Position numbers and translations under genes: made by a program
Notes under the pieces: generated by a model
What the model saw: only the letters and a program-made list of their open reading frames with translations
Told to the model about the DNA's origin: nothing
Databases searched by the model: none
Shown: positions 1-64,000 of the stretch, one piece after another
How the letters are laid out: each line of letters begins with the position of its first letter
Position numbering within the stretch: position 1 is the first letter of the stretch
Origin: Kiloniellaceae bacterium
Lineage (GTDB): Bacteria > Pseudomonadota > Alphaproteobacteria > Kiloniellales > J153
NCBI GenBank assembly: GCA_021776095.1
Contig: JAJFGO010000021.1
Location: 62,001-126,000, forward strand
DNA length: 64,000 nt
Reading direction: 5' to 3'

Positions 1-144
1 CAGGTTGACCCGGCGGAATACCTACGATCCAGTTATTACGAAAAGTGGCTGCAGGGGTTGGAAACCCTCCTGGTCGAGAAGGGCCTGATTACCGCCGAGG
101 AACTGGCGGCACGCAAAGCCGAGATGGCCGGGGGTGCCCCCTGA
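1..144 (+). CDS. Nitrile hydratase beta subunit, N-terminal-half protein (5' truncated by window)
   Basis: Only the last 47 codons are visible, in frame 1, ending at TGA 142-144. The residues SSYYEKWLQGLETLLVEKG followed by LITAEEL match the end of the helical N-terminal domain of nitrile hydratase beta subunits (family knowledge). A full beta subunit would continue into an SH3-like domain. Here the protein stops, and that domain is a separate gene starting at 144 with an ATGA overlap. The same two-piece arrangement is known from thiocyanate hydrolase, whose small subunits correspond to the two halves of nitrile hydratase beta. The metal-binding alpha subunit is not in the window and is presumably further left. 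It could therefore belong to a nitrile hydratase or to a thiocyanate-hydrolase-like enzyme. Confidence 0.75.
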   Translation, partial: QVDPAEYLRSSYYEKWLQGLETLLVEKGLITAEELAARKAEMAGGAP

Positions 145-503
145 TGCCCAAGCTGACCGCCGACAATGTGGAGGACATTCTGCGCAAGGGCGATTCGGCG
201 CGTCTGCCCGACAAGGTCTCGGCCAAATTCGAGCCCGGGCAGCAGGTCGTGGTGCGCAACCTCAATCCGCTCGGCCATACCCGCGCACCGCGCTACATTC
301 GGGGCAAGACCGGCATTATCGATCGCGATCACGGGGTCATGATCTTTCCCGATACCCACGCCGCCGGCACCGGCAAGTCGCCCCAGCACGTTTATAGCGT
401 GCGCTTTGAGGCGGCGGAGGTTTGGGGTCCGGATTCGATGTTTCCCGGCAGGCGCGGCGCCATCTACATCGATCTCTGGGACGACTATCTGGACCGGGCA
501 TGA
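144..503 (+). CDS. Nitrile hydratase beta subunit, SH3-like C-terminal-half protein
   Basis: A 119-residue protein corresponding to the SH3-like C-terminal domain of nitrile hydratase beta. Visible hallmarks are FEPGQQVVVRN near residue 29, HTRAPRYIRGK near residue 44, GIIDRDHG, then HVYSVRF and the closing pair of a Trp-Gly turn and IDLWDDYL. This domain packs against the metal-binding alpha subunit and helps form the active-site channel. The ATG at 144 overlaps the stop of the preceding half (ATGA), and the stop overlaps the next ATG at 500, so all three are translationally coupled. The reading frame stays open upstream to about 45 but with non-homologous sequence, so I take the overlapping ATG. 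Whether the substrate is a nitrile or thiocyanate cannot be told without the alpha subunit. Confidence 0.82.
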   Translation: MPKLTADNVEDILRKGDSARLPDKVSAKFEPGQQVVVRNLNPLGHTRAPRYIRGKTGIIDRDHGVMIFPDTHAAGTGKSPQHVYSVRFEAAEVWGPDSMFPGRRGAIYIDLWDDYLDRA

Positions 504-859
504 GCACGCCAGCAACGCCGGCTCTGCCGGGTCAACCTGGCGATGAGGCCGGTCCGGTGTTCCGCGAGCCCTGGGAGGCCCAAGCCTTCGCCCTGGCGGT
601 CGAGCTTTCTGCCGCCGGGCACTTTACCTGGAATGAATGGGCCGAAACTCTGGGCGCGGAAATCAAGGCGGCGCAGGCGGCCGGCGATCCGGACCTGGGC
701 GACACCTATTATCATCACTGGTTGGCGGCCCTGGAGCGCTTGACCGCCGAAAAGGGACTGGTTGTCCCGGACGATAGGCGCAGCCGCCGCGATGCCTGGG
801 AACAAGCCTACCGCGACACGCCGCACGGTCGGCCGGTGGAGCTGAAGAAAAGGCCCTAA
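500..859 (+). CDS. Nitrile hydratase accessory protein
   Basis: A 119-residue protein with the signature of the nitrile hydratase accessory/activator family: FREPWEAQAFALAVEL, then FTWNEWAETLGAEIKAA, and a final YYHHWLAALERLTAEKGLV. The family itself resembles the N-terminal half of the beta subunit, and its members are thought to help deliver metal to, or mature, the alpha subunit. The ATG overlaps the stop of the SH3-like half by 4 bases, so it is the last gene of the operon. A basic, low-complexity tail (GRPVELKKRP) ends the protein. No obvious intrinsic terminator follows before the radical SAM gene at 1021. Confidence 0.82.
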   Translation: MSTPATPALPGQPGDEAGPVFREPWEAQAFALAVELSAAGHFTWNEWAETLGAEIKAAQAAGDPDLGDTYYHHWLAALERLTAEKGLVVPDDRRSRRDAWEQAYRDTPHGRPVELKKRP

Positions 860-1020
860 TACACCGGCGTACTTAGTGATGCCTGCGACTATCGCGATCG
901 TCGAGCGACGGCTATTCCCTTGAGGCTCGAATAATAATACGTTATCCCCCAATTTGGAGATTGCCAGAGCGACGCTTGTTATTACGCATTGGTTGCTCGG
1001 ACGTTTGGGGGATTTGAGCT

Positions 1021-2814
1021 ATGGCCACCGCGGACCGGAGCCGAAAGAAAAAATTTCACATCGAAATGATCAAGCCGTCTCATTACGACGACGACGGCTA
1101 TGTAATCCAGTGGGCCAAGGCGTGGATTCCCTCGAACACTCTGTCCGCGCTTTATGGGCTGACCCTGGATGTGATCGACAAAAAGGCGCTCGGCGACGAT
1201 GTCGAGGCCGTGCTCCACGCCTATGACGAAACCAATACGATCATCCCGATCGAGGACATTATCCGCCGCCTCTCGGCACCCGGCGCCAAGGGGGTCGTGT
1301 GCCTGGTCGGCGTTCAGTCGAACCAGTTTCCGCGCGCCATGGATATCGCCCGGCAGTTCCGCGCCCGCGGCATTCAGGTCGCCATCGGCGGCTTTCACGC
1401 CTCGGGCTGCATTTCAATGCTGCCCGAGTTGCCGCCCGACCTGCAGGAGGCGCTCGATAACGGCATCACGCTCTATGCCGGCGAGGCCGAAGGACGGCTC
1501 GCCGAGTTTTACCTGGATGCCATCGCGGGCACGCTGAAGCCGATCTACAACTACATGGCCGATCTGCCGGGCTTGCAGGAGCAGCCGACGCCCTACCTGC
1601 CGGCTGCCATGGTGCAGCGATACGGCGGGTCCGTGGCGTGCTTCGACGCCGGACGCGGCTGCCCGTTCCAGTGCAGCTTTTGCACCATTATCAACGTTCA
1701 GGGCCGCAAGTCGCGGTTCCGCGACGCCGACGATGTAGAGCGCCTGGTGCGCGCCAACGTCGATCAGGGCATCTATCGCTGGTTCATCACCGACGACAAT
1801 TTCGCCCGCAACAAGAATTGGGAAGCGATCTTCGACCGCCTCGGCGACCTGCGCGAGGAAATGAAGCTGCCGTTCAGCATCATCATCCAGGTCGACACCT
1901 TGTGCCACAAGATCCCGAACTTCATCGTCAAGGCCAAACGCGCCGGCGTCGCCCGGGTGTTCATCGGGCTGGAGAACATCAACCCGGAAAACCTGATGGC
2001 CGCGCAGAAGCGCCAGAACCGCATCACCGAATACCGCAAGATGCTGCAGGATTGGCGCGACCAGCATATCATCACCTATGCCGGTTACATTCTGGGCTTT
2101 CCGGCGGACACGCCCGAGCGCATCGCCCACGACATCGAAGTCATCAAGCGCGAACTACCGATCGACATTCTGGAATTTTTCTGCCTGACGCCGTTGCCGG
2201 GCTCCGCCGACCACAAGCGCCTGTACCTGGACGGCGTGCCCATGGACCCGGACATGAACATCTACGACCTGGAACATGTGTGCACCGGTCACGAGAAGAT
2301 GTCGAAGGCGGAATGGCAGGGCATCTACAACAAGGCCTGGGATCTCTATTACTCCGACGATCACATCAAGACCCTGATGAAACGCATGGTGGTTACCGGC
2401 AACAAGCCCGAGCGCATCTGGGCCCACGCCCTGCAGTTCGCCGGCTGCATGCGCTTCGAGAAGGTGCATCCCCTACAGGGCGGCTATTTCCGCAGGAAAG
2501 TGCGCACCCAGCGCCGCTCCGGCCTGCCTATCGAAAGCGCGCAGACCTTTTACCCGCGCCGCTTGTGGGAAATCGTTACGACCTACGGCGCCTTCGCCTG
2601 GTACGCGCTGCGCCTGTTCGCGACCTGCAAAATGATCAAGCACAACCCGGCGACCAAGCATTATACTGACACGGCGCTGACGCCAGTGATCGACGCCGAA
2701 GACGAGGAACTGGAGATGCTCCAGCATTCCGACGCCGCCCAGGCGGCGGTCAACAAAGCCAAATCGGAAGTACGGGCTCGCGCCAAGCACGCCGCCATGG
2801 TGGCCGCCGAGTAA
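1021..2814 (+). CDS. B12-binding-like radical SAM protein
   Basis: A 597-residue protein. Residues of about 90-170 look like a cobalamin-binding-type Rossmann domain (KGVVCLVGVQSNQFPRAM, then IQVAIGGFHASG). They are followed by a radical SAM core with the canonical CxxxCxxC motif at residues 214-221 (GCPFQCSFC), which would ligate a 4Fe-4S cluster and bind S-adenosylmethionine. Later strands (FITDDNFARN, RVFIGLENINPENL, YAGYILGFPADTPE) fit the TIM-barrel of this superfamily. The C-terminal 150 residues are not a domain I recognise. The ATG follows a GGGGG stretch 8 bases upstream. No neighbouring substrate-protein gene is visible, so the substrate is unknown. The family is common in alphaproteobacteria; the product name stays general. 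Confidence 0.8.
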   Translation: MATADRSRKKKFHIEMIKPSHYDDDGYVIQWAKAWIPSNTLSALYGLTLDVIDKKALGDDVEAVLHAYDETNTIIPIEDIIRRLSAPGAKGVVCLVGVQSNQFPRAMDIARQFRARGIQVAIGGFHASGCISMLPELPPDLQEALDNGITLYAGEAEGRLAEFYLDAIAGTLKPIYNYMADLPGLQEQPTPYLPAAMVQRYGGSVACFDAGRGCPFQCSFCTIINVQGRKSRFRDADDVERLVRANVDQGIYRWFITDDNFARNKNWEAIFDRLGDLREEMKLPFSIIIQVDTLCHKIPNFIVKAKRAGVARVFIGLENINPENLMAAQKRQNRITEYRKMLQDWRDQHIITYAGYILGFPADTPERIAHDIEVIKRELPIDILEFFCLTPLPGSADHKRLYLDGVPMDPDMNIYDLEHVCTGHEKMSKAEWQGIYNKAWDLYYSDDHIKTLMKRMVVTGNKPERIWAHALQFAGCMRFEKVHPLQGGYFRRKVRTQRRSGLPIESAQTFYPRRLWEIVTTYGAFAWYALRLFATCKMIKHNPATKHYTDTALTPVIDAEDEELEMLQHSDAAQAAVNKAKSEVRARAKHAAMVAAE

Positions 2815-2848
2815 CGCCACCCCGATATTGGTGAACATCGGCAAGATT

Positions 2849-2880
2849 CGGCCCTAGGGCCGCTGTCGGTCCTAGGGCCG
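2849..2880. terminator. Hairpin between convergent genes, candidate bidirectional terminator
   Basis: Two 14-base arms, 2849-2862 and 2867-2880, each containing CCTAGGGCCG, can pair around a 4-base CTGT loop with a single G-T pair. The left arm is itself a palindrome. The hairpin lies between the stop of the radical SAM gene and the stop of the convergent hydrolase gene. There is no clear T-tract, so termination is inferred from structure and position only. Confidence 0.4.
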
Positions 2881-3009
2881 GATTTGGTCCAGAGACGGCC
2901 GGCGGGCCAGGCGCCCTTTCGGCTCTTCTTTCAAATCGCCGGGTCTTTCTTGGCGCGTCCGGCCGCTCTGGTCTCGGGATTCCCCTTGGTGTGGATTTCC
3001 CCCGGTGGG

Positions 3010-3690
3010 CTAGTTGCTCACCCGCCGACTTGCCAGCCGGACCCCATCGTCCGCCACCCGGTAGAACATGTGCCGGCCGATCTTCGGACCAAGCTCGAAG
3101 GCCTTGCGCCAGTACGGGCTGACGTAGTCGGCGTGGTACCATAGGGCACCGTCCGTGGGATCGTCCGAGCGACCCCAATAAACCTGCAAGGCGATCTCGT
3201 TGCTCAGTTCCCAATCGGACCGGCTGCGCGGGGTATCGCTGCGCCCGTCGCACCACCAGCTGAACTGACAGCGGTGCCGGCGGACTTCGCCGCCTTGCTG
3301 CACCACTTCGCAGATCGTATCGGGATAACGGGCGCTGGCGACCCGGTTCATGACCACGTGGCTGACCGCGACCTTGCCCTCGTCCGGCTCTCCGCGCGCC
3401 TCGAAATAGACATTGAGCGCCAGGCAGGCGATCTCATCGCGCGGATCGGCCACAGTCGGCCGCTCGAAGGCCATGGCCTTGTCGCGATCGACCCCGCCCA
3501 TGGCCGGCAGCTTGCCGATTTCCTGGAGGCCCAGGGGACCGGCGGCCGGCATCAGATCGGTCTTCATCGGTTCGGCCATGGCCGAGGCGCTTAAATAAGC
3601 GCCGTAGGCGGCCAGACCTACCCAGATTGCGCCGCGGAGAACCCTTCGTCCGCGGCCGGCCCAATGCGTCCTGCTTCGAGCTTCAGTCAT
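3010..3690 (-). CDS. SleB/CwlJ-type cell wall hydrolase
   Basis: A 226-residue protein with the Hydrolase_2 (SleB) fold: LALNVYFEARGEPDEGKVAVSHVVMNR, with the conserved Glu of YFEARGE as the likely catalytic residue, then a cysteine-bearing FSWWCDGRSD and the late motif GALWYHADYVSPYW. SleB-family enzymes cut peptidoglycan, and in non-sporulating alphaproteobacteria they act in wall remodelling. An N-terminal hydrophobic stretch (AIWVGLAAYGAYLSASA) gives export or membrane anchoring. I chose ATG at 3690 because GGGGAAG sits 7 bases upstream; an in-frame extension of 34 residues upstream looks non-coding. The gene is convergent with the radical SAM gene and divergent from the DUF2652 gene across a 460-bp region. 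Confidence 0.82.
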   Translation of the reverse strand: MTEARSRTHWAGRGRRVLRGAIWVGLAAYGAYLSASAMAEPMKTDLMPAAGPLGLQEIGKLPAMGGVDRDKAMAFERPTVADPRDEIACLALNVYFEARGEPDEGKVAVSHVVMNRVASARYPDTICEVVQQGGEVRRHRCQFSWWCDGRSDTPRSRSDWELSNEIALQVYWGRSDDPTDGALWYHADYVSPYWRKAFELGPKIGRHMFYRVADDGVRLASRRVSN

Positions 3691-4150
3691 AGTAACACTT
3701 CCCCATTCCCGTGAAATCGGTGGCTTGGGCTTGGCCTTTAGATGGCCGGCGGCTTCCTGCCGCCTGTTATGCCCTCGCCAATTCCGCGACAACTGGGCGA
3801 GATTATGGCAAGTTTTAAGAGAATGTCAAAGAATAAATTATCATTCTGTTAATATTAATGACTGTTTATTAACCTTACTGCAAACTTAAGAGTGCGTTTT
3901 TCTTGATCTTTCTCAAATAACCAAGAATGTTTAGATCGTTTTTCTTTCAGAGAAAAGCCATGGCCTTTGCGGGGCGGCGGCGGCGTCACTTACTACCAGG
4001 CGATAGAGGGCCCTGGTAGGTGCACCCCTGAAGGGGCATATAGGAGCGATGCTTGCCCCTAGGCCCATCTCCCTACCCTCGCCCGCCACGGCCCCGGTCT
4101 CCCGACCAGGACAGCCGCGGGCGCCGGGTGGCTGAAAAGAGGCCGAACAC
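3691..4150. promoter_or_regulatory. 460-bp divergent intergenic region with AT-rich core and alternative hairpins
   Basis: Bases of about 3800-3960 are markedly AT-rich in an otherwise GC-rich window, as expected for promoters of the divergent hydrolase and DUF2652 genes. Further right there is an 8-bp inverted repeat, CTACCAGG 3993-4000 with CCTGGTAG 4012-4019. Two mutually exclusive hairpins follow: CCCCT 4025-4029 with AGGGG 4032-4036, or AGGGGCA 4032-4038 with TGCCCCT 4054-4060. A 28-codon, proline-rich open frame (ATG 4049 to TGA 4135, 8 prolines) with AGGAG just upstream ends 15 bases before the DUF2652 start. I see no larger gene. Confidence 0.4.
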
Positions 4151-5083
4151 GTGGGCGGGTCTGCAATGAGGGGCGGTGCGGGTATGGACGCCGGAATGGG
4201 CGCCAGCATGATCGTCATGGTGGTGGTCTTGGTCCTGGCGGTGACCGGGGCGATCGCCCTAGCGGTTCTGCTTCGCCGCGCGGTCACCGGCGATCCGGCC
4301 GAACAGGTACGCCGCGGCGCGATGCGCCGGGTGGCGGCGCGTCACGATGGTGGCTCAGCCCAAACCTCTGCAACCAGCGTGTCGGGTGAGGTCGAGGCCT
4401 TCTTGGTCATACCGGATATCAGCGGCTACACGGAATTCATGCAATTGAGCCACTTCGCCCTGGCCCATTCCCAGTACGCCGTATCCGCCTTGCTGGAAGG
4501 CATCATCGAAGCTGCGGAGGACTGCCTGGCAACCGCCAAGGTCGAAGGCGACGCCGTCTTCCTGTACGCCCTGCGCAACACCGGAAACGGCGGCGGGGGC
4601 GCGAGCGGGCCGGACGTCGCCCGGGCAATCGGCCATATTTTGGAGGCCTTTTATAGGACGCGCGCCGAACTCGCAGCCAAGAACATCTGCCCCTGTGAGG
4701 TGTGCCGCAACGTCGAACGGCTCGAACTCAAGACCGTGCTGCACAGCGGACGGCTGTTGCTCTACGACCTACGCGGCCAACAGGAACTTTCGGGCCTACC
4801 GGTGATCGTCGTGCACCGCCTACTAAAGAACTCCCTGGGCCTGCCGCGCTACGTTCTGGTCACTGCGGCGGCACACGACGAGGTAACTTTGCCGCTGTCC
4901 GCCAGCCCGACGCAGCATCTAGAAAGTTATGAGGGGATCGGAGAGATCGCGAGCTATGTTTACCTTTTCGACCCTGAATCCTTGCCCGCCGATAAAAGCG
5001 ACGGGGCGCGGGCGGGTATCTCCGCAAAGGCAGGGGAGGCCATGCGTAAGTTCGGCCAAAACCTACGCACACTCAGATCCTAG
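4151..5083 (+). CDS. Membrane-anchored DUF2652 protein, class III cyclase-like fold
   Basis: A protein of about 310 residues. A single transmembrane helix near the N-terminus (residues of about 20-43) precedes a cytoplasmic domain with VIPDISGYTEFM near residue 88 and KVEGDAVFLYA near residue 136. These two aspartates sit where class III nucleotide cyclases place their metal-binding pair (DIxGFT and GDxxxA). LHSGRLLLYD and GLPVIVVHRLLKN align with the later cyclase strands, keeping an Arg but lacking the usual Asn of the catalytic NxxxR pair. Between them is a CPCEVC cysteine cluster. It is thus a DUF2652 cyclase homologue, possibly with altered activity. Start options are GTG 4151 (AGAGG 8 bases upstream) or ATG 4166; I used the former. 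Confidence 0.65.
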   Translation: MGGSAMRGGAGMDAGMGASMIVMVVVLVLAVTGAIALAVLLRRAVTGDPAEQVRRGAMRRVAARHDGGSAQTSATSVSGEVEAFLVIPDISGYTEFMQLSHFALAHSQYAVSALLEGIIEAAEDCLATAKVEGDAVFLYALRNTGNGGGGASGPDVARAIGHILEAFYRTRAELAAKNICPCEVCRNVERLELKTVLHSGRLLLYDLRGQQELSGLPVIVVHRLLKNSLGLPRYVLVTAAAHDEVTLPLSASPTQHLESYEGIGEIASYVYLFDPESLPADKSDGARAGISAKAGEAMRKFGQNLRTLRS

Positions 5084-5143
5084 GCGGGGACGCCGCCGCC
5101 CTGGCCTATGCCAAGGGGGTATTTAGCGCACGGCCACAAAAAA

Positions 5144-5854
5144 CTAATCAGCGAGCACGCGAAAAACGGCGCCGTAGTGGAATGGCGGTAAGTCAACGAC
5201 CCGATCCAACGTGAAGCCTGCCGGTTCCACAGCCAGCCGCACGTCGTCCGGCGACATGCGCATCTCAGACTTTGGCCCTCTTGGAACACCCATAACGACT
5301 GTTCGCTCACGCGGCAGCCGGTGCCAGTTGATAATGGCAAGTTGCCCCATAGGCTTAAGCATCGACGCTACGGTACGCGCCATCGCAGTCTTATCGGGCA
5401 CGCCGTGGAAGGTGTTTGCGATCAGCACATAATCCACCTTACTCGGTATCAGCGCTGGCAAATTGCGAGCGTCAGCGCAGACCAGGCCCAGCACAGTAGA
5501 ATTGGTCCGCTCAAGTTCGGCACGGGTCCGCTCAAGCATGGCCGGGTCTATGTCCACTCCATACACTTTGCCCTCGACGATCCGCGCGAGCGGTGCAGTG
5601 AAGTAGCCGTCACCGCAGCACAGGTCGACGACCTGCATGCCCGGTTCCACGCCAAGCATACGCACAATACCCTCGGGGTCGGGCCATAAGGCCGCCCACC
5701 AGTTGCGATCTGGCATGGCGGTTGCGGGAAAATACCCTTCTATCACTTCCATCTCCGAGCCGATCTTGTTCTCAACAACTCCCATCGCGCCAGTAGCACC
5801 ATGATCAAGATCAACGACGATTTTCGGTGGACGCGATTGATGCAAATAGGGCAC
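5144..5854 (-). CDS. Class I SAM-dependent methyltransferase
   Basis: A 236-residue protein with a class I Rossmann methyltransferase core: motif I VVDLCCGDGYFTAPLA near residue 74, motif II VYGVDIDPAML, then VCADARN and VDYVLIANTFHGVP for motifs III-IV, and AIINWHRLP for the post-I region. The hydrophobic MLKPMGQLAIINWH strand is typical of small-molecule methyltransferases. Substrate is not predictable. The annotated start is GTG 5854; internal ATG codons at GAMGVVEN or SEMEVIEG are possible shorter starts because the first 30 residues are not conserved in type. The gene stands alone between convergent DUF2652 and divergent uvrB. Confidence 0.7.
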   Translation of the reverse strand: MPYLHQSRPPKIVVDLDHGATGAMGVVENKIGSEMEVIEGYFPATAMPDRNWWAALWPDPEGIVRMLGVEPGMQVVDLCCGDGYFTAPLARIVEGKVYGVDIDPAMLERTRAELERTNSTVLGLVCADARNLPALIPSKVDYVLIANTFHGVPDKTAMARTVASMLKPMGQLAIINWHRLPRERTVVMGVPRGPKSEMRMSPDDVRLAVEPAGFTLDRVVDLPPFHYGAVFRVLAD

Positions 5855-6056
5855 TTATCCCGGCAATGCTAATCGCCTAAATGTCCGGAATGGGCCATGA
5901 CAAGAGGCTCCAAAGCCCCGCGCCATCTCTGCTGACATACCTAAAGCCGCCGAAACCCGCTAAAACCCTGCGGCTCTGGGCGCCGGATTGGCAGGAGGGT
6001 GAAGCGAGGCCCTGCCCGCTCTGGCAAGCGCCGTCCTGAGAGGGCATATAGAAGGT

Positions 6057-8258
<2,202 letters not shown>

Positions 8259-8417
8259 ACTAGAAATTTCCCAAATATTGACCCATCTCATGGCGGCCGA
8301 ACGGCTGAAGCTTTGTAATAACGCTAACCTTATAGAATATAGGGAAATGTTACCGGGGCAAATTTGGTCGTTTGGACAGCTTCAAAGGACAAACTTCTAG
8401 GGAAGGGCCTAATTGAG

Positions 8418-8972
8418 ATGGTGGAAAACGTACAAATAGACGGCAAACTTGGCAAAGCGCTCGACAAGCTCGAGGCTGCCACAATGGAGGCGGCCTCGCA
8501 TTTGAAGCATGCCTCGGATGAAATCGCCGGTAACGTGCTCGCGCTGGAAAAGAGCATTCACGAGGGGCTCAAGTCCCAGGTCTTGCGTAAGAAACTGGGC
8601 GCGATCGAGACCGAAGTGAAGTTGCTGAGGCGATCTTCCAAGCGCGAATACGCCGCGCTGAAGAGATCCGTCGAGCGGCAGAAGAAGGCCCTGGCAAAGG
8701 CCACCAAGCGGGTGGCGAAGATCGTGGTCAAGGCGGAGGTCAAAAAGGCCAAGCCCGCGCGCGCGGGTGCGAACGGCAAGGACGCCAGTTCCGGCGCCGC
8801 GGCCAAGGCAGCCGAAGCGAAACCAGCGGTAAAGAGCGCGAGCCCGCAGCCCGCGGCCAAGACCGCGAAGGCCGCCGCGCCGGCCAAGACGGCGGCGAGA
8901 AAGGCCGCCACAAGAAAACGGCCTGCCACCTCCGGGGCCTCGGCCAAGGGCGCGCCGAAGCCGTCCAGCTAG
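8418..8972 (+). CDS. Histone H1/PhaF-like basic coiled-coil protein
   Basis: A protein of 184 residues. The first 90 are helical with heptad-like spacing (GKALDKLEAATMEAASHLKHASDEIAGNVLALEKSIHEG), followed by a very basic linker. The last 95 residues are almost only Lys, Ala, Pro, Ser and Thr, with AKPA/KTAA-type repeats like histone H1 tails and the C-terminus of the phasin PhaF. Such proteins bind DNA non-specifically; in PhaF this links polyester granules to the nucleoid. That is an analogy, not a proof. I chose ATG 8418 because GGAAGGG lies upstream at 8401; the frame stays open further upstream from GTG 8364. A phasin lies at 23.7 kb but not adjacent. Confidence 0.6.
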   Translation: MVENVQIDGKLGKALDKLEAATMEAASHLKHASDEIAGNVLALEKSIHEGLKSQVLRKKLGAIETEVKLLRRSSKREYAALKRSVERQKKALAKATKRVAKIVVKAEVKKAKPARAGANGKDASSGAAAKAAEAKPAVKSASPQPAAKTAKAAAPAKTAARKAATRKRPATSGASAKGAPKPSS

Positions 8973-9012
8973 CGCCCGTTCCACTGACCGGGGCCGGTGC
9001 AGCCTAGAAGAC

Positions 9013-9072
9013 AAACGCTTTAGAGCGTTTTTCGCTCGAACTTGGTATTGCGGCGAGAGGGTCTCTCGCCGC
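9013..9072. terminator. Double hairpin after the H1-like gene
   Basis: Two perfect hairpins. AAACGCT 9013-9019 pairs with AGCGTTT 9024-9030 and runs into further T residues, as in an intrinsic terminator. GCGGCGAGAG 9050-9059 pairs with CTCTCGCCGC 9063-9072 around a 3-base loop. The first lies 40 bases after the stop of the H1-like gene and most likely ends that transcript. The AAACGCTTTAGAGCGTTT element also resembles a degenerate piece of the alphaproteobacterial hairpin repeat seen at 36778. Confidence 0.55.
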
Positions 9073-9196
9073 GCCTTTCTCTGCGCGGCCGTCGGTTTCG
9101 TGATTGGCCCGGTTCGTCGGCTATTGGTATAGAGAAGGCGCTTGAGCGCCGCCGCGCTTGCCTGACAGCTTCCGCCACAAACTGGTCGCCATCACA

Positions 9197-9988
9197 ATGA
9201 TCGTTCGACAAATCTGGACCGCCAACGCCTACCGCAATTTCAACTACCTGATCGCCTGCCCCGAGACCGGCGAGGCCATGGCCATCGACCCCCTGGACCA
9301 CAAAAAATGCCTGGCCGCCGCCAAGGATGCCGGCTGGCGCATCACCCAAGTGCTCAACACCCACGAGCATGGCGACCATACCGGCGGCAACAAGGCCATG
9401 ATCGCGGCGACCGGCGCGACGCTGCTGGCCCACGCCAACGCCAAGGACCGTATCCCCGGTATGGACCGGGGCCTCGGCGCCGGAGATATCATCAAGGTCG
9501 GCCGGACGGTGGAGCTGGAGGTCCTGGATACGCCGGGTCATACCATGAGCCACGCCTGCCTGCTGTCGCACACCGACACCCCGGCGCTGTTCTGCGGCGA
9601 CACCCTGTTCAACGCCGGTGCCGGCAACTGCCACAACGGCGGCCACCCGAACGAGCTCTATCACACCTTCGCCAGCCAATTGGCCAAGCTGCCGGAGACC
9701 ACCCAGGTCTATCCGGGTCACGATTACATCGCCAACAACCTGCGCTTTACTCTGGACCGGGAGCCGGATAACGCCAAGGCCAAGCAGCTTCTAGGCGCGG
9801 CCGATCGCCAGGATCCGGCCCAAGCCATGGTCACGACCCTGGCCCTGGAGAAAGAGATCAACACCTTCTTCCGCCTGCATTCGCCCAGCGTGATCGCCCG
9901 CCTGCGCGAGGCCTTTCCCGACCTGCCCGATCAGCCGGATCATAAGGCCGTATTCGTAAAGCTACGGGAACTCCGGAACGCCTGGTAG
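9197..9988 (+). CDS. gloB: Hydroxyacylglutathione hydrolase (glyoxalase II)
   Basis: A 263-residue metallo-beta-lactamase-fold enzyme that hydrolyses S-lactoylglutathione to lactate and glutathione, the second step of methylglyoxal detoxification. The binuclear metal motif NTHEHGDHTGGN (HxHxDH), the later DTPGHTMSH histidine, LFCGDTLFNAGAGNC aspartate and VYPGHDYIANNL histidine are all present. The C-terminal part carries NTFFRLHSPSV, the glutathione-contact helix region of true glyoxalase II. ATG 9197 gives the usual length; a TTG 13 codons upstream is possible but less likely. Confidence 0.9.
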   Translation: MIVRQIWTANAYRNFNYLIACPETGEAMAIDPLDHKKCLAAAKDAGWRITQVLNTHEHGDHTGGNKAMIAATGATLLAHANAKDRIPGMDRGLGAGDIIKVGRTVELEVLDTPGHTMSHACLLSHTDTPALFCGDTLFNAGAGNCHNGGHPNELYHTFASQLAKLPETTQVYPGHDYIANNLRFTLDREPDNAKAKQLLGAADRQDPAQAMVTTLALEKEINTFFRLHSPSVIARLREAFPDLPDQPDHKAVFVKLRELRNAW

Positions 9989-10155
9989 GCCCCCTGGCGG
10001 CCCCCGCCGCCACACAAGACCATCTGCCCATTACGCCGTCGCCCGGATTTGATCCGGAATCATCGGTGCGGGCCAGCCCCGGCCCACGCAAAAATCCCGG
10101 ATATGAAGGTTCGCGGGCTGGAAATTGTCTGATTTCCCGGCACGCCCAATGCCTA

Positions 10156-10202
10156 GTGGTCCGATCCTAACGCTTGGTTCCCAAGCGTTAGGATCGGACC
10201 AC
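10156..10202. repeat. Perfect 22-bp inverted repeat with 3-base loop
   Basis: Arms 10156-10177 and 10181-10202 are exact reverse complements separated only by TTC. The apex reads CTTGGTTCCCAAG. There is no T-tract, and the stem is far longer than a normal terminator. It could form a cruciform, a very stable RNA hairpin, or be a mobile palindromic element of REP/MITE type. Confidence 0.85.
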
Positions 10203-10231
10203 CAAGCCGTTGATCTTGTGGGGCGACTTAT

Positions 10232-10258
10232 CCAAACGGATGGGAACCATCCGTTTGG
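10232..10258. repeat. Perfect 12-bp inverted repeat with 3-base loop
   Basis: CCAAACGGATGG 10232-10243 pairs exactly with 10247-10258 around GAA. An outer GCGAC 10223-10227 can pair with GTCGC 10259-10263 across a bulge. On the reverse strand its apex reads TGGTTCCCA, the same as the hairpin at 10156, which suggests the two are related in design. Confidence 0.8.
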
Positions 10259-10302
10259 GTCGCACCATTAGGATGATCTCTTGGCATTTACGAAGCCACG
10301 AT

Positions 10303-10327
10303 CAAGGTAAAAACGCCATTTACCTTG
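10303..10327. repeat. 9-bp inverted repeat, possible operator
   Basis: CAAGGTAAA 10303-10311 and TTTACCTTG 10319-10327 are exact reverse complements with a 7-base spacer. It lies about 125 bases upstream of the lipoprotein gene, in AT-rich DNA. The spacing would suit either a dimeric repressor or a weak hairpin. Confidence 0.6.
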
Positions 10328-10450
10328 TTAAAAATCCAATACCTGACAATCTAAACTAGCTGAATATTCGGCTAAAATGTCGAATTCAACGAAGCATCAA
10401 GCAAAGTGTCATAAATTGGCCTTCGAACGTACCAAACGAAGGAACCGCCG

Positions 10451-10876
10451 ATGAAATGCCGCCGACATTGGCGCACACCCAGCGCAACGATCCTCGCTCT
10501 GGGACTGGCTTTTTCCGCCGGTGGCTGCGCTTTGGCGGAACAGGCGGAAATGCTCCTCATACGCCAGCAGAGCGTCCAGGATGCCCTGGTCACCACCGTG
10601 GCAGACGTGGAGAGCGCGAGCCCGGCCCTAGCCCAACAGCTCTACCTGCTGGAAGATGACCTCTACGCCGCCTGCGATCGCCTGCGCGAAGCGGGCCAGC
10701 GCCGGCTTGAGGGGCGGGAGGTCGATTCCGGCTTGAAGTGGCAGGTCATAACCACGCTGAACAAATGCGAATCGACCACCAGCGCGATCGAACGTATGGT
10801 CCAGAAGGCCGAACGCGGCGATATCGACGCCCTTCAGATCACCGGGATCCAGACGAGCGGCTACGACCGCAACTGA
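10451..10876 (+). CDS. Small predicted lipoprotein, function unknown
   Basis: A 141-residue protein with a basic start (MKCRRHWR), a hydrophobic stretch [15 protein letters not shown] and a plausible lipobox AGGC with the acylated Cys at about residue 26. The mature part is almost entirely helical and charged ([36 protein letters not shown]) with two cysteines. I do not recognise the family. ATG 10451 follows AAGGAACCGCCG, a good ribosome site. It stands alone after the hairpin-rich region. A CGGCCC/GGGCCG hairpin around an A-run lies directly after the stop. Confidence 0.6.
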
Positions 10877-11000
10877 GTCCCCGGCCCTAAAAAGGGGCCG
10901 TCCTAAGCCCTGTTCGGGCGCCATATCCCTTCCTATATCAAGTAGGCCGCTTTCGAGACGATGGCGGCACCTGCTTAACGTAGCCTGGGGATATGCCGAG

Positions 11001-11432
11001 ATGAGCGACGACACCAGCCGGGAAAAACTCCGGAAGCCGGACCAGGAATGGCAGCGCCAACTGACTCCGGAGCAATTCCGGGTGACTCGCCTGAAAGGGA
11101 CCGAGCGGGCCTTCAGCGGCCAATACAACGACTGCAAGATCGCGGGCACCTATCATTGCGTGTGCTGTGGCGAGCCCTTATTCTCGTCCCAGGCGAAATT
11201 CGATTCGGGCACCGGCTGGCCGTCGTTCGTCCAGCCGATCGGCCCGGCGGCGGTCGAGACGGAAACCGATCGCACTCTTTGGATGGTGCGCACCGAGGTT
11301 ATGTGCGCGCGTTGCGACGCGCACCTGGGCCATGTCTTCGACGATGGCCCGGCACCGACCGGACAGCGGTACTGCATGAACTCCCAGGCGCTGACCTTGA
11401 AGCCGGCCCCGGAAGAACCGCCGGGCGACTGA
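11001..11432 (+). CDS. msrB: Peptide-methionine (R)-S-oxide reductase
   Basis: A 143-residue SelR-domain enzyme that repairs the R-diastereomer of methionine sulfoxide using thioredoxin. Visible are the zinc-binding CxxC pairs (CVCC near residue 53, CARC near residue 98), the family hallmark DSGTGWPSF, and the catalytic cysteine in RYCMNSQAL near the C-terminus. No signal peptide is present, so it is cytoplasmic. The length is typical of a stand-alone MsrB. The region before it has no strong ribosome site; ATG 11001 is chosen because homology starts soon after. Confidence 0.95.
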
Positions 11433-11680
11433 TTGAGGGCGAAGGATCGGCCCAGGCCTCTGTTTCGTTGAAAATCTCATCATCTAGGCGCATGTAAGGG
11501 TCTGGCGTCCGCAGCCCCAGAAATCTGCACGCGCGCCTCGAACGCGCGCCCCCGAACGTTATCCCCCAAGTGCGATTCCTGGGGTATGGTCCCCGGGCCG
11601 CGCTGGTGGGGTTGCAGCCACTGGGACAGACAAATCCAGGAACGAACCGGCCGCGCCGGGAAGGAACCGAGACAGTCCCA

Positions 11681-12646
11681 ATGCAGTATGTTCTCGTGGC
11701 GGCTGGACTCGCACTATTGCTCCTTGGTGGAGAGATGTTGGTTCGGGGCGCGGTCGACCTGGCGCGCAAGCTGGGCGTTTCGCCCCTGGTCATCGGCTTG
11801 ACCATCGTCGCCTACGGAACCAGCGCGCCGGAGCTCTTGGTGAGCTTGGAGGCCAGTCTCTCCGGCTCGCCGGGCATCGCTGTCGGCAACGTGGTCGGAT
11901 CGAACATTGCCAATATCCTACTGATTGTCGGCTGCAGCGCGCTGATTTATCCGATCGCCTGCACCGGCGGTTCGATCAACTTCAATGCCGTGATGGTGCT
12001 GGCCGCCACCGCGCTTCTGGTAGTTTTGGGCTACACCGGCGCGATCACACCTTGGGCCGCCATGCCCATGCTGGGCCTCTTGATCGTGTTCACCGTCTAT
12101 AGCTATCGCACCAGCCGGGGGGACGCGGCGGCCGCGGCGGCCGCCCTTGACGCCGAAGGCTTCGAAAACGGCACTAAGCCCGTGCCCAAGATGGTTCTGA
12201 TCCTGATCGCGGGCATTGCCGGGGTGGTTTTGGGCAGCCATCTGCTGGTCACCGGGGCGGTCGGCCTGGCACGTAGCCATGGCATCTCAGAGACCACCAT
12301 CGGTCTGACCCTGGTCGCCCTCGGCACGTCCCTGCCCGAATTGGCGACTGCGGTGGTTGCCGCCTACCGGCGCCAGTCGGATGTCGCCCTAGGCAATGTA
12401 GTCGGATCGAACCTGTTCAATATCCTGGGCATCATGGGCATCGTGCCCCTGTTCGGATCGCTACCCGTAGCGGCCGAGGTGGTGGCATTCGATTTTTGGG
12501 TCATGATGGGCGCGACCGTCGTCTTCGTCGCCTGGAGTACATATTGCGGCAGTATCGGGCGGGTCGGGGCGAGCCTGTTCCTGGTGTGCTATCTGGCCTA
12601 CATCGGCTGTCACTATTTCGGCGTTTCGGCCATGGCAATGAACTAA
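11681..12646 (+). CDS. Calcium/sodium antiporter (CaCA family, YrbG-like)
   Basis: A 321-residue integral membrane protein of about ten helices with the two inverted alpha-repeats of cation/Ca2+ exchangers: GLTIVAYGTSAPELLVS near residue 43 with GNVVGSNIANILLI, and GLTLVALGTSLPELATA near residue 208 with GNVVGSNLFNILGI. The Glu of each PEL motif and the GNVVGSN Asn residues coordinate the ion. A charged, alanine-rich loop separates the halves. ATG 11681 follows an AAGGAA about 14 bases upstream; the open frame further upstream (to 11570) is not membrane-like. Confidence 0.9.
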   Translation: MQYVLVAAGLALLLLGGEMLVRGAVDLARKLGVSPLVIGLTIVAYGTSAPELLVSLEASLSGSPGIAVGNVVGSNIANILLIVGCSALIYPIACTGGSINFNAVMVLAATALLVVLGYTGAITPWAAMPMLGLLIVFTVYSYRTSRGDAAAAAAALDAEGFENGTKPVPKMVLILIAGIAGVVLGSHLLVTGAVGLARSHGISETTIGLTLVALGTSLPELATAVVAAYRRQSDVALGNVVGSNLFNILGIMGIVPLFGSLPVAAEVVAFDFWVMMGATVVFVAWSTYCGSIGRVGASLFLVCYLAYIGCHYFGVSAMAMN

Positions 12647-12725
12647 ATCGGATTGCTAACCATGGGAACCGCCGCCGGGCGCTTGTACAGCGCGGCGTCA
12701 TTTTGCATTCTCTAGACGGTCTCAC

Positions 12726-13520
12726 ATGGCAACGTCGCCCCGCACCCCGCACCCGGATACTTACCCGCGCACCGCCCTGGTCACCGGCGCGGCCCGGCGC
12801 GTCGGCCGCGCCATGGCGCTGGACCTGGCGCGCGCCGGCTGGGCCGTGGCGGTGCATTGTCACGACTCCCGCGCGGCGGCCGAGGAAACCGCCGCGGAGA
12901 TCGCGGCAGCCGGCGGCCGCGCAGAGGTCTTGCAGGCCAACTTGGCCCAAGAAAGCGAAGCGGCGGCGTTGATACCGCGCGCGGTGGCGGCGCTGGGCCC
13001 GCTCGGCTGCCTGGTCAATAACGCCTCGGTCTTCGAGTTGGACACCGCGGCCAGCGCCGACCGTGCGAGCTGGGATCGCCATATCGAGCCCAACCTGCGC
13101 GCGCCCCTGGTCTTGGCCCAAAGCTTTGCCCACGCCTTGCCCCAGGATCAGGGCGGCGTGATCGTCAACATGCTGGACCAAAGGGTGTGGAACCTGACGC
13201 CCTATTTCCTCAGCTACAGCGTCACCAAGTCGGCGCTCTGGACGCTGACCCGCACCCTCGCCCTGGCCTTGGCGCCGCAGATCCGGGTCAATGGCATCGG
13301 GCCGGGGCCGGCCCTGCCGAGCCCGCGCCAGAGCGACGCGCAGTTCGCCCGGCAATGCGCCCTCATGCCGCTCGGCCGGGGCACCTCGCCCGAGGAAATC
13401 TGCACCGCGCTTCGCTTCATTCTCGATGCCAAATCCATGACCGGGCAGATGATCGCCCTGGACGGCGGTCAGCATCTCGGCTGGACGCAACCGGGACAAG
13501 CCGACGTGCCGCCCGAATAG
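12726..13520 (+). CDS. SDR-family oxidoreductase, pteridine-reductase-like
   Basis: A 264-residue short-chain dehydrogenase/reductase. The cofactor loop is VTGAARRVGRAMA (TGxxxRxG), the NADPH-type variant shared with dihydromonapterin/pteridine reductases (FolM/PTR1) rather than the common TGxxxGIG. NNAS and the catalytic YSVTK (YxxxK) follow, with GPGPALPSPRQ and the C-terminal GQMIALDGGQHLGW characteristic of the pteridine-reductase branch. The likely role is reduction of dihydro- to tetrahydropterin or folate, but this is inference from motif type. It stands 79 bp after the antiporter, and the ATG at 12726 lacks a strong ribosome site. Confidence 0.75.
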   Translation: MATSPRTPHPDTYPRTALVTGAARRVGRAMALDLARAGWAVAVHCHDSRAAAEETAAEIAAAGGRAEVLQANLAQESEAAALIPRAVAALGPLGCLVNNASVFELDTAASADRASWDRHIEPNLRAPLVLAQSFAHALPQDQGGVIVNMLDQRVWNLTPYFLSYSVTKSALWTLTRTLALALAPQIRVNGIGPGPALPSPRQSDAQFARQCALMPLGRGTSPEEICTALRFILDAKSMTGQMIALDGGQHLGWTQPGQADVPPE

Positions 13521-13966
13521 CCCAGTACCGGCCTTGACAGGGGCCCGTGGCGCGAGCAGGTGCCTAAGGGCGGCCAGTGTAGATGACCTGGCCGCCGCAG
13601 GCCGCCGCCTTCGCTCGAACCTTCAAGCCGGGAGCTAAGGCCTTGCGGAATCGAAGAATCCTCGACCCCGGCCCGTGCAAGTTTTGCACAGGACACGAAA
13701 CACCCCGGCGGGAGTCGGTAAGGCGCGGCGATATTTTCGAATTTTACTGTTTGTTTACTATTGCTTTCGATTTTACCCCTATATATCAGCACATTAAAAA
13801 TTATGGCTAAAAAATAGGCAAACCGAGACAAGGTGAGGTTTCACTAGGGTGACACAGCCAAACCCAAGGCTCTTCCACAACCTTATCCACACGATTCGTG
13901 GAAATCTCGGCGCGCGGGCTGAGGTGTGGTTGAGCAAGCCGGATTTCTCTACCGGAACGGGGTACG
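13521..13966. promoter_or_regulatory. 446-bp intergenic region upstream of uvrC
   Basis: No supported gene. A GTGCAA/TTGCAC inverted repeat (13675-13680 and 13684-13689) lies mid-way. The stretch 13740-13830 is AT-rich with TATATATC around 13780-13787, a likely promoter zone for uvrC; the exact -35 element is unclear. Confidence 0.35.
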
Positions 13967-16000
13967 ATGGCTGAGCGGCCGACATCGGGGCGCCGGGGCG
14001 GCAAGCCGCCCGCGCATGATCCGTCCGCCGGCGGCAAGCGCTCGGCCATGAAGCCGGAGGCCGATCCCGGCGACGGGCCGACCCGCGAATCCTGGCCGGA
14101 AGCGGGGCGGCGCGCCATGAGCGAACGCACGCCCGCACCGCATGGGGAATTGGCGCGCGGCACCGCGGTCATCGCCGAGGCCTTGAAGACCCTGCCGGGC
14201 AGCCCGGGGGTCTACCGCATGCTCGACCGGCGCGGCGACGCGCTTTACGTCGGCAAGGCGAATAACCTGAAGAAACGGGTATCGAGCTATTGCCAGACCG
14301 GCAATCTGCCGCACCGTCTGCAGCGCATGGTGGCGGCGACAGCGTCCCTCGAGGTCGTCACCACCCACACCGAAACCGAGGCGTTGCTGCTCGAAAGCAA
14401 TCTGATCAAGCGCCTGATGCCCCGTTACAACGTGCTGCTGCGCGACGACAAATCGTTTCCCTATATCCTGATCGCCAGCGACCACGCCTTTCCGCAGATC
14501 GTCAAGCATCGCGGCGCGCGCAACCGCCCGGGCGCTTACTTCGGCCCCTTCGCCTCGGCCGGCGCGGTCAATCGCACCGTGACCGCCCTGGAGAAGGCGT
14601 TCCTGCTGCGCTCATGCAGCGACAGCGTGTTCTCGGCCCGTACCCGGCCGTGCCTGATGTATCAGATCAAACGCTGCGCGGCGCCCTGCGTCGGGCACAT
14701 CGGCGAGGCCGACTATGGCGAACTGGTGGGCCAGACCCAGGATTTCCTGACCGGCCGCTCGCACGGCATGCAGCAGCGCCTGGCCGGCGCCATGCAAGCC
14801 TCCTCCGACCGCCAGGACTATGAAAGCGCCGCGGTCTATCGCGACCGGATCCGGGCGCTGACCCAGATCCAATCTCGCCAAGACATCAACCTTGAAGGCC
14901 TGGACGACGCAGATGTGGTGGTCGCGCACCAGGACGCGGGCGAAACCGCGATCCAAGTTTTCTTTTTCCGCGCCGGGCGCAACTACGGCAACCGGGCCTA
15001 TTTCCCGCGCCATGATAAATCGCTCTCGCCGCAAGCCGTGCTCAGCGCCTTCGTGCCGCAATTCTACGACAACAAGCCGACACCCAAGCTGATCCTGCTC
15101 AGCCACCCGCTTAGCGACCAGGCCTTGATCGCGGCGGCGCTTTCGGTGCGGGCCGGCCGCAAGGTCGCTTTGCTTAACCCCGCGCGCGGTCCCAAGCGTA
15201 AGCTGGTCGAGCATGCCTTGAGCAATGCTCGCGATGCCATGGGCCGCCGTCTGGCGGAAAGTTCCGCCCAACGCGAACTTCTGGAAGGCCTGGCCGAGCG
15301 CCTTGGCCTGGATTCCACGCCGGAGCGGATCGAAGTTTACGACAACAGCCACATCCAAGGCAGCGATCCCTACGGCGCCATGATCGTGGCCGGGCCCGAG
15401 GGCTTCGTGAAAGGCGCCTACCGCAAGTTTCGGATCAAGCAGGCCCTCAACCCGGATGGCGGGGACGACTACGCCATGATGCGCGAGGTCCTGACCCGGC
15501 GCTTTTCCCGCGCCCTCAAGGAAGACCCGGAGCGCGCCAGCGATCAGTGGCCGGGCCTGCTTTTGATCGACGGCGGCCGCGGGCAGCTTTCCAGCGTGCA
15601 AGAGGTTCTGGGCGATCTCGGCCTCAGCGATATCCCGGTCGCCGGTATTGCCAAGGGGCCGGAGCGCAACGCCGGGCGGGAACAAATCTATCTGCCGGAA
15701 CGCCCCCGGCCGCTACTGTTGGAGCCGCGCGACCCGGTGCTCTATTTCCTGCAGCGCCTGCGCGACGAGGCCCATCGTTTCGTCATCGGCAGCCATCGCG
15801 CCGGGCGCACCAAGGCGCGGCTGCGATCCGTCCTCGACGGGGTGCCCGGCATCGGTCCGAAACGCAAGAAGGCCCTCTTGCACCGCTTCGGATCGGCCCA
15901 GGCGGCGGCCCGCGCCGGGCTGGCCGATCTAGAATCGGTCGACGGCATTAACAAAGTTGTTGCGAAAAAGATTTACGATTACTTCCATACGGATAGCTGA
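13967..16000 (+). CDS. uvrC: Excinuclease ABC subunit C
   Basis: A 677-residue dual-incision nuclease of nucleotide excision repair. It has an N-terminal GIY-YIG nuclease (LPGSPGVYRML and ALYVGKANNLKKRV), a cysteine-rich segment, a UVR domain (QDYESAAVYRDRIRAL), an RNase H-like second nuclease (VYDNSHIQGSDPYGAMIV, LLLIDGGRGQL) and tandem helix-hairpin-helix motifs at the end (VPGIGPKRKKALL, VDGINKVVAKKIYDYF). About 70 poorly conserved basic residues precede the nuclease, longer than usual. ATG 13967 has GGAACGGGG upstream, but ATG 14118 would give a more typical length. pgsA and the molybdopterin genes follow on the same strand. Confidence 0.96.
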   Translation: MAERPTSGRRGGKPPAHDPSAGGKRSAMKPEADPGDGPTRESWPEAGRRAMSERTPAPHGELARGTAVIAEALKTLPGSPGVYRMLDRRGDALYVGKANNLKKRVSSYCQTGNLPHRLQRMVAATASLEVVTTHTETEALLLESNLIKRLMPRYNVLLRDDKSFPYILIASDHAFPQIVKHRGARNRPGAYFGPFASAGAVNRTVTALEKAFLLRSCSDSVFSARTRPCLMYQIKRCAAPCVGHIGEADYGELVGQTQDFLTGRSHGMQQRLAGAMQASSDRQDYESAAVYRDRIRALTQIQSRQDINLEGLDDADVVVAHQDAGETAIQVFFFRAGRNYGNRAYFPRHDKSLSPQAVLSAFVPQFYDNKPTPKLILLSHPLSDQALIAAALSVRAGRKVALLNPARGPKRKLVEHALSNARDAMGRRLAESSAQRELLEGLAERLGLDSTPERIEVYDNSHIQGSDPYGAMIVAGPEGFVKGAYRKFRIKQALNPDGGDDYAMMREVLTRRFSRALKEDPERASDQWPGLLLIDGGRGQLSSVQEVLGDLGLSDIPVAGIAKGPERNAGREQIYLPERPRPLLLEPRDPVLYFLQRLRDEAHRFVIGSHRAGRTKARLRSVLDGVPGIGPKRKKALLHRFGSAQAAARAGLADLESVDGINKVVAKKIYDYFHTDS

Positions 16001-16146
16001 GCCGCCCCGCCACGACGCGGGGGTGGCCGCGCGATTCGCCGTGCCGCGCGCTTGCGCCCCGACCCAGGGCATGTTTTAGAAAGGTGCGGGGCTTTGATGG
16101 ATCCGATTTGCCGGACAAGAAATCGCGTACCGGCCCCTGGACTCGC

Positions 16147-16704
16147 ATGATGCTTACCAACCTGCCCAATCTTCTGACCTTATCGCGCATCGCCGCGATT
16201 CCGGTGCTGGTGGTGTTGCTGTTTTTTGACGATCCGGTCATGCGCTGGATCTGCCTGGGCGTGTTCAGCGTGGCGGGCGCGACCGACTATTTCGACGGCT
16301 ATCTGGCCCGGCATCGCAATGAAGTCTCGCCCATGGGCCGTTTTCTGGACCCGATCGCCGACAAGCTGCTGGTGGTCAGCGTGATCGTCATGCTGATCGC
16401 GATCCAACAGGTCGCGGGCCTGGTTGTGATCGCGGCCCTGGTCATCCTGTGCCGCGAGATTATGGTCTCGGGCCTGCGGGAGTTCCTGGCGGAGATCAAG
16501 GTCCCCTTGCCGGTCAGCAAGCTGGCGAAATGGAAAACCGCGATTCAGATGATCGCCCTGGGCTTCCTGATCGTCGGTCAGGATGCCGGCCCCGCCATCC
16601 TGCCCATGGAGATCATCGGCGATACCGGCCTGTGGATCGCCGCGATCCTGACCCTGGTCACCGGCTACGACTATCTGGCGCGCGGCCTGGAACACATGAA
16701 CTGA
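16147..16704 (+). CDS. pgsA: CDP-diacylglycerol-glycerol-3-phosphate 3-phosphatidyltransferase
   Basis: A 185-residue inner-membrane enzyme making phosphatidylglycerophosphate, the first committed step to phosphatidylglycerol and cardiolipin. The CDP-alcohol phosphotransferase motif DGYLARHRNEVSPMG, then RFLDPIADK, is intact (DGx2ARx8Gx3Dx3D). Four to six transmembrane helices follow. The start is uncertain: ATG 16147 places NLPNLLTLSRIAAIP at the N-terminus as in relatives, whereas GTG 16084 would add 21 hydrophilic residues. It lies 146 bp after uvrC, an order common in proteobacteria. Confidence 0.92.
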   Translation: MMLTNLPNLLTLSRIAAIPVLVVLLFFDDPVMRWICLGVFSVAGATDYFDGYLARHRNEVSPMGRFLDPIADKLLVVSVIVMLIAIQQVAGLVVIAALVILCREIMVSGLREFLAEIKVPLPVSKLAKWKTAIQMIALGFLIVGQDAGPAILPMEIIGDTGLWIAAILTLVTGYDYLARGLEHMN

Positions 16705-16802
16705 GCGACGGGGGCCGCTAAGACCCCAGCGACCCAGCGGTTGACTTTCCGCCGCGACACCGCCTTGCTATGCGCCATGAAAACGACCCCTAGGAACAAC
16801 GG

Positions 16803-17336
16803 GTGACCGGCCCGGGTATGAAGTTCTTCGGCCTGGCCGGGTGGAGCGGCAGCGGCAAGACGACGCTGTTGCGCGCCCTGATTCCGGCCCTGGTTGGGCG
16901 CGGCCTCAGCGTCTCGACCATGAAGCACGCGCACCACAACTTCGATGTCGACGAACCCGGCAAGGATTCATACGAGCACCGCCAAGCTGGCGCCAGCGAG
17001 GTCATGGTGTCCTCGGCCAACCGTTGGGCCCTCATGCACGAGCTTCGCGGCGCGCCGGAGCCGGGCAGCGCAGACTTGCTGCGCCAAATGTCGCCGGTCG
17101 ATCTGGTGCTGATCGAAGGCTTCAAGACCGAGAACCACCAGAAGCTGGAGGTCCACCGCCCGGCTCTGGGCAAGCCGGCGCTCTATCCCGAGGACCCCAA
17201 CATCGTGGCTGTGGCCAGCGACGAGGTTATCGCGGGCCTCACCCTGCCCCGCTTCGACCTCAACGACGTCGAGGCCATCGCCGACTTCGTGATCGCGCAT
17301 TGCGGGCTGGCAAGCCGCGCGCGCGAGCGGGCCTAA
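16803..17336 (+). CDS. mobB: Molybdopterin-guanine dinucleotide biosynthesis protein B
   Basis: A 177-residue P-loop GTPase that assists MobA in attaching GMP to molybdopterin. Visible are Walker A GWSGSGKTTLL near residue 13, a His-rich switch region (MKHAHHNFDVD), DSYEHRQAGA, and VDLVLIEGFKTENHQKLEVHRP near residue 100, all typical of MobB. GTG 16803 has AGGA about 9 bases upstream; ATG 16818 is an alternative. It begins a four-gene molybdenum cofactor run (mobB-moeA-moaD-moaE) with 2-base spacing to moeA. Confidence 0.92.
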   Translation: MTGPGMKFFGLAGWSGSGKTTLLRALIPALVGRGLSVSTMKHAHHNFDVDEPGKDSYEHRQAGASEVMVSSANRWALMHELRGAPEPGSADLLRQMSPVDLVLIEGFKTENHQKLEVHRPALGKPALYPEDPNIVAVASDEVIAGLTLPRFDLNDVEAIADFVIAHCGLASRARERA

Positions 17337-17338
17337 GC

Positions 17339-18610
17339 ATGGCGCAACTCAGCGACGACTGTTTCGCTCAGGACGGCCGCCTGATGCGGGTCGCCGAGGC
17401 GCGCGCGCTCCTGGAGCGGGTCATCGTCCCAATCGGCGCGGCGGAGCCGGTGCCGCTGCACGGGGCCTTGGGGCGCATCCTGCTGGAGGATATCGTCGCC
17501 GGCCATGACGTGCCGCCGCGCGACAATTCCGCGGTCGACGGCTACGCAATCTATTTCGACGATCTGAACCCGGACGCCGAGACCGCGCTGCCGGTCACCG
17601 GGCGCGCCGCCGCCGGCCACCCGCTGGAGCGCCCGGCGCGGCGCGGCGCGGCGGTGCGCATCTTTACCGGCGCCGCCATGCCGGCAGGCTCGGACCAAGG
17701 GGCCCCGGATACGGTCATGATGCAGGAGGATTGCCGCCTGGACGGCGACACCGTGGTCGTCGCCCCGGGCATCAAGCGCGGCGCCAACCGGCGCGCGGCC
17801 GGCGAGGATATCGCGGCCGGCGCCACGGTGCTGCGCGCAGGCCGACGCCTGCGCCCGCAAGACTTGGGCCAGGCCGCCGCGGCCGGGCGGCGCGAGGTCT
17901 TGGTGGCCAAGCCCCTGCGGGTCGCCTTGTTCTCCACCGGGGATGAGTTGCGCGAGCCGGGCGCCGCGCTCGACCCCGGCTGCATCTACGATTCCAACCG
18001 TGCTACTATTCACGGCCTGCTCGCCGGGCTGGGCTGCGCGGTCGACGACCTGGGCATCCTGGCCGACCGGGCCGAGACCATTCGCGCCGCCCTGGACACA
18101 GCGGCCCAGGATCACGACCTCATCGTCACCTCGGGCGGTGTCTCGGTCGGCGAAGAGGACCATGTCAAGCCGGCGGTCGAGGCCCTGGGCAAGCTTCACT
18201 TTTGGCGCCTGGCGATCAAGCCGGGCCGGCCTTTGGCGCTCGGCCAGGTCGGCGCGGTGCCTTTCGTCGGCCTGCCGGGCAATCCGGTCGCGGTCATGGT
18301 CACCTTCCTGACCATGGTGCGCCCCATGATTCTGCGTCTTCTGGGCGGCGACGCGCCCGTGCCGCGCAGCTTCAAGGTGCGCGCCGATTTCGCCCACAAG
18401 AAAAAGAAAGATCGGCGCGAATGGCTGCGGGTCCGCCTGAGCGGCGACGGGCCCGAGAATTGGCTGGCCCACAAGTTCCCACGCGAGGGTGCGGGCATTC
18501 TGAGTTCCCTGGTCGAGGCCGACGGCCTGGTCGAACTGCCCGAGGATTTGACCCGGCTGGAGCCCGGCACCATGGTAGACTTTCTGCCCTTCAGCGAGGT
18601 CACGACGTGA
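17339..18610 (+). CDS. moeA: Molybdopterin molybdenumtransferase
   Basis: A 423-residue enzyme that inserts molybdate into adenylylated molybdopterin. The N-terminal domain has PPRDNSAVDGYAI, domain III includes ALFSTGDEL, YDSNRATIHGLL and VTSGGVSVGEEDHVKP, and LAIKPGRPLALGQ with FVGLPGNPVAVMV completes the MPT-binding core. The C-terminal domain IV is basic. The ATG lies just after the mobB stop, and the stop overlaps moaD (GTGA), so the genes are translationally coupled. Confidence 0.96.
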   Translation: MAQLSDDCFAQDGRLMRVAEARALLERVIVPIGAAEPVPLHGALGRILLEDIVAGHDVPPRDNSAVDGYAIYFDDLNPDAETALPVTGRAAAGHPLERPARRGAAVRIFTGAAMPAGSDQGAPDTVMMQEDCRLDGDTVVVAPGIKRGANRRAAGEDIAAGATVLRAGRRLRPQDLGQAAAAGRREVLVAKPLRVALFSTGDELREPGAALDPGCIYDSNRATIHGLLAGLGCAVDDLGILADRAETIRAALDTAAQDHDLIVTSGGVSVGEEDHVKPAVEALGKLHFWRLAIKPGRPLALGQVGAVPFVGLPGNPVAVMVTFLTMVRPMILRLLGGDAPVPRSFKVRADFAHKKKKDRREWLRVRLSGDGPENWLAHKFPREGAGILSSLVEADGLVELPEDLTRLEPGTMVDFLPFSEVTT

Positions 18611-18858
18611 AGCTTTTGTATTTCGCCTGGCTCAAGACCAAGACCGGGGTCGCCGAGGAAGAGGTCGCGCCGCCGCCCGAGGTGACCACGGTGGCCGAGC
18701 TGCTCACCTGGCTGCAAAGCCGCGGCCCGGGCCACGCTGAAGCCCTTTCGGACCTGAACGCGCTCAAGGTCGCGGTCAACCAGGAATACGCCCGCCCGGA
18801 AGATCCCGTGGGTCCGGGCGACGAGGTAGCCTTCTTCCCCCCGGTCACCGGCGGTTGA
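18607..18858 (+). CDS. moaD: Molybdopterin synthase small subunit
   Basis: An 83-residue ubiquitin-like sulfur carrier ending in PPVTGG. The terminal Gly-Gly is adenylylated and converted to a thiocarboxylate that donates sulfur to precursor Z. The beta-grasp pattern begins KLLYFAWLK and contains VNQEYA and GDEVAFFPPV. GTG 18607 overlaps the moeA stop by 4 bases, which decides this start. moaE begins 4 bases after the stop, so the two subunits are made together. Confidence 0.93.
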   Translation: MKLLYFAWLKTKTGVAEEEVAPPPEVTTVAELLTWLQSRGPGHAEALSDLNALKVAVNQEYARPEDPVGPGDEVAFFPPVTGG

Positions 18859-18862
18859 CGCC

Positions 18863-19333
18863 ATGATCCGGGTTCAAGAAGAAGATTTCGACCTCGGCGC
18901 GGAGTTGGCTAAGCTGACCGCCGGCAACGCCAAGGTGGGCGGGCTCGCGGTCTTCGTCGGCTTGGTGCGCGATATGGCCGGCGCGCAAGACATCGGCGCC
19001 ATGACCCTGGAGCACTATCCGGGCATGACCGAGAAGATGCTGACGCGCGTCGAAGCCGAAGCGAATGAGCGTTGGCCGCTCGAGGCGAGCCTCATTATTC
19101 ACCGGGTCGGACGTCTGGAACCGGGCGATCAAATCGTCCTGGTCGCCGCCGCCAGCGCGCACCGCGAGGCCGCCTTCGAGGCCTGTCAGTTCCTGATCGA
19201 CTGGCTCAAAACCAAGGCGCCGTTCTGGAAGCTGGAAGAAACCGGCGACGGCGCCAAATGGGTCGAGGCCCGCGACAGCGACGACACCGCCACCGAACGC
19301 TGGCGTGCGCCCAAGACGGGCGCGGCGGAGTAA
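18863..19333 (+). CDS. moaE: Molybdopterin synthase catalytic subunit
   Basis: A 156-residue subunit which, with MoaD, converts cyclic pyranopterin monophosphate into molybdopterin. Conserved parts are GLAVFVGLVRD, TLEHYPGM, HRVGRLEPGDQIVLVAAASAHREAAFEACQ and the catalytic lysine segment LKTKAPFWKLE. The C-terminus runs about 25 residues beyond the family core. It ends the molybdenum cofactor run and is convergent with ilvE. Confidence 0.95.
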   Translation: MIRVQEEDFDLGAELAKLTAGNAKVGGLAVFVGLVRDMAGAQDIGAMTLEHYPGMTEKMLTRVEAEANERWPLEASLIIHRVGRLEPGDQIVLVAAASAHREAAFEACQFLIDWLKTKAPFWKLEETGDGAKWVEARDSDDTATERWRAPKTGAAE

Positions 19334-19366
19334 GGGTCCTTTCGCGCGCTCCTAAGCCATCCGCCC

Positions 19367-20269
19367 CTAGGCCGCGCAGCCTTTCGCGCCGGCTGGCGCC
19401 TTGCGGACTAACTCGCCGTAGGCGCCCGAGAGCAGTTGGGTCATTTGGCCAGGGGTGAACTTGTATTGATCGATCTCGCCGACCGGGGTTATCTCGGCCG
19501 CGGTGCCGGTCAGAAAGACCTCGCTGGTCTTGGCGAAGTCCTCCGGCATGATCGTCCGTTCGACCACCTCGATGCCTTCGGCCCGGGCCAGATCGATCAC
19601 CGTGCGCCGGGTGATGCCGTCCAGGAAGCAGTCCGGCGTCGGGGTGTGCAGCTTGTCGTCCTGCAGCAGGAAGATGTTGGCGCCGGTCGCCTCAGCCACC
19701 TGCCCGCGATAGTCGAGCATGAGGCAATCGTGATAGCCCTGATCCTCGGCCGCGTGCTTGGACATGGTGCAGATCATGTAGAGGCCGGCGGCCTTGGCGT
19801 GGACCGGCGCGGTGTCGGGCGCCGGGCGCCGCCAGGGCGACGTCATGAGGCGGATACCCTTGGCGCGTAATTCCGGGTTGAAATAGCTGGGCCATTCCCA
19901 AGCCGCGATGGCCACGTTGATCCGGGTCGCCTGGGCCGAGACGCCCATCATCTCGCTGCCGCGCCAAGCCACCGGGCGGACATAGGCGTCGACCAGGCCG
20001 TTTTCGCGCAGCACCGCCTCGGCGGCGGCATCGATCTCGGCCACGCTGTAGGGCAGCTCGAAGCCAAGAATCTCGCCTGAGAGGCGCAGGCGCTCGTGAT
20101 GCTCGGTCATCTTGAAGATGTGGCCGTTATAGGCCCGCTCGCCCTCGAACACGCTGCTCCCGTAATGCAGGGCGTGGCTTAGGACATGCAGCTTGGCCTC
20201 GCGCCAGGGCACCAGGGCGCCGTTGAACCAGATCGTGCCGTCACGGTCGTCGAAGGGTATGAGTGACAT
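19367..20269 (-). CDS. ilvE: Branched-chain amino acid aminotransferase
   Basis: A 300-residue class IV PLP aminotransferase for the last step of valine, leucine and isoleucine synthesis. WFNGALVPWREAKLHVLSHALHYGSSVFEG is the family start. The PLP lysine is in HAKAAGLY near residue 150, LDYRGQVAEATGANIF binds the cofactor phosphate region, and LTGTAAEITPV closes the site. ATG 20269 has GAGGCGGCG directly upstream; the upstream in-frame 26 codons are probably untranslated. It is divergent from the MarR regulator gene with a 146-bp shared region holding an operator-like repeat. Confidence 0.93.
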   Translation of the reverse strand: MSLIPFDDRDGTIWFNGALVPWREAKLHVLSHALHYGSSVFEGERAYNGHIFKMTEHHERLRLSGEILGFELPYSVAEIDAAAEAVLRENGLVDAYVRPVAWRGSEMMGVSAQATRINVAIAAWEWPSYFNPELRAKGIRLMTSPWRRPAPDTAPVHAKAAGLYMICTMSKHAAEDQGYHDCLMLDYRGQVAEATGANIFLLQDDKLHTPTPDCFLDGITRRTVIDLARAEGIEVVERTIMPEDFAKTSEVFLTGTAAEITPVGEIDQYKFTPGQMTQLLSGAYGELVRKAPAGAKGCAA

Positions 20270-20382
20270 CGCCGCCTCGCCTCTGTTTTGGGTCCCCTGG
20301 GACACATTTAGTCTCAAAAACCGCCCAGAGCGGTCGCACCGGATCATTTACCGGTTGCTTTATGTAACAGTCTTGCGTCATA

Positions 20383-20403
20383 TATGTCAACAAGGCTGAC
20401 ATA
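20383..20403. promoter_or_regulatory. Operator-like inverted repeat between ilvE and marR
   Basis: TATGTCA 20383-20389 and TGACATA 20397-20403 form an exact 7-bp inverted repeat with a 7-base spacer, 12 bases upstream of the regulator ATG. A further TATGT half-site lies at 20361. MarR-family regulators bind such repeats and usually control their own gene, so autoregulation is a reasonable inference. Confidence 0.55.
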
Positions 20404-20415
20404 AAAAATGGCAAT

Positions 20416-20961
20416 ATGGTTGACGTAAAATCCGGGCCCAATCCCCTGTTCCTGCGCGAGGAGGAACTGCGCCAGGCGATCGAGCTTTTGTATTTCGCCT
20501 ATCGCGGCTTCACCGCCGAGCCGGACCAGATCCTGGCCGACTATGGCTTCGGCCGGGCCCATCACCGGGTGATCTATTTCGTCGGCCGCCATCCGGGCAC
20601 CACGGTCAGCGCGCTTTTGGAGATATTGGGGATTACCAAGCAAAGCCTCTCGCGGGTTTTGGGTCAGCTCGTGCGCGATGGCTTCGTCGTGCAACGCCCC
20701 GGCACCCACGACCGGCGCCAGCGCCTGTTGGAGCTGACCGAGACTGGCCGGGAGCTGGAGCGCGCCTTGACCGAGACCCAGAGGGTCCGTCTGGCGCGGG
20801 CCTTTCGCAATTCCGGGGCCAATGCGGTCGAGGGCTTTCGCACGGTGCTCTACAACCTGATGGACGAGGCCCACCAGGCGCGCTTCGCCGGCCTGCAGCC
20901 GGAGCGTGAAGCCGGCCGGGAGGTCGGGCCCAAATCCGGCCGAGAGGCGGGCCGACGTTAG
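20416..20961 (+). CDS. MarR-family transcriptional regulator, PetP-like
   Basis: A 181-residue winged-helix regulator. The DNA-binding core is HRVIYFVGRHPGTTVSALLEILGITKQSLSRVLGQLVRDGFV, with the wing RPGTHDRRQRLLELTETG (the conserved DxR motif of MarR proteins). The tail after residue 155 is basic and variable. The neighbour order, MarR then OmpR-type response regulator, is that of petP-petR described in Rhodobacter, where both are needed for cytochrome bc1 gene expression. Here a histidine kinase follows as well. The gene begins with ATG 20416 close to an operator-like repeat. Confidence 0.85.
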   Translation: MVDVKSGPNPLFLREEELRQAIELLYFAYRGFTAEPDQILADYGFGRAHHRVIYFVGRHPGTTVSALLEILGITKQSLSRVLGQLVRDGFVVQRPGTHDRRQRLLELTETGRELERALTETQRVRLARAFRNSGANAVEGFRTVLYNLMDEAHQARFAGLQPEREAGREVGPKSGREAGRR

Positions 20962-21028
20962 CGGCCCCCGCCATGACCGCCCCGCGCCGGTGGCGCGCCG
21001 GCCAGGTTTCTATCTATAATCCGCGGCC

Positions 21029-21715
21029 ATGAGCCTGGACGACCCGCATATCCTGGTGGTCGACGACGACACGCGCCTGCGCGCGCTCCTGGAAAAGTTC
21101 CTGACGGAGCAAGGTTTCCGGGTCACCGTGGCGATCGACGGCGCCGACGCCCGGACCAAGATGCAATCCTTCGCCTTCGACCTGGTGGTTTTGGACGTCA
21201 TGATGCCGGGCGAGTCGGGCCTGGAGCTGACCCGTGCGCTACGCCGGGGCAACGATGTCCCGGTGCTGCTTCTGACCGCGCGCGGCGAGCCGGAAGACCG
21301 GATCTCCGGCCTGGAGAGCGGCGCCGACGACTACCTGACCAAACCCTTTGAGCCGCGCGAGTTGGTCTTGCGGCTGAACGCCATTCTGCGGCGTACTCAT
21401 GAGCCGGCGACGACAGACCAAGGTGTCGTGCGTTTCGGCGATTTCAGCTTCGACATGACCCGGGCCGAGCTGCACAAGGCCGGCCGTTTCGTGCGCCTGA
21501 CCGCCGCCGAATCGGCCCTACTCAAAGCCCTGGCAAAGCGCCCGGGCAAGGCCATGGACCGGGAAACCTTGAGCGCGGAAAACCCGGCGATCGGCGGCGG
21601 ACGCGCCATCGACGTGCAGGTCACCCGGCTGCGCCGTAAGATCGAGGAAGATCCGAAGTTCCCCCGCTACCTGCGCGCGGTGCGCGGTGTGGGCTATTCC
21701 TTCGTGCCGGACTGA
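21029..21715 (+). CDS. OmpR-family response regulator, PetR-like
   Basis: A 228-residue two-domain regulator. The receiver has the acidic cluster VVDDD (12-14), phospho-acceptor Asp56 in VVLDVMMPG, Thr in LLLTARG and the Lys of LTKPFEPRELVLRL. The C-terminal winged helix includes LTAAESALLKALAKRPGKAMDRETL, with the recognition helix AIDVQVTRLRRKIEEDPKFPRYL and the wing VRGVGYSFV. It directly follows the MarR gene and precedes the kinase, so the likely phosphodonor is its neighbour. Confidence 0.92.
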   Translation: MSLDDPHILVVDDDTRLRALLEKFLTEQGFRVTVAIDGADARTKMQSFAFDLVVLDVMMPGESGLELTRALRRGNDVPVLLLTARGEPEDRISGLESGADDYLTKPFEPRELVLRLNAILRRTHEPATTDQGVVRFGDFSFDMTRAELHKAGRFVRLTAAESALLKALAKRPGKAMDRETLSAENPAIGGGRAIDVQVTRLRRKIEEDPKFPRYLRAVRGVGYSFVPD

Positions 21716-21784
21716 GCACAGCGCCCGATTGAGCTAACGGCCCAATTGCGCTAACGAATAGATACCAATCCCCTGGAAACCCCC

Positions 21785-23146
21785 ATGACCATGGCGACCG
21801 CCCGCGCGCCGACCCCGCATAGCTCGCTGTTCAAGCGCATTCTTCCGCGCACCCTGCTCGGCCGCGCGCTGCTGATCATTCTGTCGCCGCTGGTGCTGCT
21901 TCAGGTCATCTCGACTTGGGTGTTCTACGACCGGCATTACGACAACACGACCAAGCGCCTGACCCAGGGCCTGGCGGGCGATGTCGCGATGGTCATTCAG
22001 ATGATGGTGCGCAACCCCGGGTCGGTCGAACGCCTGCAAATCTTTCGCACGGCGCAGCGCACCATGTGGCTGGACCTGAAGTACGCAGAGGGCGCGCGCC
22101 TGTCCGATACCTCGACCAGTGCCTCGCTCAATCCCTTCACCAGCGTGCTCGACCGCAAGCTGACCACGGCCATGGAGGAGTTCGTCGCCCGCCCGTTCCT
22201 GATCGATACCCGAACCCTGGACAAGAAAATCCTGATCGAGGTGCAGTTGGCCGAGGGCTTGTTGCGGGTCCTGGTCCCGCGCGAGCGCCTGTTCAGTTCC
22301 ACCACCTACATCTTCATCATGTGGATGGTCGGCAGCTCGATCGTTCTGTTCGGCGTCGCCGTGGTCTTTATGCGCAACCAGGTCAAACCGATCCGGCGCC
22401 TGGCCCAGGCCGCCGATGGCTTCGGCAAGGGCCGCGACGTGGCCGACTTCAAGCCCGAGGGCGCGACCGAGGTGCGCCAGGCCGCCGCCGCGTTCCTGCA
22501 GATGCGCGGCCGCATCAAGCGCCAAATCGCGCAACGCACCGAATTCTTGGCCGGGGTCAGCCACGATTTGCGTACGCCCCTAACCCGCATGAAGTTGCAA
22601 TTGGCCATGTTGCCGAGTAACGCCGAGGCGGAAAACCTGCGTGCCGACGTGACCGAGATGGAGGCCATGGTCGAAGGCTATCTGGCCTTTGCGCGCGGCG
22701 AGGGCACCGAGCAACCGCAATCGACCGATGTCTCCGCCCTGCTGAGGGAAGTGGTCGGGCGCATGCGCGGCGACACCAGCGCAATCGACTTGCACATCGA
22801 GGAAGACATGACCGTGCCCTTGCGGCGCGAATCCATGCGGCGTTGCCTGACCAATCTGATCGTCAACGCACAGCGTTATGCCAAGCAGGTTACAGTGCGC
22901 GCCGGGCAGCGCGAGCACGCGATCGAGATCCTGATCGACGACGATGGCCCGGGCATTCCGCCGGATAAGCGAGAGGACGCCTTCCGGCCCTTCTATCGCT
23001 TGGACGAATCGCGCAATCCGGATACCGGCGGCGTCGGCCTGGGCCTGACCATCGCGCGCGACGTGGTGCGCAACCACGGCGGCGAATTGACCCTGGAGGA
23101 TGCCCCGGGCGGCGGCCTGCGGGCGCGGATCTGGCTGCCGGTATGA
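21785..23146 (+). CDS. Membrane sensor histidine kinase, EnvZ-like
   Basis: A 453-residue kinase with two transmembrane helices (LLIILSPLVLLQVISTWVFY and IFIMWMVGSSIVLFGVAVVF) bracketing a periplasmic domain of about 130 residues. A HAMP linker follows (QVKPIRRLAQAADGFGKG). The phospho-accepting histidine is His260 in VSHDLRTPLTRMKLQL. The ATPase domain has NLIVNAQRYA (N box), IDDDGPGIPPDKRE (G1) and GGVGLGLTIARDVV (G2). It is the likely partner of the response regulator 69 bp upstream. The stimulus is unknown. Confidence 0.93.
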   Translation: MTMATARAPTPHSSLFKRILPRTLLGRALLIILSPLVLLQVISTWVFYDRHYDNTTKRLTQGLAGDVAMVIQMMVRNPGSVERLQIFRTAQRTMWLDLKYAEGARLSDTSTSASLNPFTSVLDRKLTTAMEEFVARPFLIDTRTLDKKILIEVQLAEGLLRVLVPRERLFSSTTYIFIMWMVGSSIVLFGVAVVFMRNQVKPIRRLAQAADGFGKGRDVADFKPEGATEVRQAAAAFLQMRGRIKRQIAQRTEFLAGVSHDLRTPLTRMKLQLAMLPSNAEAENLRADVTEMEAMVEGYLAFARGEGTEQPQSTDVSALLREVVGRMRGDTSAIDLHIEEDMTVPLRRESMRRCLTNLIVNAQRYAKQVTVRAGQREHAIEILIDDDGPGIPPDKREDAFRPFYRLDESRNPDTGGVGLGLTIARDVVRNHGGELTLEDAPGGGLRARIWLPV

Positions 23147-23169
23147 GGTGGTGAAATGCCGGGCGCCGG

Positions 23170-23520
23170 CTAGAACAACCGGCTGCCGTCAGGGACCGTC
23201 TTGTCAGGCACGGCCAGAACCACCGCGCCCTCGGTATCGGGGAAGCCGAGCACCAGAATCTCGGACATGAACTTGCCGATCTGCCTGACCGGGAAGTTGA
23301 CCACCGCCGCGACCTGACGCCCGACCAGGACCTCCGGCGTGTAGTGCTCGGTGAGCTGCGCGGAACTCTTGCGCGTTCCGATCTCGGCGCCGAAGTCGAC
23401 CCAGAGCTTGATCGCCGGTCTGCGCGCCTCCGGATAGGGCTCCGCGCGCACAACGGTGCCGACGCGCACATCGACCTTGAGGAAATCGTCGAAGTCTATG
23501 GCCGTGCTCGGCTCGCTCAT
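23170..23520 (-). CDS. csaA: tRNA-binding domain protein, CsaA-like
   Basis: A 116-residue OB-fold protein. VDVRVGTVVRAEPYPEARRPAIKLWVDFG is the start of the tRNA-binding (EMAP-like) domain, followed by SSAQLTEHY and VAAVVNFPVRQIGKFMSEILVLGF as in CsaA. CsaA is a small dimeric tRNA-binding protein with chaperone-like activity. ATG 23520 has GGGGCGGAAC upstream. It is convergent with the histidine kinase gene, 23 bp away. Confidence 0.88.
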   Translation of the reverse strand: MSEPSTAIDFDDFLKVDVRVGTVVRAEPYPEARRPAIKLWVDFGAEIGTRKSSAQLTEHYTPEVLVGRQVAAVVNFPVRQIGKFMSEILVLGFPDTEGAVVLAVPDKTVPDGSRLF

Positions 23521-23611
23521 GTTCCGCCCCCATTTTTGCGGGCCGGACGCTAGCACCGGGTATTCGGGCCGGCAAGCCAGGGCGGCTAAAACGGCGCCAA
23601 CAAAGATCCGG

Positions 23612-23646
23612 ACAAAGAAAAAGGGCCGCGCCCAAAGGCGCGGCCC
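23612..23646 (-). terminator. Intrinsic terminator of the phasin gene
   Basis: On the minus strand, GGGCCGCGCC pairs exactly with GGCGCGGCCC around a 4-base loop (23623-23646) and is followed by TTTTTCTTTG. This is a strong textbook rho-independent terminator 28 bases beyond the phasin stop codon. Confidence 0.85.
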
Positions 23647-23673
23647 TTCAATCCGACAAGTCAGTTAGCGAAG

Positions 23674-24168
23674 TTACTTCGCGGCGTTGACCTGCTTTAA
23701 AGCACCCTTCAACTCTTCCAAGCTGGCGCTGAAGCGATGGGTCAGAACGTCGGCCGCCTCGGCGTTCGACTTGCTGCTCATCTCGGTCAGCTCCCGCATG
23801 TTGGCGAGCGACAGCTCATAGGCCTCTTTGACGAGAGCCGCTTGGCCGGCGATCTTCTCGGCCGGCTGACCCGGCTGGGCCAACTCGCGCACGACCTTGG
23901 TGGTCTCTTCCATGGCCTGGCGCAGAATCTCGGCCTGACGCTGAGCGATCGCCTGCAAGCCCTCGAGGGCCACGCGGTTCGCCGTGGTCATGGCTTCGAC
24001 GTTCTTGCGCTGGCTCTCGATCAGAGCCTTGGTGTCAACGCCGGGAACCTTGAACTGCTCCGCGAACTTGTTGACGTCCATGAAGTCGCCGAACTTGGTG
24101 AAATCCATGAAGTTGCTGTAGTCCCCGTCAAGGAACGGGTTACCTGTCTTAGTCTGTGCCTTGGCCAT
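23674..24168 (-). CDS. Phasin family protein
   Basis: A 164-residue phasin. The family core is visible as ESQRKNVEAMTTANRVALEGLQAIAQRQAEI followed by a long amphipathic helix (EKIAGQAALVKEAYELSLANMRELTEMSSKSNAEAADVL), with an N-terminal Phe-rich region (FMDFTKFGDFMDVNKFAEQF). Phasins coat polyhydroxyalkanoate granules and control their size and number. ATG 24168 has AGGAG 8 bases upstream. Two TGCA-type palindromes lie upstream, and a strong terminator follows, so it is a well-defined single-gene unit. The synthase genes are not in this window. Confidence 0.88.
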   Translation of the reverse strand: MAKAQTKTGNPFLDGDYSNFMDFTKFGDFMDVNKFAEQFKVPGVDTKALIESQRKNVEAMTTANRVALEGLQAIAQRQAEILRQAMEETTKVVRELAQPGQPAEKIAGQAALVKEAYELSLANMRELTEMSSKSNAEAADVLTHRFSASLEELKGALKQVNAAK

Positions 24169-24204
24169 TGGTTTTCTCCTCCACGCTGGCTGCAACGGTC
24201 TATG

Positions 24205-24217
24205 TTGCAGTGCACAA
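24205..24217. promoter_or_regulatory. TGCAGTGCACAA element in the phasin 5' leader
   Basis: The sequence TTGCAGTGCACAA has a symmetric core TGCA-G-TGCA and shares TGCAGTGCACAA with the longer palindrome at 24267. It lies about 37 bases upstream of the phasin ATG. It is a likely second binding site for the same regulator, possibly the polyester-responsive repressor PhaR. Confidence 0.45.
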
Positions 24218-24266
24218 TCTCTGTATGGAGGTGTATATGGACCTTTGTGGCGCGAGGGTCAAGAGG

Positions 24267-24289
24267 TTTTTTGTGCAGTGCACAAAAAA
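24267..24289. promoter_or_regulatory. Perfect 23-base palindrome upstream of the phasin gene
   Basis: An 11-base arm 24267-24277 (T6 then GTGCA) and its exact reverse complement 24279-24289 flank a central G. It sits about 100 bases upstream of the phasin start in AT-rich DNA. PhaR repressors of phasin genes recognise TGC/GCA-rich palindromes; assignment to PhaR is inference. As RNA it could also form a hairpin ending in A residues on the plus strand. Confidence 0.55.
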
Positions 24290-24459
24290 ATTAACCATAG
24301 TTTCGCGAGAGAGTCTCGGCGTCGCTGAAATCCCGCCGCTTCCGGCTTCCAGATTGCGGCGCAGCTATTGTTATCCTTTTATTTCAAGGTGTTATATTTT
24401 AGCCAATCCGGTGAACCTTGCCGGACCGGCGGCGGCCCCGGGCCGTGCAGAGGCCCGGA

Positions 24460-25119
24460 TTAGGCCGCTTCAGGCTGCGCCTCGGGCGGATCTCTTCGCA
24501 GTCGCCCACAAAATTGGGCCGCCGATTCGGCGCGGCGGAGCAAACGATCCAGGCAGGCCATGGTCTGGCTCAGGTCCGGGCTGTCGTCACGCAGCCAAAC
24601 CCGCAAGCTGGCCAGGTAGATCGCGCTGAGCGCCTTGACCCGCAGGATGCCACGCAAGCCGCCTGCGGAGAGGTCCGCCGCCTCCAGCATGCAGGCCATG
24701 GAGCGGCGCAGGGCGGCCATGGCGCAGAGGCCGGCGGCGGGATCGCGCCCCAGATCGTAGATGATGCCGCCGAGCGCCGCCTTGTGAGGCGCCAAGGCAT
24801 CGAAACGCCGCATCATAACGTCGAACAGCCGGTCGCGCGCACCGCCCTCGCGGGCATCGGGCTCCTGCCCGGCCATCACCGCCTCGTCGATCCGCCTGGC
24901 ATAGCCGGCCAAAATCGCGCGTTTCGAGGCGAAGAGGGGGTAAACCTCGGATAGGGGTAGATCCGCGGCCTCGGCGATTTTCGCCAGGGAAATATCGCGC
25001 CAGGCCGTCTCGGCGGCCAGATTGAGGGCCGCGTCGATGATCCGCGCGGCGGGATCGGTGCCGCCCGCCATTTTCCCGGTTTTCTTTCCCGCAGGTTTCT
25101 TCGCGGCTTTCTTGACCAT
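24460..25119 (-). CDS. TetR-family transcriptional regulator
   Basis: A 219-residue regulator. A lysine-rich N-terminal tail (KKAAKKPAGKKTGK) precedes the helix-turn-helix: ARIIDAALNLAAETAWRDISLAKIAEAADLPLSEVYPLFASKRAILAGY. The C-terminal ligand domain is alpha-helical (FDALAPHKAALGGIIYDLGRDP, CMAALRRSMACMLEAADL) and resembles the COQ9/TetR-like branch seen in alphaproteobacteria. ATG 25119 has GAGGAG 3-8 bases upstream. The effector is unknown. It could regulate the phasin or the YbaK-proC genes next to it. Confidence 0.82.
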   Translation of the reverse strand: MVKKAAKKPAGKKTGKMAGGTDPAARIIDAALNLAAETAWRDISLAKIAEAADLPLSEVYPLFASKRAILAGYARRIDEAVMAGQEPDAREGGARDRLFDVMMRRFDALAPHKAALGGIIYDLGRDPAAGLCAMAALRRSMACMLEAADLSAGGLRGILRVKALSAIYLASLRVWLRDDSPDLSQTMACLDRLLRRAESAAQFCGRLRRDPPEAQPEAA

Positions 25120-25197
25120 GGGCTCCTCGCAAAACAGCTGACCTTAGATATTAGAGCGCACCGATACGAATGGAAGCCCCAGCATCGGTGCAGCCAT

Positions 25198-25689
25198 TCA
25201 AACCTGCTTGATATCCGCGACCTCGCCACCGGTGAGGATCAGCAGGTCCTTGGGGCTTAGGCGAAAGACCGCGTTGGGCGTGCCGGCCGCGGCCCAGATT
25301 TCGTCGAAGGCCAGCAGGTCCCGGTCGATTAGGGCCACTGAGGCCGTGGCATGGCCAAGAGGCGGCACCCCGCCGATGGCAAAGCCGGTCATCCGGCGCA
25401 CGAAATCCGCGTCGGCGCGACCGATTTTCTCACCCAGAATACCGGCGACCGCCTTTTCATCGACCCGGTTGGCGCCGCTGGCGATAATTAAGACAGACCG
25501 ATCGGTCTTCTCGGCGCGGAAGATCAGGGACTTGGCAATCTGGCCGAGCGTACAGCCAATGGCCGTGGCCGCCTCGGCGGCGGTCCGGGTACCGGCCGGA
25601 AATTCGCGCACCTCGAAATCGAAGCCCCGTGCGGCCAATGCCTCTTGAACCTGCCGGGCGCTGTCTTTCTTCGGGGCCTCCGCACTCAA
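25198..25689 (-). CDS. YbaK/EbsC-family aminoacyl-tRNA deacylase
   Basis: A 163-residue YbaK-fold protein that hydrolyses mis-charged tRNA. ALAARGFDFEVREFP, AAEAATAIGCTLGQIAKSLIF, then VLIIASGANRVDEKAV and GFAIGGVPPLGH are the family motifs; the lysine of AKSLIF corresponds to the conserved catalytic-site lysine. The best start is TTG 25689, overlapping the proC stop (TTGA); the longer open frame upstream lies inside proC and is not homologous. Translational coupling to proC is likely. Confidence 0.85.
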   Translation of the reverse strand: MSAEAPKKDSARQVQEALAARGFDFEVREFPAGTRTAAEAATAIGCTLGQIAKSLIFRAEKTDRSVLIIASGANRVDEKAVAGILGEKIGRADADFVRRMTGFAIGGVPPLGHATASVALIDRDLLAFDEIWAAAGTPNAVFRLSPKDLLILTGGEVADIKQV

Positions 25690-26519
25690 GAGGCGAGCTC
25701 GCGCGAGCGCCGGGTGGCTTCGGCGATGGCCCGGCTCATGAGCGGCTGAAGGCCGTCGGAGGCCATGAGCACCTTGAGAGCCTCCAGAGTCGTGCCGGCC
25801 GGACTGGTCACGTTCTCGCGCAGGGTGCTGGCCGGCAGGTCGGATTGCCGGACCAACTCGCCCGCCCCGGCGACCGTGGCGCGTGCGATCCCCATGGCCA
25901 GATCCTCGGGCAGCCCGGAGTCGATACCGGCCTGGGCCAGGCACTCGATCAGCAGGAAGACATAGGCCGGCCCGCCGCCCGAGACCGCGGTCACCGCGTC
26001 GAGCAGGGCCTCGTCCTCAACCCAGGCGACCTCGCCGACCGCCGCCATGAGGGCGCCGGCCAGGTCGCGCTGGTGCGGCCCGGTCTTGGGGTTGGCGCAC
26101 AGGACGGACATGCCCCGGCCGACCGCCGCCGGGGTATTGGGCATGGCCCGCACGATCGCGGTTTCCGCACCCAGGCGTCCCTCGAAATAGGCCAACGAGC
26201 GACCGGCCGCGATGGAGAGAAACAGCGCCCCGGTTCCGGCCAACCCGGCGCAGGCCGCCATGAGCGCGTCCATCTGTTGCGGTTTGACCGCGACCACCAC
26301 AACCGCCGGGTTCAGGTCGGGCGGCAAGCCGCCGGGGTCTCGTGCGTGCGCGACGCCGCGTGCCATGAAGGGCGCGGCGTTCTCGGCCATGGGTTCGATC
26401 ACGGTCACATCGGCTGCGACCGCACGGCGCGCCAGCCAGCCGTCGAGCAAGGCCGCGCCCATCTTGCCGCAGCCGATCAGGACCAGCGGCCCGCCGAGAT
26501 CGAGAGTCTCCGGTTGCAC
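25686..26519 (-). CDS. proC: Pyrroline-5-carboxylate reductase
   Basis: A 277-residue NAD(P)H enzyme for the last step of proline synthesis. The N-terminal Rossmann motif is LVLIGCGKMGAALLDGW; VVVAVKPQQMDALM and VRAMPNTPAAVGRGM follow. The C-terminal dimer domain holds the signature AVSGGGPAYVFLLIECLAQAG and LRENVTSPAGTTLEAL. The start is GTG 26519, 3 bases after the stop of the YbjN gene. The last gene of the tight cluster (YbaK) overlaps its stop. Confidence 0.95.
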   Translation of the reverse strand: MQPETLDLGGPLVLIGCGKMGAALLDGWLARRAVAADVTVIEPMAENAAPFMARGVAHARDPGGLPPDLNPAVVVVAVKPQQMDALMAACAGLAGTGALFLSIAAGRSLAYFEGRLGAETAIVRAMPNTPAAVGRGMSVLCANPKTGPHQRDLAGALMAAVGEVAWVEDEALLDAVTAVSGGGPAYVFLLIECLAQAGIDSGLPEDLAMGIARATVAGAGELVRQSDLPASTLRENVTSPAGTTLEALKVLMASDGLQPLMSRAIAEATRRSRELAS

Positions 26520-26522
26520 GGC

Positions 26523-27026
26523 TTAAGCTTCGCCGACCGTATCCATGCGCGCAACCATGATCGCGTCGGCCACGCTGCGCCCGCCCCAGACCACCAGTTG
26601 CAGGGCTGGGTAGAACCGCTCGCACTCGTGGATCGCGATATCCACCAGGTCCTCGAGCTGCTCCGCGCTCAGCCCGGCGGCACCGCGCATAGGAATAGCG
26701 TGACGATACATAGTGGTCGCATCGTCCTGGACGAAATCGAAGTGGCCGAGCCAAAGGCCCCCGTTGACCTGGACCAGAAGCTCGAAAACCGCGCTGCGCC
26801 GGGTCTCTGGCACCCGCTGGTCGAGCTGGCAGGACACGAACATGGCGTTCACGTCGCGGTCCCACACCACATACAGGTGATAGTCGCACCAGTGCCCGCC
26901 GACCTGCACCATCAGCTCGCATTCGCTGTGCCGGTCGAAGGTCCAATCGTTGGCGCTGACCAACTCCTCCAGGGTATCGAGAGGATTGGCCGCGGGTTCC
27001 GCATGTCGGTTTGCTAGGCTCACCAT
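26523..27026 (-). CDS. YbjN domain-containing protein
   Basis: A 167-residue protein of the YbjN family: NPLDTLEELVSANDWTFDRHSECELMVQV, VSCQLDQRVPETRRSAVFELLVQVNGGLWLGHFDF and RHAIPMRG. The fold resembles type III secretion chaperones, but the molecular role is undefined. In alphaproteobacteria it commonly lies just before proC, as here (3 bases between stop and start). ATG 27026 is chosen; the open frame extends 63 codons upstream through non-conserved sequence. Confidence 0.85.
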   Translation of the reverse strand: MVSLANRHAEPAANPLDTLEELVSANDWTFDRHSECELMVQVGGHWCDYHLYVVWDRDVNAMFVSCQLDQRVPETRRSAVFELLVQVNGGLWLGHFDFVQDDATTMYRHAIPMRGAAGLSAEQLEDLVDIAIHECERFYPALQLVVWGGRSVADAIMVARMDTVGEA

Positions 27027-27278
27027 ATGGTCTTCGATCCCCCTCGTGACGCCGGGAGCGGGCCCTCCGCCGAAATGGCCAGCCTGGCCCCAACGACACC
27101 CAAATGTGGCGTAGCTCCGCCGAGCCGCCACCAAATGTAGCGTGCCAAATTCGTCGCGGGGGCGCAATAGAGGCGTCCTGTGGGTAAGAGCGGTATTTTC
27201 GGCCCTGGGGGCCATGGGGAGGCTGAGCCCCGAACTAGGGGGCCGACTCAGGCGATCGCCAGGATCGGACAGTCCGGT

Positions 27279-27599
27279 TCAGGGCTCCGCCTTGGGGACG
27301 CGTTTGCGCGGGGCGGCCTTGCGGGCCGGGCCGGTGGATTTTCCAGCGGGCTGGGCGGCCAAGCGGGCTTCCAGTTCGGCGAGGCGCTTGGCCATGTCTT
27401 CCTGCTCGGACCGGGCCTTGGCGGCCATGGCCTTGACCGCGTCGAATTCCTCGCGGCCGACCAGATCCATCTGCGACAGGATTTTCTCGAACTGCTCGCG
27501 CAGACGCGCCTCGAGCTCGCCGCGCATGCCGGCCGCGACCCCGATCGCCCCGCTGGCCACCCGCGCCAGATCGTCCAACAGCCGGTTCTGTGTTTGCAT
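27279..27599 (-). CDS. UbiK-like BMFP coiled-coil protein
   Basis: A 106-residue accessory protein of the BMFP/UbiK family. MQTQNRLLDDLARVASGAIGVAAGMRGELEARLREQFEKIL is the amphipathic N-terminal half, then a coiled coil EEFDAVKAMAAKARSEQEDMAKRLAELEARL. A basic Pro/Ala/Lys tail follows (GPARKAAPRKRVPKAEP). UbiK assists aerobic ubiquinone synthesis in enterobacteria; in alphaproteobacteria the family is typically encoded beside lgt, as here (divergent, 174 bp). ATG 27599 is used. Confidence 0.85.
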   Translation of the reverse strand: MQTQNRLLDDLARVASGAIGVAAGMRGELEARLREQFEKILSQMDLVGREEFDAVKAMAAKARSEQEDMAKRLAELEARLAAQPAGKSTGPARKAAPRKRVPKAEP

Positions 27600-27773
27600 T
27601 TGTCCTAGCCTCCCGCTGGCGCGGTCGCGCCGCCCGTCGGTCTGCGCCCTACCGGAATATGACCCGGGGCGGCCGCCCCATCAAGGCTGGGCCGGCCAGG
27701 CCAACCCTTGCCCCGCAGCGTAAGCGGCCAATATAACGGCGGGCGCGCCCCTTTCACGTCCAAGGCCCAATCC

Positions 27774-28565
27774 ATGATCGCCGCGATCGCCTTTCCGCAG
27801 ATCGACCCCATCGCCATCGCGCTCGGCCCCTTGGCGATCCGCTGGTACGCGATCGCCTATATAACGGGCCTGCTTCTGGGTTGGCGGTATTGCCGCCGGC
27901 TGACCAAACGCCCGCCGGCCCTGTTGAGCGAGCGGGCGATCGACGATTTCCTGTTGTGGGCCACCCTGGGCGTCATCCTGGGCGGGCGCTTCGGCTATAT
28001 CCTGTTCTATCAATTCGACTACTACCTGGCGAACCCGCTGGAGATTATCTTCATCTGGCGCGGCGGCATGAGTTTTCACGGCGGCCTGCTGGGTGTCGCC
28101 GTGGCCATCGTTCTTTTCGCCCGCCATGAAAAGGTGCCGGTCTTCGCTTTAAGCGACATCATCGCTGCGGCGGCACCGATCGGGTTGTTCTTCGGCCGCC
28201 TGGCGAATTTCGCCAACGCGGAACTGTTCGGCCGGCCGACCGACGTGCCCTGGGGCGTGATCTTTCCCGGCGAGGTCGAGCCGCGCCACCCCAGCCAGCT
28301 TTACGAAGCCGGGCTGGAAGGCCTGCTGCTGTTCGCGGTCGCCTACGCCTTGGCGCGGCGCGGTTTCCTGGAACGCAGCGGCGCCCTGACCGGCGTGTTC
28401 CTGATCGGCTATGCCCTGTCGCGCATGCTGGTAGAACTGGTCCGGGAGCCGGACGCGCACCTGGGCTTCTTGTTCAGCGGCATCACCATGGGTCAACTTC
28501 TGTCCCTGCCCATGGCGCTTCTCGGGATCGCGATCCTCGCCTGGTCCCGGCGCGCGCGCGCCTAG
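27774..28565 (+). CDS. lgt: Prolipoprotein diacylglyceryl transferase
   Basis: A 263-residue inner-membrane enzyme that transfers diacylglycerol from phosphatidylglycerol to the lipobox cysteine, the first step of lipoprotein maturation. Seven helices are apparent. Diagnostic motifs are GGRFGYILFYQFDYY, MSFHGGLLGV, the signature GLFFGRLANFANAELFGRPTDVPWG and HPSQLYEAGLEG. ATG 27774 begins the homology; the frame is open 22 codons further upstream. Two predicted lipoproteins in the window (10451 and 31818) would be substrates. Confidence 0.95.
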   Translation: MIAAIAFPQIDPIAIALGPLAIRWYAIAYITGLLLGWRYCRRLTKRPPALLSERAIDDFLLWATLGVILGGRFGYILFYQFDYYLANPLEIIFIWRGGMSFHGGLLGVAVAIVLFARHEKVPVFALSDIIAAAAPIGLFFGRLANFANAELFGRPTDVPWGVIFPGEVEPRHPSQLYEAGLEGLLLFAVAYALARRGFLERSGALTGVFLIGYALSRMLVELVREPDAHLGFLFSGITMGQLLSLPMALLGIAILAWSRRARA

Positions 28566-28580
28566 GGCCCGGCCCCGGCC

Positions 28581-29747
28581 GTGACCGAACGACCCGCCCC
28601 GCTGGCCGAAAGAATCGCCCGGCGGATCGCCCTGCTCGGCCCCATGACCTTGGCGGACTATATGTCGGCGGCGCTGAGCGACCCTGAGCACGGCTACTAC
28701 ATGGGTGGCGATCCTTTCGGCGCGCGGGGCGATTTCGTCACCGCACCCGAGATCAGCCAGATGTTCGGCGAGTTGATCGGCCTGTGGTGCGCCGATATCT
28801 GGGGCCGCATGGGTGTGCCCGACCGGCTGCATCTAGTGGAGCTGGGCCCCGGGCGCGGCACCTTGATGGCCGATGCCCTGCGCGCAGCCCGCACCCTGCC
28901 CGGCCTGCGTGAATCCCTGCAACTTCATCTGGTCGAAACCAGCCCGGCCCTGCGGGCACGCCAGCGCGAGACTTTGCGGACGGCGGCGGCGGACCTGGCG
29001 GTCGCACCGCAATGGCACGACACCCTGTCCACCGTCCCGGCCGGACCCTTGCTGCTGATCGCCAACGAGTTCTTCGACGCCTTGCCGATTCGCCAGTTCG
29101 TACGCGGCGCCGGGGACGTGGCCCCAACTTGGTGCGAGCGGGTCGTGACCCTGGCGGAGGATGGCCGAACCCTCGCTTTCGCGTTGCGGCCGGCAGCGCT
29201 GGAGGCCGCCGCCTTGCTGCCGCCCGAGATCGCGGCGGTGACGGCCGGCGGGACCTTCGAGATCTGCATCCCCGGCATCGCCTTGGCCGGTGAGATCGGT
29301 GCCCGCTTGGCCGCGGACGGCGGCGCCGCCTTGATCATCGACTACGGCGCCGCACGGCCGCATGGCGAGCCCACGTTTCAAGCCGTGCGCGACCATGCCC
29401 GGCACGAGGTCTTGGCTGCGCCGGGGGACGCCGACCTAACCGCCCATGTGGATTTCGCGGCCCTGGCCGGCGCGGCCCGTGCGTCTGGGGCCAAGGCCTG
29501 GGGTCCGGTGCCGCAAGGCGCCTTTTTGACCGGTCTGGGGATCGACGCGCGCGCCCGGGCGCTCGGCGCGAACGCCAGCCCGGCGCAGGCCGAGGCAATC
29601 GGCGCCGCCGCGACGCGGCTTTGCGACCCGGCGCAAATGGGCACGCTGTTCAAGGCCCTGGCCCTGACCCACCCGGCGCTCGACCCGCCCGGCGGCTTTG
29701 CCCGATCTGGCGGCGGCGGCCGGGATGGCTTAACACTTATGCAGTGA
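28581..29747 (+). CDS. MidA/NDUFAF7-like SAM-dependent methyltransferase
   Basis: A 388-residue protein of the MidA family. The N-terminal part has TLADYMSAALSDPEHGYYMGGDPFGARGDFVTAPEISQMFGELIG, and the SAM loop is HLVELGPGRGTLMADAL. LIANEFFDALPIRQFV and LIIDYGAARPHGEPTFQAVRDHARHEVL are further family blocks. The human homologue NDUFAF7 methylates an arginine of complex I subunit NDUFS2. The GTG 28581 start lies 15 bases after lgt, and pgeF follows 20 bases after its stop, so these three are an operon. The complex I link is by homology only. Confidence 0.9.
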   Translation: MTERPAPLAERIARRIALLGPMTLADYMSAALSDPEHGYYMGGDPFGARGDFVTAPEISQMFGELIGLWCADIWGRMGVPDRLHLVELGPGRGTLMADALRAARTLPGLRESLQLHLVETSPALRARQRETLRTAAADLAVAPQWHDTLSTVPAGPLLLIANEFFDALPIRQFVRGAGDVAPTWCERVVTLAEDGRTLAFALRPAALEAAALLPPEIAAVTAGGTFEICIPGIALAGEIGARLAADGGAALIIDYGAARPHGEPTFQAVRDHARHEVLAAPGDADLTAHVDFAALAGAARASGAKAWGPVPQGAFLTGLGIDARARALGANASPAQAEAIGAAATRLCDPAQMGTLFKALALTHPALDPPGGFARSGGGGRDGLTLMQ

Positions 29748-29767
29748 AGGTCTAGGTTAACTGGGGC

Positions 29768-30574
29768 ATGACACAAACACCGCCAATCCAATCGCCAGCA
29801 CCCGAGATACTGACCATCTGCCCGCTTAACGCCATGGACGGCGTGCGCCATGCCTTTTTCAGCCGGCGCGGCGGGGTCAGCGAGGGACTCTACGCGTCGC
29901 TCAATTGCGGCTTCGGCTCGGGCGACGAGGCGGACCGGGTCGCGCGCAACCGCGCCCGCGCGGCCCGCGGGATCGGCCTGGAGCCGGACCGCCTGGTGAC
30001 CGCCTACCAGACCCATTCCATCGAGGTCGCGCGGGTCGAGCACCCCTGGCAGCGCGAGCACGCCCCTGAGGTCGACGCCATGGTCACCAAGCAGCCGGGA
30101 ATTGCCCTTGGCATCCTGACCGCCGATTGCGTGCCGGTCTTGTTCGCCGACAAGGAGGCCCGGGTGATCGGTGCCGCCCACGCCGGCTGGCGCGGCGCGC
30201 TGAACGGGATCGTCGAGGCCGTGGTCGCGGCCATGGTCGATCTGGGCGCGCGGCGCGAGGCCATCGCCGCGGGCATCGGCCCGGCGATCTGCCAACGCTC
30301 CTACGAGGTCGGGCCGGAATTCCCGGCCCCGTTCCTGGCGCAAAGCGGGGACAACAAGAATTTCTTCCGCGCCGCGCCGCGCGCCGGTCATGCCTGGTTC
30401 GACATCAAAGGATATGTCGCCAGCCGGCTCGGCGCCGCCGGGGTCGGTGGCGTGGAGGCCCTGCCCTGCGACACCTGCGCCGAGGAAGACCGTTTTTTCA
30501 GCTACCGCCGGGCTTGCCTGCGCGGCGAGAGCGACTATGGCCGTGGCCTATCGGCGATCTATCTGGAATCCTGA
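29768..30574 (+). CDS. pgeF: Peptidoglycan editing factor / multicopper-oxidase-like YfiH protein
   Basis: A 268-residue YfiH/LACC1-family protein. Motifs: RHAFFSRRGGVSEGLYASLNCG, YQTHSIEV, ILTADCVPVLFADKEARVIGAAHAGWRGALNGIVE, and a late CAEEDRFFSYRRACLRGESDYGRGLSAIYL. The Cys of TADCVPV and the His residues of the QTH and AHAGWRG motifs form the metal/purine-nucleoside site. In E. coli it is described as removing mis-incorporated serine from peptidoglycan precursors. It forms an operon with lgt and the MidA-like gene. Confidence 0.93.
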   Translation: MTQTPPIQSPAPEILTICPLNAMDGVRHAFFSRRGGVSEGLYASLNCGFGSGDEADRVARNRARAARGIGLEPDRLVTAYQTHSIEVARVEHPWQREHAPEVDAMVTKQPGIALGILTADCVPVLFADKEARVIGAAHAGWRGALNGIVEAVVAAMVDLGARREAIAAGIGPAICQRSYEVGPEFPAPFLAQSGDNKNFFRAAPRAGHAWFDIKGYVASRLGAAGVGGVEALPCDTCAEEDRFFSYRRACLRGESDYGRGLSAIYLES

Positions 30575-30603
30575 CGGTTAAGCAAAAGAAAGAGCTCTCC
30601 CCA

Positions 30604-31755
30604 ATGGCCTTGCACTTCACCGAAGCCGAGTTCGCGGCTCGCCGCGCCGCCGTTTGCCGGGATATGGCGCAAGCCGGCCTGGACGGCCTGCTGATGTTTC
30701 GTCAGGAAAGCATGTATTACCTGACCGGCTACGACACTTTCGGGTACGTGTTCTTTCAGTGCCTCTATCTGGGTAGCGACGGGCGCATGACCCTGTTGAC
30801 CCGCGCGCCAGACCTACGCCAGGCACAACAGACCTCGGTGATCCAGGATATCCGCATCTGGGCCGACCGGCCCGATGCCGAGCCGGCGGGCGAATTGCGC
30901 GCGATCCTGGAGGAGCACGGCTGCGCCGGCCAGCGCCTGGGCGTCGAGTACGAGGCCTATGGTTTGACCGCGCGCAACGGCAAGCGCCTGGACGCCGCGT
31001 TGGATGGCTTCGCCGTCCTGAGCGACGCCTCCGAACTGGTCACCCTTCGGCGCGCGGTCAAGAGCGAGGCGGAGATCGCCTGCGTGCGCTGTGCCGCCGC
31101 CTACGCCGACGACGCCCTGGAGGCGGCCCTGCCCCTGGTGCGGCCCGGTGCCTTCGAGGGCGACATCCTAGCCGCCATGCAAGGCGCCGTGTTCCGGGGC
31201 GGCGGCGACTATCCCGGCAACGAGTTCGTTATCGGCTCCGGCCCTGCGGCACTGTTATGCCGCTATCAAAGCGGGCGACGCCATCTCGACGCCGAGGACC
31301 AATTGACGCTCGAATGGGCCGGGGTCGACCGGCACTACCACGCGGCCATGATGCGCACCCTGCGCCTGGGCCCACCGCCGCCGATACAAAGCGAGATGTT
31401 CAAGGTCGCCGCCGAGGCGGTCACCGCGGTCGAGGAAGCGTTGCGCCCGGGCAACAGCTTCGGCACCGCCTTCGACGCCCATGCCCGAACCCTGGACCGG
31501 GCCGGCTATGCCGCGCACCGTTTGAACGCCTGCGGTTATTCCCTGGGAACGACCTTTTCGCCGAACTGGATGGATTGGCCCATGCTGTATGGCGGCAATC
31601 CGACCGAGATCGTGCCGGGCATGGTCATATTCGTGCATATCATCATCTTCGACAGCGACCGCGGACTGGCCGTGACACTAGGCCGGACCAGCCTTGTTGG
31701 GACCAAGGGACCGGAGGTCCTGTCCCGGATGCCGCTAACCTTCCAAGTCGATTAG
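30604..31755 (+). CDS. M24-family (pita-bread) hydrolase lacking metal ligands, DoeA/creatinase-like
   Basis: A 383-residue protein: an N-terminal creatinase domain (EFAARRAAVCRDMAQAGLDGLLMFRQESMYYLTGYDTFGY) and a C-terminal M24 domain. In metallopeptidases the metal-binding sequence has Asp at two places and a His in GHG. Here the corresponding stretches read LEWAGVDRHYHAAMMRTL and CGYSLGTTFSPNWMDWP, so both Asp positions and the His are replaced. That pattern matches creatinase and ectoine hydrolase (DoeA)-type members that act without metal, on C-N bonds of small molecules rather than peptides. Substrate unknown. ATG 30604 follows AAAGAAAGAG; it is 29 bases after pgeF. The frame is open far upstream but inside pgeF. 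Confidence 0.8.
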   Translation: MALHFTEAEFAARRAAVCRDMAQAGLDGLLMFRQESMYYLTGYDTFGYVFFQCLYLGSDGRMTLLTRAPDLRQAQQTSVIQDIRIWADRPDAEPAGELRAILEEHGCAGQRLGVEYEAYGLTARNGKRLDAALDGFAVLSDASELVTLRRAVKSEAEIACVRCAAAYADDALEAALPLVRPGAFEGDILAAMQGAVFRGGGDYPGNEFVIGSGPAALLCRYQSGRRHLDAEDQLTLEWAGVDRHYHAAMMRTLRLGPPPPIQSEMFKVAAEAVTAVEEALRPGNSFGTAFDAHARTLDRAGYAAHRLNACGYSLGTTFSPNWMDWPMLYGGNPTEIVPGMVIFVHIIIFDSDRGLAVTLGRTSLVGTKGPEVLSRMPLTFQVD

Positions 31756-31762
31756 GTCGGCC

Positions 31763-31831
31763 GTGCCGCATCTCTTCATCTTTGCGGCGCTTTGCCTGCT
31801 GGGCCTGGTGGCAAGCTGTGCCTTGCTCTAA
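31763..31831 (+). CDS. Very short lipobox-ending open frame
   Basis: GTG 31763 to TAA 31831, 22 codons: a hydrophobic run ending GLVASCALL, which by itself looks like a lipoprotein signal peptide with a Cys in a plausible lipobox. It overlaps the start of the next gene in another frame and starts 8 bases after the M24 stop. It might be a coupling leader for the following gene, a remnant of an earlier signal peptide displaced by a frameshift, or chance. Confidence 0.15.
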   Translation: MPHLFIFAALCLLGLVASCALL

Positions 31832-32702
31832 GCGCTCCGCTAAGTGCCCTTGGGCCAGTCTCGTCTGGCTCGTGGTCCTGGTTGCCTGCGGGCCGGTGCC
31901 GCGCCCCTTTCAGTCCGAGCCGGGCAGCCGCAACGATCTGCTGGTTCTGCGGGACCGGGCGGGGATCACGGTCGCGGCCCCGAGCGGCAAGCTGCCGGCC
32001 GACCCGAATCGACTGGCCCAAGTTCTGGCCGCGCACCTGCGCGATTTGAACGTACCCGCAACTACCCAGGCCGTGAACGGCGAGAGCCGCTATCTGCATG
32101 GCCGGGCGGCGCGCCACCCGATATCGGGGGCGGCCGAAGAACTGCAGCTCGATTGGGAGCTGTGGGACCTGGATGGGCGCCTGGTCGGGAGCTATGCCCA
32201 GCGCCAGCGGATCGCCCCTAACCTGGCGCCGAACGATCAGGCGGTGCTGATCGAAGTTCTGGCCGCCGAGGCCGCGCCCAAGATCGCGGCCCTGGTGCAG
32301 GCCCCGCCGGTGATCGAGGCCCAGGTGCCCGGCTATCCCGGCGCCCGGCTGGTGGTGCCGCCGCTCAGCGCCGGGCCGGGCGATTCGACGCACAGCCTGG
32401 CACCGGCCCTGCGCGCGGAACTGACCGCCGCCGGCCTGCCGGTCTCGGACCGGGAAGGGCCCGCCGACATCCTAATCCTGGGCGACATCGACCTGGACCC
32501 AGCCTTGGCCGGGCTTCAACAGGTCGCCATATCTTGGTCCGTGGTTAGTGCCCAGGACCACGAGGAACTGGGCCAGGTCACTCAGCGGAACAGCGTTCCG
32601 GCCGGCAGCCTGGACGGCGCCTGGGGCCCGGTCGCCCGAGAGATCGCCCGCGACGCGGCCCGCGGGGTGATCGACCTCCTGGCACGCCGGGCGGTGCCCT
32701 GA
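31818..32702 (+). CDS. Predicted lipoprotein with two internal repeats
   Basis: A 294-residue protein. The start GTG 31818 has GGTGG 7 bases upstream and gives a signal peptide ending LVVLVAC, a good lipobox with Cys at about residue 24. The mature part contains two similar halves: LDWELWDLDGRLVGSYAQRQRIAP followed by an Ala-rich helix, and ISWSVVSAQDHEELGQVTQRNSVP followed by a similar helix, with ADILILGDIDLDPA before the second. I do not recognise the family. An ATG is not available in frame. It lies between the M24 hydrolase and prs on the same strand, 63 bp after the M24 stop. Confidence 0.6.
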   Translation: MPCSKRSAKCPWASLVWLVVLVACGPVPRPFQSEPGSRNDLLVLRDRAGITVAAPSGKLPADPNRLAQVLAAHLRDLNVPATTQAVNGESRYLHGRAARHPISGAAEELQLDWELWDLDGRLVGSYAQRQRIAPNLAPNDQAVLIEVLAAEAAPKIAALVQAPPVIEAQVPGYPGARLVVPPLSAGPGDSTHSLAPALRAELTAAGLPVSDREGPADILILGDIDLDPALAGLQQVAISWSVVSAQDHEELGQVTQRNSVPAGSLDGAWGPVAREIARDAARGVIDLLARRAVP

Positions 32703-32849
32703 GAATAACCGCATCGCACCCTGGATTAGAGGGCCGGGCGCTGTTTACACAATCGTGACACGTTGATAATGTCCGCCCGCCCGGAGCACGGTGGTCCGGG
32801 GTTTCCTTCGCTCCGTCACAGCAGCGCACGGCCGGCCAGGGACCACGTC

Positions 32850-33794
32850 ATGAAGATTTTGACCGGCAACAGCAATCGGCCCCTAGCCGAGGCAATTTCC
32901 GCATTCCTAAATTTGCCCCTGACCAAAGCCAGCATGCGCCGGTTTTCGGACATGGAGATCTTCGTCGAGATCGACGAAAACGTCCGCGGCGAGGACGTCT
33001 TCGTGATCCAGTCGACGTCCTATCCTGCCAACGACAACCTGATGGAGCTGCTGGTCGCGCTGGATGCGCTGAAGCGCGGCTCCACGCGGCGCGCCACCGC
33101 GGTCATCCCCTACTACGGATATGCCCGCCAAGACCGTAAATCGGGGCCTCGGACCCCGATCTCGGCCAAGCTGGTGGCCAACCTGATTACCTCCGCCGGC
33201 GCCGACCGGGTTTTGACCCTGGACCTTCACGCCGGGCAGATCCAAGGCTTTTTCGACATCCCGACAGACAATCTCTACGCCGCCCCGGTCTTCACTAAGG
33301 ACATTATGGAGCGCTACAACGGCGAAGACCTGACCGTCGTTTCGCCCGATGTGGGCGGTGTTCTGCGCGCCCGTGCCATTGCCAAGCGGCTTGACGCGGA
33401 TCTGGCGATCATCGATAAGCGGCGCGAACGCGCGGGCATTTCCGAGGTGATGCACATCATCGGCGACGTGCAGAACCAGCGCTGCATCCTAATCGACGAT
33501 ATTGTCGATTCGGCGGGCACCTTGTGCAATGCCGCCGAGGCGCTGATGAACGCGGGCGCCAAATCGGTCAGCGCCTATGTGACCCACGGCGTCCTTTCGG
33601 GCGGCGCGGTGGCGCGCGTTTCGGCCTCTCCCATGGAGGAGCTGGTCATGACCGACAGTATTCAGGCCACGGAGGCCGTGCGCGTGGCGCAGAACATCCG
33701 GCAGATTACCATTGCCCCGCTTTTGGGCGAGGCGATGCGGCGGATCAGCGACGAGCGTTCCGTTTCCAGCCTGTTCGCGTTTCCGAGCAGGTAA
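32850..33794 (+). CDS. prs: Ribose-phosphate pyrophosphokinase
   Basis: A 314-residue enzyme making PRPP from ribose 5-phosphate and ATP, the source for nucleotides, histidine and NAD. Present are [31 protein letters not shown], the ATP-site [29 protein letters not shown], the lysine in [12 protein letters not shown], the PRPP loop [18 protein letters not shown] and [13 protein letters not shown] 32850 follows AGGGA; an upstream ATG in frame has no homology. It is followed by rplY, pth and ychF, a typical order in alphaproteobacteria. Confidence 0.97.
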
Positions 33795-33888
33795 ATTCGA
33801 GAGCCGGGACCGGCACCCCTGGAGGTCGGCCCGCACACGCCCGGCACGCTCGTGCGGTTGGGTGCTATTTTGTTTGAGGAGCGAGACC

Positions 33889-34557
33889 ATGAGTGAAATT
33901 CAAACTATGCCCGCGAAGACGCGGGAGCGGGCCGGGAAGGGGCCAGCCCGCGCAGCCCGGCGTGCCGGACTGGTGCCCGGCGTCATCTATGGCGCCAAGA
34001 AAGACCCCACCATGATTACCCTGGATCCGCGCGACTTGATACGGGGCCTGCGTACCGGCGGCTTTATGGCAACCGTATACGAGCTCGATGTCGCGGGGCG
34101 AAAGGAACGCGTGCTGCCCCGCGACGTGCAATTCGACCCGGTGACCGACCGGCCCTTGCACGTCGATTTCCTGCGCGTTTCCAGCGCCACCTTGGTAACG
34201 GTGGACGTGCCGGTTCATTTCCTGAACGAGGAAGAGTCGCCAGGCCTGAAGCGCGGTGGCCTGCTGAATATCGTGCGCCACGAGATCGAGATGCACTGCC
34301 GGGCCGATGCCATTCCCAGCCATATCGAGGTCGATTTGACCGGGCTGGATATCGGCGACAGCGTGCATATCAGCATGATCACGCTGCCCGCCGGCGTCGA
34401 GCCGACGATCACCGATCGCGACTTCACAGTCGCCACCATCGCGGCCCCGACTGTGGTTCAGGAAGAAGAGGCCGAGGCGGCAGAGGGTGAAGAAGGCGCG
34501 GTGGCAGAAGGTGAAGAAGGCGAGACGACCGAGGAGGAAGGCGAAAGCGAGAGCTAA
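33889..34557 (+). CDS. rplY: Large ribosomal subunit protein bL25 (CTC type)
   Basis: A 222-residue 5S rRNA-binding protein: N-terminal bL25 domain (RAARRAGLVPGVIYGAKKDPTMITLD, VLPRDVQFDPVTDRPLHVDFLRV) and a C-terminal CTC domain (GGLLNIVRHEIEMHCRADAIPSHIEVDLTGLDIGDSVHIS). The last 35 residues are very acidic (EEEAEAAEGEEG). ATG 33889 has GAGGAG 6-11 bases upstream. The long form with TL5/CTC domain is standard in alphaproteobacteria. Confidence 0.96.
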   Translation: MSEIQTMPAKTRERAGKGPARAARRAGLVPGVIYGAKKDPTMITLDPRDLIRGLRTGGFMATVYELDVAGRKERVLPRDVQFDPVTDRPLHVDFLRVSSATLVTVDVPVHFLNEEESPGLKRGGLLNIVRHEIEMHCRADAIPSHIEVDLTGLDIGDSVHISMITLPAGVEPTITDRDFTVATIAAPTVVQEEEAEAAEGEEGAVAEGEEGETTEEEGESES

Positions 34558-34584
34558 GGCCTCGCTTATCGCAGTCACCGCCTT

Positions 34585-35229
34585 ATGCAACTCCTGGTCG
34601 GGCTCGGCAATCCGGGCCCTCGCCACGCCAAAAACCGGCACAACATCGGGTTCATGGTGGCGGACGAAATCGTCCGCCGCCATGGCTTCGGCCCTTGGCG
34701 CGTGCGCTTTCAGGCCCGGGTGGCCGAAGGCCGGATCGGGGCGCACCGCGTCCTGCTCATGAAACCGGAAACCTACATGAACGAATCCGGGCGCGCGGTC
34801 GGCGAGGCCGTGCGTTTCTTCAAGCTGCCGCCCGGCGATGTCACGGTCATCTACGATGAAATCGACCTCAAGGCGGGCAAGATCAAGGTCAAGACCGGCG
34901 GCGGCGCCGGCGGCCACAACGGCATCCGCAGCCTCGATTCCCATATCGGCCGCGACTACCGCCGGGTCCGCCTGGGCGTCGGTCATCCTGGGCACAAGGA
35001 TCTGGTCCACGGCTATGTCTTGCAGGACTTCGCCAAGGCCGAGATGCCAGGCGTCGAGAAACTAGTCGACGCGGTCGCCAGCGAGGTGCCCATGCTGCTG
35101 GACGGCGACGAGGGCGCCTTCATGTCGCGGGTCGCCCACCTGACCGCGCCGCCCAAGCCAGCCAAGCCTAAGACGGACGACGCCGGAACCCCGCCCGGCG
35201 GCAAGAAGGGCGAGGGCGATGGGCTTTAA
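34585..35229 (+). CDS. pth: Peptidyl-tRNA hydrolase
   Basis: A 214-residue enzyme that releases tRNA from prematurely dissociated peptidyl-tRNA. [22 protein letters not shown] contains the catalytic His (NRHNIG). [46 protein letters not shown] and [16 protein letters not shown] are all conserved. A Pro/Lys-rich tail extends about 20 residues beyond the usual end. Its last 11 bases overlap the start of ychF, so the two are coupled. Confidence 0.96.
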
Positions 35230-36316
35230 CTGCGGCATCGTCGGCCTGCCCAATGTGGGCAAGTCGACCCTGTTCAACGCCTTGACCGAAACGGCGGCGG
35301 CAGAATCCGCCAACTATCCCTTCACCACCATCGAGCCGAACGTCGGCCGGGTTCCGGTCGCCGATCCGCGGCTCGATGGAATCGCCCGAATCGGCAAGTC
35401 GGCCAAGATCATCCCGACCGTTCTGGAATTCGTCGATATCGCCGGCCTGGTGCGCGGCGCCTCCAAGGGCGAGGGCCTGGGCAACAAGTTCCTGGCCAAT
35501 ATCCGCGAGGTCGACGCCATCGTCCATGTCCTGCGTTGCTTCGAGGCAGAGGTGACCCATGTGGAGGGCTCGGTCGACCCGGTGCGCGACGCGGAAACCG
35601 TGGAGACCGAGCTTTTGCTGGCCGACATGGACAGCGTGGAACGACAACTCGACGCGGCGACCAAGCGCGCCCGCGGCGGCGATAAGGAGGCCAAGGCGCG
35701 CCTCGCCGTGCTCGAACCGGCGGCGGAAGCGCTGCGCGCGGGCCGCCCGGCGCGGAGCCTGAAAATCACCGCCGATCTATTGCCGTTGTTCCGGCAGCTC
35801 AACCTGATGACGGCCAAGCCGGTGCTTTACGTCGCCAATGTCGAGGAAGACGCGGTCGCCACCGGCAATGCCCTTTCGGCCCAGGTCATCGCCATGGCCG
35901 AGACGCAGGGCGCGGCCTGCGTGGTGGTATCGGCCGCCATCGAGGCCGAGGTCGCCGGCCTGACCGACACCGTGGAGCGCGGCGATTTCCTGGAGACCCT
36001 GGGGCTGGAAGAAAGCGGCCTGGCGCGGGTCGTGCGTGCCGGCTATGCCCTGCTCGACCTGGTCACGTTCTTCACCGTCGGACCCAAGGAGGCGCGCGCC
36101 TGGACCGTCGTGCGCGGCGCTACCGCGCCCCAGGCCGCCGGCGTGATCCATAGCGATTTCGAACGCGGCTTCATTCGGGCGGAGACCATCGCCTATGACG
36201 ACTTCATCGCCTGCGGCGGCGAGCAAGGCGCCAAGGATGCCGGCAAGATGCGTGCCGAAGGCCGCGACTACCTGGTCAAGGACGGCGACATCTTCCACTT
36301 TCGCTTTAACGTTTAA
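35219..36316 (+). CDS. ychF: Redox-regulated ribosome-associated ATPase
   Basis: A 365-residue Obg-family P-loop protein with ATP preference. G1 is [15 protein letters not shown]3 region [26 protein letters not shown], a coiled-coil insertion ([23 protein letters not shown]), and a C-terminal TGS domain ([52 protein letters not shown]). The ATG at 35219 lies inside the end of pth, 11 bases of overlap. It binds ribosomes and is linked to oxidative stress and translation control. Confidence 0.96.
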
Positions 36317-36381
36317 GTGACTTGCCGGGCGGCCGGCGGATCCCATCTCTTCCAGAGAATCAAATTTTCGAGGGATGATCC

Positions 36382-36726
36382 ATGAGCGACGTGAAAGAGA
36401 GAATCGAGATTAAAGGCTGCAAGACCCAGGCGCGGGCCAGTTTTCGCGGCCAGGTCCTGGCTGAAAGCGACCGGGCGCTGGTGCTGCACGAAAAAGGTTA
36501 TCCGCCGCGCATCTATTTCCCGAAATCCGACACGCGCATGCCCCTGGCCCAGATCTCGGCGCACAAGACCCACTGCCCCTACAAGGGCGACGCGGCGTAT
36601 TGGAGCTTTTCGATCGACGGCGAGACCCTGGAGAACGTGGCCTGGGGTTACCCGGAGCCCCTGCCAAATGTCGCGGCCATCGCCGATCACATCAGCTTCG
36701 CCGACCCGGTCGCAGTCGAAAGCTAA
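36382..36726 (+). CDS. DUF427 domain-containing protein
   Basis: A 114-residue protein of the DUF427 family: RGQVLAESDRALVLHEKGYPPRIYFPKSD, then KTHCPYKGDAAYWSFSIDGE, and AWGYPEPLPNVAAIADHISFA. These are the standard blocks, and the length is typical of single-domain members. The family has a small beta-rich fold and no assigned reaction. ATG 36382 has GAGGGATGATCC upstream. It is the last plus-strand gene before a repeat element and the ABC operon. Confidence 0.88.
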   Translation: MSDVKERIEIKGCKTQARASFRGQVLAESDRALVLHEKGYPPRIYFPKSDTRMPLAQISAHKTHCPYKGDAAYWSFSIDGETLENVAWGYPEPLPNVAAIADHISFADPVAVES

Positions 36727-36777
36727 GCGACATCCACGACCCATTTTCCCAGCCGCGCCCATCGCCGAGGCGCTAGA

Positions 36778-36879
36778 GCGCTTTCAGGAAAAGTGTGTGC
36801 GGTTTTCCGGTTCGAAAGCGCAACCAATCAACAACCTAAAGCGTCTTTACTGACTCGAAGATCAGTGAAGACGCTCTAG
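36778..36879. repeat. Alphaproteobacterial two-hairpin intergenic repeat
   Basis: First unit 36778-36821: GCGCTTTC pairs with GAAAGCGC and, inside it, GGAAAA pairs with TTTTCC around the loop GTGTGTGCGG. Second unit 36836-36879: an 18-bp stem with one mismatch and one G-T pair around an 8-base loop, centred on GCGTCTTTACTGA and its complement. The first unit closely resembles a hairpin repeat (AGGAAAAGTGTGAAGCGGTTTTCC type) scattered through many alphaproteobacterial genomes; that comparison is from memory. It separates convergent DUF427 and the ABC operon and may act as a bidirectional terminator. Confidence 0.75.
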
Positions 36880-36889
36880 AACCGAGCGC

Positions 36890-38080
36890 CTACTTATAGG
36901 GGTCCGCGGCGTCGCGCAGGCCGTCGCCGAAGAAGTTGAAGGCCAGGATCAGCACGATCACCGGCACAACCGGCAGCATGAGCCAGGGATAGAGCGCGAC
37001 CACGTTGATGTTCTGCGCCTCGTTCAGCAGCACGCCCCAGGAGGTGATTGGCGGGCGCAGGCCAAGGCCGAGGAAGCTGAGCGCGGTCTCGCCCAAAATC
37101 ATGGTCGGGATGGTCAAGGTCGCCGAGGCGATCAGATGGCTCATGAAGCCGGGCATGAGGTGCCGGGCGATGACCCGGGCCGGGCTGGCGCCGATCAGTT
37201 GGGCCGCGACGCAGTAGTCCTCCTCGCGCAGGGCCAGAAGTTTAGATCGCACGGCGCGCGCCAGGCCGGTCCAATCGATCAGGCCCAGAATCGCGCTGAT
37301 CCCGAAGTAGATCAGGATCGGGCTCCAGGTCACCGGCAGGATGGCCGACAGGGCCATCCAAAGCGGAATCTCGGGGAAGGAGCGCACCACCTCGATGACC
37401 CGCTGGATGATGGTGTCGGCCAAACCGCCGTAATAGCCGGCGATACCGCCGATCACCAAACCTAGGGTGAAGCTGATCACGATGCCGATCAGGCCGACGG
37501 TCAGGGAGATCCGGGCACCGTAGATAATGCGCGAGAACATGTCGCGACCCAGGCGGTCGGTGCCGAGCAGGAACAGCGTTCCGTCTTCGGGTGGGCAGAC
37601 CAGATGAAAGCTGCCCGGAATCACGCCCCAGAATTCGTAGCTGTCGCCGAGGCAAAAGAAGCGAAGCGGCAGAACCTGGGAGGTATCTTCGGCGTATTCG
37701 CGGCGCAAGTTCTCCATGTTCAAGCGATAGGTCCAGCCGTAAACGAAAGGACCGACGAGTTCGCCCTCGTGGAACAAGTGCACGGATTGCGGCGGCGTAT
37801 AGATATAGTCGGTGTTCTGGCGGTGCAGATCGTAAGGCGCCAAAATTTCGCTTATGAGAACAGAGCCGTACATGAACAGCAGGACGATTCCGCAGAACAT
37901 GGCGACCTTGTGGCGTTTCAGCTTCCACCACATCAATTGCCACTGCGACGCCAGGTAATACTTTTCCTGCTCCGGCGTCAGCTGTTCGACTGACAAAGGA
38001 TCGAAGGGCGCGTCGGACACGAAGTGCCCGTGCCGGCCCTCGGCGCCGACGGCATTTCCGGGTTCGTTAGGCCTGCTCAC
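36890..38080 (-). CDS. ABC transporter permease, DppC/OppC-like
   Basis: A 396-residue permease of the peptide/nickel importer family. The N-terminal OppC_N helix is MWWKLKRHKVAMFCGIVLLFMYGSVLISEI; an unusually long periplasmic loop of about 110 residues follows before LLGTDRLGRDMFSRIIYGARISLTVGLIGI. The EAA-type coupling motif is AAQLIGASPARVIARHLMPG. About six helices. The GTG 38080 start overlaps the stop of the upstream permease (GTGA). It is the last gene of the operon. Confidence 0.9.
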   Translation of the reverse strand: MSRPNEPGNAVGAEGRHGHFVSDAPFDPLSVEQLTPEQEKYYLASQWQLMWWKLKRHKVAMFCGIVLLFMYGSVLISEILAPYDLHRQNTDYIYTPPQSVHLFHEGELVGPFVYGWTYRLNMENLRREYAEDTSQVLPLRFFCLGDSYEFWGVIPGSFHLVCPPEDGTLFLLGTDRLGRDMFSRIIYGARISLTVGLIGIVISFTLGLVIGGIAGYYGGLADTIIQRVIEVVRSFPEIPLWMALSAILPVTWSPILIYFGISAILGLIDWTGLARAVRSKLLALREEDYCVAAQLIGASPARVIARHLMPGFMSHLIASATLTIPTMILGETALSFLGLGLRPPITSWGVLLNEAQNINVVALYPWLMLPVVPVIVLILAFNFFGDGLRDAADPYK

Positions 38081-39075
38081 CGGGTCGTGCCTCCCTGCAG
38101 GCGGATGCGCGGATCGAGCACCGCGAGGGCCATATCCGAAATCAAGACGCCGACCACGGTCAAGAACGCCAGGAACATCAGGAACGAGCCGGCCAGGTAC
38201 ATGTCCTGGCTGCGCAGCGCGCCCAGCAACATGGGCCCGGTGGTCGGCAGGGACAGAATAATCTCGACCACCGCCGCGCCGGAAATGATGCTGGGCAGAA
38301 GGCTACCGATATCGGCGATGAAGAAGTTCAAGGACAGGCGAAAGGGGTACTTCAGCAACAGCTTCATGGGCGATAAGCCCTTGGCCCGGCCGGTCACGAC
38401 GTATTGCTTCTCCAACTCGTCCAAAAGGTTGGCCCTGAGCCGGCGGATCATCGCGGCGGTGCCCGAGGTGCCGATGACAATCACCGGAATCCAGATGTGC
38501 TCGAGAACCGACATGAACTTGCCCCAGGTCCAGGGCTGGTCGATGTACTGGGCGTCCATCAGGCCGCCGACCGAGGTCCCGAAGAAAACGTTGGCGATAT
38601 ACAGCAAGACCAGGGCGAGCAGGAAATTGGGCGTTGCCAAACCGATGAAGCCGAGAAACGTGAGGGTGTAGTCGCCCCAGCTATATTGCCGCACCGCGGA
38701 ATAGAGCCCGATGGGGAAGGACACGATCCAGGTGAACACGATGGTGACGAAGGACACCAGGGCGGTCAGATAAAGCCGGTCGCCGACCACATCCGACACC
38801 GGCAAGCGGAATTCGAAGGAGTAGCCGAAATCGCCCTGCAGCATACCCCAGACCCAGAGCACGTACTGTTCCATGACCGGGCGGTCGAAGCCGTATTCCT
38901 GGCGCAGGAATTCGATCTTCCGGAGGTCGACCGACTCGCCCTGGGATTGCAGCTCGGCGATATAGCTTTCGAAATAGTCGCCCGGCGGAAGCTGGATGAT
39001 GACGAAAACGATCAGGCTGATCGCGAGCAAGGTCGGGATCATGATCAGAAAACGATGGACGATATAGGTGAGCAT
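38077..39075 (-). CDS. ABC transporter permease, DppB/OppB-like
   Basis: A 332-residue permease. The N-terminus MLTYIVHRFLIMIPTLLAISLIVFVIIQLPPGDYFESYIAELQSQGE is the standard DppB start. Six helices follow, with EKQYVVTGRAKGLSPMKLLLKYPFRLSLNFF as the cytoplasmic EAA loop. It pairs with the DppC-like permease to form the membrane channel. The ATG is 44 bases after the binding-protein stop. Confidence 0.92.
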   Translation of the reverse strand: MLTYIVHRFLIMIPTLLAISLIVFVIIQLPPGDYFESYIAELQSQGESVDLRKIEFLRQEYGFDRPVMEQYVLWVWGMLQGDFGYSFEFRLPVSDVVGDRLYLTALVSFVTIVFTWIVSFPIGLYSAVRQYSWGDYTLTFLGFIGLATPNFLLALVLLYIANVFFGTSVGGLMDAQYIDQPWTWGKFMSVLEHIWIPVIVIGTSGTAAMIRRLRANLLDELEKQYVVTGRAKGLSPMKLLLKYPFRLSLNFFIADIGSLLPSIISGAAVVEIILSLPTTGPMLLGALRSQDMYLAGSFLMFLAFLTVVGVLISDMALAVLDPRIRLQGGTTR

Positions 39076-39119
39076 GCCGGCTCAAATGTCTCCGTGGGCC
39101 ATCCTGGTCCGCAAACCGG

Positions 39120-41054
39120 TCAGTTCTGCGCCGTGCGCCGCTCCGCCGAGAGCCAGAAGGTATCCGGCTTGTAAATACCGAAATAGGCACTCGGACTCCA
39201 GCTATAGACGCCGGTCGAGGGTACGTTGTTGAGCCCACCGGCGACCACGACCGGCTGCGGCACCCCATTGACCGTGCCGATGGTGAACACCTGATCGGCG
39301 TGGATTTCCAGTATCCTATGCCATACCTGTGCGCGCTCTTCCTTGGTCTTGGAACGGCGCCAGGCCTCGTAGAGCGCAAGCAGTTCCTTGACCTCGGGCA
39401 AGTCCGGCTCCTGCCCGGATCTCGCCGAGGATTCGAAATACTCGCCCCATTTCGACCACTGCAACTGGATCTGCTCGGTCGGCGCGAACTCGCTCGGCGC
39501 CATGTCGGAGGTCGGCAGGCCATTCTCCAAGCCGGACCAGACCGACATGATCGCCTGCCCCGCGAAGATCCGGTTGCGGAAGACCTCGCGCTGCGAGGGT
39601 TTTGCGAAGAGCTCGACCCCGATCTGTTTCCAATTCTTCTTGATCATCTCCAGGACGTCGGATTCCTCGGTGCTTTCGCCGGAGGTGTCGACGATGATTT
39701 GCATCGGCCGGCCGTCCGGCAGAAGCCGGGTTCCGGAACCGTTACGCTCGGTCACGCCAATCTCGTCGAGCAGGGCATTGGCCTGCTTCACGTCGAATTG
39801 GGACCAGGCCTTCTGGTAGGCCGGCTTGAACAGGGGGCTCTCGGGCAGAACCGTGTCTGCGCCGGGGCGCGCCAGTCCGAAAAAAAGCACTTGGTTGATC
39901 GCCTGACGATCAATGGCAATGGAAAGCGCGCGCCGAAAACGCGCATCACGCATAAGGTCGCGCCAGACCGTATCTTCCGCGGTCATGTTCGGAAGCAATG
40001 CGACCTTCGACCCGGAGGACGAGGACCAAAGCCGAACACTAAACCCTTTCTCTTTCTCCCCTTGCTTCAGGAAGGTGTAATGGTCAAAGCGGATACTGCG
40101 CGCTTGCAGGTCGCTTTCGCCGAACCCGGTCTTGGCCGGGATCAGGCCTTTGTCGGCGATGTTGACGATCACCTGATCTAGATAGGGCAATTGCCGCCCG
40201 GCACTGTCGACCCTGTGATAGTAGGGGTTGCGCGCGAACACAAAGCGTTCGGCCGGCATCGGCGTTGTGTTAACCCAAGGCTGCAAGCTGGGCAGGTCAA
40301 CGTTCTTCGCGTTGTACATCTCTTCCTTGTCGTAAAAGACTCGCGCCCAGTTATTTGCCTTGGTCTCGGCGATCAAGGCCGCGAGCTTTTCCGCATCGGC
40401 ATACTTGGGATGGAACTGCTTTAGGTAATGCGCCGGCATGTAAATATAGTGTGGCCGCGCGCTGGCGAGGGCCGGCAATAAATACGGGTTCGGATTGGAC
40501 CAGCTATAACGCACGGTCTGGGGATCGATGAACTCGACACGCGGCAACTCGCCATCGACCCGCAAGACTTCGGGCGGTCCGGAGGGCGACAGCACGTCAT
40601 TGTTGGCGACGTCCTCCCAATAAAAACGGAAGTCTTCCGACGTGAAGGGGTGTCCGTCCGACCAGCGGTGGTTCTTGCGCAGATGGAAGGTGAAAACCTT
40701 CTGATCCTCAACCTCGACGCGTTCGACGATATCTGGTCCCAGGTTCAAGGCATAGTCGTAGCCGACCAAACGGGCATAGCCATAGACGGTCATCAAGCGG
40801 ATGTCCTTCTGGCGCCCCATCAAAATTTCGATCGTCCCGCCATGCTCGCCCAAGGTTTGTTCTTTAGGATTGAGCACTGCGACAGCAGCTGGATCGGGCA
40901 GGCGTTTGCTGACCGCCGGCAATTTCCCCGCGCTGACCAGGGGCGCCAGCATGGGCGGTTCGATAGGATCGGCCGCGCGCGCCGCAGGAATCGACGCGCT
41001 GTGCAGCGCCACGGCGGCGGCGAGGCCGCCAAGCAGGAACTTGATGCTGGTCAT
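39120..41054 (-). CDS. ABC transporter substrate-binding protein, family 5
   Basis: A 644-residue periplasmic protein with a clear signal peptide ([27 protein letters not shown], cut near AADP). The SBP_bac_5 fold is shown by YGYARLVGYDYALNLGPDIVERVEV, FHLRKNHRWSDGHPFTSEDFRFYWEDV, and RFRRALSIAIDRQAINQVLFFG. It is about 100 residues longer than DppA. Ligands of the family are peptides, opines, nickel chelates or sugars; no specific one can be deduced. ATG 41054 overlaps the end of the ATPase gene by 4 bases; the frame extends upstream inside that gene only by chance. Confidence 0.9.
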   Translation of the reverse strand: MTSIKFLLGGLAAAVALHSASIPAARAADPIEPPMLAPLVSAGKLPAVSKRLPDPAAVAVLNPKEQTLGEHGGTIEILMGRQKDIRLMTVYGYARLVGYDYALNLGPDIVERVEVEDQKVFTFHLRKNHRWSDGHPFTSEDFRFYWEDVANNDVLSPSGPPEVLRVDGELPRVEFIDPQTVRYSWSNPNPYLLPALASARPHYIYMPAHYLKQFHPKYADAEKLAALIAETKANNWARVFYDKEEMYNAKNVDLPSLQPWVNTTPMPAERFVFARNPYYHRVDSAGRQLPYLDQVIVNIADKGLIPAKTGFGESDLQARSIRFDHYTFLKQGEKEKGFSVRLWSSSSGSKVALLPNMTAEDTVWRDLMRDARFRRALSIAIDRQAINQVLFFGLARPGADTVLPESPLFKPAYQKAWSQFDVKQANALLDEIGVTERNGSGTRLLPDGRPMQIIVDTSGESTEESDVLEMIKKNWKQIGVELFAKPSQREVFRNRIFAGQAIMSVWSGLENGLPTSDMAPSEFAPTEQIQLQWSKWGEYFESSARSGQEPDLPEVKELLALYEAWRRSKTKEERAQVWHRILEIHADQVFTIGTVNGVPQPVVVAGGLNNVPSTGVYSWSPSAYFGIYKPDTFWLSAERRTAQN

Positions 41055-42952
41055 GACACGAGAGCCTCTGGTCGGGTGGACGCGGACGCGCGGACGAAAT
41101 GCTCGCCGCCCAGATCGATGAGCTTTGACGCGGCCGCATCGTTCAAGGTGAAGGGCGGCGGGAACTCCGCCGGGCCGGCCTGTTTCATTTGGGCGATGCG
41201 GCCGAAATCGAGCTTCCGGCCGGGATCGGGATAGGGTACGGCCGACAGCAAGGTTTGGGTGTAGGGGTGTACCGGTTTGGAAAACAGCACTTCGCGCGGC
41301 GCGACCTCGACCAACCGCCCGGCGCACATGACGGCAATACGATCGGCCATGTAGTCGACCACCGCCAGGTTGTGGGAAATGAACAGATAGGTCAGGCTCA
41401 ATTCGCTTTGCAGGTCTTTCAGCAGATTCAGAATCTGTGCCTGAATCGAGACGTCGAGCGCGGAGACCGGCTCGTCGCAGATCATGAGATCGGGCTGCAA
41501 GGCCAAGGCGCGGGCGATGCCCAAGCGCTGACGCTGCCCGCCGGAAAAGCTGTGCGGATAACGCCGCAAAAAGCGCACATCCAGGCCGACTAGGCGCATC
41601 AATTCCTTGACCAGCTCGATCCGTTCCTCGTGGCTGCCGATGTTATGAACCACCAGGGGCTCGCTGATAATATCCAGCGCCGTCATGCGCGGATTGAGGG
41701 ACCCGAAGGGGTCCTGGAAAATGAACTGAACCTTGCGCCGGAAGTCGTGCAAGGCGACGTTCTTGAGCGCGAGCACATCGATATCGCCCTCCGGCGCGCG
41801 ATAGATGACGCTGCCCGCGTCGGGCGTCAGCGCCCGCATGATGACCTTGCTGGCGGTAGTCTTGCCACAACCGGATTCGCCAACCAGGCCCAGGCACTCG
41901 CCACGCCGCACCGTGAAGCTGACATCGTCGACCGCGGTAACCTCGACCTTGGCGCCGAGCCCGAGCACGCCTTGTTGACGCATGGTGAAGCGCTTGGTCA
42001 GGCCCTTGACCTCGAGCAGGTTCGGCGCGGCGGCCCCGTTGCCGTGCCCCTTGGCCTCACCGGGCGCGGCCCGGCGCAACAAGCGCGCCTCGCCCGGCTT
42101 GATTTGGCGGATCGGGACCAGGCGCTCGCCGCGCGCCATATTGGGCCGCGGCACCGCCGTGAACAGGGCCTTGAGATAGGGATGCGCCGGCCGGCCGAAA
42201 ATTTCGTCGCAAGGGCCGCTTTCCACGACCCGGCCGTGGTACATGACCACGACTTCCTCGGCGATATTGGCGACCACGCCCAGATCGTGGGTGATGACCA
42301 GGATCGCCATGCCCAGTTCACCCTGCAAATCGACCAGCAGTTTGAGAATCTGGGCCTGTATGGTTACGTCGAGGGCGGTGGTCGGCTCGTCGGCAATGAG
42401 CAGGGACGGGCGGCATATGAGGGCCATCGCGATCATCGCGCGTTGACGCAAGCCGCCCGACAGTTCGAAAGGATAAGCCCGCATGGCGGCCGCGGGATCG
42501 GGGAACCCGACCAGGCGAAGCATTTCCTCGGTCAAATCCAGCCCGGCTTTGCGCCCGACGTCGCGGTGCAGAAACAAAGCCTCGCCAACCTGATCGCCGA
42601 CCGTGTGAACCGGCGACAGGGACGTCATGGGCTCTTGAAAGATGATCGAGATGTGGCCGCCGCGAATCGCACGCATGGGAGCGCCATCGCGGTTCAGTGC
42701 GGCGATATCCACTTCGGTGCCGGGCGCGTTGGGGTCGCGGTAAATGATCTGGCCGCCGTCGATCACTCCGACCTTCGGCAAGATACCCATGATGGCCTGC
42801 GCGACCGTTGACTTGCCGGACCCCGATTCGCCGACCAATGCGACCGTCGAGCCCCGGCGGATATCGAAGGATATGCCGTTGACCGCCGGCACGACCGTCC
42901 CATGGATGCGGAATCCAACCTCCAGGTTGCGGACCGACAGGACATCATCCAC
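41051..42952 (-). CDS. Fused double ABC transporter ATPase, DppD-DppF type
   Basis: A 633-residue protein carrying both ATP-binding domains of a peptide-type importer. First domain: Walker [11 protein letters not shown], signature [15 protein letters not shown], Walker [13 protein letters not shown]. Second domain: [24 protein letters not shown] and [12 protein letters not shown]. Each has the oligopeptide C-terminal extension ([14 protein letters not shown] and [17 protein letters not shown]). I chose GTG 42952 because AGGGGAGG lies 7 bases upstream and homology begins at [12 protein letters not shown]; the frame is open another 78 codons upstream within the neighbour. It overlaps the binding-protein start. 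Confidence 0.93.
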
Positions 42953-42966
42953 CGGGTGCGCCTCCC

Positions 42967-43635
42967 CTACTTCCGGCCGATCAACATGAAACGGGAATAT
43001 CGCCGCCGCTTGAGCGTACCTTGGTAGTAAAGCTCGCTCATTGGTATTTGCGCTTTCAGTTCCGCCAGGTCGGCAACGCAATTCACGTGTTCGTCGCACA
43101 GAAAATAGTCGTTCGATTGAATCACCAGCGCCATACCGGCCGGTATTGGGTCGTACCATTCGGCAGTCAAAGGCATGTGTTCGCAACTGGTATTGATGAC
43201 CAAATCCGGCGAAAGATTGCGCGACGCGGCGTCGAGATCGTAGGTCAAGGCCGCGACATCGGCCGTGATCGCCTGGAAGCGGCCTTGGGCCGCCGCTCCG
43301 GCGTTAACGCTCTGGGCGATGGGCGCGCAGGCGGGGTCGATGTCGTAGCTCAAGACACGCGCGACGCGAAACCTGGCATCGGCGAACATGAGGGCCGCCA
43401 GGGCCCCGAACCAGCCGCCCAAAATACGGACCGTTCCGAACTCGCCGCCCAGGGTTTCGAAGGTCCGGTCGAGCAGCCAGGTCTTGCTCGCGATTTGATT
43501 GGCGTTAAATGCGTGTTCCAGCCCCTCGGGCGGTGCGTCAAAGCGTCCGCAAACCGTCTCGCCGAGATTCGCGGGGCCGGCGAAGCCCCCCAAATCGGTG
43601 AGCGTTTCGGATCTCGTAGTGCTGCCATCAAACAT
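42967..43635 (-). CDS. Rossmann-fold protein, possible class I methyltransferase
   Basis: A 222-residue protein. TVRILGGWFGALAALMFADA followed by RVARVLSYDIDPACAPIAQSVNAGAA is a SAM-methyltransferase-like GxxxG loop and acidic second strand. LVINTSCEHMPLTAEWYDPIPAGMALVIQSNDYF and a basic end KRRRYSRFMLIGRK follow. I do not recognise a named family. It is the first gene of the ABC operon, 14 bp before the ATPase, which suggests a role tied to the transported compound. ATG 43635 has GGGAG about 14 bases upstream. Confidence 0.55.
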   Translation of the reverse strand: MFDGSTTRSETLTDLGGFAGPANLGETVCGRFDAPPEGLEHAFNANQIASKTWLLDRTFETLGGEFGTVRILGGWFGALAALMFADARFRVARVLSYDIDPACAPIAQSVNAGAAAQGRFQAITADVAALTYDLDAASRNLSPDLVINTSCEHMPLTAEWYDPIPAGMALVIQSNDYFLCDEHVNCVADLAELKAQIPMSELYYQGTLKRRRYSRFMLIGRK

Positions 43636-43962
43636 AGAAATAAAAACTACTCCCTTGCCCGCCCGGCGGGCGATTTCGCGCCGGACGCTACTGTAACCTA
43701 TGGCCCTGCGGCTGGCTTTGAGATTTTTCCCCGCGGCGCCGCGAGACGCATGGACGAATTTTAGAAGCCGAGCCTTACCCTGTTCGCCGGTTTCCGTCTC
43801 TCGCGGACGGGCCTCGGCACTTGGTCTAACTTCCCGATCGCCTTGCTTTCCGGCGCCGGATTGTTGACTCCATGGTGTTTTCTGAGGCGGGGCAGGTCAA
43901 GCTCTTGTTCCCATCGGCGGCATTTGCCGGGGCGCACCCGTCGGGCTAGGCTGGCCGCCAAG
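43636..43962. promoter_or_regulatory. 327-bp divergent intergenic region
   Basis: It separates the ABC operon (minus) from yjbQ (plus) and must hold both promoters. I see no clear -35/-10 pair, no strong inverted repeat and no gene. Confidence 0.3.
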
Positions 43963-44397
43963 ATGCGCCAAACACGCCATATCATGACGGCGCGGGCCCC
44001 ACGCCGGGGCATGCACGAGATCACCGCCCAGGTGGCGTCCTGGCTGGCCAGCCAGGGCCTCCGCGAGGGTCTTTTGACTCTATTCGTCCAGCACACCTCG
44101 GCCTCGCTCTTGATCCAGGAGAACGCCGATCCCGACGTTCAGCACGATCTGGAGGCCTGGCTGGACGCGGCGGTCCCGGAGAAGGCGGGCCCAGGGGCGG
44201 ACGTACCCTATCGCCATAGCGCCGAAGGGCCGGACGACATGCCGGCGCACATAAAGAGCGCCCTGACCCAGACCCATCTGAGCATTCCGATCGGCGAGGG
44301 CCGCATGATGCTGGGGACTTGGCAGGGCGTCTACCTGTTCGAGCATAAGCGGCGGCCGCGCGATCGCCAGGTGATTTTACACTTAATCGGCGAGTAG
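43963..44397 (+). CDS. YjbQ-family protein (secondary thiamine-phosphate synthase type)
   Basis: A 144-residue UPF0047 protein. The blocks GMHEITAQVASWL, GLLTLFVQHTSASLLIQENADPDVQHDLEAWLD, and MPAHIKSALTQTHLSIPIGEGRMMLGTWQGVYLFEHKRRPRDRQVILHLIGE are complete. The family forms a trimer with a metal site at conserved His and Asp residues (FVQHTSAS; HIKSAL). Weak thiamine-phosphate synthase activity has been reported for E. coli YjbQ; its true role is unclear. ATG 43963 is chosen by length; a second ATG lies 7 codons on. Confidence 0.9.
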   Translation: MRQTRHIMTARAPRRGMHEITAQVASWLASQGLREGLLTLFVQHTSASLLIQENADPDVQHDLEAWLDAAVPEKAGPGADVPYRHSAEGPDDMPAHIKSALTQTHLSIPIGEGRMMLGTWQGVYLFEHKRRPRDRQVILHLIGE

Positions 44398-44658
44398 CCG
44401 GGCCCGGATCCGACACCGCGGTGGTTTGGTCCTTCGCGCTGCTGCACGAGGTTCTGCCGGGGGTGTCGGGGGCAACGTTTCATTTTTTGGGCACCCCTCT
44501 GTTCGGAACCTAGGCCCGCGATCGCCGCCGAGGCGCTCAAGAGAACCGCTAATTCCTTGCGGCAGGCCATGCACGATGTGACCTGAATCAATGAAAAGAT
44601 CCGCTACCCGGGTCATTTGTCTGGTGTCACCGGACCATCAATGCAAAGGACGGATTTC

Positions 44659-45093
44659 ATGAACCAGAATATCGTCGCCCTCGTCGACCTGGACGACGAA
44701 AACTCCTGGCACAAGGCGCTACCCACTGCGATCGATCACGCTAAGCACGTCGAGGCACGGCTTCATGTCTTGACCATCGTGCCCGACGGTATGTTGAGAA
44801 TGAGCGTCGTCGCGCAAACGATTCCCGAAGGCTACGAGCAACGTATTACCGATGCGGCGAAAGAACGGCTGAGCGCGCTGGTCCAGGAGCACGCGACCAA
44901 GGGTGTCAAGGTCGAGCCGGCGGTTCGCGTGGGCAGCGTATATCGGGAGGCCTTGAACTTCGCGCGCGATTGCGGTGCGGAGCTCATCGTCATGGGCGCA
45001 CACAAGCCCGGGATGGCGGATTACCTCCTTGGCTCCAATGCTTCGCAGATCGTGCGCCACGCCAAGTGTTCGGTCTGGGTCGTCCGGGACTGA
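44659..45093 (+). CDS. Universal stress protein (UspA family)
   Basis: A 144-residue single-domain Usp. It starts NIVALVDLDDENSWHKAL and ends with the ATP-type loop IVMGAHKPGMADYLLGSNASQIVRHAKCSVWVVRD (Gx2Gx9GS/N). ATG 44659 has AAGGA 8 bases upstream. A second Usp at 53453 shares the same ending and also lies beside a TRAP transporter. The DctPQM transporter starts 600 bp downstream, with tRNA-Pro on the other strand in between. Confidence 0.92.
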   Translation: MNQNIVALVDLDDENSWHKALPTAIDHAKHVEARLHVLTIVPDGMLRMSVVAQTIPEGYEQRITDAAKERLSALVQEHATKGVKVEPAVRVGSVYREALNFARDCGAELIVMGAHKPGMADYLLGSNASQIVRHAKCSVWVVRD

Positions 45094-45325
45094 CGGCGGG
45101 GAGATTACGCCCCCCTGGCCGTCGCAAGCGGCCGGCACTTTTCCGCGGCGTCGAAAATTCGTTTCACGGCCCAGGACTCGCTTGCGGCGATGTTGGACGC
45201 CGAGGGCCTCGTGGCCGAGCGATGGCTCGGCGACTGGACGGGAGGCGCCTGGGACACGACCTCGCGAGAGATTATCCCCCTCGGCCGGTCACTCTAGTCA
45301 ACGCGCTTTTCCAGGGCTTTCCCGC

Positions 45326-45356
45326 AAAAAAAGAACGGGGCCGACGAAGCGGCCCC
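45326..45356 (-). terminator. Intrinsic terminator of tRNA-Pro
   Basis: On the minus strand GGGGCCG pairs with CGGCCCC around a 6-base loop (45337-45356) and is followed after 4 bases by seven T residues (45326-45332). It lies 17 bases beyond the 3' end of the tRNA. Confidence 0.85.
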
Positions 45357-45373
45357 TAAGTCTTTGAAATACC

Positions 45374-45450
45374 TGGTCGGGGAGAGAGGATTCGAACCTC
45401 CGGCCCCCGCCTCCCGAAGACGGTGCTCTACCAGGCTGAGCTACTCCCCG
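45374..45450 (-). tRNA. tRNA-Pro, anticodon CGG
   Basis: A 77-base cloverleaf on the minus strand. Acceptor CGGGGAG pairs with CTCCCCG. The D-arm is GCTC/GAGC. The anticodon stem CCGTC/GGCGG encloses the loop TTCGGGA, so the anticodon is CGG, reading CCG proline codons. The T-arm contains GGTTCGAATCC. Discriminator A and an encoded CCA complete the 3' end. A terminator follows. Confidence 0.96.
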
Positions 45451-45697
45451 GAGCGGCCGGGTTATAGCGGCTCGCCAGGCGCTTGGCAACGGCCGCGCAC
45501 CGGGCCCACGAGGCCCCGACACTGGCGGCGAAAGGGCATTGGGCCTTGTCTCTTGGGGCGCGCCTGGGCTAGCGTTCAGGCCACAAATCGGCGCCCAAAG
45601 GTTTAAAAGACAATCGCGCCGGGCACGTCTGGGACAAGATATCGTCGGCCGCCGATACGACGGCGGGCATGTATTTCATCAGGGAGGAGGTCAGTTT

Positions 45698-46762
45698 ATG
45701 CACTATGGAACCATGTTTAGGTCCTTCGCGACGGCGCTCGCCGTCGGTGGGGCTTTATCCTTGGCCGTGGCGGGCGGCGCTCACGCTCAGGACAAGCGGG
45801 TTAATTGGAAGATGGGCAGCGCGTTCCCGAGCAAGCTGGTTCAGCTTGGTTCACTCGGCAAGAGCCTGTCGGCTAAGATCGAGCGCATTTCCGGCGGCAA
45901 CGTTCGGCTCAAGTTCTTCGAGCCCCATGCCTTGGTTCCGCCGCTTGAGATGTTCGATGCGATCTCGGCCGGGTCGCTCGACGCCGCCTGGTCCACGCCC
46001 GGATATTGGTTCGGCAAAGAAAAGTCCCTGGCCCTATTCGCCGCCGTGCCCTTCGGGCCGAGCGCGGGCGAATACATGGCCTGGATGTACTACGGCGGCG
46101 GCCATGACATGATGGACAAGATCTACGCCAAGCACGGGATCAAATCGATCATGTGCGGCGTGATCGCGCCCGAGGCCTCCGGTTGGTTCCGCAAGGAAAT
46201 CAACTCGATCGACGACCTGAAGGGCCTGAAGATGCGCTTCTTTGGCCTGGGCGCGAAGGTCATGGAGAAGGTCGGCGTCTCGACCCAGTTGATCGCCGGC
46301 GGCGACATTTATCCGGCGCTGGAACGCGGCACGATCGACGCGACCGAGTATTCCATGCCCGCGATCGACCTGAACCTCGGGTTCTATCAGATCGCCAAAC
46401 ACTACTACTTCCCGGGCTGGCACCAGCAGGCGACCTTGTTCGACCTTATGATGAACAAGGCTAAGTGGGATGCGTTGTCCGAGACCCAGCAGGCCCAAAT
46501 CGAAATTGCCTGTGGCGACAACTTTCGCGAAGGCTTGGCCGAGGGCGAGGCCATCCAAGGCAAGGCCCTGAAGGAATTGAAGGCTAAGGGGGTGCAGATC
46601 CACCGCTGGTCGCCGGAGATCCTGGATACCTTGCATTCGGCGTGGGACGAGGTGGCCGCCGAACTGGCCGCCGAGGACGCGAACTTCAAGGAAGTCTGGA
46701 CGTCGCTTCAGGCCTTCCGCGCCGAGTACGCGGAGTGGAAAGCGGTCGGTTACCTTCAATAA
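45698..46762 (+). CDS. TRAP transporter substrate-binding protein, DctP family
   Basis: A 354-residue periplasmic protein. Signal peptide MHYGTMFRSFATALAVGGALSLAVAGGAHA, then mature QDKRVNWKMGSAFPSKLVQLGSLGKSLSAKIERISGG. LKGLKMRFFGLGAKVMEKVG carries the conserved Arg that holds a carboxylate, and QLIAGGDIYPALERGTIDATEYSMPAIDLNLGFYQIAKHYYFPGWHQQ is close to the TakP/2-oxoacid-type group within DctP proteins; this subgroup call is a judgement. ATG 45698 has AGGGAGGAGG upstream, a very strong ribosome site. A terminator-like hairpin follows before dctQ. Confidence 0.92.
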   Translation: MHYGTMFRSFATALAVGGALSLAVAGGAHAQDKRVNWKMGSAFPSKLVQLGSLGKSLSAKIERISGGNVRLKFFEPHALVPPLEMFDAISAGSLDAAWSTPGYWFGKEKSLALFAAVPFGPSAGEYMAWMYYGGGHDMMDKIYAKHGIKSIMCGVIAPEASGWFRKEINSIDDLKGLKMRFFGLGAKVMEKVGVSTQLIAGGDIYPALERGTIDATEYSMPAIDLNLGFYQIAKHYYFPGWHQQATLFDLMMNKAKWDALSETQQAQIEIACGDNFREGLAEGEAIQGKALKELKAKGVQIHRWSPEILDTLHSAWDEVAAELAAEDANFKEVWTSLQAFRAEYAEWKAVGYLQ

Positions 46763-46840
46763 GAAATGACGGCACACGCGGCGCGCCTGAAACGGTGCGC
46801 CGCGTACGCGCGCGAAGCCGGGGTCAGGTGTAAACCGGAC

Positions 46841-46867
46841 CCCGCCTTGGCGGCGGGTACGGGTTTT
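46841..46867 (+). terminator. Intrinsic terminator/attenuator between dctP and dctQ
   Basis: CCCGCC 46841-46846 pairs with GGCGGG 46852-46857 around a short loop, followed after a few bases by TTTTTTT (46864-46870). It falls in the 239-bp gap between the binding-protein gene and the small permease gene. This would make the binding protein more abundant than the membrane subunits, as is usual for periplasmic transporters. Confidence 0.6.
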
Positions 46868-47001
46868 TTTGGATCGGTCCGAATCGAGCTACTTGGGACC
46901 GGCCAGAGCGCACCGGGCGAACAAGCGGCCGCTCGAAGCCGAAAATCTGAACGCCCGCGCAAAATATCGACGGCGGGCGGGCCCATCCGGGGGCGGGCAA
47001 T

Positions 47002-47595
47002 ATGGGTATTCTGGTTCGAATTAGCGAAAGTATCGATCGCCTCTTGGGCTGGGTCGCCCGGATCGCTGCTTGGGCCGGGGTCATTCTGATCGCGACCACT
47101 ATTTTCGATATCATCACCCGACGGTTCTTCGTTCTTGGCTCCACCAAGATTCAGGAGTTCGAGTGGCATATGCACGTTGTGCTGTTCGCCTTCCTGATCG
47201 GCTACGCCTACCTCAAAGACGCGCACGTGCGCATCGATTTGATTCGCGAACGCATGAGCGAGCGGACCCAATGGTGGATCGAACTTGCCGGATGCCTGCT
47301 GTTCCTCCTCCCGTATTGCGCATTGGTTGTTTACTTCAGCTACGATTTCGCAGTCCGCTCATTCGACAACAACGAGATTTCGGCCTCGGCGACCGGGCTG
47401 ACGCACCGTTGGATCATCAAGTCCGTTATTCCGATCGGGTTCGGCATGTTGGGCCTGGCCGGGATCGCCGTGGTCCTGCGAAAGATCGTGGAGTTGATCG
47501 GCCCGCCTGACCTGCGCGAAAAAGTGCACGAGATCGAGGAAGCGGAGGTGGAACACCTCGTCGATCCGCTGATCAAGCGGAAGGACGACGCGTGA
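47002..47595 (+). CDS. TRAP transporter small permease, DctQ family
   Basis: A 197-residue membrane protein with four helices. Typical DctQ features are WAGVILIATTIFDIITRRFF near the start, KIQEFEWHMHVVLFAFLIGYAYLKDAHVRIDLIRERM, and a C-terminal helix pair. A charged tail (HEIEEAEVEHLVDPLIKRKDDA) extends into the cytoplasm. The stop TGA overlaps the ATG of the large permease. Confidence 0.93.
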   Translation: MGILVRISESIDRLLGWVARIAAWAGVILIATTIFDIITRRFFVLGSTKIQEFEWHMHVVLFAFLIGYAYLKDAHVRIDLIRERMSERTQWWIELAGCLLFLLPYCALVVYFSYDFAVRSFDNNEISASATGLTHRWIIKSVIPIGFGMLGLAGIAVVLRKIVELIGPPDLREKVHEIEEAEVEHLVDPLIKRKDDA

Positions 47596-48962
47596 TGTTC
47601 TACATAGAGGATTATCTTCCGGCTTTCATGTTCGTAGTGTTGGGCAGCTTGTTGTTCAGCGGTTATCCGGTTGCCTTCATACTGGGCGGTGTCGGCCTGG
47701 TTTTCGGTTTCGTCGGCATGTATTTCGATGTCTTCTCGTTCATTCAGTTCTTCAATTTGGCGCCCCGCATCTGGGGTGGCATCGCCGAGAACCTAGTGCT
47801 GACGGCGATCCCCATGTTCATTTTCATGGGCACCATGTTGGAGCGCAGCGGCGTGGCGAACGAATTGCTAAACTGTCTGCAGGTCCTGCTGCGCCGGGTG
47901 CCGGGCGGACTGGCGCTTTCGGTCACGCTCATGGGTACGATCATGGCCGCCACCACGGGCATCATCGGCGCCTCGGTCGTCATGATGACCCTGCTCGCCC
48001 TGCCGGTCATGGTTGAGCGCCGTTACAATCTTCCGCTCGCCACCGGCACCATCGCGGCCTCGGGCACCCTGGGCATCCTGATCCCGCCCAGCATTATGCT
48101 CGTGATCATGGCCGATCTTCTGGCCCGTTCCGTCGGCAATCTATTCGTCGCCGCGATCATCCCCGGCTTTATCCTGGCCGGTCTGTATATGCTCTACATT
48201 TTTTCGCTGTGCGGTTTCAGACCGAAACTGGCGCCGCCCCTGCCGGGCGAGATGGGGCCGCAAACGCGGGCCGGCCTCTTCCTCATGGTCCTGCGGAGCT
48301 TCCTGCCGCCGCTGTTCCTGATCTTCATGGTCCTCGGTTCGATCCTGTTCGGCTGGGCGACGCCGACCGAGGCCGCAAGTGTCGGCGCCGCCGGGGCGAT
48401 CCTGCTGGCGGCGGTAAGCGGCAAATTGAATTGGTCAGTGATGCGCGACGTCGTCGAGCGATCCGCCCTGACCGGCGGCATGTTGTTCGGTATTTTCCTG
48501 GGCGCCACCTGCTTTTCCTACGTGTTCCGCGCCCTTGGCGGCGACGACCTGGTGATCGGAACGGTGGAAAGCCTCGGCCTCGGGTCCTGGGGCCTTTTGT
48601 TCATGCTCATGGGCCTGGTGTTCGTGCTGGGCTTCTTCTTTGATTGGATCGAGATCACGCTGATCGTCCTGCCGGTTTTCGCGCCGATTATCGAGCTTCT
48701 CGATTTCGGCGACCATGTGATGAGCCATGAGGTGGTCTATTGGTTCGCGATTCTGATCGCCGTGAACCTGCAGACCTCGTTCCTGACGCCGCCCTTCGGC
48801 TTCGCGCTGTTCTATTTGAAAGGCGTCGCGCCGCCACAGGTTCGCCTGCAGCACATCTACAAGGGAATTATCCCCTTCGTGATCCTGCAATTGGTCGGCC
48901 TGGGGCTGGTCATGGTTTTCCCCGACCTGGCGCTTTGGCTGCCCCGGATCCTACTCGATTGA
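47595..48962 (+). CDS. TRAP transporter large permease, DctM family
   Basis: A 455-residue membrane protein with 12 helices and two inverted halves. GTIMAATTGIIGASVVMMTLLALPVM is the first signature and ATGTIAASGTLGILIPPSIMLVIMADLLARSVG the second. FLGATCFSYVFRALGGDDLV and WIEITLIVLPVFAPI continue the pattern. It carries substrate across the membrane using a sodium gradient in known TRAP systems. ATG 47595 overlaps the dctQ stop; a GTG one codon upstream is equally possible. Confidence 0.95.
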   Translation: MFYIEDYLPAFMFVVLGSLLFSGYPVAFILGGVGLVFGFVGMYFDVFSFIQFFNLAPRIWGGIAENLVLTAIPMFIFMGTMLERSGVANELLNCLQVLLRRVPGGLALSVTLMGTIMAATTGIIGASVVMMTLLALPVMVERRYNLPLATGTIAASGTLGILIPPSIMLVIMADLLARSVGNLFVAAIIPGFILAGLYMLYIFSLCGFRPKLAPPLPGEMGPQTRAGLFLMVLRSFLPPLFLIFMVLGSILFGWATPTEAASVGAAGAILLAAVSGKLNWSVMRDVVERSALTGGMLFGIFLGATCFSYVFRALGGDDLVIGTVESLGLGSWGLLFMLMGLVFVLGFFFDWIEITLIVLPVFAPIIELLDFGDHVMSHEVVYWFAILIAVNLQTSFLTPPFGFALFYLKGVAPPQVRLQHIYKGIIPFVILQLVGLGLVMVFPDLALWLPRILLD

Positions 48963-49028
48963 GCGGGGGAAGCGAAGGCCGGCGGCAACGGACCTAGCCG
49001 CGCGGCCGGTACCGGCTGGGTCCCGGTA

Positions 49029-50159
49029 TTAGGCCGCGACCTGCTCCAACTTGCCCATGAGGTAGTCGATATCCTCACGGCTGAAGGTTTCGGCCGGGTC
49101 CCCGAATTGGGTCAGCATGCGCTCCAGCATCTTGCTGACGAAGCGCTCCCGATCGTTCGGTCCGCCGTCGTATTCCGTCTCTTCAGTTAAATCCACACCG
49201 GCGCGGAAGACCGGGAACCAGCGTTTCGGCAAGCCGGCCTTATTATAAAGCGATTCGAGGCCGAGGCGGCCCTGATCGTGGATCAGAAGACGGGCGTTCT
49301 GTACCGGCAGGCCGGCCAGCAGGGCCAACGAGCGCTCGAAGAAGGCAATATCACCCACGCTAATCGCCCGAAGCAGCAACGACGGCGTCAGCCGCCGCTT
49401 GCCGTGCAGCTGATTGATCAGTTTGTCCAGATCGGCCTCGGTCGAGCCGAACTGAACCAGGGTCATGGTCGCGCGCTCGCGGGCCTGAAGGATTAGGTTG
49501 CTCGCCATATCCACGGTCAATTCCTGCTTTTCCGACAGGTAGTCCTGGAGCTTGTGGGTCACCGCCTCGATAAGCTGCTCGGAAATCGCGGCCGGCAAGC
49601 CGGTGCGGCGCGACAGGGAATCATTCACACCGGCGCTTGCCTCGTACTCCGTGACCACACGGCCGAGCGCCTTTTCGGTCAGTTCAGCACCCTCGTTCGA
49701 GACCAGGCGCGCGACCGCCGTCTCGTTGCCGGTATCGATCAAGGCATCGGCGACCTCGGCCGACACCCGAGGCCGCTGCGCGACCGCAACCTGATGCACC
49801 GACGATCGCTCGCGGACGATATGCAGCAGGTCGTTGTCGGTTAGAACCTCGGAAAACTTGATCATCGGCAAGGCGACCGAATCGACGTCCTTGGCCAGGG
49901 CCATGGCCACGTCATGAGGCAGATCCGGCGACTTTTTCAGATGGGCCGAGAGCGATTCTCGTACCAGGACTTCGGTGTCCTTGAGCAGAGCGCGGAAAAT
50001 ATCCTCGGCGATTACGCGTTCACTATCGTTTAGGTCGCCTTCCGAGAACTGGCCGGCGATCTTTCCGGTGGCCTCGGCGCGGTTCTCTGCCGAGGGATTG
50101 GCCATGAGCTTCTGGACATCCGAGGCCGAGAGCCGTTGATGAACAATCTCTTCAGTCAT
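49029..50159 (-). CDS. DUF2336 domain-containing protein, copy 1
   Basis: A 376-residue soluble helical protein with HEAT-like repeats: NRAEATGKIAGQF, VLVRESLSAHLKKSPDLPHDVAMALAKDVDSVALPMIKFSEVLTDNDLL, and VAVAQRPRVSAEVADALIDTGNETAVARLVSNEGAEL. The C-terminal half has LDKLINQLHGKRRLTPSLLLRAISVGDIAFFERSLALLAGLPVQNARLLIHDQG. The family is almost confined to alphaproteobacteria, and its function is unknown. A paralogue of exactly the same length lies 199 bp upstream on the same strand, so this is a tandem duplication. It is convergent with dctM. Confidence 0.88.
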   Translation of the reverse strand: MTEEIVHQRLSASDVQKLMANPSAENRAEATGKIAGQFSEGDLNDSERVIAEDIFRALLKDTEVLVRESLSAHLKKSPDLPHDVAMALAKDVDSVALPMIKFSEVLTDNDLLHIVRERSSVHQVAVAQRPRVSAEVADALIDTGNETAVARLVSNEGAELTEKALGRVVTEYEASAGVNDSLSRRTGLPAAISEQLIEAVTHKLQDYLSEKQELTVDMASNLILQARERATMTLVQFGSTEADLDKLINQLHGKRRLTPSLLLRAISVGDIAFFERSLALLAGLPVQNARLLIHDQGRLGLESLYNKAGLPKRWFPVFRAGVDLTEETEYDGGPNDRERFVSKMLERMLTQFGDPAETFSREDIDYLMGKLEQVAA

Positions 50160-50358
50160 CGCTTACTTTTCCGCATTCCATGGGTTCAGCGACCACCTAC
50201 AAGTACGGCCGATTCGACGGTTTGCGCGCAGGGTGGCCTTGACCCCAGGATTATGATGCGGGTGAGTTAATCGAGACTTAATTCTATATATTTCAATGAA
50301 TTAGCTACGAATTTCCGCCACCTCTGCATGCTGCCACAGGTCCAGCGCAATCTTAGCG

Positions 50359-51489
50359 TCAGGCCGCGATCTGCCGCAGCTTGGTGATCAGAAATTCGAG
50401 ATCGGAGGAGCTAATTCTTTTAGCCGGATCGGGAAAACGGGTCAGGATCCGCTCCAGCATCCGTTCGACATAACGTTGCCTGTCGTTGTTGCCGCCGTCG
50501 TAGTCGGTCTCGACCGCCAAGATGATGGCGGCACGAAACGCCGGGTAAAGCGGCTTGGGCAGTTCAGCCCGAAGGTATAAGGTCTGGAGCCCAAGCATGC
50601 CTTTGTCGTGAATCAGCAACCGCACATTCTTCAGCGGCAGGCCGGCACGTATGGCCACGGCGCGCTCGAAGAAGTTGAGGTCACCAACGCACAGGGCCCG
50701 CAGCAACAGGGACGGCGTCAAACCCTCCTTACGGTGCAACTGATCGATCAAGCGATCGAGGTCGAAATCGCTGGAGCCGTAATCTAGTAGGCTCATGATC
50801 GCCCGCTCGCGTACCTGTAATACCAGATCGCTCGCGATATCCGGGGAAACCTCACGCTTCGAGACCAGATACTCCTGTAGGCGTTCCGACATAACCGCGA
50901 CCACCCGTTCGGAAATGGCCGGTGGCAGGTCGGGCCGACCGACCAACGATTCGTGAACCGCGGTACTGTTGTTATAGGTCTCCATGACCCGGTCATAGGC
51001 CGAATCGCTCAGCGTCGCGCCCTGATTGCGCACGAGCCGCGCAACGGCGTCCTCGTTGCCGGCATCGACCAGGGCGTCGGATACCTCGGAAGAGACCTGA
51101 GGCCGCTGGGCTATAGCGGATTGCTTGGCCGGGTTTTGGCTTCTGACAATGTCGATCAGGTCGTCGTCGGTCAGGACCTCGGAAACCTTGAGCAACGGTA
51201 GCGCCACCGAATCGACATCCTTGGCCAGGGAGACCGCGACATCGCGCGGCAGGTCCGAATTAGCCTTAAGGTGCGCGGACAAGGCCTGGCGCACGCGGAT
51301 CTCGACGTCTTTCGCCAGGACCCGGAAAATGTCCTCGGCAATGCGACGTTCTTCGGGGCTCAACTCTGAGGTATCGTAGTTGCGGGCGATCTTCGCCGAA
51401 GCCTCGGTGCGGACCTCCGGCGAGGGGTCCTTCAGCAGCCGCGCGACATCGTCCTCGGTCAACTGTACGTTCTGGTCGTCTTGGGTCAT
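50359..51489 (-). CDS. DUF2336 domain-containing protein, copy 2
   Basis: A 376-residue paralogue of the adjacent gene, with the same HEAT-like start (VRTEASAKIARNY, VRQALSAHLKANSDLPRDVAVSLAKDVDSVALPLLKVSEVLTDDDLI) and the same end pattern (DLEFLITKLRQIAA). ATG 51489 is chosen over ATG 51516 because it aligns with copy 1 (MTEE/MTQD) and gives the same length. A perfect 12-base palindrome AGGGTGCACCCT lies just upstream at 51521-51532. The intergenic region to copy 1 is 199 bp, so each copy may have its own promoter. Confidence 0.88.
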   Translation of the reverse strand: MTQDDQNVQLTEDDVARLLKDPSPEVRTEASAKIARNYDTSELSPEERRIAEDIFRVLAKDVEIRVRQALSAHLKANSDLPRDVAVSLAKDVDSVALPLLKVSEVLTDDDLIDIVRSQNPAKQSAIAQRPQVSSEVSDALVDAGNEDAVARLVRNQGATLSDSAYDRVMETYNNSTAVHESLVGRPDLPPAISERVVAVMSERLQEYLVSKREVSPDIASDLVLQVRERAIMSLLDYGSSDFDLDRLIDQLHRKEGLTPSLLLRALCVGDLNFFERAVAIRAGLPLKNVRLLIHDKGMLGLQTLYLRAELPKPLYPAFRAAIILAVETDYDGGNNDRQRYVERMLERILTRFPDPAKRISSSDLEFLITKLRQIAA

Positions 51490-51716
51490 TTCAGGCCAAT
51501 ACTGTCCGTCCGGCATCCCTAGGGTGCACCCTCAATTGGATCGCGACAGGCCGGTCGGACGCGCCCTAGAGGGACGAGGAATTATGGCCTGCCCACGGTT
51601 AAGCGGCATTTAACGCTTTGACAAAATGTCCGTACGGCCGCGGCGTCTATTGGCGCCGATCGCCGAGGGCGCGTGAGGGGAGAATCAGGGGCAAAAATTC
51701 GTTGCCGCCGAATCCT

Positions 51717-52475
51717 TTAGTGCTTCGAGAGCAAAGCGCGCGCAATCGCCCGCACGTGGTCCTCTACGGAGATATCCAGAAATGAGGTCACCTCGAGGTC
51801 GCGGTCCTCGTAGATATCGCGCTTCGGATACCGATCCACCCACTTCGATACGGCCGCGTCCCGATCCACCACCAGCCGAACGATTTGCGGCTTGTAAAGG
51901 CGAATCATGGCCGAAATCCAGCGGTTGACCGGCCAGGACGGCTGGGTGTGATCGATAGTGAAACAGTCCAGCAGGCTACTAACGTCCTCGGCGGTATACC
52001 AGACCTCGCCGGTCACCCAGCGGTTGACCGTGAAGAGGCGGAAAGGAAAACCCCGATTGTCCATGGAAATGGCGATCAGGTGGCTGAGTTCGTCGTCCGG
52101 GTCCTCGGGCGCCTCATAGCCGGGCACCGGGGCCGGTTTGATCCCGGGCGGCATGCCGCGGGGCCTGATAAAGGTGTGGAAGTGCCCGTGCTCGCCCTCG
52201 AACCTCTCTTCGATCGGATGCGCGTGATAGTAGTATTGCGCATGGCTTTCTCGATCGTAAACATCGCCCGGGGGATAGTGATCCCACTCGAAAAAGGTCT
52301 CATGGTTCTTGATGAGCTCGCCCACAAGATTATCGTCGGTCTTGGCGAGGAGCCGGTAGATCTCGATGATCTCATGACCGGCCTCGGCCATGGATTCGAG
52401 CTCACCCTGGCTCAACTGGTTGAGGTCGAGCGCCGGCTCGCATTTGTAATCGCGGAGGCTCGTATCAGTACGCAT
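51717..52475 (-). CDS. Uncharacterised protein, possibly DUF6969 family
   Basis: A 252-residue cytoplasmic protein with no signal peptide. Its motifs are HGHFHTFIRPRGMPPG, LSHLIAISMDNRGFPFRLFTVNRWVTGEVWYTAEDV and PVNRWISAMIRLYKPQIVRLVVDRDAAVSKW. These resemble the DUF6969 family by my recollection. Many conserved His, Tyr and Trp residues suggest an enzyme or ligand site (YYYHAHPIEERFEGEHGHFHTF), but no catalysis is known. It is on the same strand as, and 81 bp beyond, the SUMF1-type gene. Confidence 0.6.
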   Translation of the reverse strand: MRTDTSLRDYKCEPALDLNQLSQGELESMAEAGHEIIEIYRLLAKTDDNLVGELIKNHETFFEWDHYPPGDVYDRESHAQYYYHAHPIEERFEGEHGHFHTFIRPRGMPPGIKPAPVPGYEAPEDPDDELSHLIAISMDNRGFPFRLFTVNRWVTGEVWYTAEDVSSLLDCFTIDHTQPSWPVNRWISAMIRLYKPQIVRLVVDRDAAVSKWVDRYPKRDIYEDRDLEVTSFLDISVEDHVRAIARALLSKH

Positions 52476-52556
52476 GAGCGAAACTTAGCGACTTGGTGCC
52501 CTGGATGCGAGCCCGAAGGCACCACAAATTACTGTGATATAGCGATTTCATGGCGG

Positions 52557-53453
52557 CTATTCGGCGATCAGGCGAAATCCGATAAGGATGTGCTTAATCT
52601 CCGAAGGGCGGCCGTGGCGGGCCGCCGGGCGGCAAACCCCGCAACCCGAATCGTCCCAGGACCCGCCCTTGACGATGTAGCCGCCCCCGTCCCCGCGGGC
52701 CGGCGTGTTGGTCCATTCGAAGACCTGCCCGGCCGCATCCTGCAGACCAAAGGGGCTGGCCCCGCCCGGAAACCCGGCCACCGGCAGGGTATCGAAGGGC
52801 CCCTTATCGTGGCTGTTCAGGAGGTCCGGCCGCCAATCGTCACCCCAGGGGAAGCGGGCTCCAGCCGGACCGCGCGCCGCTTTCTCCCATTCCGGCTCCG
52901 CCGGCAGGCGCCAGCTTCGGCCGGTTTCCCGCGAGAGCCATTGCGCGTAGGCCAGGGCGTCGGCGTGCGAGACCAAGACCACGGGATGGTTCTCTCGGCC
53001 CCGGGGCGGCCGGCCCTCGGCCCAGGCATGCCGGCGGGTCCGCGCGAAGGGATGGATCAGGCCGTAACCGCGCCAAGTCTCGGCCTCGACATCGGGCGCG
53101 CTGTGCCCGGTAGCAGCCACGAAGGCCGCGTATTGGGCATTAGTGATCGGGGTCCGGGTGATCTCGAAACCGGCGAGCGCACGTTCCGCCCGGGCCGGCT
53201 CGTTCTCGTACCACTTCCACTCCCGGGTGCGGCCATGGCCATAGGCCGCTTCATCGAGCCGGTAGGCGGCCTCGCGCTCGGCCCGGTCCGACCCGGCCAC
53301 GAAAGGTCCGGCAGGCACCGCGACCAAGTCCGGCATGGGTGGCTTCGGGGCGCCGCTTGCATCGAAAGACGGAAGCCCTGCGACCATGGCCAAGGACAAA
53401 AGTAGGGCGCCCCAGGTTCCGCGATTCCGGCCGAGCAACAGGGTGGCGGACAT
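52557..53453 (-). CDS. Formylglycine-generating-enzyme-like (SUMF1) protein
   Basis: A 298-residue exported protein. The hydrophobic N-terminus GALLLSLAMVAGLPSFDASGA looks like a signal peptide. The FGE-sulfatase fold is visible as VAVPAGPFVAGSDRAEREA, FEITRTPITNAQYAAFVAATGH, PVVLVSHADALAYAQWLSRETGRSWRLPAEPEWEKAARGP, FPWGDDW, GLQDAAGQVFEWT and VKGGSWDDSGCGVCRPAARH. The pair of cysteines in CGVCRPAAR sits where FGE places its catalytic pair. ATG 53453 overlaps the Usp stop (TAATG), so the two are coupled. A sulfatase substrate is not visible. Confidence 0.82.
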   Translation of the reverse strand: MSATLLLGRNRGTWGALLLSLAMVAGLPSFDASGAPKPPMPDLVAVPAGPFVAGSDRAEREAAYRLDEAAYGHGRTREWKWYENEPARAERALAGFEITRTPITNAQYAAFVAATGHSAPDVEAETWRGYGLIHPFARTRRHAWAEGRPPRGRENHPVVLVSHADALAYAQWLSRETGRSWRLPAEPEWEKAARGPAGARFPWGDDWRPDLLNSHDKGPFDTLPVAGFPGGASPFGLQDAAGQVFEWTNTPARGDGGGYIVKGGSWDDSGCGVCRPAARHGRPSEIKHILIGFRLIAE

Positions 53454-53881
53454 TAGTCTCGTACGACGAGGACCGAGCAATTGGCGTGCTTGACCACATG
53501 GGAGGCGTTCGGGCCCAGCAGATAATCTTTCAATTCCGGGCGATGCGAGGCCATGACGATCAAATCCGCGCCCACCTTCTCGGCATAATCGATGATCTCA
53601 CGGTAAATAGTGCCGTGCGCCACGATTTTTTGAACCGCGATGTCCTGCGGGACGTGCGACTTCAAATACGCGCCGAGCTTGTCGTCGGTTTCTTTTATGA
53701 CCTTTTGCTCGAAGTCTTCGGGGAAATAGGACGATACCATGCCAACGCCAAAGTCAGGCACCACGGAAATAATATGGAGCTTGGCGCCCGAGAGGCGCGT
53801 CTGCGCCAACGCCACATCCAACGCCTTCTGCTGGGTCTCTGGCGCGTTCAGGTCGACGGCCAACGCAATTTCCTTGAACAT
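53453..53881 (-). CDS. Universal stress protein (UspA family), TRAP-linked
   Basis: A 142-residue Usp, MFKEIALAVDLNAPETQQKALDVAL, ending with IVMASHRPELKDYLLGPNASHVVKHANCSVLVVRD, the ATP-type loop. It lies 17 bp after the fused TRAP permease and overlaps the SUMF1-type gene by one base. In Halomonas the Usp TeaD lies beside the TeaABC TRAP transporter and modulates it, so a similar role is inferred. ATG 53881 has AGAGG upstream. A close paralogue is at 44659. Confidence 0.92.
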   Translation of the reverse strand: MFKEIALAVDLNAPETQQKALDVALAQTRLSGAKLHIISVVPDFGVGMVSSYFPEDFEQKVIKETDDKLGAYLKSHVPQDIAVQKIVAHGTIYREIIDYAEKVGADLIVMASHRPELKDYLLGPNASHVVKHANCSVLVVRD

Positions 53882-53898
53882 GGCTACCTCTTATCCTT

Positions 53899-56721
53899 TC
53901 ACGCTGGTGCCGAAGCCGCCACGGCGGCCGGAGACCGACGGCGGCGCTGCAGCAGGACGATGAATCCCAGCAGGGCAAGCGCCGGAATATACATAAGCTC
54001 CTTGGCCGGTTGCGGTGCCGGGACCATCAGCTGCGCGATTTCCTGGTCGAAATCGAAGCCCGCTGCCTGAGCCTTGGAATCGAAGGCCGCATTGTCGACC
54101 AGGACCTTGCCGTCCTCAACGAGGATCTCCAGCCCAAAGGTTTCCAACCTCTCCTCACCTGTCGGCTCATCCCCGACATTGATGATCATGGTCAAGGTCA
54201 CCGGATCGCCGACATCGTCCTCGCCCTCCACGAGCACGCGCAGTTCGCTGCCCGGCTCCACCGCCGCCATTATTTCAACTAGCTTGGCCGGTTCTGCATG
54301 ATCGAAGGGCGGAGAGATGAAATCCATCCAGAACCCGGGCCTGAACAGCGTGAAGGCGATCAGGAGCAAGGCGAAGGATTCCCAAAGCTTCGACTTCGCA
54401 ACGAAATAACCTTGGGACCCGGCCGTGAATATGAGCATCGCCGCCACCGCGACAATGAACACCAGCACACCCTGCAAGGGCGTTACGTCGATCAAGAGGA
54501 TATCGGTGTTGAAGATGAACAGGAATGGCAACAGCGCCGTCCTCAGCGAATAGAAGAAAGCGACAAAGCCCGTCTTGATCGGATCGCCGCCCGACACCGC
54601 CGCAGCGGCGAAGGACGCAAGCCCCACGGGCGGCGTCACGTCCGCCATGATGCCAAAGTAAAAGACAAACAAGTGAACCGCGATCAAGGGCACGATCAGG
54701 CCGCTCTGCTGGCCCAGCGATACGATGACCGGGGCAAGCAAGGACGATACGACGATATAGTTCGCCGTGGTGGGTAAGCCCATGCCGAGGATCAGGCTGA
54801 GGACCGCGGTGAAGATCAGAATCAGCATGATCTGACCTTGGCTGAGAAACTCGACCAGAGCGGCTAGGACGGCGCCGACACCGGTTTGCGAGACGGCCCC
54901 GACAATGATGCCCGCGGCGGCCGTGGCGATGCCGATGCCGATCATGTTGCGCGCGCCGGCAATCAGCCCTTGGACCAAATCGTTGATACCGCGGGCGACC
55001 GCGCCCTGCTCCCCGTCCGCCCTAAACGCTGAAAAGAGCGGTCGCTGGGTTAAGAGGATGACGATCATCAAGGCCGTGGCCCAGAAGGCCGAGAGAGATG
55101 GCGACAAGCGCTCCACCATCAGACACCAGATTAAAACGCCAACCGGAAGCAAGAAATGCAAGCCGGATTTGATTGTCGGCCCGGGTTCGGGCAGACGCAA
55201 AACCGGCTCGTTGGGATCGTCGAGTTCCAGTTCGGGGAACTTGGAACTAAAACGGACCAGAACGGCGTAGGTCAGGATAATCAGCGCGCCCATAATCCAA
55301 GGCGTTGTCGCGCCGGCCATAGCGCTAATGACATCGATCAAGAAGAATAAGCCGAAGGCGCCAACGACCGCGAAGCCTAGAACCAGCGCGCCGGAGGACA
55401 GAAGCTTCATGCGTTGCTCTGCAGAAGCCTTATTCCTCACCAATGCGATCACGGCCAACAACACGGCCAAGACCATGGCAATCGCCAGAAGCCGGTTGCC
55501 CGAGGTGCCGAGCGCCTGAAACAGCTCGAACAAATAGTAAATCCCGCTGGCCGCGGCCATGACCACCGCCATGGTGATGCCGAAGGACAGCAAGGCCCAT
55601 TTCATCGGCTTGGATTCGCCCGCGCGTGGCAAGCCAGCCATGCCCAGTTTCATGGCTTCCAGATGGACGATGTAAACCAGGGCGATGTAGGAGATGATGG
55701 CCGGCACGAAGGCGTGCTTGACCACCTCGAAATAAGAGATGCCGATATATTCGACCATGAGGAAGGCGGCGGCGCCCATCACCGGCGGCATGATTTGCCC
55801 GTTGACCGAGGAGGCCACTTCGACCGCGCCGGATTTTTCCGCCGAGAATCCGACCCGGCGCATCATGGGAATGGTGAAGGTACCGGTCGTCACGACGTTG
55901 GCTATGGAAGAGCCGGATATTAGACCGGTCATGCCGGACGCGACCACGGCCGCCTTGGCCGGACCGCCGTTGAAGTGGCCCATGAGCGAGAAGGCCACCT
56001 TGATGAAATAGTTGCCGGCCCCGGCCTTATCGAGCAAGGCGCCAAAGAGGACGAAGAGAAACACCAGATCGGTGGATACACCCAGCGCGATACCGAACAC
56101 GCCTTCGGTCGACAGCCATTGGTGATCCGCCACGGCGTTAAAACTGGCGCCCTTCCAGGCAAGGAAACCCGGCGCATAGGGGCCCAGAAACGTGTAGCCC
56201 AAAAATACGATGGCCACGATCATCAAGGGCGGACCAAGCGCCCGGCGCGTTGCTTCCAGCAGAAACAAGATACCTGCGACCGCGACAAAAACATCGAGCA
56301 AATTGGGGTTGTTGGGCCGGTCGGAAAGCCGCGTACCCATCAGGCTCTTAATGAGGCTGGTATCGAAAAGGAACAAATAGAGAGCACAAAAAGTACCGCC
56401 GACGGCCAAGGCCCAATCCAACATGGGGATCCGGTCACGCGGCGCACCCTTGCCGGCCGGAAAGACCAGAAAGGCCAGGAAAACGGCGAAGGCGAGATGA
56501 ATCGGGCGTGCTTCCCGGCTGGAGAAAACCCCGAAACCGGTGGTAAAGGGCAAGGGAGACGCGATCCAAAGCTGGAATATGGACCAAATCAGCGCCGTGG
56601 CCGAGATAAACAACGCAATCTGTTTATTTGACGGCGCCCGGCCGCCGGTGTCGCTCGAAGCAACCAGATCTTCCAGTGCCTTTTCGTCGAGCTTCGCGCT
56701 CGGCGTCGAATCGCTCGCCAT
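53899..56721 (-). CDS. TRAP transporter fused permease (4TM/12TM) with DUF3394 C-terminus
   Basis: A 940-residue membrane protein joining small and large TRAP permease parts. After four N-terminal helices come GTFTIPMMRRVGFSAEKSGAVEVASSVNGQIMPPVMGAAAFLMVEYIGISYFEV and AAAGIIVGAVSQTGVGAVLAALVEFLSQGQIMLILIFTAVLSLILGMGLPTTANYIVVSSLLAPV, both signatures of TAXI-type permeases. A soluble region of about 120 residues follows (LVEIMAAVEPGSELRVLVEGEDDV) typical of DUF3394, then one last helix. ATG 56721 has GGGAGGGAAAG upstream. It works with the TAXI binding proteins. Confidence 0.95.
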   Translation of the reverse strand: MASDSTPSAKLDEKALEDLVASSDTGGRAPSNKQIALFISATALIWSIFQLWIASPLPFTTGFGVFSSREARPIHLAFAVFLAFLVFPAGKGAPRDRIPMLDWALAVGGTFCALYLFLFDTSLIKSLMGTRLSDRPNNPNLLDVFVAVAGILFLLEATRRALGPPLMIVAIVFLGYTFLGPYAPGFLAWKGASFNAVADHQWLSTEGVFGIALGVSTDLVFLFVLFGALLDKAGAGNYFIKVAFSLMGHFNGGPAKAAVVASGMTGLISGSSIANVVTTGTFTIPMMRRVGFSAEKSGAVEVASSVNGQIMPPVMGAAAFLMVEYIGISYFEVVKHAFVPAIISYIALVYIVHLEAMKLGMAGLPRAGESKPMKWALLSFGITMAVVMAAASGIYYLFELFQALGTSGNRLLAIAMVLAVLLAVIALVRNKASAEQRMKLLSSGALVLGFAVVGAFGLFFLIDVISAMAGATTPWIMGALIILTYAVLVRFSSKFPELELDDPNEPVLRLPEPGPTIKSGLHFLLPVGVLIWCLMVERLSPSLSAFWATALMIVILLTQRPLFSAFRADGEQGAVARGINDLVQGLIAGARNMIGIGIATAAAGIIVGAVSQTGVGAVLAALVEFLSQGQIMLILIFTAVLSLILGMGLPTTANYIVVSSLLAPVIVSLGQQSGLIVPLIAVHLFVFYFGIMADVTPPVGLASFAAAAVSGGDPIKTGFVAFFYSLRTALLPFLFIFNTDILLIDVTPLQGVLVFIVAVAAMLIFTAGSQGYFVAKSKLWESFALLLIAFTLFRPGFWMDFISPPFDHAEPAKLVEIMAAVEPGSELRVLVEGEDDVGDPVTLTMIINVGDEPTGEERLETFGLEILVEDGKVLVDNAAFDSKAQAAGFDFDQEIAQLMVPAPQPAKELMYIPALALLGFIVLLQRRRRSPAAVAASAPA

Positions 56722-56843
56722 CTTTCCCTCCCGCGGATAGTCACTCAGTTACGGCCGAGGTCTTAGTCGGGCACGCCTGGTTTTTAGTTTTTCAGCGTCG
56801 AGGCAGGAGGACCGCCCCCTGCCCCGTCACCGAAAACGCGGGC

Positions 56844-57824
56844 TTACATCCAGCCCTGCTCCTTGTAGTACTTGATGGCGCCCTCATGCAGCGGTGCCGA
56901 AAGGTTGTTGGTGATCATCTTGGCTTCTTCCAGATTTCCGAACGCCGGATGCATCTTCTTGAAGCGCTTGAAGTTGCCGAAAACGGCCTTGACGATCTCG
57001 TAGACAACCTCAGGCGATGTGGCCGTCGAGGTGACGAAGGTCGCGCCAACGCCGAAGGTCGTGGTTACGTCGGGAGACCCCGTGTACATGCCGCCCGGGA
57101 TGGTCGCCATGGCGTAGTAGGCGTTTTCGGAGGCCAGCTTCCTGACAACATCGTTGTCGACATTGATCAGCTTGGCGTCGCACGACGTGGTGGCCTCTTT
57201 GATAGTTCCCGCCGGGTGGCCAACGGTGAAGACGATGGCGTCGATCTTGTTGTCGCACAACGCGGCGGCCTGTTCGGAGGACTTGAGCTCGGCGGCCAGG
57301 GCGAAATCGCCTGGGGTCCAGCCCATCTTCTCCATCACAACCTCGAAGGTCGCCCGCGCGCCGGATCCCGGGTTACCCATATTGACCCGTTTGCCCTTCA
57401 GATCATCGAAGGTCTTGATTCCGGAATCGGTCCGCGCCACCACCGTGAACGGCTCGGGGTGGACCGAAAACACAGCACGCAGCTCTTTAAAGGCGCCATC
57501 GGGGAACTTGTCCGGCGCGGTCCCATTGTAGGCATGATACTGCCAATCAGATTGCGCCACGCCCAAGTCCAAATCGCCGGCGCGAAGGCCATTGATATTG
57601 GCCACGGAACCGCCAGTGGTATGAGTGCACTTGATGTTGTGTTCCTTGGCGCCCTTATTCACGAGACGGCAAATTGAGCCGCCGACCTGGTAGTACACGC
57701 CGGTCTGACCGCCCGTGCCAATGGTAACGAATTTTTCTTCCGCGTTGGCCACGCCCGAGGCGCCGCCAACGGCCGCCGCAGCCGCGATGCCCGCGGCGAA
57801 AAGGGCTGTACCGAATTTCCTCAT
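56844..57824 (-). CDS. TAXI-family TRAP transporter solute-binding protein 1
   Basis: A 326-residue periplasmic protein. Signal peptide FGTALFAAGIAAAAAVGGASGVANA, then KFVTIGTGGQTGVYYQVGGSICRLVNKGAKEHNIKCTHTTGGSVANINGLRAGDLDLGVAQSDWQYHAYNG, the TAXI signature. LKGKRVNMGNPGSGARATFEVVMEKMGW and PDVTTTFGVGATFVTS follow. TAXI proteins bind glutamate-like or other acidic ligands; the exact ligand here is unknown. ATG 57824 has AGGAGAGG upstream. It lies 122 bp before the fused permease. Confidence 0.93.
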   Translation of the reverse strand: MRKFGTALFAAGIAAAAAVGGASGVANAEEKFVTIGTGGQTGVYYQVGGSICRLVNKGAKEHNIKCTHTTGGSVANINGLRAGDLDLGVAQSDWQYHAYNGTAPDKFPDGAFKELRAVFSVHPEPFTVVARTDSGIKTFDDLKGKRVNMGNPGSGARATFEVVMEKMGWTPGDFALAAELKSSEQAAALCDNKIDAIVFTVGHPAGTIKEATTSCDAKLINVDNDVVRKLASENAYYAMATIPGGMYTGSPDVTTTFGVGATFVTSTATSPEVVYEIVKAVFGNFKRFKKMHPAFGNLEEAKMITNNLSAPLHEGAIKYYKEQGWM

Positions 57825-58198
57825 AGACCTCTCCTATATTTTTCCAATTTTGTCGTTTTCTTGGTGCCTGCCGGATATACGGCGGGGCCGTAGCGACGCG
57901 GCACGCGGTATTCTGCGCACTGATTCTAAGCGCAACAGAGACCCTGTACGAATGATCCTGACAAACCTCCCTTTTATAGACGGGCGCCTTGGGCACCTTT
58001 TTCTTGTCTAAGTAGCCAGTGAACACTTTTCCCACATAAAAGAAAAGGGCCAACCACGGCGCTCGCCCGACAAGTAATGAACAACTTTCGGTCGCCCGGC
58101 GCAACATCAAGGAAAATTTCTCAAATCGTTGATGTATATTAGCTTAATATGATCTTCCCTGGTTTGGTTTCGACCTTGAATGCCAGCCGCCAATCATC
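57825..58198. promoter_or_regulatory. 374-bp intergenic region between the two TAXI genes
   Basis: No gene is supported. The minus-strand promoter of TAXI gene 1 must lie here. The 58080-58160 part is AT-rich. I find no strong terminator for TAXI gene 2, so readthrough from the aminotransferase operon is possible. Confidence 0.35.
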
Positions 58199-59176
58199 CT
58201 AATTTCTTGGCAGTTCGCGATAAAACTGTGCCGCACCTTGGTGTATTTCGGCCACAATCCCAGCCTCGATCATTTCATCGCGCGCCAGGTAACTCAAAGC
58301 GGGATGCTGCCCGGCCAAGGCCTGGATGTTAGTGAAAACCGCCCGGGTCAGGGCGAAGACCGTGTCATCGGACGCCGTGGCTAAAGTGACCAGCGTGGCG
58401 CGCACGCCATAGCTGCGCACGGCCTGGTCTTGACCGGCGTACAGGCCGGCCGGGATCTGGGCCGGGGCGTAGAACGGCCAATCGGCGCTCAGGCGCGCGA
58501 TCACCAACTCCGGCACGCTCAAGAAGCGCGCGCCGCACATGGCGGCCGCCGCCGCGACCGTGCCATTTGGATGGCTGACCGGCAGGACCACGGCATCGAG
58601 TTGTCCGGCACAAAGCGCCTTGGCGATTTCGCCCATGCCCAATTCCGCGACCTCCCCAAGGTCGTCCCGGGACCAACCCAGGGCGCCGACGACAGCCTCG
58701 GCGGCGGCGCGCATGCCGCTGCCGGGCGGACCCAGGTTGACCTTGCGGCCTTTGAGATCTTCCAAGGTTTCGATCCCGGCCTCAGGGTGCGCCAGGATCG
58801 TGATGGTGTGGGCCTGCAAAGAGAAAACCGCGCGCAGGTCGCGCGCCTTGTCGCCAAGCTCGATATCGCCGCCGTGCAATGCCAGGTATTGCCAATCGGA
58901 TTGGATCAGTGCGAAATCGATCTCGCCGCGGGTCAAACGCTCCAGATTCTCCAGCGAACCGCCGGTGCTTTGCACAACACAGCGCGTGCCTTGGCCGTCG
59001 TAAGCCCGATTGTAAACATTGCAGATCGCGCCACCGGCCGGAAAATAAGTGCCGGCGACGGGACCGGTGCCGATGACGATGGTCGGCTCGGCAGCCAGCA
59101 GCGGCGGAGCGTCGTACAGCACGGCGCTGCCGAGCAGCACGGCGCTGCAAATTATGCGCCTCAGAATATTCAGCAT
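58199..59176 (-). CDS. TAXI-family TRAP transporter solute-binding protein 2
   Basis: A 325-residue paralogue of the neighbouring TAXI protein, with signal peptide MLNILRRIICSAVLLGSAVLYDAPPLLAA. The core is TIVIGTGPVAGTYFPAGGAICNVYNRAYDGQGTRCVVQSTGGSLENLERLTRGEIDFALIQSDWQYLALHG. LKGRKVNLGPPGSGMRAAAEAVVGALGW and SYGVRATLVTLA match blocks of the first copy. Pocket regions differ, so it may recognise a different ligand. ATG 59176 lies 7 bases after the BKACE stop; ATG 59197 would overlap that gene. Confidence 0.9.
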   Translation of the reverse strand: MLNILRRIICSAVLLGSAVLYDAPPLLAAEPTIVIGTGPVAGTYFPAGGAICNVYNRAYDGQGTRCVVQSTGGSLENLERLTRGEIDFALIQSDWQYLALHGGDIELGDKARDLRAVFSLQAHTITILAHPEAGIETLEDLKGRKVNLGPPGSGMRAAAEAVVGALGWSRDDLGEVAELGMGEIAKALCAGQLDAVVLPVSHPNGTVAAAAAMCGARFLSVPELVIARLSADWPFYAPAQIPAGLYAGQDQAVRSYGVRATLVTLATASDDTVFALTRAVFTNIQALAGQHPALSYLARDEMIEAGIVAEIHQGAAQFYRELPRN

Positions 59177-59183
59177 GACGCGC

Positions 59184-60047
59184 TCAAGACCAGCCATAAT
59201 CGACCAGCAAGGCGCGGGCCTCGTCGACCCCGGCAAGCGGCCGGCCAATGGTTTTCGCATGGGCGGCAGCATTGGCGATCAAGGCCGCATTGTCAGGCGC
59301 CAGAGCGCCATCCGCCATGTACATATTGTTTTCAAAGCCAAGCCTGACGTGACCACCCAGAGCCGCGGCCGCGCCGGCGCAAGACGCCTCGCGCGGGCCG
59401 AAGGCGCACATGGCCCAGGGGTGCGCGGCCGCGTTCGCCGCCAGGAACGGCAGCAGATCGGCCGCCTGGGAGCGCTGACCCGTGGTATAGCGGCCCAGGA
59501 CGAAGAGCATGAAATGGCGCCCCGGCGGCACGATGCCACGGGCCACCAAATCGTCGAAACGCGCCAAGTCTTCATCGGAGTAGACGATGAACTGCGGTTG
59601 CACCGCCTCGGCCCGCATCCATTCGAAGAACTCTGCCGCCGGGCCCTCGTGCGCCGCGTCGGGCACGATCTCGCGTACCGCCAAGCTGACCGATTCGGGC
59701 CGCAGCGCGCGCACCATGGCCATCTGCTGCGCCGGCTTGTAAAGGCCGACGGCCTCCGAGGTCACCTGGATCACGATACCCTGCCCGACCGCGCCGCGAA
59801 TCGCGTCGATGGCGGCACTGTAGGCGTCAGCGTCCAGGGTGTGGCGGCCGTCGCGATCGCGCACGTGCAGGTGAATCATGGCCGCCCCCGCCTCGGCGCA
59901 GGCCGTAGCGCAGGCCGCGATCTCCGCCGGCGTCATGGGCAATGCCGGATGATCCGCCTTGGTCTTACGCGCGCCATTCGGCGCGACGGTCAGGATCGCC
60001 GGGTCCCAATCCTGCGGCCCGAACGTCTCGGCGAGGGCACCGCTCAT
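59184..60047 (-). CDS. BKACE family beta-keto acid cleavage enzyme
   Basis: A 287-residue TIM-barrel enzyme of the BKACE (formerly DUF849) family, which condenses a beta-keto acid with acetyl-CoA to give acetoacetate and a new acyl-CoA. The zinc-binding pair is His59/His61 in MIHLHVRD; APNGARKTK near residue 22 and the downstream QVTSEAVGLY, FELGR-like MLFVLGRYT and LGGHVRLGFENNMYMADG match the family. Specificity cannot be given. ATG 60047 overlaps the aminotransferase stop (ATGA), so the two enzymes act in sequence. Confidence 0.92.
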   Translation of the reverse strand: MSGALAETFGPQDWDPAILTVAPNGARKTKADHPALPMTPAEIAACATACAEAGAAMIHLHVRDRDGRHTLDADAYSAAIDAIRGAVGQGIVIQVTSEAVGLYKPAQQMAMVRALRPESVSLAVREIVPDAAHEGPAAEFFEWMRAEAVQPQFIVYSDEDLARFDDLVARGIVPPGRHFMLFVLGRYTTGQRSQAADLLPFLAANAAAHPWAMCAFGPREASCAGAAAALGGHVRLGFENNMYMADGALAPDNAALIANAAAHAKTIGRPLAGVDEARALLVDYGWS

Positions 60048-61408
60048 GCCGGGGCCGGTGTGCCCGTGCGGTGTTCCGCCGGCAGCTCGGCGATCGCGGC
60101 ATCGACGGCCTGGCCCAGGACATCGGCAATCTGGGCGACGTGCTCGTCCTCAATGATGAAGGGTGGCGCCAACATGACATGATCGCCACGCGCGCCGTCC
60201 AAGGTGCCGCCGCCCGGGTAGCACATCAAGCCGCGCGCCATGGCCTGCGCCTTGATCCGAGCGTGCAGCCGGGCGGCCGGGGCGAAGGGCGCCAGGCTGG
60301 TCCGGTCGGCGACCAACTCGACACCGATAAACAGGCCACGCCCCCGAATGTCGGCCACATGGGGATGATTGCCAAAGCGTTCGCCCAAGAGTTCGCGCAG
60401 ATGCGAGCCCTGTCGGCGCACGTTTTCCAGCAGATTCTCGCGCTCTATGACCTGCTGCACGGCCAAGCCGGCGGCGCAAGAGGTCGGATGCCCGATATAG
60501 GTGAATCCGTGTTGGAAAAACCCGGTACCGGTCGAGACCGCATCGTAGATCTTGCCTGACACCAGACACGCCCCGATCGCCTGATAGCCGGCGCCTAGAC
60601 CCTTGGCGCAGGTCAGCAGGTCCGGCGCGATGCCGTCCTGCTCGCAGGCATAGAGCGTGCCGGTACGGCCCATGCCCGACATCACCTCGTCTAGCATCAG
60701 CAGCACGCCGTATTTGTCGCAGATTTCGCGAATTCGCTTGAAGTACCCCGGGACCGGCGGTACCGCACCGGCGGTCGCTCCGACCACGGTTTCGGCCATG
60801 AAGCCGATCACGGTTTCCGGCCCCTGACGTAGGATCTCCGCCTCCAACTCATCGGCCACGCGGCGGCCATAGTCTTCTTCGCTCTCCAGCCCGGGCTTGT
60901 CGCGGAACGCGAAGCAGGGCGGGATATGGCTGACGTCGATCAGCAGCGGCTGGAACATATCGCGCCGCGCCCGGTTGCCGCCGGCGGCCAGCGCGCCCAG
61001 GGTGTTGCCGTGATAGCTTTGCCAACGGGCGATGAATTTGCTGCGCTTCGGCTGGCCGATCTCGACGAAGTACTGACGAGCCAATTTCATAGCCGATTCG
61101 TTCGCTTCCGACCCGCCGGAGACGAAATAGACCCAATCCAGCCCGTCGGGCGCACGCGCGATCAAATGCTCGGCCAGGGCCTCCGAGGGCTCGTTAGTGA
61201 AGAACGAGGTATGGGCGTAAGGCAACTTGTCGATTTGGTCCTTGATCGCTTGGATCACGGCCGGATGGTTGTGCCCCAGGCAGGAAACCGCCGCCCCGCC
61301 GCAGGCATCGAGATAGCGCTTGCCTTCGCTGTCGACCACAAAGACGCCGTCGCCGCGCACTGCGAGCGGATAGCTTTGCCGTGTGTGGCGGTGGAAAACG
61401 TGGGGCAT
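60044..61408 (-). CDS. Class III PLP aminotransferase
   Basis: A 454-residue fold-type I aminotransferase. YLDACGGAAVSCLGHNHPAVIQAI, VYFVSGGSEANESAMKLARQY, RWQSYHGNTLGALA, LLMLDEVMSGMGRTGTLYACEQDGIAPDLLTCAKGLGAGYQAIGACLV hold the cofactor Asp and the PLP lysine (CAKGLGAG). The C-terminal part GVELVADR and YPGGGTLDGARGDHVMLAPPFII is normal. Members transfer amino groups from omega- or beta-amino acids or diamines. Coupled to BKACE, it likely makes the beta-keto acid that BKACE cleaves. ATG 61408 has GGAGAG 7 bases upstream. Confidence 0.93.
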   Translation of the reverse strand: MPHVFHRHTRQSYPLAVRGDGVFVVDSEGKRYLDACGGAAVSCLGHNHPAVIQAIKDQIDKLPYAHTSFFTNEPSEALAEHLIARAPDGLDWVYFVSGGSEANESAMKLARQYFVEIGQPKRSKFIARWQSYHGNTLGALAAGGNRARRDMFQPLLIDVSHIPPCFAFRDKPGLESEEDYGRRVADELEAEILRQGPETVIGFMAETVVGATAGAVPPVPGYFKRIREICDKYGVLLMLDEVMSGMGRTGTLYACEQDGIAPDLLTCAKGLGAGYQAIGACLVSGKIYDAVSTGTGFFQHGFTYIGHPTSCAAGLAVQQVIERENLLENVRRQGSHLRELLGERFGNHPHVADIRGRGLFIGVELVADRTSLAPFAPAARLHARIKAQAMARGLMCYPGGGTLDGARGDHVMLAPPFIIEDEHVAQIADVLGQAVDAAIAELPAEHRTGTPAPA

Positions 61409-61594
61409 GGTGTGACTCTCCAAGGCGGTCGCGCGGGGCCTAGGTTACACCGTAACGGCCCCTATCATGCAAGTGCGTCACGGGCCGGCGCGCGGATCGG
61501 GCGAAAGCGCGTTGTCTGTGCCCGGCCTGGTTTGTAATATCCCGGCGCCGCAAAGGGGACTCGGACCGAAAGCGGGCTGGAGGCGCGAAATATA

Positions 61595-62110
61595 ATGGAC
61601 CTCAGAGATCACATCCGCACGGTGCCGGACTTCCCCAAACCGGGAATTCTGTTCTACGATATCTCCACCCTGCTGATGCATGGGCCCGCCTGGCAGGAGA
61701 CCATGGCGCAACTCGATGCGGCAGTGGCGCCGCATCGCCCGGACCTGCTGGCCGGCATCGAATCGCGCGGCTTCCTGGTCGCCGCCCCTTTAGCGCTGCA
61801 TCTGGGTTTAGGCTTCATCATGGTGCGCAAGAAAGGCAAGCTGCCCGGCGCCACGGTATCCTATAGCTACGACCTGGAGTACGGCACCGACACGATCGAG
61901 GTCCAAGCCGACGCGGTAGAGCCGGGGCAACGGGTGGTCATTCTCGACGATCTGCTGGCGACCGGCGGCACCATGAACGCCGCCGCCAAGCTGTTGCAGC
62001 AATGCGGCGCGGAAGTTAGCGGCGCAGCCTGCCTGATAGAGCTGGCCTTTCTCCAGGGCCGGGCCAAGCTCGATATCCCGATCACCACCCTGGTCAGCTA
62101 CGACAGCTAA
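61595..62110 (+). CDS. apt: Adenine phosphoribosyltransferase
   Basis: A 171-residue purine-salvage enzyme making AMP from adenine and [32 protein letters not shown] is the family start, [31 protein letters not shown] contacts adenine and diphosphate, and [21 protein letters not shown] is the PRPP loop. ATG 61595 has GGAGG 11 bases upstream. It is divergent from the aminotransferase with 186 bp between. Its PRPP source, prs, is at 32850. Confidence 0.96.
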
Positions 62111-62367
62111 GGCCCCGAACGCCGGTCTTGGACAAAGGCGGAACGGCGCGATTCCGGTCCGCCCACGGGCCCCGAACCGGGCCCTCGGCTTCACTTTGGC
62201 TTAACCACATTCCGCCAGGATATCGAGTTGATAGGCGCCCGGTCCGGCCCGATTAATACCGTTCGTGTAGGTATATTTTCGTAACGGCCCGTGGCGCGCA
62301 TAAGCGGGCATCTGGACCGTGCCGCCGATCTGGCGCGAAAGGCTCGGACCTATTCGGGATAATTGGG

Positions 62368-64000
62368 GTGAATTCGGTGCTCTTCGACCACACGATCCTA
62401 CTCGCGGCCATGGTGTCGGCGCTCATGGCGGCCATGGTATTTGTGTGCGCGCGGCGTGGGGCGGCGGGATCGGCCGGGCATTGGTGGACCGCCGCCATGG
62501 CGGCGGAGACTCTACGCCTGACCGCGGTCTCGGCACCGGGGCTCCTAAGTTCGGCTGCCATGACCTTGACCGACCAGGCTGGACACGGTGCGATCGCGCT
62601 GCTGATCCTGGGCGGCACCTGGATTTTCGTCAGGCGGGAATGGCACACCTGGCCCCTCGCGACTGCGGCCGGCGCCGCGGCCATCGCCATACTGGGCGGC
62701 GCGCTGTATCCAACTCAGGCGGCCGCCGCCGGAATTGTGCTGAGCTCGATTGCGATGCTGGCCTTCGCGGCCAGCGCCTGGCTGTTCTGGCAACGCTATC
62801 GAGCCGAGAACTGGCCCAGCTACATGGCGGTCGCGACACCCATGGCCGGCATGGCCCTGTTCATGGCGGGACAGGCCGGGGAGGCCCTACGCCTGAGCAT
62901 GACGGGCCCCGTCTTGGCGACGGCTGGCTGGACGGTCATCGGGCGCCTCGCACTGAATCTGTTCACGGTCATGGGCTTGGTTCTGGCGATCCAAGAACGC
63001 GCCAAGCGGCGCCAAGCGGCGCCGGAGGAATGGGTCAGGGAAACCGAACAACGCCTGCGCGACATTGCCGAATTCGCCGGCGATTGGATCTGGGAGATGG
63101 GACCGGACCTGCGTTTCACCTATCTTTCCGAGCGTTTCGAAGCGGTGACCGGGCTTGATCGAAACGGGCTCCTGGGCCGCACGCGCGAGGAGTTGATGGG
63201 CGGCGGTCCGGACAACCCGGCGTGGCGGGCGCACCTCGCCAGCCTGAAGGCGCGCCGCCCATTCTGGAACTTCGAATACACGCTGCCAGTGGCCAACGGC
63301 CAACTACGGCACATAAGAATTGGCGGCAAGCCCATCTTCGATGCCGATGGAGACTTTCAGGGTTACCGCGGCGCCGGAACGGATATCACCGCCGAGGTCG
63401 AGGCCAAGACCCAGGCGGAACTGCTGGATCTGCGCCTCAAAGACGCCCTCGAAAGCCTGCCGCACAGTTTTGCGCTCTTCGATTCGCAAGATCGCCTAGT
63501 GTTCTGCAACAGCAAACATGCCCTCGACTATCCTTGGCTCGCCGATGTCATGGTACCCGGCACATACTTCGAGGACATTATCCGAGAATGCGCCGCGCGC
63601 GATACCTTTGCGGCCGAAGGCAGCGACCTCGAGGCGACGATTCAGGCGCGCTTGGCCGCGCACCGCAACCCGCCTGATCATCCCATCGTTGTTCCCGTGA
63701 AGGACGGCCGCTGGGTCCAAGTCAGCCTAACTAAGACAGCCGAAGGAGGAACCACCACCTCGTGGACCGATATAACCCCGTTGAAACGGCGCGAGCAGGC
63801 TCTGGAGCTTCTGGTGCAAGGTGGTTCCGGCGATCGGTCCATCATGGAGGTCGCGGCCGAGGCCCTCGCGGAAGGTCTTGGTTGCCGCGGGGCCGGTGTT
63901 GTCGAGTCCACCGGCGATGGCGTCGCTCGTGTGCTGGCATTATGGGATTCGGGCGCCCCGGGCCAAACTTTCGGGTACGACTTGGCTGGAACACCCTGCG
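62368..64000 (+). CDS. Membrane PAS/GAF sensor protein (3' truncated by window)
   Basis: At least 544 residues, open to the right edge. The N-terminus has about seven hydrophobic segments (VLFDHTILLAAMVSALMAAMVFV, IALLILGGTWIFV, AAAIAILGGAL and more). A first PAS domain begins RLRDIAEFAGDWIWEMGPDLRFTYLSERFEAVTGLD and ends with FQGYRGAGTDITAEVEA (PAC). A second PAS follows (LKDALESLPHSFALFDSQDRLVFCN), then the start of a GAF-like domain. A kinase or GGDEF output would lie beyond the window. GTG 62368 is the likely start; GTG 62377 is possible. Confidence 0.75.
   Translation, partial: MNSVLFDHTILLAAMVSALMAAMVFVCARRGAAGSAGHWWTAAMAAETLRLTAVSAPGLLSSAAMTLTDQAGHGAIALLILGGTWIFVRREWHTWPLATAAGAAAIAILGGALYPTQAAAAGIVLSSIAMLAFAASAWLFWQRYRAENWPSYMAVATPMAGMALFMAGQAGEALRLSMTGPVLATAGWTVIGRLALNLFTVMGLVLAIQERAKRRQAAPEEWVRETEQRLRDIAEFAGDWIWEMGPDLRFTYLSERFEAVTGLDRNGLLGRTREELMGGGPDNPAWRAHLASLKARRPFWNFEYTLPVANGQLRHIRIGGKPIFDADGDFQGYRGAGTDITAEVEAKTQAELLDLRLKDALESLPHSFALFDSQDRLVFCNSKHALDYPWLADVMVPGTYFEDIIRECAARDTFAAEGSDLEATIQARLAAHRNPPDHPIVVPVKDGRWVQVSLTKTAEGGTTTSWTDITPLKRREQALELLVQGGSGDRSIMEVAAEALAEGLGCRGAGVVESTGDGVARVLALWDSGAPGQTFGYDLAGTPC

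Follow-up and report, generated by a model that had tools for sequence, protein, structure and literature searches.

A two-hairpin intergenic repeat that is most likely a miniature transposable element of the IS630 kind

What could place long, perfect inverted repeats side by side in a short stretch of intergenic DNA? The question is raised by a locus in the 64-kb window (the whole stretch of DNA that was analysed) in which an initial annotation, made from the sequence alone, described three perfect inverted repeats in a row between gloB and a gene that it named a lipoprotein gene. The three repeats are indeed there: (i) a 22-bp stem closed by the loop TTC (arms 10156-10177 and 10181-10202); (ii) a 12-bp stem with a 3-base loop (arms 10232-10243 and 10247-10258); and (iii) a 9-bp inverted repeat with a 7-base loop (arms 10303-10311 and 10319-10327). 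The first hairpin begins 167 bases behind the stop of the ORF at 9158-9988; the downstream ORF (10451-10876), the so-called lipoprotein gene, has no Pfam match.

Among perfect stems with a loop of 3-10 bases, the 22-bp stem has no longer rival in the window, and its length is far beyond chance: in three first-order Markov resamplings of the window, the longest stems were 9, 10 and 10 bp. The same resamplings contained 1, 4 and 3 entries of at least 9 bp, which puts the 9-bp repeat near the chance level. Since this third repeat also lies outside the repeated element described below and is absent from its other copies, the three-part arrangement that had been proposed does not hold, and only the first two hairpins belong together. 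As had been pointed out, they share the apex TGGTTCCCA, on the reverse strand in the second hairpin, and these are its only two occurrences in the window. The relationship extends well beyond the apex: each hairpin is a homologue of the other in inverted orientation, with 43-base arms that are 79% complementary, and the second stem continues outward beyond a 4-base bulge until it spans 10218-10268. The predicted fold of a 191-base stretch that holds them reaches -98.6 kcal/mol (z = -10.3 against 200 shuffles). Outside the element, no short-loop stem of the window is longer than a perfect one of 12 bp with a 4-base loop at 23621-23648.

The pair of hairpins is not unique in its genome (G000; a draft of 4.98 Mb in 122 contigs, 95% complete). 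Near-full-length matches occur at 14 places, which correspond to 12 distinct insertion sites, as two pairs among the 14 are overlapping contig ends with identical flanks (contigs C31/C13 and C117/C14). Besides the 12 full copies, there are one solo half and one copy truncated where contig C110 ends. Pairwise identity among the 14 places is 90-100%, all of them are bounded by CTAG or a one-base variant of it, and the genes beside the 12 copies differ from copy to copy. The solo half (L015, G000:C73:15520-15572) consists of one B-type hairpin with CTAG on one side only. In 11 further loci with matches to the pattern TAGTGGTNCGA outside the full copies (a match on contig C113 being left out), no such hairpin could be recognized by eye. 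Breaks of the draft assembly coincide with copies of the element, which lie in the overlap of both contig pairs and at the truncated end of C110; element copies thereby mark break points of the assembly.

These repeated copies bear directly on the most ordinary explanations of the locus, namely that it is an intrinsic terminator, or the product of a single local rearrangement, in the interval from gloB to the next gene. A stable hairpin downstream of gloB (the name is that of the initial annotation) would suit a terminator. Yet no T-tract follows the stems, as the annotation had already remarked, and about a dozen copies with sharp ends in other contexts, together with the empty sites of other copies (see below), refute both ideas, to which we give practically no weight. 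The annotation would have read a lack of both copies and conservation as the sign of a one-off event; what was found instead is 12 distinct copies in the genome and relatives in other genomes, although three congeneric genomes are without the element.

The boundaries of the element and its parts are collected in Table 1. No listed ORF overlaps the element body, which is too short for a gene of 60 amino acids (window ORF list). On the right, the flank reads TTAG because the last base of the element is T, where C is usual. Most of the copies in the same genome carry a TGA bulge and a mismatch in hairpin A.

Table 1. Parts of the two-hairpin element and neighbouring features (positions in the window).
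Feature	Position	Strand	Basis or remark
Left CTAG	10153-10156		Sequence; judged by the empty sites of other copies, TA at 10154-10155 is the left TA of the target-site duplication
First base of the element (G)	10156		Sequence
Element body, 113 bp (117 bp with both TA copies)	10156-10268		Boundaries common to other copies
End A (GTGGTCCGATCCTAACGCTTGGTTCCC)	10156-10182	+	Resembles IS630 ends, most of all the transposase-3' side end
Hairpin A, perfect 22-bp stem, TTC loop	10156-10202	+	
Linker between the hairpins	10203-10217		Sequence
Hairpin B	10218-10268	-	Inner 12-bp stem at 10232-10258, 4-base bulge on the inner arm, outer stem to the element end
End B (ATGGTGCGACCCAAACGGATGGTTCCC)	10242-10268	-	Also IS630-end-like; first base departs from the usual G
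Right TA copy (10269-10270) and last target base (G10271)	10269-10271		Sequence; empty sites of other copies
9-bp inverted repeat	10303-10327		Outside the element, unshared, near chance

In search of empty sites, the two flanks were fused with one TA between them for 10 of the 12 copies, and the fused sequences were compared with nine relatives and with the own genome. For six of the ten copies, a relative matched across the junction (the weak match of the window copy is not counted). The clearest case is the copy at C117:10210 (L014), whose junction is ungapped in three genomes of the same genus, with CTAG in G001 and TTAG in G002 and G003; in G005 the same junction shows an 8-base gap. The junction of the copy at C26:47412 (L003) is likewise ungapped in G004, where the match stops about 9 bases past it; a place in the own genome (C26:53499) was also matched across this junction, as a search match only. 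Gaps near the junction are present in the other four of the six spanned sites: one of 2 bases for L007 (in G002), and more gaps than that for L002, L010 and L013. The window copy's own empty site gave just a weak match, in G005 (E = 1.1e-5, 73%). In the clean cases, the element is inserted into CTAG (or TTAG) and the TA is duplicated. Over 109 extracted copies, taken from the loci in hand with contig-end duplicates partly retained, the flanks read CTA...TAG in 97 and the outer letters vary in 12, the TA itself being required by the search pattern.

A TA target is characteristic of several IS630-type elements (see below), and the outer ends of the element were compared with those of autonomous ones. 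Two matrices were built from IS elements of other genomes, with ends collected by rule and CTAGTG left out: (i) one from 15 distinct ends on the 3' side of the transposase gene; and (ii) one from 13 distinct ends on its 5' side. Both were scored against every position of the window on both strands (127,942 in all). The top two positions are the same with both matrices, end A before end B; the scores are 24.7 and 20.2 with the 3'-side matrix and 14.5 and 14.0 with the 5'-side matrix, and both ends are nearer to the 3'-side ends of the IS elements. The best single match of end A (26 of 30 bases, CTAG included) is with the 3' end of an IS element (L265) in G004, a genome of the same bacterial family; that of end B covers 22 of 30 bases. 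Since both outer ends take the top ranks, the element is most likely a miniature inverted-repeat type of transposable element (MITE) of the IS630 (Tc1/mariner-type) kind. Some members of the wider group fit poorly: with IS-end sets picked by eye, which preceded the rule-collected matrices, the ends of one representative of a 31-copy Roseomonas-type group gave -2.2 and -2.8, values reached by about 0.3% of the window positions, and the median end scores over the 109 copies were 6.7 and -2.8. An earlier idea, that ends A and B mirror the two different ends of the IS, was dropped; it rested on a single 3'-side end (L321, entered as L321R) among 10 "opposite" ends, and without L321 both ends are best, in the same order, with either matrix.

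Autonomous elements of this kind are present in related bacteria. The catalytic domain of IS630 transposases (DDE_3) was found in 30 of 58 genomes, the own genome included with two partial matches. An IS630 element at L214 has CTAGTGG at both ends, and its protein (P0001), which holds DDE_3 and HTH domains, was used as the seed for searches that retrieved relatives in 9 of 61 genomes of the order (E up to 1e-40) and in 12 of 385 genomes of the class (E up to 1e-80). Among the 34 transposase loci from both searches, some of which are partial matches or repeat copies, CTAGTG lies within 150 bases on both sides in 14, on one side in 9 and on neither in 11. These loci supplied the 15 and 13 ends of the two matrices. 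Five IS630 copies of the group (L320, L331, L335, L338 and L340), with equal match scores and identical ends, were observed in a single closed genome (G151:C1).

In the draft of the own genome, an intact IS630 transposase was not found: the two partial DDE_3 matches lie on contig C80 (E up to 0.001), no convincing pair of such ends surrounds them (allowing up to 2 mismatches), and no relative of P0001 appears at E up to 1e-40 or 1e-80. A partner IS in the same genome, common for MITEs, was accordingly not found in this draft. We do not hold such a partner to be defining, because it may disappear from a genome and the draft does not cover everything. A search of the collected loci, IS630 and other, for flanking exact TAGTGGTNCGA pairs retrieved only two neighbouring MITEs, in L084.

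In consequence, we regard positions 10156-10268 as a non-autonomous MITE of the IS630 (Tc1/mariner) kind, with a probability of about 0.91. The element is short, repeated and without a transposase gene, its ends resemble those of IS630 elements (partial identity), and two other copies, with ungapped empty sites, show a duplicated TA target. Of the options that the initial annotation had offered, the mobile palindromic element suits the first two hairpins, and neither a structured RNA nor a protein-binding array is needed. A puzzling intergenic structure is in this way explained as a mobile element, whose mobility is in itself unsurprising. In this reading, a transposase acting in trans would bind both outer ends, excise the element and reinsert it at the TA of a CTAG site, where the TA would be duplicated; later, template switching would have copied one arm onto the other, turning a bulged hairpin A into the perfect 22-bp stem. 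The moving would be done by an IS630 transposase and the chemistry would be of the cut-and-paste type, and the window copy presumably arose like its sister copies. If the element moves as proposed, its outer ends would have to be transposase-binding sites.

The architecture of the element is also that of a REP doublet (REPIN or BIME), that is, two inverted extragenic palindromes, each with a short foot, which travel as single-stranded DNA with the help of a Y1 tyrosine transposase (RAYT). REP doublets are described as two inverted imperfect hairpins with a short foot (PMC2817692, in the part cited here), and the present family likewise has two inverted imperfect hairpins with a conserved bulge and mismatch and a 5' foot CTAG on each; moreover, a solo half exists, and Y1 genes are present in two genomes with element matches (G005, 2 matches; G052, 3 matches). 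The foot is nevertheless explained otherwise, since CTAG is the insertion target, and the ends and target are of the IS630 type: the outer ends rank first and second with the IS630-end matrices, and the TA duplication and clean empty sites in CTAG fit a DDE element. No Y1 transposase (PF01797) was found in the own genome, nor in G012, G042, G043, G024 and G004, all of which have matches to the element or to its covariance model; when 20 Y1 loci were scanned with the exact pattern, no pair of these ends surrounded a Y1 gene; and the copy number, about 12, is low. A REPIN is therefore very improbable.

The element, in turn, is most likely of a known kind, the IS630-derived MITE. The following systems are likened to it by description, as given in the cited parts of the sources: (i) the repeat unit of pneumococcus (RUP), of about 107 bp, has no gene, IS630-Spn1-like ends and a TA target, and IS630-Spn1 is its proposed mover (PMC2229807, PMC3049150); it thus resembles the window element in its small size, lack of a gene, IS630-type ends and target, but it has another host and a partner IS in the same genome, whereas in the window element each half is a palindrome; (ii) the Correia or NEMIS elements of Neisseria are IS630-derived miniature elements with TA at their ends (PMC2229807, PMC2817692), alike in kind and in those ends but in a different host; (iii) IS630 of Shigella sonnei duplicates its TA target, preferentially within CTAG (PMC6811581), and ISY100 of Synechocystis inserts into TA with duplication (PMC2170065), the same target in both cases, but these are autonomous elements with a transposase gene, which the window element is without; and (iv) MITEPsy1 of Pseudomonas syringae, a miniature element of 100 nt, inserts after CTAG or YTAA (PMC3189936), but makes a 4-nt duplication and has ends like those of ISPsy2 (listed as "IS5?"), not IS630.

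A further likeness is found among alphaproteobacteria themselves. RIME1 of rhizobia holds two large palindromes. As repeated intergenic alphaproteobacterial elements, for which the cited part of the source gives no known function (PMC2573895), RIME elements are similar by description to the one studied here. In the open-licence literature, no description of the present double-hairpin element was noticed; the kind is known, and its double-hairpin form was not found described.

The presence of the element across genomes is patchy. Matches to its DNA were obtained in 5 of 58 genomes (E up to 0.001) and matches to a covariance model of the half element, built from 19 halves, in 7 of 58 (E up to 1e-4), the own genome being included in both counts; three genomes of the same genus (G001-G003) have no match to either. 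Scanning the genome collection for the pattern yielded 102 stretches, 82 of them in records labelled alphaproteobacteria or plain Proteobacteria, including Rhodospirillaceae, Roseomonas, Stella, Defluviicoccus, Rhizobiales and others. The remaining 20 stretches, from Planctomycetes (16), Cyanobacteria (2), Treponema (1) and Lacticaseibacillus (1), were rejected as members of the family: the first bases are common to all, the interiors differ, and the five that were scored with the IS-end matrix scored poorly. Greedy clustering of the 109 copies at 80% identity produced 31 groups, the largest with 31 (the Roseomonas type), 17 and 16 copies. The plasmid collection held no match to a copy of the element. 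The result ties a family from many alphaproteobacterial genomes to IS630 elements.

Two side observations belong here. A diverged two-hairpin relative (L305, G004:C242:2325-2375) lies in the genome that also holds the IS630 element with the closest end (L265). A separate repeat, about 110 bases long, has the first bases (CTAGTGGTNCGA) in common with the element and differs in its interior; it occurs in Planctomycetes, at L080, L093, L095, L097, L100 and L108 in a Singulisphaera MAG and at L130, L148 and L149 in a Gemmataceae MAG.

The double palindromic halves are the unusual feature of the family, as they are absent from the autonomous IS ends examined. The 51 bases behind the TA in 17 such IS ends have a median fold of -11.0 kcal/mol and do not form the hairpin, whereas 20 hand-picked MITE halves reach a median of -32.2 kcal/mol. 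Each of these halves consists of an end followed by an inverted copy of the same end, the inner arm usually bearing a bulge and a mismatch, and it folds into a hairpin for that very reason. Hairpin B of the window copy matches the covariance model with 62.6 bits, the 19 sequences of the model including another copy of this half. A miniature element of simpler build, about 70 bases long, was observed at L306 and L314 (G024:C1); its two facing CTAGTGGTTCGATTCCAACATTTG ends make up a single hairpin, and this type is possibly the basic unit of the two-hairpin form.

The compensatory changes that the initial annotation suggested looking for are present in the stems. In an alignment of 19 halves, both partners have changed in 12 of 22 pairs, and the score for covariation is 0.465, compared with 0.131 when shuffled and at most 0.086 with the partner slid. 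These halves were chosen among folding ones (the Roseomonas B halves, other halves without a hairpin and all non-alphaproteobacterial copies were left out), and the percentage paired in the alignment is biased upward because non-folding halves are left out. Among 218 halves, 9 have a perfect stem of 15 bp or more (in 7 genomes, going by the records), 73 have one of the listed bulge motifs and 136 have neither. The window copy, its near twin L002 and L012 are among those with a perfect palindrome, the bulge and the mismatch having been lost. We take the bulged form to be the older one, because it is present in many genera, and perfect halves such as that of the window copy probably arose by template switching. 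The copying of one arm of a hairpin onto the other by template switching is a known process. It can both create and maintain RNA hairpins, according to the cited part of PMC8794818. We think that the covariation of the stems is due, at least partly, to template switching during replication, and because template switching can produce it, covariation is here no proof of selection on an RNA. The double-hairpin form therefore offers a natural series for the study of how hairpins originate and are kept up, by template switching or by selection.

Many copies have a particular position with respect to genes. For eight of the 12 distinct copies of the own genome, the insertion site coincides with the TAG stop codon of a reading frame that has a Pfam match; the genes concerned encode (i) a dienelactone hydrolase; (ii) a GFA protein; (iii) an HTH-cupin regulator; (iv) a protein with a PEP-CTERM motif; (v) a PAS-GGDEF protein; (vi) TusA; (vii) a prohead protease; and (viii) an enoyl-CoA hydratase. 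The stop codon is rebuilt on insertion, because insertion into C-TA-G sets the first base of the element, a G, behind the TA; the empty sites of L014 (in G001) and L003 (in G004) show this CTAG as well. The window copy itself does not lie on the stop codon of a long frame. In the pooled set, 58 of the 109 copies close an open frame of 100 codons or more, compared with 74 of 251 control CTAG sites (p = 2.7e-5); the 109 include orthologous insertions common to several genomes, copies duplicated at contig ends and members whose interior differs. Within the own genome alone, the 8 of 12 copies, counted by Pfam-supported genes, compare with 22 of 56 CTAG sites of the window, counted by open frames of at least 100 codons and with the element's own site included, and the difference is not significant (p = 0.11). 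A preference for stop codons is hence suggestive only, and a simple explanation may be that most available CTAG sites lie at stop codons or in intergenic DNA.

The position at stop codons could also speak for a structured RNA or mRNA 3'-end element, selected for its fold and mobile only secondarily: in 8 of 12 copies the hairpin would start at the stop codon of the mRNA, and the stem pairs covary strongly and the bulge recurs. Yet the 12 copies stand beside different genes, the three congeners are without the element, and the covariation may have come about by template switching. No Rfam model matches at its gathering score; six matches lie below it (E up to 1), mostly to microRNA models, and probably reflect the long stem. 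Selection for an RNA fold as the primary cause is unlikely for these reasons.

A broader form of the MITE reading can be put forward as well. The element would then belong to a widespread alphaproteobacterial lineage of IS630-type MITEs whose ends have been made into maintained bulged hairpins and which use CTAG stop codons as a safe harbour, rebuilding the TAG and leaving a strong hairpin at the end of the host mRNA; the fold would be functional either in transposition, with extruded or single-stranded ends, or in the host mRNA. We consider this extended proposal conceivable and rather doubtful. In any case, the CTAG stop codons bear on how mobile elements find harmless sites in compact genomes.

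A minor observation concerns the autonomous IS630 element at L214, in which the stop codon of the transposase ORF (79-1173) is the TAG at 1171-1173, made up of the duplicated TA and the target G that follows it.
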